This document shows positions 1 through 39,072 of a stretch of DNA of 39,072 nt, piece after piece. Under the pieces are notes generated by a model. The model was not told the origin of the DNA. It ran no database searches and was given only the letters and a program-made list of their open reading frames with translations. Positions within the stretch are counted from its first letter, which is position 1, and every line of letters begins with the position of its first letter. A program made the translations under genes and the position numbers. Origin of the DNA: Comamonadaceae bacterium (lineage in GTDB: Bacteria; Pseudomonadota; Gammaproteobacteria; Burkholderiales; Burkholderiaceae_C); assembly GCA_025356545.1 (NCBI GenBank), contig JANXSU010000040.1:1-39072 (forward strand), in the 5' to 3' direction.

Positions 1-1491
1 GGCATGACGCGCGACATCGAGCGCGGCACGCGCGCCGTGCACTCGCTCATCTCTTACTCGCTCTACAGCATCGTGCCGACATTGATCGAGATCACGCTGG
101 TGCTCACGCTCTTGGCCGTGAAGTTTGATGTGTGGTTTGCCTGGATCACGCTGATCGCCCTGGCCTGCTACATCACCTTCACCGTCACCATCACCGAATG
201 GCGCACGCACTTTCGGCGCAAAATGAATGAGCTGGACTCCACCGCGCACAGCCGGGCCATTGATTCGCTGCTCAATTACGAAACCGTCAAATACTTCAAC
301 AACGAGGCGTTTGAAGCGCGCCGCTATGATGAAAACCTGGAGAGCTACCGCCGCGCCGCCGTCAAGAGCCAGACCACCTTGAGCCTGCTCAACACCGGCC
401 AGCAGCTCATCATCGCCATTGGCCTGGTCGCCATGCTGTGGCGCGCTACGCTGGGCGTGGTGGAGGGGCGCATGACGCTGGGCGACTTGGTGATGATCAA
501 CGCCTTCATGATTCAGCTCTATATTCCGCTGGGTTTTTTGGGTGTGATCTACCGCGAGATCAAGCAAAGCCTGACCGACCTGGACAAGATGTTCACCCTG
601 ATGGAGAAAGAGCGGGAGGTGGCCGATGCGCCGGGTGCTTTACCGCTCGTGATTCAGTCGCATAAGACCGTTCGCCCTGAGCTTGTCGAAGGGCTTCGAC
701 AGGCTCAGCACCAACGGAATGTGAAGCTCGCGGTCGAGGAAGGGGCCACGGTGCGCTTTGAGAACGTCAGCTTTGCCTACGACACCCAAGACGGCCGCCC
801 CATCCTGCACCACATCAGCTTTGAGATTCCAGCGGGCAAGACGGTGGCCGTGGTTGGGCCATCGGGTGCGGGCAAGTCCACGCTGGCGCGACTGCTGTAT
901 CGCTTCTATGACGTGAGCAACCCGGCTGAGGGCGGGCGCATCACCATCGCTGGTCAAGACATCTGCCAGGTCACGCAGGCTTCGGTGCGTCAGGCCATTG
1001 GCATCGTGCCGCAGGACACGGTTTTGTTCAACGACACGGTGGAATACAACATCGCCTATGGCCGCCCCGGGGCTAGTCGGGCTGAGGTGGAAGAGGCTGC
1101 CAAGTCAGCGCACATTCACAGCTTTATCAGCGCCACCCCCAAAGCTTATGACACCATGGTGGGTGAGCGTGGCCTAAAACTCTCAGGCGGCGAGAAGCAG
1201 CGCGTAGCCATTGCCCGCACGTTGCTTAAAAATCCCCCCATCCTGATTTTTGACGAAGCCACCTCCGCACTGGATTCGGCCAATGAGCGCGCTATTCAGG
1301 CCGAGCTGCAAAGCGTGGCGGTCAACAAAACTACGCTGGTGATTGCGCACCGCCTGTCCACGGTGGTGGATGCGCATGAAATTTTGGTGATGGAGGCAGG
1401 GCGCATTGTGGAGCACGGCACGCACGCCGAGTTGTTGGCGCTGGGCGGGGTTTATTCACGCATGTGGGCTTTGCAGCAAAACGCGGAATAA
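1..1491 (+). CDS. Atm1/HMT1-type ABC exporter, permease-ATPase fusion (5' partial)
   Basis: The gene is open at the left edge, so the N-terminus and first membrane helices are missing; the Met at base 4 is internal. The visible part has the end of the six-helix ABC membrane domain (with SRDIERGT-like TRDIERGT and NYETVKYFNNE, typical of the Atm1/ABCB7 group), then a nucleotide-binding domain with Walker A GPSGAGKST (about residue 286 of the visible part), signature LSGGEKQR (about 394), Walker B ILIFDEATSAL and an H-loop in IAHRLST. Family members are inner-membrane homodimers that export glutathione-linked sulfur, iron-sulfur precursors or metal-thiol conjugates; the substrate here is not known. 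The linker between the two domains (about residues 216-245) is lengthened by an in-frame copy of a dispersed inverted repeat (669-717). The gene ends with TAA and a 117-base gap precedes gltI. Confidence 0.93.
   Translation, partial: GMTRDIERGTRAVHSLISYSLYSIVPTLIEITLVLTLLAVKFDVWFAWITLIALACYITFTVTITEWRTHFRRKMNELDSTAHSRAIDSLLNYETVKYFNNEAFEARRYDENLESYRRAAVKSQTTLSLLNTGQQLIIAIGLVAMLWRATLGVVEGRMTLGDLVMINAFMIQLYIPLGFLGVIYREIKQSLTDLDKMFTLMEKEREVADAPGALPLVIQSHKTVRPELVEGLRQAQHQRNVKLAVEEGATVRFENVSFAYDTQDGRPILHHISFEIPAGKTVAVVGPSGAGKSTLARLLYRFYDVSNPAEGGRITIAGQDICQVTQASVRQAIGIVPQDTVLFNDTVEYNIAYGRPGASRAEVEEAAKSAHIHSFISATPKAYDTMVGERGLKLSGGEKQRVAIARTLLKNPPILIFDEATSALDSANERAIQAELQSVAVNKTTLVIAHRLSTVVDAHEILVMEAGRIVEHGTHAELLALGGVYSRMWALQQNAE
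669..717 (+). repeat. GTTCGCCCTGAGC inverted repeat, copy 1, inside ABC exporter gene
   Basis: The left arm CGTTCGCCCTGAGCTTGTCG (669-688, continuing to 691) faces an imperfect right arm CTTCGACAGGCTCAG (694-708) with a loop of only 2 bases. The same left arm recurs exactly at 5890 and 22117. The copy is read in frame as VRPELVEGLRQAQ in the linker between membrane domain and ATPase. Confidence 0.9.
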
Positions 1492-1608
1492 AGTTCTCCA
1501 GACGCGCTTATTGGCCACTGCTAGAAATAAACCCCTATACAGTTGATGCTCGAGTTGAGCTAAGCTTTTGCCTTTTGTCGCAAGACGTTACTTCAAATAG
1601 GAGATCGT

Positions 1609-2508
1609 ATGAAAAAGCATTTGCTGGTACTTGCCATTGTGGCTCTCACGACCGGTGGCGCTTTCGCGCAGGCCAACGACACCCTTGCTAAGGTAAAAGC
1701 TTCTGGCAGCATCACCATGGGTGTACGTGACTCCTCGGGTGCGCTGTCCTATACTTTGGGTGAGGGCAAGTACGCAGGCTTTCACGTGGAGTTGTGCCAG
1801 CGCATCGTGGCCAATGTGGAAAAAGCCGTTGGTAAAAAACTGGAAGTGAAGTACCAATCTGTCACCTCGCAAAACCGCCTTCCGCTCACGCAAAACGGAA
1901 CGGTGGATATTGAGTGCGGTTCCACAACCAATAACGCTACACGGCAAAAAGATGTGGCGTTTGCAGTGACCACCTTTGTAGAAGAGGTGCGCATCGTGGT
2001 CAAGGCCAACTCCGGCATTACCTCCATTGTTCAGCTTAACGGTAAAAACGTGGCTACCACCACGGGCACAACTTCAGTGCAAACCCTGCGCAAGAACGAG
2101 CGTGCCAATGGCATCGACTTCAAGGAGGTCTATGGCAAAGACCACGCTGACAGCTTCTTGCTGCTTGAATCAGGCCGTGCCGAAGCTTTTGTCATGGATG
2201 GCTCCATCCTGGCAGGCAATATCGCTAATGCCAAAAACCCGGCTGACTTCAAAATTGTCGGTGAAGTGTTGTCGGTGGAGCCCATCGCTATCATGCTGCG
2301 CAAGGATGACCCGACTTTCAAGAAGGTGGCGGACGATACGTTGAAAGACCTGATGAAATCCGGCGAGATGGCCAAGCTCTACGACAAGTGGTTCGTGCAA
2401 CCCATCCCGCCGAAAAACGTCAAAGTGGGTCTGGCAGTGAGTGAGAGCACCAAGGCCGCATGGGCCATGCCGAACGACAAACCGATGGAAGATTACGCCA
2501 AGAAGTAA
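1609..2508 (+). CDS. gltI: Amino-acid ABC transporter substrate-binding protein, GltI-like
   Basis: Periplasmic solute receptor of 299 aa, family 3 (glutamate/aspartate/polar amino acids), delivering its ligand to the permease encoded just downstream. The N-terminus MKKHLLVLAIVALTTGGAFA is a signal peptide cleaved near AFA-QA. The body has the two-lobe SBP_bac_3 pattern: ITMGVRDSSGALSY, then GFHVELCQRIV, then DIECGSTTNNATRQKDVAF, where the family binds the ligand amino and carboxyl groups, and VMDGSILAGNIA in the second lobe. Length and motifs fit E. coli GltI (about 302 aa). Start is ATG 1609 behind TAGGAGA (1596-1602). It is the first gene of gltIJKL; the 112-base gap to gltJ carries two hairpins. 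Exact substrate (Glu, Asp, Asn or Gln) is inferred, not shown. Confidence 0.93.
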   Translation: MKKHLLVLAIVALTTGGAFAQANDTLAKVKASGSITMGVRDSSGALSYTLGEGKYAGFHVELCQRIVANVEKAVGKKLEVKYQSVTSQNRLPLTQNGTVDIECGSTTNNATRQKDVAFAVTTFVEEVRIVVKANSGITSIVQLNGKNVATTTGTTSVQTLRKNERANGIDFKEVYGKDHADSFLLLESGRAEAFVMDGSILAGNIANAKNPADFKIVGEVLSVEPIAIMLRKDDPTFKKVADDTLKDLMKSGEMAKLYDKWFVQPIPPKNVKVGLAVSESTKAAWAMPNDKPMEDYAKK

Positions 2509-2521
2509 TCGCGCCCACGGA

Positions 2522-2578
2522 ATTCCCGCTTTGGCGGGAAACCGAAGTTTTAGCGGAGACTAACTTGTATTCAAGTTA
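2522..2578 (+). promoter_or_regulatory. Two stem-loops between gltI and gltJ
   Basis: Hairpin 1 is TTCCCGC (2523-2529)/GCGGGAA (2534-2540), a 7-bp stem with loop TTTG. Hairpin 2 is TAACTTG (2561-2567)/CAAGTTA (2572-2578), a 7-bp stem with loop TATT. Neither is followed by a T-run, so a strong terminator is unlikely. Such stems after a binding-protein gene commonly stabilise its mRNA or attenuate read-through, so the receptor is made in excess of permease; that role is inferred here. The first stem also fits a dRS3-like repeat (ATTCCC, 8 bases, GGGAAA). Confidence 0.5.
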
Positions 2579-2620
2579 TGTTGCAGTTAATGACATGGCT
2601 TTGAACTTATAGGTGCACTC

Positions 2621-3343
2621 ATGACGTGGGACTGGCAGGTATTTCTTAACGACGACGGTAGCGGGCGCACTTATCTTCAGTGGATGATTGATGCTTGGGG
2701 CTGGACGCTCACCGTGGCGGCTAGCTCCTGGGTGGTGGCTGTGCTCATTGGTGCTTTGATGGGCACGCTGCGCACCGTGCCCAACAGCCCGGCGTTGGCC
2801 CGTCTGGCCACAATCTGGGTTGAGTTGTTCCGTAACATTCCGCTGCTGGTGCAGGTTTTTCTCTGGTATTTCGTGGTGCCCAAGATGTTCCCTGCCTTCC
2901 AGCATGTGCCTAGTCTGGTGCTGGTTGTGTTTGCCTTGGGCTTCTTCACTTCGGCCCGCATTGCCGAGCAGGTGCGTGCGGGCATTCAAGCCTTACCTAA
3001 AGGCCAGCGCTATGCGGGCATGGCCTTAGGTCTGACGACGGCTCAAACCTATCGCTATGTGATTTTGTCAATGGCGTTTCGCATCATCCTGCCGCCCCTG
3101 ACTAGCGAGTCAATGAACCTTCTTAAGAACTCTTCGGTGGCGTTTGCCGTGTCGATTGCCGAGCTCACCATGTTTGCCATGCAGGCGCAGGAAGAGACCT
3201 CGCGCGGTGTGGAGGTGTACTTGGCGGTCACCGCCCTCTACGCGCTGTCGGCCTTTGCAGTAAACCGAGCTTTCGCCTTGATTGAGAAGAAGGCGGCCAT
3301 CCCCGGCTTTATCGTTGCGGGTGGCACAGGGGGAGGGCATTAG
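2621..3343 (+). CDS. gltJ: Amino-acid ABC transporter permease, GltJ-like
   Basis: Inner-membrane permease subunit, 240 aa, HisMQ/GltJ family. After a short N-terminus (MTWDWQVFLNDD, typical of GltJ) come about five hydrophobic helices. The EAA loop that contacts the ATPase is visible as EQVRAGIQALPKGQRYAGMA with the conserved alanine/glycine spacing, followed by LPPLTSESMNLLKNSS. E. coli GltJ is about 246 aa, so this is full length. Start is ATG 2621 with AGGTG (2611-2615) upstream. It ends one base before the gltK start, so the two permeases are probably translated together and form the transmembrane heterodimer. Confidence 0.93.
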   Translation: MTWDWQVFLNDDGSGRTYLQWMIDAWGWTLTVAASSWVVAVLIGALMGTLRTVPNSPALARLATIWVELFRNIPLLVQVFLWYFVVPKMFPAFQHVPSLVLVVFALGFFTSARIAEQVRAGIQALPKGQRYAGMALGLTTAQTYRYVILSMAFRIILPPLTSESMNLLKNSSVAFAVSIAELTMFAMQAQEETSRGVEVYLAVTALYALSAFAVNRAFALIEKKAAIPGFIVAGGTGGGH

Positions 3344-3344
3344 C

Positions 3345-4010
3345 ATGGGCTTAGACCTTACCTTCCTGGATTGGGACATCCTGCGCAAATTTGTGTTGGG
3401 CGGTTTATGGTTCAGCCTGCAATTGACGCTGGTGGCCACGCTGGGCGGCATCCTTTTCGGCACTCTGCTCGCACTCATGCGGCTGTCGGGCAAGCCAGTG
3501 CTGATGTTGCCCGCCACTTTCTACGTCAACGGCATGCGCTCCGTGCCGCTGGTGATGGTGATCTTGTGGTTCTTCTTGCTCATCCCATTCATGATCGGCC
3601 GACCGATAGGTGCTGAGCTGTCGGCCTTCATCACCTTTATCGCGTTTGAGGCGGCGTATTTCAGCGAGATCATGCGGGCTGGCATTCAGTCCATTCCGCG
3701 TGGCCAGGTGTTTGCCGGTCAAGCACTGGGCATGAGCTACGGTCAGAACATGCGTTTGGTGGTGTTGCCGCAGGCCTTTCGCAATATGCTGCCGGTGCTG
3801 TTGACGCAGACCATCATCCTGTTTCAGGACACTTCGCTGGTGTATGCCATTGGCGCGTATGACTTGCTCAAAGGCTTCACCACGGCGGGCAAGATTTATG
3901 GGCGTCCAGAAGAGGCCTATTTGCTGGCTGCGGTCGTTTATTTTGTGATTTGTTTTGGCTTGTCTTGGTTTGTCAAAAAACTGCAAGCTCGCATTGCCAT
4001 TATTCGCTGA
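3345..4010 (+). CDS. gltK: Amino-acid ABC transporter permease, GltK-like
   Basis: Second permease subunit, 221 aa, partner of GltJ in the inner membrane. The reading frame is open upstream to 3282, but the start is placed at ATG 3345 because GGGGGAGG (3330-3337) lies just before it, it follows the gltJ stop by one base, and the product MGLDLTFLDWD then matches GltK length (E. coli 224 aa). The EAA loop is visible as AAYFSEIMRAGIQSIPRGQ, then GQALGMSYGQ and LPQAFRNMLP. The C-terminal FTTAGKIYGRPEEAYLLAAV segment is typical of the family. A 9-base gap separates it from gltL. Confidence 0.93.
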   Translation: MGLDLTFLDWDILRKFVLGGLWFSLQLTLVATLGGILFGTLLALMRLSGKPVLMLPATFYVNGMRSVPLVMVILWFFLLIPFMIGRPIGAELSAFITFIAFEAAYFSEIMRAGIQSIPRGQVFAGQALGMSYGQNMRLVVLPQAFRNMLPVLLTQTIILFQDTSLVYAIGAYDLLKGFTTAGKIYGRPEEAYLLAAVVYFVICFGLSWFVKKLQARIAIIR

Positions 4011-4019
4011 GGTTGTTCC

Positions 4020-4757
4020 ATGATTGAAATCAAAAATGTATCCAAATGGTATGGCCCTGTTCAAGTATTGAACGAGTGCTCAGTCGATATTGACAAAGGT
4101 GATGTGGTCGTGGTTTGCGGGCCATCGGGTTCGGGCAAGTCCACACTCATCAAAACCGTCAACGGACTTGAGCCGATCCAAAAGGGTGAGATCTGGGTCG
4201 ATGGCGTTAACCTATATTCCCCCAACACCGACTTGCCCAAGCTGCGCGCCCGCGTCGGTATGGTGTTTCAAAGCTTCGAGCTGTTTCCGCATTTGTCGGT
4301 TACCGAAAATTTGACGCTGGCCCAAGTCAAGGTGCTGGGCCGTAGCCCTGATGAAGCCAAAACGCGTGGCCTCAAGATGCTGGACCGCGTGGGCTTGATG
4401 GTGCATAAGGATAAGTTCCCCGGTCAGCTCTCAGGTGGCCAACAGCAGCGCGTGGCTATTGCCCGCGCCCTGTCCATGGATCCGATGGTGATGCTGTTCG
4501 ACGAGCCCACCTCCGCTTTAGACCCTGAGATGGTAGGTGAGGTGTTGGACGTGATGGTGAAGCTTGCAGGCGAGGGCATGACCATGATGGTGGTTACGCA
4601 CGAAATGGGCTTTGCACGTAAAGTCGCTAATCGCGTCATCTTCATCGACGTCGGAGGGCGAATTTTGGAGGATTGTGCCAAGGATGAGTTCTTTGGACAT
4701 CCTGAGAATCGTCAGCCAAGGACCAAAGACTTTCTCGACAAGATTCTGGGTCATTGA
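4020..4757 (+). CDS. gltL: Amino-acid ABC transporter ATP-binding protein, GltL-like
   Basis: Cytoplasmic ATPase of the importer, 245 aa. Walker A is GPSGSGKST (about residues 38-46), the Q-loop is in [11 protein letters not shown], the signature is [15 protein letters not shown], Walker B is [14 protein letters not shown] and the switch histidine is in VVTHEMGFA, all intact and canonical for the GlnQ/GltL family. The start is ATG 4020 with GAGG (4009-4012) overlapping the gltK stop. It closes the gltIJKL operon; there is no obvious terminator between it and pyrC, 79 bases further on. Confidence 0.94.
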
Positions 4758-4824
4758 GCTTGAATTTTGTGGCAAACGCGCATCGGCGTGACGTCTGCCA
4801 CCGAACAGTGAAGGTGACTTTTGG

Positions 4825-4836
4825 GACAATAGTGGC
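4825..4836 (+). promoter_or_regulatory. -10-like element directly in front of pyrC (possible leaderless start)
   Basis: GACAAT (4825-4830) ends 6 bases before the pyrC ATG, and there is no Shine-Dalgarno sequence at the usual spacing. If this is the -10 box, transcription would begin at or next to the start codon. The -35 region is poor. Similar arrangements precede dapF, rlmI and the MBL hydrolase. Confidence 0.35.
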
Positions 4837-5880
4837 ATGACACAAAACCCCATCACCGAATTCACCTTCATCCGCCCCGACGACTGGCACCTGCATGTGC
4901 GCGATGGCGACGCGCTGCATACCGTGGTGCCGCACACGGCTGCACAATTCGGTCGTGCCATCATCATGCCCAACCTCAAGCCCCCCGTTACCACGGCGGC
5001 GCAGGCGCTGGCTTACCGTGATCGCATTCGTGCGGCCGTTCCCGCCGGCTTGAAGTTTGAGCCCTTGATGACGCTTTACCTCACCGACCTGTTGCCGCCC
5101 GATGAAATCAAACGCGCCAAAGATGCAGGTGTAGTTGCTCTTAAGCTCTACCCGGCCGGTGCCACCACCAACAGCGACGCCGGCGTCACCGACCTGCGCA
5201 AGACCTATAAGACGCTCGAAGCCATGCAACGCGAAGGTCTGTTGCTCCTGGTGCACGGTGAGGTGACCTCACCCGACATCGACCTGTTTGACCGCGAGGC
5301 CGTGTTCATTGACACCCAGCTCATTCCCCTGCGCCGTGATTTTCCTGAGCTGAAAATTGTGTTCGAGCACATCACCACCCAAGAAGCGGCCCACTATGTG
5401 CGTGATGCCGACCGCTTCACAGCCGCCACCGTCACCGCGCATCATTTGCTGTACAACCGCAACGCCATCTTCACTGGCGGCATTCGCCCGCACTACTACT
5501 GTTTGCCCGTGCTCAAGCGTGAAAAGCACCGCCAAGCTCTGGTTGTGGCATCAACTAGCGGTAGCTCGAAGTTTTTCCTGGGCACAGACAGTGCGCCCCA
5601 CCCTGCCCACCTCAAAGAGCACGCCACGGGTTGCGCCGGTTGCTACACCGCACATGCGGCCATCGAAATGTACGCCGAGGCCTTTGACGCGGCAGGGACA
5701 CTGAACCGACTTGAAGCATTTGCCAGTTTCAACGGAGCAGACTTCTATGGCCTGCCGCGCAACACGGACACCATCACGTTACGCCGCGAGTCCTGGACGC
5801 CGCCCGAAAGCTTTGCCTTCGGTGATGCCCAACTCAAACCTCTGCGTTCAGGTGACGCATTGCCGTGGCGCATGGTTTAG
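4837..5880 (+). CDS. pyrC: Dihydroorotase, class II
   Basis: Catalyses reversible cyclisation of N-carbamoyl-L-aspartate to dihydroorotate, step three of pyrimidine synthesis, in the cytoplasm. The product is 347 aa, the normal size for the E. coli-type enzyme (348 aa). Metal ligands are visible: HLHVR at residues 18-22, the lysine that becomes carboxylated at K103 in [17 protein letters not shown] in LLVHGE, H in FEHITT, and the catalytic aspartate in LGTDSAPH. The substrate-binding [16 protein letters not shown] segment is intact. The start ATG 4837 fits the family N-terminus. It lies 79 bases after gltL and is followed by a long inverted repeat and the DUF3025 gene. Confidence 0.96.
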
Positions 5881-5889
5881 AGAAAACCT

Positions 5890-5945
5890 CGTTCGCCCTG
5901 AGCTTGTCGAAGCCTAGTAATCCTTCGACAAGCTCAGGGCGAACG
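5890..5945. repeat. GTTCGCCCTGAGC inverted repeat, copy 2, perfect palindrome between pyrC and DUF3025
   Basis: Arms 5890-5912 and 5923-5945 are perfect 23-base reverse complements around a 10-base loop (5913-5922). It starts 10 bases after the pyrC stop. As RNA it would be a very stable hairpin; no T-run follows on either side. Being the most complete of the three copies, it is the best model of the element. Confidence 0.95.
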
Positions 5946-5951
5946 GAATTC

Positions 5952-6698
5952 GTGGCTATCGACTGGTCTGCCCCTTGGCTGGCATATTGCCGTGAGATTG
6001 GTGAGCCACTAGCGCAGCAAGTTGCCGCAGGGCAGTCGGTGCGTGAGGTCTTAAACGACACAAACCTGTCGCCGGTTCGTTTTGTTGAGCAGAGCGACTT
6101 GCCCGAGGGCATGGCTTACGAGCAGTTCATTTTTGAAAGCGGCAGCGTGCCCACCCGCGACAACCTGCATGACTTCTTCAACAGCCTGTGCTGGGTGCAT
6201 TTTCCGCAGACCAAACGGCGGCTCAATGTTTTGCAGGCCGAGCAGATTGCTAGCGCAGGCATCCAAGCTGTGCGCGGGCCGGTGCGCGACGCGCTGACCT
6301 TGTTCGATGAAAACGCCGCTCTGTTGCACGCGCCCGATGCCCTGTGGACTGCGCTGATCGCGCGCGACTGGCAAAGCCTATTTATCGACTTGCGCCCGTT
6401 GTGGGCTCAGGCGCAACTCGTGCTGTTTGGTCACGCGTTACTGGAGAAGCTGGTTTCACCAAGAAAAGCGATCACAGCCCATGTATACCGTGCACAAACA
6501 GCTACTGATTCGATAGCAATTCTTGATGCTTGGTTGGCGCAGGACATGAATGTCGAGAAGATTGCCAGCAAGCCGTTTGCCCCTCTGCCCATCTTGGGGG
6601 TTCCGCACTGGTGGGCGGCCAATCAAGATCCGTTGTTTTATGTCGATCCCCAAGTTTTTCGTGCACCGCGATTCGACGTTGTACCTCTCGCAAAATGA
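5952..6698 (+). CDS. DUF3025 family protein
   Basis: About 248 aa from GTG 5952. The frame is open back to an ATG at 5865 inside pyrC, but that would translate the whole inverted repeat (5890-5945) as N-terminus, so GTG 5952 with a weak CGGAA ahead is preferred; this is uncertain. Family features are clear: YEQFIFESGSVPTRDNLHDF, LCWVHFPQTKRRLN, then RDALTLFDENAALL and FGHALLEKLVSPRKAITAH. DUF3025 proteins are common in beta- and gammaproteobacteria and have no established function. The histidines and acidic residues in NLHDFFN and TLFDENA could be catalytic, but that is speculation. A GCTAC/ATAGC repeat copy (6501-6517) is read in frame at about residues 184-189. Confidence 0.85.
   Translation: MAIDWSAPWLAYCREIGEPLAQQVAAGQSVREVLNDTNLSPVRFVEQSDLPEGMAYEQFIFESGSVPTRDNLHDFFNSLCWVHFPQTKRRLNVLQAEQIASAGIQAVRGPVRDALTLFDENAALLHAPDALWTALIARDWQSLFIDLRPLWAQAQLVLFGHALLEKLVSPRKAITAHVYRAQTATDSIAILDAWLAQDMNVEKIASKPFAPLPILGVPHWWAANQDPLFYVDPQVFRAPRFDVVPLAK
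6501..6517 (+). repeat. GCTAT/ATAGC element, copy in DUF3025 gene
   Basis: GCTACTGATTCGATAGC has the GCTAC...ATAGC stem and 7-base loop seen at 18614 and 29771. The downstream part is diverged. It is read in frame in the sequence TATDSIAIL. Confidence 0.6.
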
Positions 6699-6771
6699 CG
6701 TGTAATATTCACCTTTCTGGGGAAAAGGGCGTGCTCGATGGCCTTGTTTGCCTTTGATTAGGAGATGTGAA

Positions 6772-7647
6772 ATGAAACGAATCATTCTGTTTGTGCTGAC
6801 CAATCTGGCTGTGGTGCTGGTATTGGGCTTGGTTGCTAATTTGCTGGGCGTCAACCGTTACCTCACCGCCAATGGGTTGAACCTGTCGGCCTTGCTGGGC
6901 TATGCCCTCATCATGGGGTTTGGCGGCGCGTTGATTTCCCTACTCATCAGTAAGCCGGTGGCTAAGTGGAGTTGCGGAGTGCGTCTGATTGCGCAACCGC
7001 AATCCGCTGACGAAGCCTGGATCGTGGAGACGGTTCGCCGCCTAGCTGACAAGGCCTGCATCGGCATGCCCGAGGTTGGTATTTTTGAAGGCGAGCCCAA
7101 TGCCTTTGCTACGGGAGCCTTTAAAAATTCCGCGCTGGTAGCTGTGTCCACGGGCCTGCTTGCGGGCATGACGCGTGAAGAGGTGGAGGCTGTCATCGGC
7201 CACGAGATCGCCCACGTCGCCAATGGCGACATGGTGACCATGGCGTTGATTCAGGGCGTTATGAACACCTTTGTGGTTTTTCTCAGCCGCGTTATCGGTT
7301 ATGCGGTGGACAGCTTTTTGCGCAAAGGTGACAACCGCGACAGTGGCCCTGGCATCGGCTACATGGTCACTACTTTTGTGCTGGACATTTTGCTGGGTTT
7401 TTTGGCCGCCATCGTGGTGGCCTGGTTCAGCCGCCAGCGTGAGTTTCGTGCTGATGCCGGGTCAGCTCACCTCTTAGGCCGGAGTCAACCCATGGTCAAT
7501 GCGCTGACCCGCCTGGGCGGATTGCATCCGGCAGAGCTGCCCAAGAGCATGGCAGCCATGGGCATTGCGGGCGGCATCGGTCAATGGTTCTCGACACACC
7601 CTCCTATTGAAGACCGCATAGCTGCACTTCAACATACGCCGCGCTGA
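6772..7647 (+). CDS. htpX: Membrane-bound zinc metalloprotease HtpX
   Basis: Inner-membrane M48 family endopeptidase that degrades damaged membrane proteins, 291 aa. The zinc site HEIAH is at residues 144-148, with the third ligand E224 in [13 protein letters not shown]. Two N-terminal helices ([17 protein letters not shown] and [19 protein letters not shown]) and two more around 165-215 match E. coli HtpX (293 aa). The conserved [21 protein letters not shown] stretch precedes the active site, and [14 protein letters not shown] closes the protein. Start is ATG 6772, since TTAGGAGA (6758-6765) stands at correct distance; an upstream in-frame Met at 6748 lacks one. The stop is followed within 7 bases by the GGDEF-EAL gene. 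Confidence 0.96.
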
Positions 7648-7654
7648 GTTGAGC

Positions 7655-10390
7655 ATGAGAATCGTCAAATTCGAACTTCTACGTTCTTTTTGGCGAGGTC
7701 GTCTAGCTTCAATCGATTCGATTCAGCGTGCGTTCATTGGTTTGATTTTGTTGAACCTGCTGGTAATTGGCTTGGCGTTTATGTCGATCTCGCAAAGTCG
7801 GGTTAAATACGGCGATAACGCGGCGGTGGAAACCCAGAATCTTGCCCAGTTGCTGGAGCATGACATCACGGACTCAATGCACTCCATTGATCTTAAACTG
7901 CAACTCTTGGTTAATGAGAAAGAGTTGCAGCTGCGGAGCGGGAGTCGAGACGAGAGATCACTTGAACGCCTGACTACACAACTCCAGTTTGCGTCCCCTG
8001 ATCTTGCGGCCTTGAGAGTGGCCGATGTCCAAGGCTTGGTGACCCTAGGCATAGATACGCCAGTTGCCGGTTCGGAGTCCATAGCGGAGCGCGATTATTT
8101 TTTAAAATTGCGTGATCAAGCTGCATCAGGCTTGGTGGTATCTACACCTGTGGCGGGGAGAATTTCTGGTGCGTGGAGCATCAACTTGGCTAGAGGTATC
8201 CGTAGGGCAGATGGGAGCTTTGCGGGGGTAGCGTTTGCAGTCGTTCCCCTGAGCAGATTTACCCGTGATTACGCCGCATTAGCCACGGGGCCTGGCGGCT
8301 CTTTCACCTTGTTTGATTCAGAACAGCGCATCATCGTTCGCAGTCTGGGCGACAAGATAGATGAGTCTGTGATTGGAAAAAAATTCAACTTAAGCGCATT
8401 ACAAGCACTGCTGGAGTCAGGGCGAACGGAAGGTTATTACACGAAAGCTTCTGCGGTGGATGGCATTGAGCGCGTGTTTTTTTACCGCCAAATCAATTCT
8501 TTCCCTCTGAGCATCAGTGTGGGGCGCGCAACGCACGATTATCTGGCACCTTGGCGAATCGAGGTTCTCAAAACTGCAGTACTTACGGCCCTGTTCGTCT
8601 TGTCCACGCTGTTCTTGTTCTTGTTCATTCGCAGGGCTTGGCGACTTCAACTGGCAGCAGTTGAGGCGCTCAACAGAGCCAACCAGACCCTGCTCGTCGA
8701 GCAAAACTTCAGTCAGGCGGTTTTTGAGAGTTCCCCTTTTGCCATGTACGTGCGTGATCACAAAGGGTTTGTCAAACACTTAAATCCCGCAGCGGAGCGT
8801 TTGTTTGGTTGGAGTGAGGCAGAACTCATGGGAAAGACGCTTCCCACGGTGCCTATCGACAAAATCAAAGAAAGTGAGAGCTTTCGCTTGCGCGTTTTGA
8901 ACGGGGAGAGCATTCTTCTCTACGAGACCCAGCGCAAAAAACGCGATGGCACTTTGTTTGACTTGAGCAATACGTCGACGCCCTTGCGCCACCATTCAGG
9001 TGAGATTGACGGTTTTTTGACTATTGCGTTGGATATCACGGACCGCAAAGCATCCGAGTCGCAAATTGAATTTTTGGCTTACCGCGACGTGCTTACTGGA
9101 CTGCCCAATCGCTTGCTGCTGCTAGACCGTTTTCATCAAGCCGTGGCTCATGCAGATCGTTCTGGGGGGCAAGTCGCACTCTTGTTTTTGGACTTGGACA
9201 GCTTCAAGACCATTAACGACTCATTGGGTCATGCGGTGGGTGACGCCTTACTCATTGGTGTTGCCGAACGACTGGCGCAGTGTGTTCGGGGTGGTGACAC
9301 CATCAGCCGGCAGGGTGGTGATGAGTTCATGATCGTGCTCGCAGACCTGCGAGGCCGCGAAGCCATCACGCCGGTGCTGCGCATGATCCGTGAACGCCTG
9401 CACACTGTGTTTGAGTTGGATGGTCATAAGCTCACTACGTCTGCCTCCATCGGCGTGTCGATCTACCCGATTGACGGCAAAGATTTCGAGACGTTGCTGA
9501 AAAAATCCGACACAGCCATGTACAGAGCCAAAGAAGGGGGCAACGAGCACTACCGCTACTTTGACGAGCAGATGAATACCGAGGCCGTTGAACACTTGAG
9601 AATGAAAAATGGCATGCGTCAAGCCATTGAGCGCAAGGAATTCACGCTGTATTACCAACCCCAAATTGACCTGATTACAGATCAGGTGATTGGGGTGGAG
9701 TCGCTGATTCGTTGGAATGACCCTGAGCACGGCATGATTTCACCTGCGAAATTCATCCCTGTGACTGAATCCAGCGAACTGATCGTTCCCATTGGTGAGT
9801 GGGTCATTCATGAGGCCTGCCGTCAAGCTGTGGCTTGGAGAAAAGCGGGACTGCCTGCCTTGGCGATGGCGGTTAATCTCTCGTCAGTTCAATTTCGCCG
9901 TAGCGATGTCGAGAAAACGGTGATTCATGCCTTGCAAGCCTCCGGCCTTGAAGCACGTTATTTGGAGTTGGAGCTCACAGAGTCGGTGTTGATTCACGAC
10001 ACTGAGTTGGTGCTCAACACGGTACAGCAGCTAAAGCGCTTAGGTGTGACACTGTCTATTGATGATTTCGGTACGGGCTACTCAAGCCTGTCTTACCTCA
10101 AACGATTTGATGTGGATAAACTGAAAATCGACCAATCCTTCATTCGTGACTTGTCGACCAATACCGACGACATTGCCATCGTACGTGCCATTATCCAAAT
10201 GGCTAAGAGTTTGAACCTCAAAACAATTGCCGAAGGCGTTGAGTCCGAAGGTTTGATGTCGGCTTTGCGGGTGTTGGGTTGCGATGAGGCGCAGGGTTAT
10301 CACATTGCTGCACCCATGACCGCCACAGCATTTGCTGAATTTCATGCGACTTGGCAGAGTCGACAACTAGAGACGGTGGACGAAAGATGA
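7655..10390 (+). CDS. Membrane-anchored sensor with PAS, GGDEF and EAL domains (cyclic di-GMP turnover)
   Basis: A 911-aa protein expected to make and/or degrade cyclic di-GMP. Order: transmembrane helix (about 26-45), periplasmic sensor region of about 255 aa resembling a dCache domain, second helix (about 305-327, LFVLSTLFLFLFI), PAS domain (about 352-465, FAMYVRDHKGFVKHLNPAAE), GGDEF domain with intact GGDEF at 554-558 and an RxxD inhibitory site (RGGD 545-548) five residues before it, then EAL domain. In the EAL domain the signature reads ESL (682-684, within E-x-L-x-R), with LELTES, DDFGTGYSS (about 803-811) and IAEGVE all present, so phosphodiesterase activity looks possible. The start is ATG 7655; a TTG at 7649 is in frame. 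The sensed ligand is unknown. It sits 7 bases after htpX. Confidence 0.93.
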   Translation: MRIVKFELLRSFWRGRLASIDSIQRAFIGLILLNLLVIGLAFMSISQSRVKYGDNAAVETQNLAQLLEHDITDSMHSIDLKLQLLVNEKELQLRSGSRDERSLERLTTQLQFASPDLAALRVADVQGLVTLGIDTPVAGSESIAERDYFLKLRDQAASGLVVSTPVAGRISGAWSINLARGIRRADGSFAGVAFAVVPLSRFTRDYAALATGPGGSFTLFDSEQRIIVRSLGDKIDESVIGKKFNLSALQALLESGRTEGYYTKASAVDGIERVFFYRQINSFPLSISVGRATHDYLAPWRIEVLKTAVLTALFVLSTLFLFLFIRRAWRLQLAAVEALNRANQTLLVEQNFSQAVFESSPFAMYVRDHKGFVKHLNPAAERLFGWSEAELMGKTLPTVPIDKIKESESFRLRVLNGESILLYETQRKKRDGTLFDLSNTSTPLRHHSGEIDGFLTIALDITDRKASESQIEFLAYRDVLTGLPNRLLLLDRFHQAVAHADRSGGQVALLFLDLDSFKTINDSLGHAVGDALLIGVAERLAQCVRGGDTISRQGGDEFMIVLADLRGREAITPVLRMIRERLHTVFELDGHKLTTSASIGVSIYPIDGKDFETLLKKSDTAMYRAKEGGNEHYRYFDEQMNTEAVEHLRMKNGMRQAIERKEFTLYYQPQIDLITDQVIGVESLIRWNDPEHGMISPAKFIPVTESSELIVPIGEWVIHEACRQAVAWRKAGLPALAMAVNLSSVQFRRSDVEKTVIHALQASGLEARYLELELTESVLIHDTELVLNTVQQLKRLGVTLSIDDFGTGYSSLSYLKRFDVDKLKIDQSFIRDLSTNTDDIAIVRAIIQMAKSLNLKTIAEGVESEGLMSALRVLGCDEAQGYHIAAPMTATAFAEFHATWQSRQLETVDER

Positions 10391-10426
10391 CGCGCATATT
10401 TCACAGGGTGTAGCCAGACCGATCCC

Positions 10427-12226
10427 TCAATGTTGGTGATTTGTGAGCAGATCAAGCGCCAGTGCTTCGGCTACCCGGATGCCATCTACCCCGGCTGACA
10501 AGATACCCCCTGCATAGCCTGCACCTTCACCTGCAGGGTACAAGCCGCGTACGTTGTCGCTTTGAAAATCATCGCCACGCGGAATGCGCAGTGGGGATGA
10601 GGTGCGAGTTTCCACTCCGGTCAGTACCGCATCGGTTTGGTCGAACCCTTTGATTTTGCGTCCAAAGCTTGGCAGGGCTTCGCGAATTGCTTCAATCGCA
10701 TAGCCTGGCAGGGCACTTGATAGGCTACCAAGTTTGACGCCCGGTTTGTAGGAGGGCTCAACGCTGCCCAGCGCAGTAGAGGCTTGATCGGCAATAAAGT
10801 CCCCCACCAACTGGCTTGGGGCCTCGTAGTTACTACCGCCCAGCACATAGGCTTGCGATTCAAGCTTGCGCTGCAAGACGATGCCAGACAGGGGGTGATG
10901 CTTGGAAAATTGATGCGTTAAGGACTTGGACTCGACAGATAGACCGTGAGTTAAGGCTTCAGCCTCGTGTGCATAACGCAGGCCTTGTCCCTCACCAAAC
11001 GCCGCCTGCCAGTCGTTGGTGTCATCCAAGCCCTGCGCGTAGTCAGGCGGTTCAATGCCCACCACGATGCCCGCATTGGCGTTGCGCTCGTTGCGCGAGT
11101 ACTGGCTCATGCCGTTGGTGACCACGCGGCCCGGCTCTGACGTGGCGGCCACCACCGTGCCGCCGGGGCACATGCAAAAGCTGTAGACCGAGCGGCCATT
11201 ACGCGCATGGTGCACCAGCTTGTAATCGGCCGCGCCCAGTGCCGGGTGGCCCGCATGGCGGCCCCAGCGCGCCCGGTCAATCAGGCCTTGTGGATGCTCG
11301 ATGCGAAAGCCAATAGAGAAGGGCTTGGCCTGCATGGCCACGCCGCGATCAAACAGGGCGGCAAAGGTGTCGCGCGCACTGTGGCCCAAGGCCATCACGG
11401 CGTGCGAGGTCGGTAACTCATAGGTGTTGCCGCTGGCCGTGTCTAGCACTTTCAGGTTGCGCAATTGCTTAGCCGGGTGCGGATCATTTTGTGTTGGGGC
11501 GGGCGTGTCCAGCGTCACATCCACCACGCGTTGTTGAAAGCGAATCTCCCCGCCCAGCGCGATGATCTGCGCACGCATGGTCTCCACAACCTTGACCAGC
11601 TTGAAGGTGCCGATGTGCGGGTGGGCTTCAAATAAAATTTCTTCCGGTGCACCGGCCAAGACAAATTCGTTCATCACCTTGCGCCCCAAATGGCGCGGGT
11701 CCTTGATTTGGCTGTACAGCTTGCCGTCCGAGAACGTGCCCGCACCGCCTTCGCCAAACTGCACGTTGGACTCAGGCTGTAGCACGTGTTTGCGCCACAG
11801 GCCCCAGGTGTCTTGCGTGCGTTCACGCACAGGCTTGCCGCGCTCCAGCACAATGGGCTTGAAGCCCATTTGGGCCAAGATCAGCGCTGCAAAAATACCG
11901 CAGGGGCCAAAACCCACCACAACCGGGCGCTCTTGCAAGTGCCCAGGTGCTGTAGCCACCGGGTGGTAGGCCATGTCGGGCGTAACGCCGATGTGTGGGT
12001 GGCCTGCAAACCAGACGAGCAAGCGATCTTCCAGTGTGGGCGATAGCGTCACATCCAAGATGAAAACCTGCAAAATTTGAGCTTTTCGGGCATCAAAACT
12101 GCGTTTGAAAACAGTGAAATGGGCGATTTCTGTGGGCGATGTGAGCCCCAATGTATTCGCGATCAGTGTGGGCAGCGCGTCAGGTGTGGCGTCGAGCGGG
12201 AGTTTGAGTTCGGTCAGGCGAATCAT
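10427..12226 (-). CDS. FAD-dependent oxidoreductase (COG2509-like)
   Basis: A 599-aa flavoprotein of the uncharacterised FAD-dependent dehydrogenase group. A roughly 95-residue N-terminal domain (FTVFKRSFDARK is typical) precedes the dinucleotide-binding motif VVVGFGPCGIFAALILAQMG and the acidic end of strand two, VLERGKPVRERT. Further conserved segments are NVQFGEGGAGTFSDGKLY, IEHPQGLIDRARWG, CMCPGGTVVAATSEPG and, near the C-terminus, GLYPAGEGAGYAGGILSAG, the second FAD-contacting motif. The substrate is not known. The start (complement of 12224-12226) gives the usual MIRLTELKLPLD N-terminus. It is convergent with the GGDEF-EAL gene, 36 bases between stops, and follows the amidohydrolase gene on the same strand after a 74-base gap. 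Confidence 0.9.
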   Translation of the reverse strand: MIRLTELKLPLDATPDALPTLIANTLGLTSPTEIAHFTVFKRSFDARKAQILQVFILDVTLSPTLEDRLLVWFAGHPHIGVTPDMAYHPVATAPGHLQERPVVVGFGPCGIFAALILAQMGFKPIVLERGKPVRERTQDTWGLWRKHVLQPESNVQFGEGGAGTFSDGKLYSQIKDPRHLGRKVMNEFVLAGAPEEILFEAHPHIGTFKLVKVVETMRAQIIALGGEIRFQQRVVDVTLDTPAPTQNDPHPAKQLRNLKVLDTASGNTYELPTSHAVMALGHSARDTFAALFDRGVAMQAKPFSIGFRIEHPQGLIDRARWGRHAGHPALGAADYKLVHHARNGRSVYSFCMCPGGTVVAATSEPGRVVTNGMSQYSRNERNANAGIVVGIEPPDYAQGLDDTNDWQAAFGEGQGLRYAHEAEALTHGLSVESKSLTHQFSKHHPLSGIVLQRKLESQAYVLGGSNYEAPSQLVGDFIADQASTALGSVEPSYKPGVKLGSLSSALPGYAIEAIREALPSFGRKIKGFDQTDAVLTGVETRTSSPLRIPRGDDFQSDNVRGLYPAGEGAGYAGGILSAGVDGIRVAEALALDLLTNHQH

Positions 12227-12300
12227 GGACGTAACGGTGATTGGCTTGTGTTTATCAAGCAGAGGCGCTGATTTTACGACCGTTCAAATCCCCAATCGGA

Positions 12301-13185
12301 TCAGAACCCGTACAGTTGTTCCGGGTTGGTGACCAGTACCTTGTGACGTAGCAGTGGGTCCGGCACCCAAGCTTCCAATAAATCGCACAAATCACCGTCA
12401 TTGGGCATGAGGCCTTTGACCATCACATGCGGCCAGTCCGTGCCCCAGAGGATGCGATCCGGGGCTGTATTGAGTAGTGCATGGGCCAAGGGCGTTATGT
12501 CGGTGTAGGGCAGGGCTACGCCGGAGATTCGGTAAGGCCCGGTGAGCTTGACCCAGGCCCGCCCGCCGCGCAGTAAGCGCAGCAGTGCGGCAAAGCCGGG
12601 CGCGTCCACGCCCTGGCCTGCCTTCATGTAGCCCAGGTGGCCGAACACCACGTCCACGGGAAAGTCAGCCAGCAGCGCGTCAAGGTCAGGGAACTCGTCC
12701 ACGTGCATCAAAAACTCCAGGTGCCAACCCATCGGTTGAATGCGCTGCGCCAATGCACGCAGCTCGTCCATGGGCAAGCGCCCCTTGCCCTCTTTCACAT
12801 CGACGATATTGCAGCGCACGCCGCGTACACCCAGGGCGTGCATGCGCTCCAGTTCAGCCTGCGGTGTATCGGCGTCAATCACGGCCACGCCGCGCAAGCG
12901 CTGCGGGTCGGTGGCCAGCGCGTCCAGCAGGGCGGCGTTGTCGCTGCCGTAAATGCTGGGTTGGACCAGCACCGCGCGTTCAATACCTATCGTGCCGAGC
13001 AAATGACGGTAAGCAGGCAGCAGTGCGTCGGGCGGCGTGTAGATACGAGTGGACGAGTAGGTGAAACGCGTCGCCGGGCCACAGATGTGGGCGTGTGTGT
13101 CGCAGCTTAAGGGCGGGAGCGTGAAGTGCGGTGCGCGCGGCGCTGGGTCAGGGGCGGCGCAATAAGGGGCTTGGGCAGTGGTCAT
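12301..13185 (-). CDS. Amidohydrolase family metal-dependent hydrolase (LigI-like)
   Basis: A 294-aa TIM-barrel hydrolase of the amidohydrolase-2 / COG3618 group that includes 2-pyrone-4,6-dicarboxylate lactonase LigI. Metal or catalytic residues seen are the first-strand DTHAHIC, LMHVDE, VFGHLGYMK and the terminal aspartate in WGTDWPHV. Members open lactones in aromatic-acid degradation or act on sugar lactones; the substrate cannot be told here, and no other aromatic pathway gene is nearby. The start codon (complement of 13183-13185) has no clear Shine-Dalgarno sequence; the preceding intergenic stretch contains a dRS3-like palindrome. It is probably cotranscribed with cysK upstream unless that hairpin stops transcription. 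Confidence 0.85.
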   Translation of the reverse strand: MTTAQAPYCAAPDPAPRAPHFTLPPLSCDTHAHICGPATRFTYSSTRIYTPPDALLPAYRHLLGTIGIERAVLVQPSIYGSDNAALLDALATDPQRLRGVAVIDADTPQAELERMHALGVRGVRCNIVDVKEGKGRLPMDELRALAQRIQPMGWHLEFLMHVDEFPDLDALLADFPVDVVFGHLGYMKAGQGVDAPGFAALLRLLRGGRAWVKLTGPYRISGVALPYTDITPLAHALLNTAPDRILWGTDWPHVMVKGLMPNDGDLCDLLEAWVPDPLLRHKVLVTNPEQLYGF

Positions 13186-13199
13186 TTATTTACAACAAT

Positions 13200-13231
13200 T
13201 TCCTCATTCCCGCCTGCGCGGGAATGAGGAA
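13200..13231. repeat. dRS3-like palindrome between cysK and the amidohydrolase gene
   Basis: Perfect 14-base arms (13200-13213 and 13218-13231) around loop CTGC. The core is ATTCCC (13206-13211), 8 bases, GGGAAT (13220-13225), which is exactly the form of the neisserial dRS3 element. No T-run follows on the minus strand, so it is called a repeat rather than a terminator, though it could attenuate transcription from cysK. Confidence 0.75.
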
Positions 13232-13236
13232 GTGGT

Positions 13237-14157
13237 TTATTCGGTGGGCAGAAAGCCTTCCACCGACAGGTAGCGCTCCCCCGTGTCGTAGTTAAAGCCT
13301 AGCACCCGCGCACCAGCAGGCAACTCAGGTAACTTTTGCGCAATGGCGGCCAGCGTGGCGCCGGAGGAAATGCCGACCAAAATGCCTTCTTCGCGCGCGC
13401 TGCGGCGGGCCATTTCACGCGCGGGTTCGGCATCCACCTGGATAACGCCGTCCAGCAAACTGGTGTCCAAGTTCTTCGGGATAAAGCCCGCGCCAATGCC
13501 CTGAATCGGGTGCGGTGCGGGTGCGCCGCCAGAGATGACGGGCGAGGCCACGGGTTCCACCGCAAACACCTGGAGTTTGGGCCACTTGGCCTTGAGTACT
13601 TGGGCGCAGCCCGTGAGGTGGCCACCCGTGCCTACGCCGGTGATCAGCACGTCTAAACCATCCGGAAAATCAGCCAAGATTTCTTGCGCCGTGGTGTGTG
13701 CGTGCACCGCCACGTTGGCGGGATTTTCAAACTGCTGTGGCATCCAGCCGCCGGGCGTGCTGGCCAGCAACTCTTGTGCACGGGCGATGCAGCCTTTCAT
13801 GCCCAGAGCGCGCGGCGTCAGATCAAAACTTGCGCCGTAGGCCAGCATCAAACGACGGCGCTCGATGGACATGCTGTCGGGCATGACCAGCACAATTTTG
13901 TAGCCCTTCACCGCAGCCACCATGGCCAGGCCAACGCCCGTGTTGCCTGAAGTCGGCTCAATGATGGTGCCGCCGGGTTTCAGGGCACCTGACGCCTCAG
14001 CGTTTTCCACCATGGCCAGGGCAATGCGGTCTTTGATGGAGCCGCCGGGGTTGCTGCGCTCGGACTTGATCCACACATTAGCGTCTGCGCCAAACAGGCG
14101 GTTGATGCGCACATGGGGCGTGTTGCCAATGGTTTGGAGGATGTGGTCGGCTTTCAT
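13237..14157 (-). CDS. cysK: Cysteine synthase (O-acetylserine sulfhydrylase), CysK-type
   Basis: PLP enzyme converting O-acetyl-L-serine and sulfide to L-cysteine, last step of sulfur assimilation, cytoplasmic. The product is 306 aa. The PLP lysine is K42 in NPGGSIKDR; the substrate loop [13 protein letters not shown], the phosphate-cup [10 protein letters not shown] and the C-terminal SSGATLAAI and DTGERYLS are all intact. The N-terminus [13 protein letters not shown] is standard. Length and ERYLS ending favour CysK over CysM, although the annotation could go either way. AGGAG lies just upstream of the start (complement of about 14165-14169). It is divergent from the EamA gene, with a 58-base shared upstream region. 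Confidence 0.92.
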
Positions 14158-14215
14158 GGGGTGGGCTCCTGTTCGTATTTTGATGCGTGTATTCTGTCAC
14201 TTCACGAAGCCCGCC

Positions 14216-15283
14216 ATGATTGATTTCAAACTGCAACGCCCCGCCTTGCTCGCGCTGCTCGCCGCTGGCTTGTTTGGCGCGAGCGCCCCGTTGTCCAAAC
14301 TCCTGCTCTCCGGGCTCGGTCCTTTCTCGCTGGCCGCTTTGCTTTACCTGGGCAGTGGTCTCGGTTTGCTGATCTTCACCCTCGTTTCTCGCGGGTTCAA
14401 GGCCAACGCCATCCGCGAATCCCCGCTTGCCCGCCAAGACTGGCCTTGGCTTTTGGGCGCCATTGCCTGTGGCGGTGTTTCGGCCCCGGTGCTCTTGCTG
14501 TGGGGGCTCTCTGGCGTCAGCGGCGCCGAGGCCTCGTTGCTGCTCTCCACAGAAGGACTGCTGACCGTTTTGGTGTCTGCCGTCGCGTTCAGGGAGCATG
14601 TGGGGCGCCGGGTCTGGATCGGCGCGGCTCTGATGTTGGTCGCCAGCGTGCTGCTGATGCGCGAGCCGGGTGGCGGTTTCGGCTTCTCTTTGCGCGCCGC
14701 TGCGATCATCGGTGCGTGCGCGCTCTGGGCTTTGGACAACAACCTCACTCGCCCTTTGTCGGGGCGTAATCCGGCGACCATCGCCATGACCAAAGGGCTG
14801 GTGGCGGGCAGTGTTAACCTGGGTCTGGCCTGGCTGCTTGGCGAGTCTGCGACGTCAGCCACGCATGCCACCATGGCCATGGTGCTGGGTAGCCTCGCCT
14901 ATGGAGCGAGCTTGTTTCTTTACATCCTGGCCATGCGCCACCTCGGCGGCGCGCGCGCCGCCGCGCATTTCGGCACGGCGCCTTTCATCGGTGCGGTGTT
15001 GTCGGTCATCATTCTGAGCGAGCCCATCACTTTGACATTGACCGCCGCCTGCGCGCTCATGCTGTGGGCCACCTGGTTGACCCTGTCAGAGCGGCATGAC
15101 CACGCCCATGTGCACATCGCCATGGTGCATTCGCATCGCCATGTGCACGACGAGCACCACCAGCATGCGCACGGCCCTGACGATGGCCCGGAGCCGCATG
15201 CCCATCCGCATCGGCATGAGCCCCTCACGCATGGCCACGCACATCTGCCGGACTTGCACCATCGACACGGTCACTCGGGATGA
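14216..15283 (+). CDS. EamA/DMT-family transporter with histidine-rich C-terminal tail
   Basis: A 355-aa inner-membrane protein with about ten hydrophobic helices in two repeated EamA halves (LLAAGLFGASAPLSKLLLSG at the N-terminus; GACALWALDNNLTRPLSGRN starting the second half; AAHFGTAPFIGAVLSVIIL near the end). The last 63 residues after LTLSERHDH hold 23 histidines in HxH and HxHxH patterns. DMT members export metabolites; the tail suggests binding of nickel, zinc or cobalt, which is inference. The frame is open far upstream, but ATG 14216 is chosen because the upstream stretch is antisense to cysK and MIDFKLQRPALLALLAAG is the expected start. It is divergent from cysK and convergent with a chrB-like remnant. 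Confidence 0.88.
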   Translation: MIDFKLQRPALLALLAAGLFGASAPLSKLLLSGLGPFSLAALLYLGSGLGLLIFTLVSRGFKANAIRESPLARQDWPWLLGAIACGGVSAPVLLLWGLSGVSGAEASLLLSTEGLLTVLVSAVAFREHVGRRVWIGAALMLVASVLLMREPGGGFGFSLRAAAIIGACALWALDNNLTRPLSGRNPATIAMTKGLVAGSVNLGLAWLLGESATSATHATMAMVLGSLAYGASLFLYILAMRHLGGARAAAHFGTAPFIGAVLSVIILSEPITLTLTAACALMLWATWLTLSERHDHAHVHIAMVHSHRHVHDEHHQHAHGPDDGPEPHAHPHRHEPLTHGHAHLPDLHHRHGHSG

Positions 15284-15359
15284 GTCTTCGCTCCGCCTGG
15301 CATCACATTTTGGGCGGCCAGTTGTGCGGCTCACCTTGGCAGTCTTTGCACCAAGCGTG

Positions 15360-15619
15360 TTGTCGCTGCGCCCGAACGGCGCCGTAAAAGCAGCATCTTC
15401 AGGCTCTTCGGTTCGCATGACCCGTGCGGTTCCACCGCCAGTTCGGACATCACTGGTTATGCCTTCCAAAGCCGTTCGATATTGACCTTGTTCTGGCATC
15501 AGATAAACACCATCGCGCAACGCAATAGCGCCCGACACTTTGAGCGCGCGCCACGCACGCATCCTAACGGTTGCGTTTTCGGTTGGGCGACTGGTAACGA
15601 GAAGCAGCTACTGGGTCAT
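15360..15619 (-). pseudogene. Remnant of a chromate-resistance regulator gene (ChrB-like N-terminus)
   Basis: Reading the minus strand from ATG (complement 15617-15619) gives MTQ, a TAG stop (15608-15610), then LLLVTSRPTENATVRMRAWR, RALKVSGAIALRDGVYLMPE and RSDN. This follows the ChrB N-terminal domain pattern WLLL-SLPTENAT-RMR-WRALK-GA-LRDGVYLLP as I know it, with the conserved Trp codon (TGG) apparently mutated to TAG. Similarity ends near 15360; the remaining three quarters of the gene are absent. ChrB proteins regulate or assist chromate efflux. No chrA is present. The reading frame from ATG 15562 is open into the EamA gene but that part is unrelated antisense sequence. Confidence 0.75.
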
Positions 15620-15714
15620 GTAGATAATTCATCAGAAGACTATTGATCTACAAATTTTTAGCGTGCCATCTTCTTGCAGATCCGATTGTGATTTTTGCCT
15701 GAAAGCGCAAACAC

Positions 15715-15744
15715 TTTCCAGTCCTGCACCTGATCCGCGATAAT
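15715..15744 (+). promoter_or_regulatory. Probable promoter of rnpB
   Basis: A -35-like TTTCCA (15715-15720) and a -10-like GATAAT (15739-15744) are 18 bases apart. Transcription would begin about 15751, exactly where the P1 helix of RNase P RNA starts. Confidence 0.5.
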
Positions 15745-15750
15745 CATATG

Positions 15751-16115
15751 GTGAAGCTCGCCAGACCGCCGCTGGTGCATCACCCGAAAGGGCGCACTGG
15801 AGGAACGTCCGGACTGCACAGGGCAGCGTAGCAGCTAACGGCTGTCCACCGTGAGGTGAGGATTAGAGCAACAGAGACGAGTCGCACCCAGGGCAACTTG
15901 AGTGCGGGTGAAACGGGCAATCTCTACGCGCAGCAATACCAAGTAGGCCAGTCCAGAGTGGCGCGGTTCGCCGAGTTGCTTTGACTTGTGGCTCCGCAGG
16001 GAGAGCTGGCGGGTAGGTAGCATCGAGCTGTTGGGGTGACCCACAGCCCAGAGTAATGGCGGTCACATAGGGGGAAACCACTATGCACAGAATCCGGCTT
16101 ATCGGCGAGCTTCAC
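15751..16115 (+). ncRNA. rnpB: RNase P RNA (M1 RNA), bacterial type A
   Basis: Catalytic RNA of RNase P, which trims the 5' leader from tRNA precursors. The ends pair as helix P1: GTGAAGCTCGCC (15751-15762) with GGCGAGCTTCAC (16104-16115). The conserved 5' core GAGGAACGTCCGGACTGCAC starts at 15799, and the 3' part of the P4 core, ACAGAATCCGGCTTAT, starts at 16087. The GGTGAAACGGGCAATCTC block near 15907 and the CCCAGAG-AATGGC block near 16050 fit the expected interior. Length of about 365 bases is normal for betaproteobacteria. Open frames across this region are spurious. Confidence 0.95.
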
Positions 16116-16166
16116 ACTATTGAGTTATCTCTGAATCAGGTCGGCCCGTGGCTGTCCCACACCGTC

Positions 16167-16928
16167 TCAGAAGCGCTCGCCCTCTTCCAAAAACCGCCAC
16201 TGCCCCACAGCCAAGGTGCTCAGCGCCACGCGCCCCAGGCGAATGCGCTTCATACCCAGGATTTGCACCCCGGCGCGCTCGCACACCCAGGCGATCAGGC
16301 CGGGGTGGCTGCCTTTGATGGCGAAGCGCAGCTTGCTTTTGCCATCACCGCTGCTGTTGATGCTGACCTTGAAGGCGGGCAAGGTGTCACCGCGTGAACC
16401 CAGCTTGTGGTTGAGCCGCCGCAGAGTGTCGTCGTCAATCTCACTCATCACTTCGACGATGACCTCGTGCTCCATCTGGGCCGCGTCTTCGGTGAGCTTG
16501 CGCGCCACTCGCCAGTCTTGCGTGAACACCAGCAGCCCGCTGGCCCCCGTCTCTAGCGGTACCGGGCAGGTCAGGCGCAGCAGGTGGCGCTTGAGCAGCT
16601 TTTGCGACATGGGGTCGTTCTTCATGTGCGATGCCGCCGTGATGAGCCCAAGGGCTGTGCGCGCACCAGGGCGTTGACTTTGCACCTGACTCATGCCCGC
16701 ATCAACCCCAGGCGGCTTGTTGAGCACCAGGGTTGCGTCGGTCAACGCCATCAAATTGGCCTTGGGGTCGAGCTCGATTCTTTCGTTCAGCACCCGGTGC
16801 TGCGGCTCTTCCACCAATCGGCCATCCACCCGCACCCAGCCACCCTCGATGTACTGCTCGGCCTCCCGGCGCGAGCAGGGCACTTGCTCGGCCAGGCGTT
16901 TGGCTAGGCGCACGCTGTCTTGGTTCAT
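16167..16928 (-). CDS. S4-domain pseudouridine synthase of the RsuA/RluB/RluF group, divergent active site
   Basis: A 253-aa protein with an N-terminal S4 RNA-binding domain (RLAKRLAEQVPCSRREAEQY, GGWVRVDG) and an RsuA-type catalytic fold (TLVLNKPPGVDAGM; LTEDAAQMEHEVIVEV; LGMKRIRLGRVALSTL near the end). Family members isomerise specific uridines of rRNA, or tRNA for RluF. The motif that normally reads GRLD-x-x-T-x-GLLLLT is here PLETGASGLLVFT: the catalytic Asp is aligned with Glu and the preceding Arg is gone. Activity is therefore uncertain. The start ATG (complement 16926-16928) overlaps the stop of the upstream antitoxin gene as ATGA, so translation is probably coupled. It is convergent with rnpB. 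Confidence 0.85.
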   Translation of the reverse strand: MNQDSVRLAKRLAEQVPCSRREAEQYIEGGWVRVDGRLVEEPQHRVLNERIELDPKANLMALTDATLVLNKPPGVDAGMSQVQSQRPGARTALGLITAASHMKNDPMSQKLLKRHLLRLTCPVPLETGASGLLVFTQDWRVARKLTEDAAQMEHEVIVEVMSEIDDDTLRRLNHKLGSRGDTLPAFKVSINSSGDGKSKLRFAIKGSHPGLIAWVCERAGVQILGMKRIRLGRVALSTLAVGQWRFLEEGERF

Positions 16929-17254
16929 GCTGCGGCCAATCTGCGTTGTGTCAAGCGCTTGAGTGCAGGCACTTTGAGCTTGGTGACCTTGACCATTGGG
17001 GACATGCCTGCCGTGGCAGCCATGTCCATCAGTGTGTCCAGAGAGAAGAGGTTGATCTTGCCGCGCACCAGATCCGAGATACGCGGCTGCGTTACGCCGA
17101 AAATCTCAGCGGCTTGCGCTTGGCTCAAGCCACGCTCTTGAATGGCCGCGCTCAAGGCCAACATCAAGGCAGAGCGCGCCTTCATGCTGGCAGCTTCTTG
17201 GGGTGTGTCTTCAATCGCATCCCAAACGCTGGTGAATCGTGTTTTGTCTGTCAT
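16925..17254 (-). CDS. XRE-family helix-turn-helix antitoxin (HigA2-like)
   Basis: A 109-aa DNA-binding protein with an HTH_XRE domain at about residues 30-85: ERGLSQAQAAEIFGVTQPRI is the helix-turn-helix, followed by SDLVRGKINLFSLDTLMDMA. This is the COG5606-like group that pairs with Gp49/HigB-type toxins. It lies directly after the toxin gene with an ATGA overlap (17251-17254), the toxin-first order of higBA loci. It would neutralise the toxin and repress the operon. Its own stop overlaps the start of the pseudouridine synthase gene, so all three are likely on one transcript. Confidence 0.88.
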   Translation of the reverse strand: MTDKTRFTSVWDAIEDTPQEAASMKARSALMLALSAAIQERGLSQAQAAEIFGVTQPRISDLVRGKINLFSLDTLMDMAATAGMSPMVKVTKLKVPALKRLTQRRLAAA

Positions 17255-17595
17255 GGTGCTATCTCCTCGCGCAATGCTTTGTAGCGTTGAGTGGCTAAAT
17301 CAATGTCTTTTTTCGCGGTCTGAGGCGTCTTCTTCTGAAAGCAATGCAACACGTAGACGGCATCACCGAACTTGGCAACATACACCACGCGAAACGTGCC
17401 CGCCTCATCCCATAGCCTAAGTTTGGTGACGACAGACCCAATCGTGGGCATTGGTTTTGCATCCTCAGGTGCCAGGCCGTGTTGAATTTTGTCCAGTTGA
17501 AAACTTGCCTCTCGGATCGCCGTTCGAGGGAAATCCCTCAAATCAGTGAGTGATGTGGCTCGAAATTCAATTGACTTTATAAGAATATCATACAA
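17251..17595 (-). CDS. Gp49/HigB-like (RelE superfamily) toxin
   Basis: A 114-aa protein of the phage-derived Gp49-like (DUF891) family; related toxins are ribosome-dependent mRNA endonucleases. Visible family features are IEFRATSLTDLRDFP, REASFQLDKIQHGL, KPMPTIGSVVTKLRLWDEAG, FRVVYVAKFGDAVYVLHCF and FQKKTPQTAKKDIDLA. The start is placed at TTG (complement 17593-17595), because a stop lies six codons upstream and no ATG or GTG is available before the conserved region; no clear Shine-Dalgarno sequence is present, so the N-terminus is uncertain. The 155 bases upstream to the next gene are AT-rich and presumably carry the autoregulated promoter. Confidence 0.85.
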   Translation of the reverse strand: MYDILIKSIEFRATSLTDLRDFPRTAIREASFQLDKIQHGLAPEDAKPMPTIGSVVTKLRLWDEAGTFRVVYVAKFGDAVYVLHCFQKKTPQTAKKDIDLATQRYKALREEIAP

Positions 17596-17750
17596 ATTTT
17601 TATATTTTTATTGAATGTGAATGGGTTGCGCAGATCGTAACAATGCTCACTTGTATTTAATCGCTTAATTCGTTGATCCATTCAAAGAAAACAAGCGCGT
17701 GAATACTTTGGTCTAATCATCCATCACATCATTCCTCAAGGAACTTTCCA

Positions 17751-18605
17751 ATGCGTCGTCTCACCCTGAAAACCGGCCTGCTGCTGGCCCTGATCTGCAC
17801 CGCCACCGCCAGCTTCTCACAGCAAGTTTTCAAAATCACCGCCATCCCCGATGAGTCGCCCACTGAGCTGGCGCGCAAGGCGGGGCCGCTGGTTAAGTAC
17901 CTGGAGGCACGTCTGGGCATGAAGGTCGAGTACACCCCGGTGAGCGATTACGCCGCCTCGGTAGAGGCGCTGGCCAACAAGCAGATTGACATGGCCTGGT
18001 TTGGCGGCTTTACCTTCGTGCAGGCCAATGTGCGCTCCGGCGGCAAGGCCGTGCCCCTGGTGCAACGTGAAGAAGATGAAAAATTTCGCTCAGTCTTCAT
18101 CACCACCGACCCCGCCATCAAAACCCTGGCCGACCTCAAGGGCAAGACCCTGAGCTTTGGCAGTGCGTCGAGCACCAGCGGCCACCTGATGCCGCGCAGC
18201 TTCTTGCTGGACGCCAAGATCGACCCCGACAAAGACCTCAAACGCGTGGCCTACAGCGGCGCGCATGACGCCACCATTGCCGCCGTGGCTGCGGGCAAGG
18301 TGGACGCCGGTGCGCTCAACATCTCGGTGTGGGAAAAATTTGTGGCCGACAAAAAAGTGGACACCACCAAGGTGCGCGTGATCTACACCACCCCCGCCTA
18401 CTTTGACTACAACTGGACCGTGCACGCTGACATGCCTGCCGCGTTGAAAGAAAAAATCACCAAAGCCTTCCTGGATTTGAACAAAGCCACCCCCGAGGGC
18501 AAAGAAATCCTCGACCTGCAACGCGCCACCCGTTTTGTGCCGACCAAGGCCGAGAACTACAAAGGCATTGAGGCGGCGGCGCGGAGTGCAGATTTGTTGA
18601 AGTGA
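17751..18605 (+). CDS. PhnD-like periplasmic substrate-binding protein (phosphonate/selenate-type importer)
   Basis: A 284-aa periplasmic receptor with signal peptide MRRLTLKTGLLLALICTATA cleaved near SFS-QQ. It starts with FKITAIPDESPTELARKAGP, then LEARLGMKVEYTPVSDYAA, DMAWFGGFTFVQA, LSFGSASSTSGHLMPR and YSGAHDATIAAVAAGKVDAG, the PhnD-like two-lobe pattern. This AIPDE-PTEL subgroup is the one named putative selenate-binding in protein family collections; phosphonate or phosphite are alternatives. The ligand is not proven. AAGGAAC (17739-17745) precedes ATG 17751. The ATPase and two permeases follow, making a complete four-gene importer. Confidence 0.88.
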   Translation: MRRLTLKTGLLLALICTATASFSQQVFKITAIPDESPTELARKAGPLVKYLEARLGMKVEYTPVSDYAASVEALANKQIDMAWFGGFTFVQANVRSGGKAVPLVQREEDEKFRSVFITTDPAIKTLADLKGKTLSFGSASSTSGHLMPRSFLLDAKIDPDKDLKRVAYSGAHDATIAAVAAGKVDAGALNISVWEKFVADKKVDTTKVRVIYTTPAYFDYNWTVHADMPAALKEKITKAFLDLNKATPEGKEILDLQRATRFVPTKAENYKGIEAAARSADLLK

Positions 18606-18613
18606 AAGTGACT

Positions 18614-18680
18614 GCTATTTATTTGATAGCTTCTTGTGGATATATTCATTGGGCTACAGCCTGATTTACATGTGAAAATT
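18614..18680 (+). repeat. GCTAT/ATAGC element, intergenic copy
   Basis: The stem GCTAT (18614-18618)/ATAGC (18626-18630) has a 7-base loop and is followed by TTCTTGTGG and GGGCTACAGCCTGATTT. It lines up with the copy at 29771 (ATAGCTGCTTGTG, then GGCTAGAG-GATTT). It fills the gap between the receptor and ATPase genes, and its end overlaps the ATPase start region. Confidence 0.7.
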
Positions 18681-19511
18681 GATCTCAAAACGGCCTCGGC
18701 CTGTCACCCCGCCGCCGCACCCAGCGCACCCCCCTCCCTGCGCGGCATGTCACTGGCTATTGCCGCAGGCGAGCAGGTGGCGGTGATCGGCCCCTCAGGC
18801 GCGGGCAAGACCACGCTGCTGCACCTGCTGGCCTGCGCGCTGCGCCCCTCACAAGGCGGCTTGCAACTCAACGGGCAAGACCCTTGGGCGCTCCCCCGCA
18901 CGGCCTTGCAGCAACTGCGTGGTCAATTGTTTCTGGCCCCGCAAATGCCCCCGCTGCCGCCGCGTCAGCGCGTGGTGACGGCGGTGTTGGCAGGGCGCTT
19001 GCCGCAGATGAGTTTGTGGCAAAGCCTGCGCAGCCTGTTCTACCCCAGTGACATTCCCCGCGCCGACGCTGCGCTGGCGCATTTTGATTTGAGCGACAAG
19101 CTGTTCGATCGGGTGGATCGCCTCTCAGGCGGAGAGCGCCAGCGCGTGGGCTTGGCGCGTTTGCTGGTCAGTGATGCACGTCTGTTTTTAATTGACGAAC
19201 CCTTGTCCGCCCTTGACCCCACGCGCAGCGTACAGGCCATAGAGTGCCTCACCCGTGTGGCACGTGAACGTGGTGCGACGCTGGTGGTGTCTCTGCACCA
19301 TGTCGAGATGGCCTTGCAACATTTCCCCCGCATTGTGGGTTTGCGCTATGGCGAACTGGTGTTTGACTTGCCCGCCGCCCAGGTCACTCAAGCGCATTTG
19401 CATGCCCTGTATGCGCAGCACATGGACGAGTTGAGTGGGCCGGCACCGGTTGACGATTCGCCTGTTTCAAAGGCAACGAATCCCCAGCCTGTGGTGATGC
19501 ACTGCCGTTGA
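18672..19511 (+). CDS. PhnC-like ABC transporter ATP-binding protein
   Basis: Cytoplasmic ATPase of the importer, 279 aa from GTG 18672. The frame is open a little further (GTG 18636), but those 12 codons lie in a dispersed repeat, and VKIDLKTASACHPAAAPSA is the expected PhnC-like beginning. Walker A is GPSGAGKTT, the Q-loop region LAPQMPPLPPRQRVV, the signature LSGGERQRVGLARLL, Walker B LFLIDEPLSALDP and the switch His in SLHHVEMAL. LPQMSLWQSLRSLFYPSD is typical of PhnC. The C-terminal 35 residues are unconserved. The stop overlaps the first permease start (TGATG). Confidence 0.9.
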   Translation: MKIDLKTASACHPAAAPSAPPSLRGMSLAIAAGEQVAVIGPSGAGKTTLLHLLACALRPSQGGLQLNGQDPWALPRTALQQLRGQLFLAPQMPPLPPRQRVVTAVLAGRLPQMSLWQSLRSLFYPSDIPRADAALAHFDLSDKLFDRVDRLSGGERQRVGLARLLVSDARLFLIDEPLSALDPTRSVQAIECLTRVARERGATLVVSLHHVEMALQHFPRIVGLRYGELVFDLPAAQVTQAHLHALYAQHMDELSGPAPVDDSPVSKATNPQPVVMHCR

Positions 19512-20347
19512 TGATGGACGGTTCTTCGATTCGCCTTGCACGGCAAGACCCCGCCTGGCGCACCCGAGTCTTTTGGCTCATCGCCAGCGCGCTGCTGCTG
19601 TGGCCGCTACTGGTGCTGACCGAGTTCAAGCCTTGGACGATGCTTGACGAGGCCAGCCTCAAACCCACACTGCACTTTCTCGGCGACTTCTTCCCGCCCA
19701 AGGTCGAACCCGACTTTTTGCTGATGGTGGCGCGCGAGACCTGGCGCACCGTGGCCATGGCCACCGCCGGTATTGCGCTGGCGCTGCTGCTGGCCATCCC
19801 CCTGGCGCTGCTGTCGGTGCGCGTGCTGTCGCTCTCCGCCCTCACCGGGCGCATGGCCACTGGGCCTGCTGTTTTGCGTACCGGTTTACGCTGGCTGATG
19901 ATCGTGCTGCGCAGCGTGCCCGAGCTGATCTGGGCGCTGGTTTTTGTGCGCGTGGTGGGCTTGGGGCCAACCGCTGGCGTGATCGCCATTGCGCTCACGT
20001 ACGCGGGCATGCTGGGCAAGGTCTATGCCGAGATTTTGGAGAGCGGTGAGGCGCACGCCACGCACAGCCTGATGCGCAACGGCAGTGGGCGCCTGCAAGC
20101 TTTTCTGTTCGGCCTGCTGCCGCAAAACGCGGCCGAGCTGACCAGCTACACCGTGTACCGCTGGGAATGCGCCATTCGCTCCTCCGCCGTGCTGGGCTTT
20201 GTCGGCGCGGGCGGCTTGGGGCAACTCATGGACGCGTCGATGAAGATGTTCAACGGCTCAGAGGTAGCCACCATGCTCATCGTCTTCATGGCGCTGGTGG
20301 CGCTGGCCGATACCGTGAGCGCCTGGTTGCGCAAGGGGCTGGGATGA
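19511..20347 (+). CDS. PhnE-like ABC transporter permease, first
   Basis: Inner-membrane permease, 278 aa from ATG 19511 (a second ATG at 19514 is equally possible). Helices include VFWLIASALLLWPLLVL, TVAMATAGIALALLLAIPLA, ELIWALVFVRVVGLG and MLIVFMALVALADTVSAW. The coupling region is VYRWECAIRSSAVLGFVGAG followed by GLGQLM, the PhnE hallmark. The start overlaps the ATPase stop by one base and the end overlaps the next permease start by four (ATGA), so the operon is translationally coupled. Two non-identical permeases suggest a heterodimer. Confidence 0.9.
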   Translation: MMDGSSIRLARQDPAWRTRVFWLIASALLLWPLLVLTEFKPWTMLDEASLKPTLHFLGDFFPPKVEPDFLLMVARETWRTVAMATAGIALALLLAIPLALLSVRVLSLSALTGRMATGPAVLRTGLRWLMIVLRSVPELIWALVFVRVVGLGPTAGVIAIALTYAGMLGKVYAEILESGEAHATHSLMRNGSGRLQAFLFGLLPQNAAELTSYTVYRWECAIRSSAVLGFVGAGGLGQLMDASMKMFNGSEVATMLIVFMALVALADTVSAWLRKGLG

Positions 20348-21147
20348 ATTCGAAATTGCCGCCGCCCCTCTGGGATGCGCGCTGTAAGGCGTGTTGGTTC
20401 GTCGTCGGCCTCATCGTTTTGACGGGCCTGAGTTTTTGGTCGCTTGACCTCAAGTGGGCGCAGTTCTTCAGCGTCGATGCCTTCAGCAAGATGGGCAAGT
20501 TTGTAGGCGAGTTGCTGGTGCCTGACATCAACGCGCGCTTCTTGGTCAAGCTGGGCTGGGCCACCCTGGAGACGCTGGCCATGTCGGCGCTAGGCACGCT
20601 GATCGCCGCCGTGCTTGGCCTAGCCTTGGCCCTGCCTGCCGCCAAGACCCACGCCGATGACGCCGCACGCTGGCGTGGCATCACTCGCTTGGCTCTTAAC
20701 GCCCTGCGCAGCATCCCCGAGCTGGTGTGGGCGGCCCTGCTGCTCATCAGCGCCGGGCTGGGGCCACTGGCGGGCACACTGGCGCTGGCCCTGCATACAG
20801 CAGGTGTGTTGGGTCGCTTGTTTGCCGAGGCGCTGGAAAATGCTCCCGCTGGCCCCGGCTTCGCGCTGCGCACACGCGGCGTGAGCGAGGCCCAAGTGTT
20901 TTGGTACGCCACCCTGCCCAGCGTGCTGCCGCAGTTGCTCAGTTATACCCTGTACCGCTGGGAGAACAACATCCGCGCTGCCGCCGTGCTGGGCGTGGTG
21001 GGTGCGGGTGGTTTGGGCCAAATGCTGGCCTTTCACATGGGCTTGTTCCAAATGTCACAGACCAGCAGCGTGCTGCTGGCCATGATGGTGCTGGTGGCTT
21101 TTGTGGACGCCGCCAGCTATGGGGCGCGGCGGGTGATGGGAGCGTGA
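20344..21147 (+). CDS. PhnE-like ABC transporter permease, second
   Basis: Inner-membrane permease, 267 aa. ATG 20344 is chosen for its ATGA overlap with the previous gene; the frame stays open to 20167, inside that gene, but that portion is antisense-like noise. Helices include CWFVVGLIVLTGLSFW, LAMSALGTLIAAVLGLALAL, LVWAALLLISAGLGPLAGTL and SVLLAMMVLVAFVDAASYG. The coupling region LYRWENNIRAAAVLGVVGAG is intact. It pairs with the preceding permease as the membrane channel of the phosphonate/selenate-type importer. Confidence 0.9.
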   Translation: MNSKLPPPLWDARCKACWFVVGLIVLTGLSFWSLDLKWAQFFSVDAFSKMGKFVGELLVPDINARFLVKLGWATLETLAMSALGTLIAAVLGLALALPAAKTHADDAARWRGITRLALNALRSIPELVWAALLLISAGLGPLAGTLALALHTAGVLGRLFAEALENAPAGPGFALRTRGVSEAQVFWYATLPSVLPQLLSYTLYRWENNIRAAAVLGVVGAGGLGQMLAFHMGLFQMSQTSSVLLAMMVLVAFVDAASYGARRVMGA

Positions 21148-21154
21148 TGGTGTA

Positions 21155-21460
21155 CTAAATACCGGCCACTGTAGGTGCTGCGAAACGTCGCAGCTCAGGA
21201 TAGTGGCCCCACCGTGCATAGGGCGGCAGATCGCCCAGCCCGCTGTCAATTTTTTCACCGGTTAATGCGTGGACATCAGGAATCACCAGACGCTTGAGTT
21301 GCGCGTGGCGATGCCATTCGCGATACGGCGGCAAGCTTCCCAATCCATTGTCCAGATCTTGCCCGGCAATCACCGTTCTGGGGACATCGGCTTGCGCCAA
21401 GGTGGAGGTGAGTGGCACTGCCAGCATCAGGCTGGCAATCAGAGTGCGAGTGTGTTTCAT
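21155..21460 (-). CDS. Small exported protein with two GLGxLPPYxxW repeats
   Basis: A 101-aa protein of unknown function. The signal peptide MKHTRTLIASLMLAVPLTST is cleaved near LAQA-D. The mature part is two tandem units 35 residues apart: GQDLDNGLGSLPPYREW (33-49) and GEKIDSGLGDLPPYARW (68-84), each followed by a basic stretch ending in LKR or LRR. I have seen similar G-E/Q-x-[LI]-D-x-GLG-x-LP-Y-x-x-W segments in small exported proteins of Burkholderiales but know no function. AGGAGACCGCC lies directly before the start codon, supporting a real gene. It is convergent with the permease operon (7-base gap) and follows the MBL gene on the opposite side of a short spacer. Confidence 0.75.
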   Translation of the reverse strand: MKHTRTLIASLMLAVPLTSTLAQADVPRTVIAGQDLDNGLGSLPPYREWHRHAQLKRLVIPDVHALTGEKIDSGLGDLPPYARWGHYPELRRFAAPTVAGI

Positions 21461-21549
21461 GGCGGTCTCCTGTTCGAGTTGAGAGGTACATTCAACCTAT
21501 CGACCACAGGCGACACAACTTGAGGCTTTCCCGTGTGCCGATGCCTTAC

Positions 21550-22527
21550 TCACTCCATTTTCTGTAGTCGCTGCACATGCGCCAGCATGGAGCGCTTGGC
21601 CAGCGGCCAGACGCGCTCGGGCACATCGTCGTAGGCCAGCGCCACCCAGTCGTCCATGGTGCCACCGGGCTTGGCTTGCATGGCTTTGAGGACTTTGGCC
21701 TCACGCTTCAAGCGGTGCGCTTTCAAGTGCGCAATGGCGTGCGAGGCTTGGCGGATCACATAGCCGTGGGCGGGCAGGATGAAGTCGATGTCATGTTCTA
21801 AGCAGGCGGCACTTAAGAGGTCGAGTGAGTTCAGGTAGTCCGTCATGTCGCCGTCGGGTGGGTCCACCACGGTGGTGCTACCGTTCAAGACGTGATCGCC
21901 CGAGAACAGCAGGCCGTCCTCCACCAACACCAGGCACAGGTGGTTGGCAGCATGCCCTGGGGTGTGGAGAACCTCTAAAGTATGGGTTGAATCGGCCTGA
22001 AACTCTTTATTTACTAGCGTAAGCCGCTCTTTATTTTGTAGCACGCGGTCGGGCAAAAAGTGGCTGCCTGGTCGCGCCGTGGGGGCTGAAGCGAGGCCCA
22101 AAATGGGTGGCATTACCGTTCGCCCTGAGCTTGTCGAAGGGTGGGCTTCGACAAGCTCAGTCCGATCGGATGACTCAAGCTTTTGTGCGCACAGCGCTTG
22201 CAAAGGCAGCGCGCCGGGCGAGTGGTCTGAGTGCGAATGGGTGCAGACGATCATGCGGATGTCGCCCCCCGTGGCCTGGTGCAGCCGCGCGATGTGCTCG
22301 GGCTCGTTCGGGCCGGGGTCGATCACGATATAGCCGCTGTCCGCGTCGCCCACCACATAGCTGTTGGTGCCGGGGCCGGTCATCATGCCGGGGTTGGGCG
22401 CGGTCAGGCGCATCACGTTACGGGTGAGCGCCACGGGCTGGGCGTGCTGCCAGGGCTGCGGGTCGGCTTCAACGCGGGGTTGATCCGGTGACGCCAGTGG
22501 CGCAATGAGTTGATTTTCTCTTACCAT
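21550..22527 (-). CDS. MBL-fold metallo-hydrolase (LACTB2/glyoxalase II-like) carrying two repeat insertions
   Basis: A 325-aa metallo-beta-lactamase-fold hydrolase. The zinc motif THSHSDHSPG, HTPGHAANH, the FSGDHV aspartate and ILPAHG histidine are all present, and the C-terminal helical region (VLKAMQAKPGGTMDDWVALA) is typical of the LACTB2-like group. The substrate is unknown. Between the first zinc motif and HTPGHAANH the protein is about 50 residues longer than expected: one insert (about 120-137, RTELVEAHPSTSSGRT) is the GTTCGCCCTGAGC inverted repeat and another (about 162-181, LQNKERLTLVNKEF) fits the GCTAT/ATAGC element. The frame is kept. The start has no Shine-Dalgarno sequence; a TGTAAT hexamer ends 6 bases ahead. 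Confidence 0.88.
   Translation of the reverse strand: MVRENQLIAPLASPDQPRVEADPQPWQHAQPVALTRNVMRLTAPNPGMMTGPGTNSYVVGDADSGYIVIDPGPNEPEHIARLHQATGGDIRMIVCTHSHSDHSPGALPLQALCAQKLESSDRTELVEAHPSTSSGRTVMPPILGLASAPTARPGSHFLPDRVLQNKERLTLVNKEFQADSTHTLEVLHTPGHAANHLCLVLVEDGLLFSGDHVLNGSTTVVDPPDGDMTDYLNSLDLLSAACLEHDIDFILPAHGYVIRQASHAIAHLKAHRLKREAKVLKAMQAKPGGTMDDWVALAYDDVPERVWPLAKRSMLAHVQRLQKME
21983..22042 (-). repeat. GCTAT/ATAGC element, diverged copy in the MBL gene
   Basis: On the minus strand GCTACAAAATAAAGAGCGGC (22042 downward) resembles GCTAT(7)ATAGCTGCTT of the other copies, followed by CTTACGCTAG. The match is weaker than the others and is accepted mainly because it is an insert of the expected size and position. 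Confidence 0.45.
22117..22169. repeat. GTTCGCCCTGAGC inverted repeat, copy 3, inside MBL gene
   Basis: The left arm 22117-22139 is identical to the arm at 5890-5912. The right arm starts CTTCGACAAGCTCAG at 22146 and then diverges. The loop is 6 bases. It reads in frame on the minus strand as RTELVEAHPSTSSGRT. Confidence 0.9.
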
Positions 22528-22555
22528 TGGGCGATTACATCACGGAGATTCCCGC

Positions 22556-23554
22556 ATGAAAACGCGCCTTCAAATTCGTCCTTATTGGCATCCTCTTTCG
22601 TTGTTGACCATCCTCGGTGCCACAGCGCTGCTCGCGTCCGCCAACGTGGCGGCGCAGGCCTGGCCCACGCGTCAACCCATCAAGCTCGTGGCCGTGTTCC
22701 CGCCTGGGGGGTCGGTCGATCAAGTGGCGCGCATTGTGTCCGTGCCCCTGGCGCAAGAACTGGGTGCGAATGTGATTGTGGAAAACAAAGGCGGCGCGTC
22801 CGGCTCCATCGGTGCTTCCTTTGTGGCAGCAGCCCCGGCGGACGGCTACACCTTTGCCGTGGTGTTTGACACCCACGGCGTGAACCCCTCGCTCATCCCC
22901 AACCTGCCTTTTGACTCTAAAAAAGACCTCACGCCGCTGGTGCTGGTGGGCACATCGCCCATGGTGTTGGCCACTTTCTCGGGTAGCGAGTACAAAACAT
23001 TCGCCGATGTGGTTGCCGCGGCCAAGGCGAAGAAGAATGTGAGCTACGGCTCCATCGGCTCAGGCAGCCTGGGCCACGTCGCCATGACCTTGCTGGGTAA
23101 AAATGGCAACATCGACTGGACGCATGTGCCCTACAAAGGCGGCGGCCCGTTGATGAACGACGCCGTGGCCGGGCATGTTCCCTTGTCTATCGGCTCGGTG
23201 TTTGTGACCAAGCCGCACATCGACAGCGGCCGCATGCGCCCCCTGGCCGTTACCACGCCCAAGCGCAGCCCTGATCTGCCCAACGTGCCCACCCTGGCCG
23301 AGAGCGGCTATCCCGGCTTTGATGCCCCCGCTTGGTGGGCCCTGCTAGCCCCGGCCAAAACCCCTCCCGAGATCGTCAAGCGTATGAACGAAGCGCTGAA
23401 CAAAATCCTGAAGCAGCCCGACATTGCCAAGAAGCTTGATGCCCAAGGCATTGACGTGGTGGGCGGTACACCCGAGGCCGCGCGCGTCTTCATCGAGCGC
23501 CAGATGGACATCTGGGCCAAAGTGGTGCGGGACAACGGCATCAAGCCGGATTGA
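22556..23554 (+). CDS. Bug-family (TctC-like) periplasmic receptor
   Basis: A 332-aa solute receptor of the tripartite tricarboxylate transporter type, much expanded in Burkholderiales. A long signal peptide ends near NVAA-QAWP. The mature protein shows the family's IKLVAVFPPGGSVDQVAR, VIVENKGGASGSIGASFVAA, ADGYTFAV, HVPYKGGGPLMNDAVAGHV, RMRPLAVTTPKRSPDLPNVP and APAWWALLAPAKTPPEIV. Ligands of such receptors are organic acids and related compounds; nothing here fixes the ligand, although tarD further on makes a hydroxy-acid plausible. GGAG (22543-22546) precedes ATG 22556. No tctA or tctB is nearby, as is common for these orphans. It is divergent from the MBL gene, with only 28 bases between. 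Confidence 0.92.
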   Translation: MKTRLQIRPYWHPLSLLTILGATALLASANVAAQAWPTRQPIKLVAVFPPGGSVDQVARIVSVPLAQELGANVIVENKGGASGSIGASFVAAAPADGYTFAVVFDTHGVNPSLIPNLPFDSKKDLTPLVLVGTSPMVLATFSGSEYKTFADVVAAAKAKKNVSYGSIGSGSLGHVAMTLLGKNGNIDWTHVPYKGGGPLMNDAVAGHVPLSIGSVFVTKPHIDSGRMRPLAVTTPKRSPDLPNVPTLAESGYPGFDAPAWWALLAPAKTPPEIVKRMNEALNKILKQPDIAKKLDAQGIDVVGGTPEAARVFIERQMDIWAKVVRDNGIKPD

Positions 23555-23557
23555 GCG

Positions 23558-23788
23558 TGTTTATTTCTTGGGCTGCTTGGATCGCTTGGGTGGCAGCGCG
23601 CTGACGAACGCGCAGCCCAACGCGGCCCAGCGGCGCAAGTCGGCGTCTTCGGCCTGGCCCGTAGAGGCTACAAACACATAGCCCTTCATGGGGTGCCCGG
23701 TGAAGTCCATAGGCCGCACATGCGCTTCTCGCCAATGCCCATGACGCCTTGCAGCTCGTAGCCATGTGCCTGGACGTCGGCTCGCCTT
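23558..23788 (-). pseudogene. C-terminal remnant of a TfoX-like gene, frameshifted
   Basis: On the minus strand the frame from about 23711 reads MDFTGHPMKGYVFVASTGQA, then DLRRWAALG, VSALPPK and a stop near 23563. This resembles the C-terminal part of TfoX/Sxy N-domain proteins (FDMTGRPMKGWV...LARWVARGVAFARSLPPK, from memory). Upstream, a different frame reads YELQGVMGIGEKRM, so a shift of one or two bases lies near 23713-23720. The rest of the gene is missing where the tarD-tail copy begins. The 74-aa frame running through on this strand is not the ancestral one. Confidence 0.5.
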
Positions 23789-23947
23789 CTACCTCGCCAA
23801 CCCCCTCATCTCCCCATACAAATCCGCCTTCCCCTCAAACCCAATCCCCGGCAACGCAGGCAAGGTCACGTAGCCGTCCACCACCTTCACGCCATAAGGA
23901 AACCCACCATAGGGTTGGAACAAATCAGGGTAGGACTCGTTGCCGAC
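23789..23947 (-). pseudogene. Second copy of the 3' end of a D-tartrate dehydratase gene
   Basis: The minus strand encodes GNESYPDLFQPYGGFPYGVK, VVDGYVTLPALPGIGFEGKA and DLYGEMRGLAR with a stop at 23789-23791. This is the last ~51 residues of TarD, differing from the intact gene's tail (24675-24830) at only three residues and about 13 of 147 bases by hand alignment. The upstream join is abrupt, next to the DUF2442 stop codon. It has no start codon and no promoter of its own. It is a gene fragment, not a functional gene. Confidence 0.9.
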
Positions 23948-23950
23948 CAG

Positions 23951-24391
23951 CTACGCCGCCTGCAAGTCGTCCGACTTCCTTGGCCTGCCGCCCCGTTTGC
24001 CGTTTTCCCGCGATGCGGCTGCCTTCACAGCGCTGGTGGTTCGTCCACCCGCTGCGCCGATCTCGGCCATCCATTGCTTGGTGCCCAACACGCCTTTAAC
24101 AAGGCTGGGCACATACAAATCTGCGTCCAGTTTGGGCCAGTGCAAGCCCAGGCCAGAAGCCTGAATTTGGATCGTTCTCAAGTCAGCCACCTTGGCTCCA
24201 ACCAAGCCCTGCGCCTGTTCGACGGGGAATTCGAAGGCGCAGCCATTGTTCAGCTCGACGTGGATGCGTCCCGCCTCATAACGGGCCGCTGTGGCCAGCG
24301 GGCCGCGCGCCAGCAGCCTGCGCCCTTGCTCGGTGGCCTTGGCAAAGTTGACTTCATCAATCAAGTTGGTATGGCGTTTAGGCGTGGTCAT
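23951..24391 (-). CDS. DUF2442 domain protein
   Basis: A 146-aa protein of unknown function. The DUF2442 domain covers about residues 10-80: FAKATEQGRRLLARGPLATA, ARYEAGRIHVELNNGCAFEF and PVEQAQGLVGAKVADLRTIQ. The following GLGLHWPKLDADLYVPSLVK is also typical. A basic C-terminal tail (SRENGKRGGRPRKS) may bind nucleic acid. The start ATG (complement 24389-24391) is chosen over one 11 codons upstream because GGGGAAGC stands before it. It overlaps the end of the DUF4160 gene by 14 bases; these two families are regular neighbours and have been suspected to form a toxin-antitoxin-like pair, which is not proven. It lies between two copies of the tarD tail. Confidence 0.8.
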   Translation of the reverse strand: MTTPKRHTNLIDEVNFAKATEQGRRLLARGPLATAARYEAGRIHVELNNGCAFEFPVEQAQGLVGAKVADLRTIQIQASGLGLHWPKLDADLYVPSLVKGVLGTKQWMAEIGAAGGRTTSAVKAAASRENGKRGGRPRKSDDLQAA

Positions 24392-24622
24392 GAATGCTTC
24401 CCCATGCGGTGCAAAGTTTCGCAATGTGCGCTTGAAGATAGGCCGATATCAGCTTGAGCTGGGCCAAGTTAAATCCGCTGCTGCTCATCAACTGCACTTG
24501 CCCAAGGTCACACAGCAACTCAAATCTGGCATGTTCCTGCACACCCAATACATGCACATGCGGTGGGCGTTTGGAAAAACCACCACGCGCCAACCCTTGA
24601 GGGGCGGTAAGACATTGGGCAT
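24378..24622 (-). pseudogene. DUF4160 gene, apparently frameshifted
   Basis: The minus strand from ATG (complement 24620-24622) reads MPNVLPPLKGWRVVVFPNAH and then loses the family pattern, while the next frame carries on with RPPHVHVLG, EHARFELLCDLGQVQLMSS, GFNLAQLKLISAYLQAH and CTAWGSIHDHA, ending at TAA 24378-24380. The DUF4160 pattern is F-N-HRPPHVHV, so the two halves belong together. The single CGCCCAC at the junction (about 24565-24572) would restore the frame if it were present twice, so loss of one unit of a 7-base tandem repeat explains the break exactly. A product starting at a downstream TTG (24593) would lack the first strand. It overlaps the DUF2442 gene. Confidence 0.7.
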
Positions 24623-24674
24623 AGGAAATTTTAACCCATACGTGCTTAGGTTATATGGACGATTCTAAAAAAAT

Positions 24675-25841
24675 TCACCCCGCCAAGCCCTTCATCTCCC
24701 CATACAAATCCGCCTTCCCCTCAAACCCAATTCCCGGCAGTGCGGGCAGGGTGACGTAACCGTCCACCACCTTCACGCCATCAGGAAAGCCGCCATAGGG
24801 TTGGAACAAATCAGGGTAAGACTCGTTGCCGCCCAACCCCAAGCCTGCCGCAATGGCCAAGGACATTTGATGGCCGCCGTGGGGGATGCAGCGTGATGGC
24901 GACCAGCCGTACTCCTTGAGCATGTCCAGCGTGCGCAGGTACTCGACCAGGCCGTAGCTCAAGGCGCAGTCAAACTGCAGGTAGTCGCGGTCTTTGCGCA
25001 TGCCGCCGTAGCGGATGAGATTGCGTGCATCTTGCATGGAGAATAAATTCTCCCCTGTGGCCAGGGGCCCGGCGTAGCTCTCGCCCAGATGGGCTTGCAG
25101 CTCATAGTCCAGCGGGTCACCCGCTTCTTCGTACCAGAACAGTGGGTACTGGGCCATGGCTTTGCCGTAGGCGATGGCCGTGGGCAAGTCGAAGCGGCCA
25201 TTGGCATCCACCGCGAGTTGCTGGCCGGGCTGCAAGAGCTTGAGCACAGCTTCAATGCGCTCGCAGTCTTCGCCCAGGGTGGCACCGCCGATTTTCATCT
25301 TCACCACCGAGTAGCCGCGCCCCAGGTAGCTGAGCATCTCATCGCGCAGGCCTTGCAGGCCCTTGGTCGGCTGGTAGTAGCCGCCTGCGGCATAGACGAA
25401 GACTTTGGGGTTGGCCGTGCCTGTGCCGTAGCGCTGCGCCAGCAGTTCGTGCAGGGGCAGGCCGGCTATTTTTGCGGTGGCGTCCCACACGGCCATGTCC
25501 AGCGTGCCCACGGCCACCGAGCGCTCGCCGTGGCCGCCGGGTTTTTCGTTGTTCATCATGCAGCCCCAGATTTTGTGGGGGTCGAGGTTGTTGCCTGCGT
25601 CGTCCAGCAGCGAGGCGGGTGCGGCTTCCAGCACGCGGGGGCGGAAACGCTCGCGGATCAACTGGCCCTGGCCGTAACGGCCGTTGGAGTTGAAGCCGTA
25701 GCCGATGACTGGCTTGCCATCACGCACCACGTCGGTGACGACGGCCACCAGGCTGAGCGTCATCTTGGAGAAGTCGATGTAGGCGTTGCGGATGTCGGAC
25801 TTGATGAAGCGCGTGGATTCGAGGATGTCGATGATTTTCAT
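24675..25841 (-). CDS. tarD: D-tartrate dehydratase (enolase superfamily)
   Basis: A 388-aa mandelate racemase/enolase-superfamily enzyme that I match closely to D-tartrate dehydratase of Bradyrhizobium (389 aa), which removes water from D-tartrate to give oxaloacetate. Shared segments include IRNAYIDFSKMTLSLVAVVT, VIGYGFNSNGRYGQGQLIRE, NNEKPGGHGERSVAVGTLDM, and GYSVVKMKIGG with the catalytic lysine. Metal ligands fit AVDANGRFD, WYEEAGDPLDY and ATGENLFS; the catalytic histidine is in CIPHGGHQMS. All key residues appear present. The AhpD-like gene lies 35 bases upstream on the same strand, and a diverged copy of this gene's tail lies 730 bases downstream. Confidence 0.93.
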   Translation of the reverse strand: MKIIDILESTRFIKSDIRNAYIDFSKMTLSLVAVVTDVVRDGKPVIGYGFNSNGRYGQGQLIRERFRPRVLEAAPASLLDDAGNNLDPHKIWGCMMNNEKPGGHGERSVAVGTLDMAVWDATAKIAGLPLHELLAQRYGTGTANPKVFVYAAGGYYQPTKGLQGLRDEMLSYLGRGYSVVKMKIGGATLGEDCERIEAVLKLLQPGQQLAVDANGRFDLPTAIAYGKAMAQYPLFWYEEAGDPLDYELQAHLGESYAGPLATGENLFSMQDARNLIRYGGMRKDRDYLQFDCALSYGLVEYLRTLDMLKEYGWSPSRCIPHGGHQMSLAIAAGLGLGGNESYPDLFQPYGGFPDGVKVVDGYVTLPALPGIGFEGKADLYGEMKGLAG

Positions 25842-25876
25842 GATGGGCTTCGCGGGGTGGGGAGGGCTTGCTTGGT

Positions 25877-26425
25877 CTATGACGCTTCGGGCGACACGCC
25901 CAGCGCCACCAAAAACCGAGCCACCATGTTGTAGGTGGCAATCGCGCTGGTGAGTTCGACGATTTGTGTGGTGTCGAAGTGCGCGCGCAGGGCGTCAAAT
26001 ACTTCGTCGCTGACTTTCACGTCCAGCGTCATTTGCGCGGCGTAGCGGATCACCAGCGTCTCGATCGGGCCTAGCGATGGGTCAGAGGGGATGCCGCGCG
26101 GGTCGGCCTTGGCAAAGGTGTTGAGGGCATCCAACTGGGCTTGCGTGCCGCCAGCTTTCAGAAAGTCGGGCGCGTGGTGCTTGTACTCGTAGCTTGCGCC
26201 GGTCAGCAGGGCCACGGTGCAGATGCCCAGCTCGCGCAGCATGGGGCTGGTGGGTAGCTCAGATCGCACGGCCTTGAGGTACACGTTCCACCCGCGTGCC
26301 AGCGGCTCGCTCCACAGCAGGGCTTTGTCCAGGTTGATGAAGGTGCCGCCTCGGCGCGCCAGGATGGCGTCTACCAGCTCTTGCGGTTGATGTTTGAGGG
26401 CGGGGGTCCAGTCGGGGATGCGCAT
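25877..26425 (-). CDS. Carboxymuconolactone decarboxylase/AhpD-like protein
   Basis: A 182-aa all-helical protein of the CMD/AhpD-like superfamily. The conserved block is LRELGICTVALLTGASYEYK followed by HHAPDF; the C-x-x-C of peroxidase-type AhpD is absent, so a redox role is unlikely and a decarboxylase or isomerase-like role is possible. The substrate is unknown. It precedes tarD by 35 bases on the same strand, so the pair may act in the same hydroxy-acid pathway; this is guilt by association. It is divergent from dapF, with 55 bases between the starts. Confidence 0.82.
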   Translation of the reverse strand: MRIPDWTPALKHQPQELVDAILARRGGTFINLDKALLWSEPLARGWNVYLKAVRSELPTSPMLRELGICTVALLTGASYEYKHHAPDFLKAGGTQAQLDALNTFAKADPRGIPSDPSLGPIETLVIRYAAQMTLDVKVSDEVFDALRAHFDTTQIVELTSAIATYNMVARFLVALGVSPEAS

Positions 26426-26466
26426 GGGGGGCTTTCTGAATAACGAAGAAGAACCGAATATAAGCG

Positions 26467-26480
26467 GATAATTTCACGCC
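26467..26480 (+). promoter_or_regulatory. -10-like element directly in front of dapF (possible leaderless start)
   Basis: GATAAT (26467-26472) ends 8 bases before ATG 26481, with no Shine-Dalgarno sequence between. A transcript from this box would start at about the ATG. No good -35 hexamer is seen. Confidence 0.4.
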
Positions 26481-27380
26481 ATGCGAATCCGATTTACCAA
26501 GATGCAGGGCGCGGGCAACGACTTTGTGGTGCTCGACGAAACCCGTGGGCGTTTGGGTCTGAGCACCGCGCAATACCGCTACCTGGCAGACCGCCACTTT
26601 GGCGTGGGCGCGGACCAGATTTTGACGGTGCGGCCCAGCCCAGCCAATGCCGTTGATAGTGGGGTCGACTTTGAGTACCTGATCCACAACGCCGATGGTG
26701 GCGAGGTAGAGCAATGCGGCAATGGCGCACGCTGTTTTGCCCGCTATGTGCGCGACCGTGGCCTCACCACCCAAAACACCATTCGCGTGCAGACTTTGAG
26801 CGGCGTGATCGAGCTGCGCCTCAACCCTGATGGCCGTGTGACGGTGGACATGGGCGCGCCTATTTTTGATTTGTCCCGCATTCCGTTTGACGCGACCGGG
26901 TTGACCCCGCAAGCGCAAGGTTCATGGTGTTTATGGCCGCTAGAGCACAAAAACAGTCCACAAGCAGCTCCTGTTTTTATAGCAACTCTGTCGATGGGTA
27001 ACCCCCACGCCGTGCTGCTGGTGGACGATGTGGATACGGCGCCGGTGGCCGAACTTGGCCCCATCATCGAGCAGCACCCGCGCTTTACGCGCCGCGTGAA
27101 CGCAGGTTTCATGCAAGTGCTGGACCGCAGCCACATCCGCCTGCGGGTGTATGAACGCGGCGCGGGGGAGACGCTGGCCTGCGGCACGGGGGCGTGTGCC
27201 GCCGTGGTGGCAGGTATTCGCTTGGGCCTGCTGGACGCGCGGGTGGACGTGCAAACGCGCGGCGGCCTGCTGACGATTGAGTGGGCCGGCCACAGCGGCG
27301 ACACGCCAGCCGCTGTGTTGATGACCGGCCCGGCGCAAGCCGTTTTTGACGGCGAAATCGATTTACCTGAACGGATATGA
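26481..27380 (+). CDS. dapF: Diaminopimelate epimerase
   Basis: Converts LL- to meso-diaminopimelate for lysine and peptidoglycan synthesis, cytoplasmic. The product is 299 aa. The two catalytic cysteines are C79 in [18 protein letters not shown] and C234 in [15 protein letters not shown]; the N-terminus [17 protein letters not shown] and [14 protein letters not shown] are conserved. Between about residues 151 and 168 the protein carries [17 protein letters not shown], which is encoded by an inverted copy of the GCTAT/ATAGC element (26933-26983) in frame. The normal enzyme has a variable linker there between its two halves. The stop overlaps the DUF484 start (ATGA). Confidence 0.95.
26933..26983 (-). 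repeat. GCTAT/ATAGC element, copy inside dapF
   Basis: On the minus strand from 26983: GCTATAAAAACAGGAGCTGC, then TTGTGG and later GCTCTAGCGGCC. It shares GCTAT(n)AGCTGCTTGTG with the copy at 29771. It has no stop in the dapF frame. Confidence 0.75.
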
Positions 27381-28069
27381 CTATGAGCAACACCCACCTG
27401 AATCCCATGACCGAAGACGACATTGCCAACTACTTAGGCAACTACCCCGAGTTTTTCGAGCGCCACGCCGAACTGTTAGCTGCCATCCACCTGACCAGTC
27501 CGCACAGCCGTCGCACCGTGAGTCTGCAAGAGCGTCAAGCGGAGATGCTGCGCGACAAAATTCGCCTGTTGGAAGGGCGCATCATGGAGATGATTCGTCA
27601 TGGCAATGACAACCTGGGCCTGTCGGACAAGCTGTTGCGCTGGGCTCGGGATTTGTTCCTCGCGCATGAGGCACTCACTTTGCCTGAGCAAATTGCCAAC
27701 ACCATTGTGAGCCAGTTTTCGGTGCCCCAAGTCGCCATTCGGGTATGGGATGTGGCGGCTGCGTTTGCCAGCGCCGGGTTTGCCCAGGGGGTGAGCGATG
27801 ACACACGCGTGTTTGCCAGCTCGCTGCATGAGCCCTTTTGTGGTGTGAACTCGGGTTTTGAAGCCGTCAGTTGGTTGGCGCAACCGGAACAAGCTGTTTC
27901 GGTGGCCTTGTTGCCTCTGCGTGGCCTGGATGCCACGGGTGCGCCCTGTGCTTTCGGCCTGCTGGTGTTGGCCTCACCCGATGCCCAGCGCTTCAACAGC
28001 ACCATGGGCACGGATTTCCTGCAACGCATTGCCGAAATGGCCAGCGCGACGCTGTCCCGGCTGAGGTAA
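27377..28069 (+). CDS. DUF484 family protein
   Basis: A 230-aa protein of the DUF484 family, which is regularly found between dapF and xerC in proteobacteria and has a GAF-like C-terminal half; its function is unknown. Family features are the N-terminal [19 protein letters not shown], the basic/coiled segment [20 protein letters not shown] (about residues 47-66), and the GAF-like LLPLRG and [30 protein letters not shown] 27377 overlaps the dapF stop by four bases; another ATG at 27383 is possible. The xerC start follows 4 bases after the stop, so dapF, this gene and xerC look like one operon. Confidence 0.88.
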
Positions 28070-28073
28070 GCCT

Positions 28074-29102
28074 GTGAGCCACGCGCAATTCCCCGCCGGG
28101 CCGCCCCAAGGGGAATTAGCTCCCATGGGGGGCAGCGCAGCACACGAAGTGGCAAGCGTGGGGGCCATAACTGAGCGGTATTTGGAGCACGTCCGCGTTG
28201 AAAAACGCTTGGCGCAGCGCACCGTTGAGCTCTATGCGCTGGACTTGCAAAAGCTTCAGCACTTCGCCGCGCAGGCCGGGGTCGAACTCCTCCAGGTGCA
28301 AAACACCCACATTCGCCGCTGGGTGGCGCAGATGCACAGCGCCGGGCGCAGTGGGCGCGGCATTGCCCTGATTCTCTCGGGCTGGCGTGGGTTGTATGCC
28401 TGGTTGGGGTGCGAGGGGCTCATTGCCAGCAACCCGGTGCAAGACGTGCGAGCGCCCAAGGTCGCGCGCCCTTTGCCCAAGGCACTGGGGGTGGATGAGG
28501 CGGTGCAGTTGGCTGCATTTCATTCAGACAGTACCGACCCCTGGCTGGAGGCGCGGGACGCGGCGATGGTGGAGCTGCTCTACGGCAGCGGTTTGCGCGT
28601 CTCAGAGTTGACCGGGCTGGACACCGTGGCCAGTGCCAGCGCACAGGGATGGGTGGACTTGCAGGCTGCCGAAGTGCATGTGTTGGGCAAAGGGGGTAAG
28701 CGACGCACCGTGCCTGTGGGGCGCGAGGCCTTGAGTGCTCTTCAGCGTTGGCTGGCACTGCGGGCGCAGGTGCTGACGGTTTCAGGGGTGGGGCAAAACG
28801 ATGCCGCTCCAGCACTGTTCATTGGCCGTTACGGCACGCGCTTGACGGCTCAGTCCGTCTGGCAACGCCTTAAGCGCCGTAGTCTGCAAGCCGGGCTGGC
28901 CACGCCGGTGCATCCGCACATGCTGCGCCATTCATTTGCCAGCCATGTGTTGCAGTCCAGCAGCGACCTGCGCGCGGTGCAGGAGTTGCTGGGGCACGCC
29001 AACATCAGCACCACTCAGGTGTACACGCGGCTGGATTTTCAGCATCTGGCTAAAACCTATGATGCCGCTCACCCCCGTGCGCGGCTCAAGGGGCCGCGCT
29101 GA
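28074..29102 (+). CDS. xerC: Site-specific tyrosine recombinase XerC
   Basis: Resolves chromosome dimers at dif with XerD. The product is up to 342 aa from GTG 28074. The SAM-like N-terminal DNA-binding domain begins at ITERYLEHVRVEKRLAQRTV. Catalytic residues are R175 (GSGLRVSELTGL), the lysine in LGKGGKRRTVPV, HPHMLRHSF (H-x-x-R), the LLGHANISTTQVYTRL histidine and nucleophile Y317. The first ~30 residues (FPAGPPQGELAPMGGSAAHE) are encoded by a GC-rich dispersed repeat, so the functional start could be ATG 28125 or a later GTG; E. coli XerC is 298 aa, consistent with a later start. The 3' end overlaps an opposing small gene by 34 bases. Confidence 0.93.
   Translation: MSHAQFPAGPPQGELAPMGGSAAHEVASVGAITERYLEHVRVEKRLAQRTVELYALDLQKLQHFAAQAGVELLQVQNTHIRRWVAQMHSAGRSGRGIALILSGWRGLYAWLGCEGLIASNPVQDVRAPKVARPLPKALGVDEAVQLAAFHSDSTDPWLEARDAAMVELLYGSGLRVSELTGLDTVASASAQGWVDLQAAEVHVLGKGGKRRTVPVGREALSALQRWLALRAQVLTVSGVGQNDAAPALFIGRYGTRLTAQSVWQRLKRRSLQAGLATPVHPHMLRHSFASHVLQSSSDLRAVQELLGHANISTTQVYTRLDFQHLAKTYDAAHPRARLKGPR
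28091..28166 (+). repeat. GC-rich dispersed repeat at the 5' end of xerC
   Basis: The stretch begins CCCCGCCGGGCCGCCCCAAG and contains GGGGGGCAGCGCAGCACACG then AAGTGGCAAGCGTGGGGGCC. I recognise this CCGGGCCGCCCCAAGGGG...GGGGGCAGCG...CGAAGTG...GCGTGGGGG pattern as a common intergenic repeat of Comamonadaceae genomes. Here it lies between DUF484 and the conserved start of XerC and reads through in frame. Confidence 0.6.
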
Positions 29103-29458
29103 AGTGAAAGCTGCACGGCATCGGACATTTGTATCAGGTGTTGGGACCATGCCGCTTCGAAGTCTTCCCAGATGCGTTGTTCTGCGTCGATATGGGCCAA
29201 GGCCAGGATCAAGTAAGACTGCTGGGCTTTGACCAAGGCCCCCAGTAGGGTGGACATCTCAGTCTCCAAAGTCACTTTCTCGCTCTGGTTAAAACGCCTG
29301 ACCTGCTTGAGTTCGGTCACGCTCAGATGATCAGCAAGAGCGAGGGATGTGGCCGACATCGGCGCAGGGCGCAAGCAGTCTCTTGAGATGGCGAGCAGCG
29401 TGTCTATTTCAAAGGCGCTACCCCGCCCGGAGGAGGATGGGTTGATGTCTGTCTGCAT
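29069..29458 (-). CDS. Small hypothetical protein, mainly helical
   Basis: A 129-aa protein that I do not recognise. The start ATG (complement 29456-29458) is chosen over an upstream one because CGGAGACC (29464-29471 complement) precedes it, giving N-terminus MQTDINPSSSGRGSAFEIDT. The rest is rich in Leu, Ala, Gln and Glu (LSVTELKQVRRFNQSEKVTL, LLGALVKAQQSYLILALAHI) and ends EDFEAAWSQHLIQMS-rich, suggesting long amphipathic helices; phasin-like proteins look broadly like this, but I would not assign it. No signal peptide or membrane segment. It lies convergent with xerC (34-base overlap) and divergent from rlmI with about 96 bases between. Confidence 0.6.
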   Translation of the reverse strand: MQTDINPSSSGRGSAFEIDTLLAISRDCLRPAPMSATSLALADHLSVTELKQVRRFNQSEKVTLETEMSTLLGALVKAQQSYLILALAHIDAEQRIWEDFEAAWSQHLIQMSDAVQLSLQRGPLSRARG

Positions 29459-29540
29459 GTTGGTCTCCGATTTTTGTTCTTGAACGACGCAGTACATTGA
29501 ATTTATCCCGCCACAGCCCAGGCAGTCCTCGGAAAAAGCC

Positions 29541-29554
29541 GACAATTCCCCCTC
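29541..29554 (+). promoter_or_regulatory. -10-like element directly in front of rlmI (possible leaderless start)
   Basis: GACAAT (29541-29546) ends 8 bases before ATG 29555, and the spacer TCCCCCTC is the opposite of a Shine-Dalgarno sequence. Confidence 0.35.
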
Positions 29555-30763
29555 ATGAAAACCATTCGCCTAAAAGAAGGCAAAGAGCGCTCGCTCTTGC
29601 GCCGCCATCCCTGGATTTTTGAATCCGCCATCGCGCGGGGCGGAGCCGATGCGGGCGAGACGGTGCGAGTGGAGTCGCACGAAGGCGCATTCCTGGCCTG
29701 GGCCGCTTTCAGCCCAGCTTCCAAAATTCGGGCGCGGGCTTGGAGTTTTGATGAATCTCAGCATATAGACGCTACTTTTTTAATAGCTGCTTGTGCAAGC
29801 TCTATAAAGGCTAGAGAGCGATTTGATATAAAAAGTGACGGCTTGAGGTTGATCCACGGCGAATCTGACGGCCTGCCTGGATTGATCGTTGACCGCTACG
29901 GCGACACACTGGTGGCGCAGTTTCTCTCCAGTGGAGCCGAGCGCTGGAAAGACGTGCTGGCCGATGCGCTTTTGGCGCAGACCGGTTTGACTCAGCTCTA
30001 TGAGCGCTCCGACGCTAGCTCACGTGGCCTGGAGGGTCTGCCTGAGGCCAAAGGTTGGCTGCGTGGTGAGGGTAAGGTTGAATTGGCCTTGCGCGAACAC
30101 GACTGGCAACTCGGCCTCAGCATTGAAGAGGGCCACAAGACCGGCTTTTATCTGGATCAACGCGACAGCCGCAAGAGGTTTGCCGACTATGCGCAGCGCT
30201 TGAATTTTGAACGCGTGCTCAATTGCTATTGCTACACCGGGGGCTTCACGGTGGCGGCGCTCACTGGCATGCGCGCGGCCGGGTTTGCCGTCGGTGCGGG
30301 GCACGTGACCTCGATCGATTCCTCCGGCCCGGCGCTGGCGCGCGCGGCTGCCAATGTGGCGCTCAATGGCTTTGAGGCCTCACGCGCGAGTTTCATGGAC
30401 GCCGATGTCAACGCCTCGCTGCGCCAATTTATCGAGCAGGGACGCACGTTTGATGCCATCGTATTGGACCCGCCGAAGTTCGCGCCCACCGCCGCCCATG
30501 CCGAGCGCGCCGCCCGCGCCTATAAGGACATCAATCGCCTGGCCTTCAAGCTCTTGGCCCCCGGCGGCGTGCTTTTCACCTACTCCTGCTCAGGCGGCAT
30601 CAGTGCCGACCTGTTCCACAAAATCGTCGCCTCCGCCGGTATTGACGCGGGCGTGGACGGTTTCATCACCGAGCGCATGGGCGGCGCGCCCGACCACCCC
30701 ATGACCATCAACTTCCCCGAGGGCGAGTACCTGAAGGGCTTGGTGGTGATGCGGCGGGCGTGA
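29555..30763 (+). CDS. rlmI: 23S rRNA (cytosine-C5) methyltransferase, RlmI-like
   Basis: Class I SAM-dependent methyltransferase of the RlmI family, which methylates C1962 of 23S rRNA; 402 aa. An N-terminal PUA domain (KTIRLKEGKERSLLRRHPWI; ESHEGAFLAWAAFSP) is followed by LIHGESDGLPGLIVDRYGD, the EEGHKTGFYLDQRDSRKRFA hinge, the SAM site VLNCYCYTGGFTVAA, the DPPKFAP motif and FTYSCSGGI with the expected cysteine. Residues about 73-94 (LIAACASSIKARERFDIKSD region) are encoded by a GCTAT/ATAGC element (29771-29834), in a linker between PUA and the next domain. The region is AT-richer than its surroundings. Start ATG 29555 gives the normal N-terminus although no Shine-Dalgarno is present. Confidence 0.92.
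   Translation: MKTIRLKEGKERSLLRRHPWIFESAIARGGADAGETVRVESHEGAFLAWAAFSPASKIRARAWSFDESQHIDATFLIAACASSIKARERFDIKSDGLRLIHGESDGLPGLIVDRYGDTLVAQFLSSGAERWKDVLADALLAQTGLTQLYERSDASSRGLEGLPEAKGWLRGEGKVELALREHDWQLGLSIEEGHKTGFYLDQRDSRKRFADYAQRLNFERVLNCYCYTGGFTVAALTGMRAAGFAVGAGHVTSIDSSGPALARAAANVALNGFEASRASFMDADVNASLRQFIEQGRTFDAIVLDPPKFAPTAAHAERAARAYKDINRLAFKLLAPGGVLFTYSCSGGISADLFHKIVASAGIDAGVDGFITERMGGAPDHPMTINFPEGEYLKGLVVMRRA
29771..29834 (+). repeat. GCTAT/ATAGC element, copy inside rlmI
   Basis: GCTACTTTTTTAATAGCTGC (29771-29790) continues TTGTGCAAGC and then GGCTAGAGAGCGATTTGATA (29809-29828). It is the most complete in-gene copy, about 64 bases. It reads without a stop in the rlmI frame. Confidence 0.75.
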
Positions 30764-30812
30764 TCCCCGCTAAACTCCCCCCTCTTTCCTGTTTAAGCGA
30801 GTCCCACATCCC

Positions 30813-31883
30813 ATGAGCCTGATCCCCACCACCATCCTGACCGGCTTTCTTGGCTCCGGCAAAACCACCTTGCTCAAGCGCGTACTGCAAGAAGCGCATG
30901 GCCAGAAGATTGCCGTGATTGAGAACGAGTTCGGTGAGGAAAACATCGACAACGACATTTTGGTGTCTGACACCAACGAGCAGATCATCCAGATGAGCAA
31001 TGGCTGCATCTGTTGCACCATTCGCGAAGACCTGCGCACCACACTGCGGGATCTGGCTGAGAAGAAGCGCAAGGGCGAGCTCGACTTTGAGCGCGTGGTG
31101 ATAGAGACTACTGGCCTTGCCGACCCCGGCCCCGTGGCGCAAACCTTCTTCATGGACGATGAAATCGCCGAGAGCTTTTTGCTCGACTCCATACTCACCC
31201 TGGTGGATGCCAAGCACGCCGCTCAGCAGTTGAACGACCGCCAAGAGGCGCGCCGTCAGGTGGGCTTTGCGGATCAGATCTTCATCAGCAAGACCGATCT
31301 GGTGACGGCTGAGGAAACCGCCGCGCTGATGCATCGCCTCAAGCACATGAACCCGCGCGCGCCGCAAAAAGCGGTGCATTTTGGCGAGGTGGCTTTGAGC
31401 GAGGTGTTTGACCTGCGCGGCTTCAACCTCAACACCAAGCTGGAGATTGACCCGGACTTCCTCAAAGAAGAGGAGGCAGGGCACGACCACGATCATGCAC
31501 ATGAGCACGCCAATGAACACGAGCATGGCGAACACTGCGACCACCCCTCGCACCAGCACGCTCATGGCCACCACCATCACCATGACGACGATGTGAAAAG
31601 TTTTGTCTTTCGCTCAGACCGCGCCTTTGATCCGGCCAAGCTGGAGGACTTTTTGGGGGCCATCGTCAATATCTATGGCCCACGCATGTTGCGCTACAAG
31701 GGTGTGTTAAACATGAAAGGCACCGAGCGCAAGGTGATTTTTCAGGGCGTGCACCAACTCATGGGCAGCGATTTGGGTCCGGCCTGGGGCGCGGATGAGA
31801 TGCGCACCAGCAAGATGGTGTTCATCGGCCTGGACTTGCCCAAAGACATCTTCTTGCAGGGTCTGGAACAAAGCCTGGTGTAA
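30813..31883 (+). CDS. CobW/COG0523-family GTPase with histidine-rich loop
   Basis: A 356-aa G3E P-loop GTPase, a group of metal chaperones (zinc, cobalt, nitrile hydratase metal). Walker A is GFLGSGKTT (11-19); IENEFGEENIDNDIL follows; the metal motif C-x-C-C is C65-I-C67-C68 in SNGCICCTIRED; VVIETTGLADPGP is Walker B and ISKTDLVT the guanine-binding NKxD-like motif (here SKTD). A stretch at about 223-262 is very rich in His, with many HxH pairs, before the C-terminal CobW domain (SFVFRSDRAFDPAKLEDFLG; LRYKGVLNMKG). Metal delivery is expected; the client protein is unknown. It precedes dksA, a conserved neighbour in betaproteobacteria. Confidence 0.93.
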   Translation: MSLIPTTILTGFLGSGKTTLLKRVLQEAHGQKIAVIENEFGEENIDNDILVSDTNEQIIQMSNGCICCTIREDLRTTLRDLAEKKRKGELDFERVVIETTGLADPGPVAQTFFMDDEIAESFLLDSILTLVDAKHAAQQLNDRQEARRQVGFADQIFISKTDLVTAEETAALMHRLKHMNPRAPQKAVHFGEVALSEVFDLRGFNLNTKLEIDPDFLKEEEAGHDHDHAHEHANEHEHGEHCDHPSHQHAHGHHHHHDDDVKSFVFRSDRAFDPAKLEDFLGAIVNIYGPRMLRYKGVLNMKGTERKVIFQGVHQLMGSDLGPAWGADEMRTSKMVFIGLDLPKDIFLQGLEQSLV

Positions 31884-31915
31884 AACCGGTACACTCGCGC
31901 GCCGGGAGAAAAACT

Positions 31916-31954
31916 ATGACCCCCGCAATTCCCAGTCATGTAATGAAGTTATAA
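31916..31954 (+). CDS. Possible 12-codon leader peptide upstream of dksA
   Basis: ATG 31916 has a good Shine-Dalgarno sequence (GGGAGAAAA, 31904-31912) and reads MTPAIPSHVMKL, ending TAA 31952-31954, 79 bases before the dksA start. Two consecutive Pro codons are absent, but Pro occurs twice. It may be a regulatory leader or merely a chance frame after the CobW gene. Confidence 0.25.
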   Translation: MTPAIPSHVMKL

Positions 31955-32033
31955 CTGTACGTGTTGTGGTATGGGCGTCTGCCTATACCCTGCGAAAAGA
32001 CAAGATTTGACGATCACAACAGGAAAGACACCC

Positions 32034-33176
32034 GTGTCCACCAAAGCCAAAACCGTAGCGGCCAAGACCAAGGCCAAGCCCGCCAGCAAGGCGGCTACCA
32101 AGCCAGCCGTAGGTAAGGCCGTGGTGAAGTCGTCCAAGCCTATTGTCAGTAAAAAGCCAGTGGTGAAGTCTGTTGCTAAGTCAAGCGTTAAAGCCAAACC
32201 CGCAGCTCAAAATAAAGCTATCGTCAAGCCTGTTGCTAAGACCATCGTAAAAAGCAAGTCAACTGTCAAAGTTAAACCGCCAGTCAAAGCGCCTCTCAAA
32301 GCATCAGTTAAAGCCCGACCTGCTTCCAAATCACAAGCTGTTGCAAAACCAGTCGCCAAGAAAGTGGCCGCCGCTAGTCAACAGACGCCAAAGGCCGCTA
32401 AACCATTGGCCCCATCCGTAAAACCAACGATTCAAGCCATTGCCAAGCCGACTGCCAAGCCGACTGCCAAGGCTTCGATCAAACCCGCAACTCCTCTGAA
32501 AACCATACCATCTGCCATTGTCTCAGCCGTGTCCCCAATGCCTGCTCCTAAAGTTTTACCATCGGCTGTTGTGCCACCGGTAAAACCCCGGGTGTCCTCG
32601 CGTTTAGCCCAGTTGACCGTTCCTTCCATGGCGCAATCGGTGGCCTCCACCGCTGCCAAAGCCAGTTATTCCCAATCCGTGCCCGTGACCCTGATTGTTC
32701 CTCCCCTGCCTTCAAGTATCAAAAAAGATCCCAAGTTGGCCAATAACTGGAAAACAAAATCCGCAGACCAACTGACTGACGCTGAGCTGATGGCCATGCC
32801 CGACAGCGAGTACATGAACGACAAACAAGTTGCCGCCTTTCGTCACAGGTTGCAGTTGCTCAAAAAAGACATGCTGGCCAATGCGGGAGAAACGACGGAG
32901 CACCTGCGAGAAGACACCGTGGTTGTGCCCGATCCGGCGGACCGTGCCACCATCGAAGAAGAGCATGCGCTGGAGTTGCGCACTCGCGACCGCGAGCGTA
33001 AGTTGCTCAAGAAAATCGAGCAGTCCATCACACAAATTGATGCTGGTGAGTACGGCTATTGCGATGAAACGGGTGAGCCCATTGGTGTAGGCCGTTTGCT
33101 TGCACGACCCACCGCAACCTTGTCGCTAGAGGCGCAGCAGCGCCGTGAGCTCAAACAAAAGATGTTTGGGGATTGA
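32034..33176 (+). CDS. dksA: RNA polymerase-binding protein DksA with long Lys/Ala/Pro-rich N-terminal extension
   Basis: A 380-aa protein. The last ~130 residues are DksA: EYMNDKQVAAFRHRLQLLKK, then DPADRATIEEEHALELRTRD (with the acidic coiled-coil tip region) and RERKLLKKIEQSITQIDAGE. The zinc finger keeps one cysteine (GYCDETGEPIG); the other three positions are Thr, Ser and Ala-type residues, as in other betaproteobacterial DksA proteins I remember. DksA works with ppGpp in the RNA polymerase secondary channel. The first ~230 residues are histone H1-like, made of degenerate KPVAK, KAKP and VKSS units, very basic and disordered. Start is GTG 32034, since AGGAAAG (32021-32027) is well placed; an upstream ATG at 31971 is not. 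Confidence 0.88.
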   Translation: MSTKAKTVAAKTKAKPASKAATKPAVGKAVVKSSKPIVSKKPVVKSVAKSSVKAKPAAQNKAIVKPVAKTIVKSKSTVKVKPPVKAPLKASVKARPASKSQAVAKPVAKKVAAASQQTPKAAKPLAPSVKPTIQAIAKPTAKPTAKASIKPATPLKTIPSAIVSAVSPMPAPKVLPSAVVPPVKPRVSSRLAQLTVPSMAQSVASTAAKASYSQSVPVTLIVPPLPSSIKKDPKLANNWKTKSADQLTDAELMAMPDSEYMNDKQVAAFRHRLQLLKKDMLANAGETTEHLREDTVVVPDPADRATIEEEHALELRTRDRERKLLKKIEQSITQIDAGEYGYCDETGEPIGVGRLLARPTATLSLEAQQRRELKQKMFGD

Positions 33177-33240
33177 TGATCAGGATAACAAGCGCTAACC
33201 TCTAACATTTCAGAATTTACCCGTCTGTTAATAGAGAAAC

Positions 33241-35109
33241 ATGGCCAAAGACGATTCCAACCCCGGTTTGTTCTCAAAAGTTGCCCGGTTTGTCGCTAAT
33301 CCGACTAAGGCTTGGGAGGAGATTGAGGTCAAGGAATCTGAGTTGAACGCGGGCTACAGCAAAGAAGTGCTAAAAGCCATGATTGTGCGCAAAAAACAAA
33401 ATGATTTTGTGCGCAAACGCGAATTTGATGTTCTGCGAAAACTGCGCAGAACGGAGCCAGCCGAAAGCGTTGCCAGAACGGGTCGCCCCTCCGATTTTCA
33501 GAGCAGTTTGCCCTCCAACTCCGACGACCGGGCAATGACGGTTAGGAAGATTGATGCGATCGAGGCCCAGATGTCTAACCAATGGTGGCGGGGCAAGGGT
33601 ACTGATGCGGGATCTGAAGCGCGACCTGTAGCGCCTCCACCCCGCTTACAAGACGTTCACACGAGTCCGCCCGTGGGCTCTCCCTCAATGCCAGCTTCGG
33701 GTCAGGTTGCAAATCCACGACTTTCGCAGTCGCAAAGCCTTGATTTGAAGGGCAGTAAAGTCTTATCGCCATCCATACCCATAAATATGCCTCGGCCCGA
33801 GTCGGCCTACAAACAGGCTGCTGCTACCGCTCATGCGCCATTAACCCCGGCCTCAGCATCCCCTAAGCCCAAAACACCCGCCGGCATTATTGAGCCTCCT
33901 CCGCAATGGGGTAAGGCTAATAGTCCAGCGACCGACATGGGGGGCTTGGGCCCTGGTTTTTCAGTTTCCAACATTTTTGAAAATGTTGAAGTGGATATTG
34001 CCTCAGAACCTGAGCTCGAAGAAGCGTCAATCCGTTTTGCCAATGGTGACAGTGTGGGGGCTGAAGACGCACTTTTGGCGGCTTTGAAACCTGGCGATTT
34101 GACGTCCGAACGCGCCGAAATTTGGATTGCCGCTTTATTTGACTTGTACCGGGCCACCGGGCAGCAAGCTCGGTTCGATGAAAGTGCGATTGAATTCGCC
34201 AGTCGTTTTGGGCGCTCGGCCCCGGCTTGGTTTTCTACGCCTGAGTTACTTAAACGTGGTGCTGCTGGGTCAAGTTTCATAGGTAATGTGCCTCACGTTG
34301 CTGCATCAACGGCTGTTGCGCATTGGACGGCACCTGATGTTTTGACCGTAGCTAGCCTGACTGCATTGCAGTTGGTTTTAAAAAGTAAACCAGCTCCATG
34401 GTTGCTGGATTGGGGGGCTTTGGTTTCTATCGAGCCTGCGGTCGTGCCCGAACTAGGGGCATTGTTTTCGCACTGGTGCGTTACACCGGTAACCTTGGGT
34501 TTTAGGGGCGCAGAGGGTTTACGGCAGGCTTTGAAGTCTCTCACCACCCTGGGGGAAACGACGCTAGCACCTGCCGCTTGGCAAATGCACATGGATGCTT
34601 TGCGCGTGATGGGGTTGCATGACGATTTTGAGACGATTGCACTGGACTTTTGCGTTACTTTTGAGGTGTCCCCCCCGTCCTGGCAAAAATCCTTGTGCAT
34701 TTGTAAGTTAGAGGGCACTGACGCAGATCCAAGTGCGAGCTCTAGCTCGCATTACATGGAAGGTAAGGAGCCTTGGAAAGACTCCATCGTGCACAGCTCA
34801 TTTCTTGAGGAGGACTCAGTCATTGGGGTCGCCATGGTGGCACTGAGCGGAGAGGTCTTGAACGATGCTGCAGAGGCATTGGCTCAATTAGAGACAGCCA
34901 TGGGGGAAGGCGCCTCGCAAATGGTGATTTCTTGTGATAACTTGATTCGTGTTGATTTTTCTGCGGCGGGCAGTATTCTCAATTGGGTTGCAGGGCAACG
35001 GGCCAGTGGTTGCATAGTGCAGTTTCGTAATGTAAACCGTATCGTGGCTGCCTTCTTCCATGTGATCGGCATTACTGAATTTGCTCGCGTGGTGCCGCGT
35101 AACACCTGA
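33241..35109 (+). CDS. Large hypothetical protein with two STAS-like domains
   Basis: A 622-aa soluble protein of unknown function. Residues 1-90 are charged and helical (LFSKVARFVANPTKAWEEIE); 90-245 are low-complexity, Pro/Ser-rich and probably disordered; 255-340 look like a FimV/TPR-type helical repeat (EASIRFANGDSVGAEDALLA, IWIAALFDLYRATGQQARFD). An MlaB-like STAS fold is suggested at about 358-430 (PWLLDWGALVSIEPAVVPEL), followed by a helical LRVMGLHDDFETIALDFCVT and FEVSPPSW, and a second STAS domain at about 528-620 (MVALSGEVLNDAAEALAQLE; ISCDNLIRVDFSAAGSILNW). Similar proteins occur in Burkholderiales. STAS domains act in anti-anti-sigma or lipid-transport complexes; which applies is unknown. 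It lies upstream of the mraZ cluster. Confidence 0.72.
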   Translation: MAKDDSNPGLFSKVARFVANPTKAWEEIEVKESELNAGYSKEVLKAMIVRKKQNDFVRKREFDVLRKLRRTEPAESVARTGRPSDFQSSLPSNSDDRAMTVRKIDAIEAQMSNQWWRGKGTDAGSEARPVAPPPRLQDVHTSPPVGSPSMPASGQVANPRLSQSQSLDLKGSKVLSPSIPINMPRPESAYKQAAATAHAPLTPASASPKPKTPAGIIEPPPQWGKANSPATDMGGLGPGFSVSNIFENVEVDIASEPELEEASIRFANGDSVGAEDALLAALKPGDLTSERAEIWIAALFDLYRATGQQARFDESAIEFASRFGRSAPAWFSTPELLKRGAAGSSFIGNVPHVAASTAVAHWTAPDVLTVASLTALQLVLKSKPAPWLLDWGALVSIEPAVVPELGALFSHWCVTPVTLGFRGAEGLRQALKSLTTLGETTLAPAAWQMHMDALRVMGLHDDFETIALDFCVTFEVSPPSWQKSLCICKLEGTDADPSASSSSHYMEGKEPWKDSIVHSSFLEEDSVIGVAMVALSGEVLNDAAEALAQLETAMGEGASQMVISCDNLIRVDFSAAGSILNWVAGQRASGCIVQFRNVNRIVAAFFHVIGITEFARVVPRNT

Positions 35110-35329
35110 ACTGGGTCAATGCTTTTGCCTGACGGTGGGTGGAGGAGCTTCTTGACTGTGTACTGAAGAGCATTGCATTTTGAGGCATTTCTTTTTGTTG
35201 GTGCGACCTTCAGGCATCACATTCAAACCCATCGCTAAGTGCTTAATTTAGAACGATTTTCATACTTTTAATGCATGAGAGATTAGTTCTAAGTCTTTGA
35301 TTTCATTGAAAATTCTTCTATTTTTTAGT
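35110..35329. other. AT-rich intergenic region before the mra promoter
   Basis: About 220 bases between the STAS gene and the mraZ promoter. It is clearly AT-richer than the flanking genes, especially 35235-35330. I see no open frame with start signal, no RNA structure I can name and no convincing terminator. It may contain upstream promoter elements of the division cluster. Confidence 0.5.
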
Positions 35330-35357
35330 TTGCCGACCTTTGATTTGCTGGTACAGT
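35330..35357 (+). promoter_or_regulatory. Probable mraZ promoter
   Basis: TTGCCG (35330-35335) and TACAGT (35352-35357), 16 bases apart, are each four of six to the sigma-70 consensus. The -10 overlaps the first MraZ repeat, an arrangement expected for autorepression. Confidence 0.45.
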
Positions 35358-35393
35358 GCAATTAAGTGCAATTAAGTGGTGAAAAGTGCCGTT
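35354..35393 (+). promoter_or_regulatory. MraZ operator: four AAGTG repeats at 10-base spacing
   Basis: CAGTG (35354), AAGTG (35364), AAGTG (35374) and AAGTG (35384) lie exactly one DNA turn apart; the first two units also share CAATT after the core. MraZ is a ring-shaped protein that binds several short direct repeats of this period upstream of its own gene (GTG-containing boxes in E. coli and Mycoplasma). The site is 44 bases before the mraZ start. Confidence 0.75.
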
Positions 35394-35437
35394 ACTTTTC
35401 CCTTGACTGCATTTCAATTTCACAGGGGTGTGCTGTC

Positions 35438-35866
35438 GTGTTTCAAGGGGCTTCGTCACTGAATCTGGATGCCAAGGGGCGGCTGTCTGTGCCGACCCGG
35501 CACCGTGACGTCCTCTTAGCCACCGCAGCAGGTCAGCTCACCATCACCAAGCACCCGCATGGCTGCCTCATGGTTTTCCCACGCCCAGAGTGGGAAAAGT
35601 TCCGCGAGCGCATCGCCGCTTTGCCTATGTCGGCCCAGTGGTGGAAGCGCATTTTTTTGGGTAACGCCATGGACGTGGAGATGGACGCTACTGGCCGTGT
35701 TCTGGTATCACCCGAGTTGCGTGAGGCAGCGGGCATCACCCGCGACACCATGCTGCTGGGTATGGGGCAGCACTTTGAGCTGTGGGACAAGTCCCGCTAC
35801 GATGCCCAGGAGGCCCAGGCCATGACGGGTGAAATGCCCGAGGTCTTCAAGGACTTTTCCTTCTGA
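35438..35866 (+). CDS. mraZ: Transcriptional regulator MraZ
   Basis: A 142-aa regulator of the division/cell-wall cluster that binds the repeats upstream of its own gene. It has the two AbrB-like half-domains, each with a D-x-x-G-R motif: [15 protein letters not shown] near residue 10 and [19 protein letters not shown] near residue 82. GTG 35438 is chosen over an upstream in-frame ATG at 35366 because AGGGG (35424-35428) precedes it, [16 protein letters not shown] is the standard N-terminus, and the upstream ATG lies in the operator. The stop codon is 8 bases before rsmH. Confidence 0.95.
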
Positions 35867-35874
35867 GGCCAGCG

Positions 35875-36819
35875 GTGCAAACCCCTTCATGGCCACACAC
35901 CACCGTCCTGTTGAGCGAAGCCGTCGATGCCTTATTCCGGGCCGACGACGCTCACTCAGGTAATGCGCCGACCGCAGACGGCACGTATGTTGATGCGACT
36001 TACGGGCGCGGTGGTCACTCGGGTCTGATCTTGTCTCGGCTGTCGCCCCAGGGGCGGCTGATTGCTTTTGACAAAGACCCCGAGGCGATTGCCCAGGCGG
36101 CGCAAATTACTGACCCGCGTTTTTCTATTCGGCACGAAGGCTTTCGCCATCTGGGCGAGTTGCCTGACGCCTGCGCGACGGGTGTACTGATGGACTTGGG
36201 CGTGAGCTCGCCGCAGATCGACACACCCGGTCGGGGTTTCAGTTTCAGGTTTGAAGGCCCGCTGGACATGCGCATGGACACCACGCGTGGGCAGAGCGTG
36301 GCGCAGTGGCTGGAGACGGCAGAGGTCGATCAAATCAAGGAGGTGATACGTGACTATGGCGAAGAACGGTTTGCTGGGGCCATTGCAAAGGCGATTGTTG
36401 CTCGCCGACAAGCACGGGGCCCTCTTTCAACCACCACCGAACTGGCCGAGCTCGTGGCTGACACGGTCAAAACCCGCGAGTCGGGCCAGAACCCTGCAAC
36501 GCGCACATTTCAGGCTTTTCGGATTTTCATCAACGCCGAGCTTGAAGAGCTGCAACACGCGCTAGAAGCCAGCCTGGATGTGTTGCAGGTCGGAGGGCGC
36601 TTGGTGGTCATCAGCTTTCACTCGCTCGAGGACCGCATCGTCAAGCAATTCATCGCCAAGCACTCGCGTGAGGTGTACGACCGCCGCACACCGTTTGCGC
36701 CCCCCAAGGCCATGAAGCTGAGTCCGCTAGACCGCATCAAGCCCTCGGCGGCAGAAGTCGCCGCCAATCCACGTTCGCGCAGCGCCATCATGCGCGTGGC
36801 GTTGAGGACGGCAGCATGA
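35875..36819 (+). CDS. rsmH: 16S rRNA (cytosine(1402)-N4)-methyltransferase RsmH
   Basis: Methylates the exocyclic N4 of C1402 in the ribosomal P site; 314 aa. It begins at GTG 35875 with GAGG (35865-35868) overlapping the mraZ stop, followed by [13 protein letters not shown]. The SAM site is [16 protein letters not shown] and [52 protein letters not shown] and [16 protein letters not shown] are the family's signature blocks, all intact. The C-terminus [15 protein letters not shown] is standard. Its stop overlaps ftsL (ATGA). Second gene of the mra cluster. Confidence 0.96.
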
Positions 36820-37100
36820 CCAGGCTCAATGTAGTGCTGCTTTTATCGGTGCTGGTTAGTGCGCTGTACTTGGTGCAAGTGCAGTATGAATCCCGTCGCC
36901 TGTTTACTGAAATTGATCAGGTCAAAACGCAGGGTCGTAAGCTGGAGTTAGAGAGTGAACGCCTACAGGTTGAAAAGCGCGCGCAAGCGACGCCACTGCG
37001 GGTTGAGCGGCTGGCCCGCGATCAGTTGCAGATGCGTGTAGCCACCCCTGCCATCACGCACTACGTGAGCCAGGGCGCGCCAGCGGGGGGAGCCCCATGA
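36816..37100 (+). CDS. ftsL: Cell-division protein FtsL
   Basis: A 94-aa bitopic inner-membrane protein of the divisome, partner of FtsB and FtsQ. One N-terminal helix ([20 protein letters not shown]) is followed by a periplasmic leucine-zipper-like coiled coil ([20 protein letters not shown]) and the [13 protein letters not shown] segment typical of FtsL. Length is normal for betaproteobacteria. The start overlaps the rsmH stop by four bases, and the stop overlaps ftsI in the same way, so synthesis is probably coupled. Confidence 0.93.
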
Positions 37101-38836
37101 GCAGTCGCAGCATTCTCTACACCTCTAGTCCCTTGCTGGTTAGTCCGACGCCATTGTGGCGGAGTAAGCTGATTGTATTGGCCATCGCGCTGGCGTTTGG
37201 TGCGTTGGCCGCACGCGCGGCCTACATCCAAGTGCTGTCCAATGACTTCTTCCAGCGGCAGGGCGAAGTGCGTTTTGTCCGCACATTGGAACTCCCCGCT
37301 AACCGAGGTCGCATTCTGGACCGCAATGGCTTGATCCTGGCGTCCAGTGTTCCCGCCACTAGCCTATGGGCCATCCCCGAGGATATGGAGCGTAAGCCAT
37401 CCGAGATCAAGCGTCTGGCGCAGTTGCTGGAAATGCCCTTGGTCGAATTAAACAAAAAGATAGAAGACGAGGATAAAACCTTTGTCTGGCTCAAGCGTCA
37501 GGTGGACGAATCGGTGGCGAAAGAAATTGCTGCTTTGGGAATCCGGGGTGTTTACCAACGTAAAGAATATAAGCGCCAATATCCCGAGGGCGAAGCTGCC
37601 GCCCACGTGGTGGGCTTTACGAATGTGGAGAACAACGGCCAGGAGGGCATTGAGCTCACGTTCAACAAAAACCTGGCTGGCCACGCGGGTTCGCGCCGGG
37701 TCATTAAAGATCGCTTGGGTAATGTGGTCGAAGCGGTGGGCGAAGAGGTTCCCCCGGTCGATGGGCGCGACCTGCAACTCAGCATTGACAGCAAGGTGCA
37801 GTTCTTCGCCTACCAGCAGTTGCGTGACGCGGTGTTGGAGCACAAGGCCAAGGCCGGTAGCGTGGTGGTGCTGGACGCTTTGAGCGGTGAAGTGCTGGCC
37901 CTGGCTAACTACCCCAGCTACTCTCCCGCCAAGCGGCAAAACCTGAGCGGCGCGCAGCTGCGCAACCGCGCACTGACTGACACCTTTGAGCCCGGCTCCA
38001 CCATGAAGCCCTTCATCGCCGCCCTGGCATTGGAAAAAGGCATGGTCACCCCCACCACGATGATCCAGACCGCCCCTGGTCGCATCACTATCGGTGGCTC
38101 CACCATCAGCGACGCCCATCCGCATGGTGTGCTGACTGTCAACGAGATCATTCAAAAATCCAGCAACGTGGGTACGGTCAAGATGGCCATGCAAATGCAG
38201 CCGCGCGAGATGTGGGAGATGTACAGCCAGGTTGGCTTTGGACAGAAGCCACAGCTGCCTTTCCCCGGTGCGGTGAGTGGCCGTCTGCGCGCTTACAAAA
38301 CTTGGCGCCCGATTGAGCAAGCGACCATGAGCTATGGCTACGGTTTGTCCTCCAGCCTGTTCCAGCTTGCACATGCTTACAGCGTATTCGCCCGTGATGG
38401 TGAACTGGTGCCCGTCACCCTGCTCAAAGCCAGCCAGGATGCGGTGGTCGGTGTGCGCGTCATGCAGGCGCGCAACGCCACGGCGGTACGAAACATGCTG
38501 CATCTGGTGACTGGCCCTGGTGGAACGGCCCCTAGAGCGCAAACGATGGGCTACTCGGTTGGCGGCAAAACCGGCACGGCTCACAAACAAGAGGGGCGCG
38601 GCTACGCCGACAAAAAATACCGGGGCTTCTTCGTCGGCATCGCGCCCATTGAGCAGCCGCGTATTGTGGTCGCCGTGATGATTGACGAGCCCTCGGGCGG
38701 CAAATACTTCGGTGGCGATGTGGCCGCGCCCGTGTTCAGCCAGACCGTGCAGCAGACTCTGCGTTTGTTGGGTATTCAACCCGATATGGCGGTCAAGCCG
38801 CAAATCGTGGCTCAAGCCGTAGAAGAGAGTTTCTGA
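37097..38836 (+). CDS. ftsI: Peptidoglycan D,D-transpeptidase FtsI (PBP3)
   Basis: Septal peptidoglycan cross-linking enzyme, 579 aa, with one N-terminal transmembrane helix (KLIVLAIALAFGALAARAAY), a pedestal domain beginning at RTLELPANRGRILDRNGLIL, and the penicillin-binding domain. Active-site motifs are S301-T-M-K304, S355-S-N357 and K491-T-G, all intact. YKRQYPEGEAAAHVVGFTN and FFVGIAPIEQPRIVVAVMID are family blocks. It begins in an ATGA overlap with ftsL and ends in a TGATG overlap with murE. A long open frame on the opposite strand across this gene is a codon-bias shadow. Confidence 0.97.
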   Translation: MSSRSILYTSSPLLVSPTPLWRSKLIVLAIALAFGALAARAAYIQVLSNDFFQRQGEVRFVRTLELPANRGRILDRNGLILASSVPATSLWAIPEDMERKPSEIKRLAQLLEMPLVELNKKIEDEDKTFVWLKRQVDESVAKEIAALGIRGVYQRKEYKRQYPEGEAAAHVVGFTNVENNGQEGIELTFNKNLAGHAGSRRVIKDRLGNVVEAVGEEVPPVDGRDLQLSIDSKVQFFAYQQLRDAVLEHKAKAGSVVVLDALSGEVLALANYPSYSPAKRQNLSGAQLRNRALTDTFEPGSTMKPFIAALALEKGMVTPTTMIQTAPGRITIGGSTISDAHPHGVLTVNEIIQKSSNVGTVKMAMQMQPREMWEMYSQVGFGQKPQLPFPGAVSGRLRAYKTWRPIEQATMSYGYGLSSSLFQLAHAYSVFARDGELVPVTLLKASQDAVVGVRVMQARNATAVRNMLHLVTGPGGTAPRAQTMGYSVGGKTGTAHKQEGRGYADKKYRGFFVGIAPIEQPRIVVAVMIDEPSGGKYFGGDVAAPVFSQTVQQTLRLLGIQPDMAVKPQIVAQAVEESF

Positions 38837-39072
38837 TGCAAGAACTCCACAACTCCGAGCAAGCCGCGCAGTGGCTGCGTGCCCACGTCACCGGCACGCT
38901 CAAGACCGACAGTCGCCAAGTGCACACGGGTGACGGTTTCATCGCTTGGCCCGGTGCTTCCAGTGACGCCAGAGCCCATGTTCCTGCGGCCATCTTGCAA
39001 GGCGCAAGTGCCTGTATTGTAGAAAAGACGGGCATAAGCAGCTATCAATTTAATAGTGAATCGGACCCGGAG
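38836..39072 (+). CDS. murE: UDP-MurNAc-tripeptide synthetase MurE (3' partial)
   Basis: The first 79 codons of the enzyme that adds meso-diaminopimelate to UDP-MurNAc-L-Ala-D-Glu; the gene runs off the right edge. The N-terminal domain pattern LKTDSRQVHTGDGFIAWPGA, then AHVPAAILQGASACIVE, matches MurE, which follows ftsI in this cluster. The ligase ATP site is beyond the window. From about codon 66 (ISSYQFNSES) the coding sequence runs through an inverted copy of the GCTAT/ATAGC element. Confidence 0.88.
   Translation, partial: MQELHNSEQAAQWLRAHVTGTLKTDSRQVHTGDGFIAWPGASSDARAHVPAAILQGASACIVEKTGISSYQFNSESDPE
39031..39057 (-). repeat. GCTAT/ATAGC element, copy inside murE
   Basis: On the minus strand from 39055: CTATTAAATTGATAGCTGCT, then TATGCC. 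It has the stem CTAT/ATAG and the ATAGCTGCTT tail of the other copies. It is cut by the window edge or nearly so. Confidence 0.65.

Follow-up and report, generated by a model that had tools for sequence, protein, structure and literature searches.

Does this organism really make a DksA that begins with a long histone H1-like tail, and if so, what would such a tail be for? The question comes from a gene in the window, by which we mean the whole stretch of DNA that was analysed (39,072 nucleotides of contig JANXSU010000040.1 from a Comamonadaceae bacterium). The original prediction for this gene was a DksA fused to an extension of about 230 residues, that is, a disordered polycation on a factor of the RNA polymerase secondary channel. 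DksA is a bacterial regulator of the starvation (stringent) response that plugs into RNA polymerase, and most of what is understood about it comes from model proteins that lack a tail. Papers are cited below by PMC number, from excerpts of their text.

Layout of the tailed DksA

The frame is open from the GTG at 32034 to the stop codon at 33174–33176 and gives a product of 380 aa (Table 1), and both Pfam and TIGR02420 place DksA at the C-terminal end, which bears out the fusion to a long extension. In this protein Pfam finds DksA_N at residues 265–335 and zf-dskA_traR at 338–372, and Pfam and NCBIfam together put the DksA domain at 255–376. The score against TIGR02420, the NCBIfam dksA equivalog, is 139.8 bits and so above the cut-off of 115.5, and phmmer matches the core to E. 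coli DksA (1TJL) with an E-value of 4.8e-29.

Table 1. Features of the dksA locus, in coordinates of the window.
Feature	Positions	Strand	Remarks
cobW/yjiA-type (COG0523) GTPase, conserved upstream neighbour	30813..31883	+	Pfam, NCBIfam
TATAAC, candidate -10 element	31950..31955	+	recurrence in relatives
AGGA ribosome-binding site	32021..32024	+	9 nt 5' of GTG 32034; sequence, scored in L002-L004
dksA with N-terminal tail	32034..33176, stop included	+	380 aa, GTG start
Histone-H1-like tail	32037..32588	+	residues 2-185; K40 R1 D0 E0, A38 P27; predicted disorder
Conserved junction	32589..32720	+	residues 186-229, RVSSRLAQLTVPSMAQSVASTAAKASY...; alignment
DksA N-terminal segment	32721..32813	+	residues 230-260, KKDPKLANNWKTK...MPDSEY; alignment
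DksA core	32814..33173	+	residues 261-380; Pfam, NCBIfam, phmmer, Foldseek
DxxDxA motif DPADRA, coiled-coil tip	32931..32948	+	residues 300-305; invariant in 18 rows
C343, sole remaining zinc-site cysteine	33060..33062	+	

AlphaFold2, run with an 18-row alignment, gave residues 1–222 a pLDDT of about 40 and no secondary structure. The folded part is a coiled coil (263–293 and 301–337) with a C-terminal helix (361–378). The pTM is low at 0.31, owing to the disorder of the greater part of the protein. A Foldseek search with this model had four matches with E ≤ 0.001, namely 7KHI, 1TJL and 5VSW (E. coli DksA) and 4IJJ (P. aeruginosa DksA2); all four had E ≤ 1.2e-4, so the fold is that of DksA. 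The domain is complete and has the DxxDxA motif (named in an excerpt of PMC9239242), and binding to RNA polymerase and ppGpp is predicted for it by family. PF01258 has a single match in the whole assembly (3.26 Mb, 96.45% complete, 5.27% contamination), which is this gene. It is the organism's normal DksA and the sole copy detected in the assembly.

The length given for the extension needs correcting. A long polycation is there, and the K/A/P-rich stretch covers 184 residues (2–185), but residues 186–229 are a different, conserved junction. Over those 184 residues there are 40 lysines, one arginine and no acidic residue, for a net charge of +41. With that composition, the disorder seen by AlphaFold2 and the Pfam assignment, the description as a disordered polycation on a secondary-channel factor is sound. 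The tail is K/A/P-rich, acid-poor and disordered, and in this it resembles histone H1-like proteins (Hc1 and kin). Searched against Pfam, it had nothing over the cut-off, the sole match being a sub-threshold 'PT disordered repeat', and PF07432, the histone H1-like profile, had no match in the genome. We found no other AKP-tailed or Hc1 proteins in the genome by similarity search, which is a weak tool for low complexity. A link to a defence system was rejected, as PADLOC gave no match.

The junction has a variant form. At Hydrogenophaga-type loci (L090, L115 and others) it reads PRPLGKRAAKKVMMEQMTQ..APDAAKATF in place of RPSSRLAQLTVPSMAQSVASTAAKASY, with AAKA[ST][FY] kept. Judged from the sequence, this part of the protein may serve to bind a partner.

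Translation, make-up and distribution of the tail

The obvious worry is that the start is wrong, with the true protein beginning near the DksA domain and the extension untranslated. Acidovorax-type relatives do have a readable start 43 codons 5' of the core, and there the tail is absent. However, the tail is free of stop codons in both genus mates of the window, G001 (97% identity) and G002 (76%). Between the window and G002, dN/dS is 0.19 in the tail, 0.07 in the junction and N-terminal segment and 0.01 in the core. For the closer pair of window and G001 the tail value is 0.72, resting on only 15 changes. By these computations the tail is read in frame and is under purifying selection.

The start itself is also conserved. 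A fixed composition rule classes 77 of the 80 named loci as tailed, and 67 of these 77 have GGAG 4–13 nt 5' of a start codon near the beginning of the tail (56 GTG, 8 ATG and 3 TTG, followed by lysine in 54). The background rate of GGAG over all in-frame start codons of the same open regions is 103/1477. The GGAG rule gave no site in the other 10, which include the nearest relative (L035), which carries AGGA. For Xanthomonas euvesicatoria, excerpts of PMC5559785 report a DksA of 256 instead of 147 aa with a GTG start, plus a processed form, and the peptides and start-codon mutagenesis there favour the longer protein. With stop-free genus mates, the dN/dS values and the conserved GGAG and start codon, we rejected the wrong start and consider it extremely improbable. 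A conserved internal start at the position of the Acidovorax ATG was rejected too, as it is not conserved in alignments judged by eye.

Is the make-up of the tail kept, or is it only what remains of a repeat? We let the window's tail decay neutrally by random non-stop mutation to 56%, 40% or 30% identity, with two base compositions and 200 runs at each setting (1200 in total). On average the runs were left with 10–22 lysines and 8–11 acidic residues. The extremes over all runs were a net charge of at most +39 and at least 2 acidic residues, while the window has +41 and 0. This shows by computation that the make-up is constrained and that the lysine-rich, acid-free state is kept; the simulation does not tell the purpose. 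Across 131 scored tails of the window's family the means are 18% K and 2% D+E, and the lowest net charge is +3. The make-up in the window's family is K 15%, A 26% and P 16%, that in the rest of the class K 29%, A 24% and P 9%, and acid is about 1–2% in the tails of both. The tails that recur have the same make-up and share little sequence. The composition score has to be read with some care, since it also rises in shifted frames (≥ 40 in 171/332 loci vs 14/664 control frames), because the tails are often basic when read out of frame. The final tail rule uses length, K and D+E, and the 664 control frames were scored by the composition score only.

How widespread are such tails? In the window's GTDB family 299 genomes were searched and 295 had a match. 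By the composition rule the tail is present in 65 of the 93 loci read, and tails are common in the family; the remaining loci have an extension that is shorter or less lysine-rich, or none. Both sets, these 93 loci and the 80 named ones, are weighted toward the top matches of the window's core and have a few genomes in common. In the rest of the order the tail occurs in 6 of 55 loci read (L118, L143, L204, L205, L208, L209). These order loci were partly picked for long frames, and the rule gave 7, with L206 a false positive.

The class sample has mostly one genome per family. Outside the window's family, 183 genomes were searched and 144 are among the matches listed (26 more matched). Among these 144 listed matches, 59 genomes have a K-rich DksA tail, 58 by rule and one by eye (G590/L258), with K-rich stretches of 43–296 residues. 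We read 97 of the 144; the other 47 have a whole frame of at most 175 aa. Outside the class we read 15 DksAs, those with the longest frames among the 88 phylum-sample genomes that gave a match, and saw no tail in any of them. The other best matches listed for that sample have frames of at most 174 aa. The enterobacterial-type DksAs L350 and L351 have no K-rich tail.

When 245 core sequences are placed on a FastTree tree (about 120 columns, built without support tests), the tail label changes at least 46 times, compared with a mean of 81 and a minimum of 76 in 30 shuffles. For the labels, L258 was set by hand, a looser score was used for L241, L256 and L265, and L206 was kept as tailed. The tail is thus bound to lineages yet has switched many times, and the tree does not separate gain from loss.

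One locus does look like a natural loss from its sequence. In L025 (3.3 kb, taken as Acidovorax sp. MR-S7, cf. L072) two in-frame stops break a relic of tail and junction that lies 5' of the readable start of a short DksA. The original prediction had counted stop codons in the extension of relatives against itself, and in form L025 has them. Since its readable start is downstream and its tail is a relic, however, this is a loss and does not refute the tail of the window. With the tail missing in Acidovorax-type loci and in most other order loci read, it is dispensable in some lineages.

This is not one odd gene: the tails are common in the family and recurrent across Gammaproteobacteria. An assembly artefact or one-genome oddity was rejected, as tails are found in the isolates Variovorax sp. 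OK212 (L055), Limnohabitans sp. T6-5 (L098) and Hydrogenophaga flava (L109). Full-text searches of open-licence PMC papers for a DksA with such a tail, and for tailed secondary-channel factors, showed us nothing on an H1-like tail of DksA among the papers listed and the excerpts consulted. What has already been published is the longer GTG-started DksA of Xanthomonas, and the architecture is visible in any annotated genome.

Zinc site and flanking sequence

Only one zinc-site cysteine is left, and there is no C4 zinc finger. The original prediction was right that the cysteines are cut to one, but this is not peculiar to this gene, as the first cysteine pair is CxxT in 175/175 same-family loci (a count of the first pair only, with some genomes counted twice). 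A tie between cysteine loss and the tail was rejected, since CxxC is retained by tailed DksAs in other families. According to excerpts of PMC9239242, homologues that lack the C4 finger are able to act as DksA does, so the finger is not a required feature, and some C4-finger homologues are longer than DksA.

Pfam confirms the predicted CobW-type metal GTPase upstream. It lies in the stretch of 77/80 named loci and of all 63 that have full flanks. Outside the family, cobW accompanies 25/44 CxxT loci of the order, 2/12 CxxT loci of the class and 0/90 CxxC loci, from stretches that differ in length. Both the lone cysteine and cobW as a neighbour are features of the whole family. The GTPase also has a histidine-rich insertion (31482–31592 of the window), which is likely metal-binding. 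In Pseudomonas, zinc-free DksA paralogues and COG0523 proteins are under Zur (excerpt of PMC2770081). The window's gene has no C4 DksA beside it, as a DksA2-type second copy would, there being one PF01258 match in an assembly that is 96% complete. A Zur-box scan with a consensus, allowing 3 mismatches, gave 30 matches in the window vs 20.6 expected; two Zur-box-like matches with 3 mismatches each lie at 31943–31960, and matches in the window are near chance level.

TATAAC occurs within 250 nt before the tail start at 28/77 named loci and at none of the cobW control stretches; a sigma-70 scan did not pick up the one at 31950..31955. At 31890–31903, and in several relatives too, we noticed TACACTCGCGCGCC, followed by a GC-rich stretch, as a candidate promoter element. 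TACACTCGCGCGCC and TATAAC would then be two candidate promoter elements 5' of dksA, and autoregulation by DksA is conceivable. The next gene (33241–35109) encodes a 622-aa protein with a C-terminal STAS_2 domain, with relatives at 60/80 named loci.

At 36 family loci (e.g. L020, L027, L043, L057, L091, L113; a few genomes are in twice) the peptide M[IF]VS[IL]LQLMGF..GKP is found upstream in the dksA frame; it is absent from the window. A frame-blind search found these 36 in frame and one real match (L144) in another frame. At 33 scored loci the interval from peptide to tail is stop-free in the dksA frame, and the other frames have stops in 32/33 and 28/33. This points to a longer isoform that begins with a hydrophobic stretch, although a DNA element could also be meant, given nucleotide conservation at some third positions. 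A separate curiosity is L086 (CALPVM020000003.1), titled an Akkermansia muciniphila MAG, which has a Comamonadaceae-like dksA with 88% core identity and is probably misnamed or from a mixed bin.

What the tail would do

The original prediction had the extension tether DksA to DNA or the nucleoid, which is plausible. By analogy with other tailed proteins, we give about even chances to the tail being a non-specific tether to DNA (or RNA) that raises the concentration of DksA at RNA polymerase. The polycation would bind DNA (or nascent RNA) non-specifically, in the manner of the KPAA/AKP tails of AlgP and PhaF, and would keep DksA close to RNA polymerase within the nucleoid; secondary-channel occupancy by DksA would rise without more protein. 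By way of the junction and the N-terminal segment, the tail would be able to pass out of the channel entrance. As with the CarD tail of Myxococcus, the basic contact would be made without it and full activity would need it. We count in favour the intact DksA domain, the sole copy, the selection on tail and charge, the ribosome-binding site, the disorder and the recurrence; against it we count the tail dN/dS between the window and G001, the absence of the tail in some lineages and the weak charge of some family tails. KPAA peptides of AlgP bind DNA (excerpt of PMC9239181), and about a quarter of the reporter activity is left when CarD lacks its HMGA-like tail (excerpt of PMC4374960).

The same charge would also bind polyphosphate, RNA or other polyanions, and two alternatives follow this line. 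The stringent response (ppGpp) and polyphosphate coincide in starvation, which we count for the tail being a receptor for starvation polyphosphate that places DksA on granules or competes it off DNA, like AlgP. AlgP has a tail of the same make-up, is found on polyphosphate granules, and needs the tail for granule spacing (excerpt of PMC9239181), but its folded part differs and the link to DksA is through tail make-up only, and we think this role unlikely. Polycations that lack acidic residues bind both RNA and DNA, and DksA acts on rRNA promoters, which would fit a tail that binds nascent transcripts or rRNA, tethering DksA to RNA or ribosomes or forming condensates, and so concentrates DksA at highly transcribed loci. 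No specific RNA-binding motif was found in the tail, however, with the sub-threshold Pfam repeat its sole match, and this we hold to be quite unlikely.

It could also be that the tail does little or nothing, a low-complexity repeat that waxes and wanes by slippage and is tolerated because the DksA N-terminus faces solvent. Tail length and sequence are highly variable, the tail is lost in Acidovorax-type relatives, and the closest pair has the high dN/dS already given. Against this are the tail dN/dS to G002, an acid-free make-up beyond all 1200 of the neutral simulations and the similar make-up in unrelated families, and we regard an idle tail as distinctly improbable.

A broader version of the tether reading is possible, with the odds leaning against it. 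H1-like tails would be a device of general use that has evolved again and again, serving to retain the stringent-response factor DksA on the nucleoid or to shuttle it between DNA and polyphosphate. A large share of Gammaproteobacteria would have it, and the E. coli protein without a tail would represent only one of two standard forms. Some Comamonadaceae would then make a still longer isoform from a second start further upstream, with the conserved hydrophobic peptide. If about two fifths of the sampled gammaproteobacterial genomes outside the family (59/144, among the matches listed) are tailed, then the local concentration of DksA, its competition with Gre and a coupling to nucleoid or polyphosphate become questions.

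Among known systems, E. coli DksA (1TJL, 7KHI, 5VSW) has the same fold, family and DxxDxA motif, but the E. coli type is without a K-rich tail and has a C4 zinc site. P. aeruginosa DksA2 (4IJJ) likewise has reduced zinc cysteines on the same fold, and zinc-free paralogues have a COG0523 link (excerpt of PMC2770081). It differs in being a second, zinc-starvation copy (excerpt of PMC9213440), whereas the window's protein is the sole DksA and has a long tail. The long DksA of Xanthomonas euvesicatoria is also N-terminally extended and GTG-started, a likeness by description, as the excerpt of PMC5559785 does not give the make-up of the extension. AlgP, PhaF and PhaM, with KPAA or A/K repeats, have a similar disordered K/A/P-rich tail (excerpts of PMC9239181 and, for the A/K repeats of PhaF and PhaM, PMC3783465), but theirs are C-terminal tails on granule-associated proteins and not on an RNA polymerase factor. 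There is also CarD of Myxococcus xanthus, in which an RNA polymerase-binding domain is joined to a disordered, DNA-binding, HMGA-like tail that is needed for full activity (excerpt of PMC4374960), although its RNA polymerase-binding domain is unrelated and binds the beta subunit, and its tail is C-terminal and has AT-hooks. If our reading is true, the tailed DksA would join CarD as the second known case in bacteria of an H1/HMGA-like tail on a factor that binds RNA polymerase, and it would be a widespread case.
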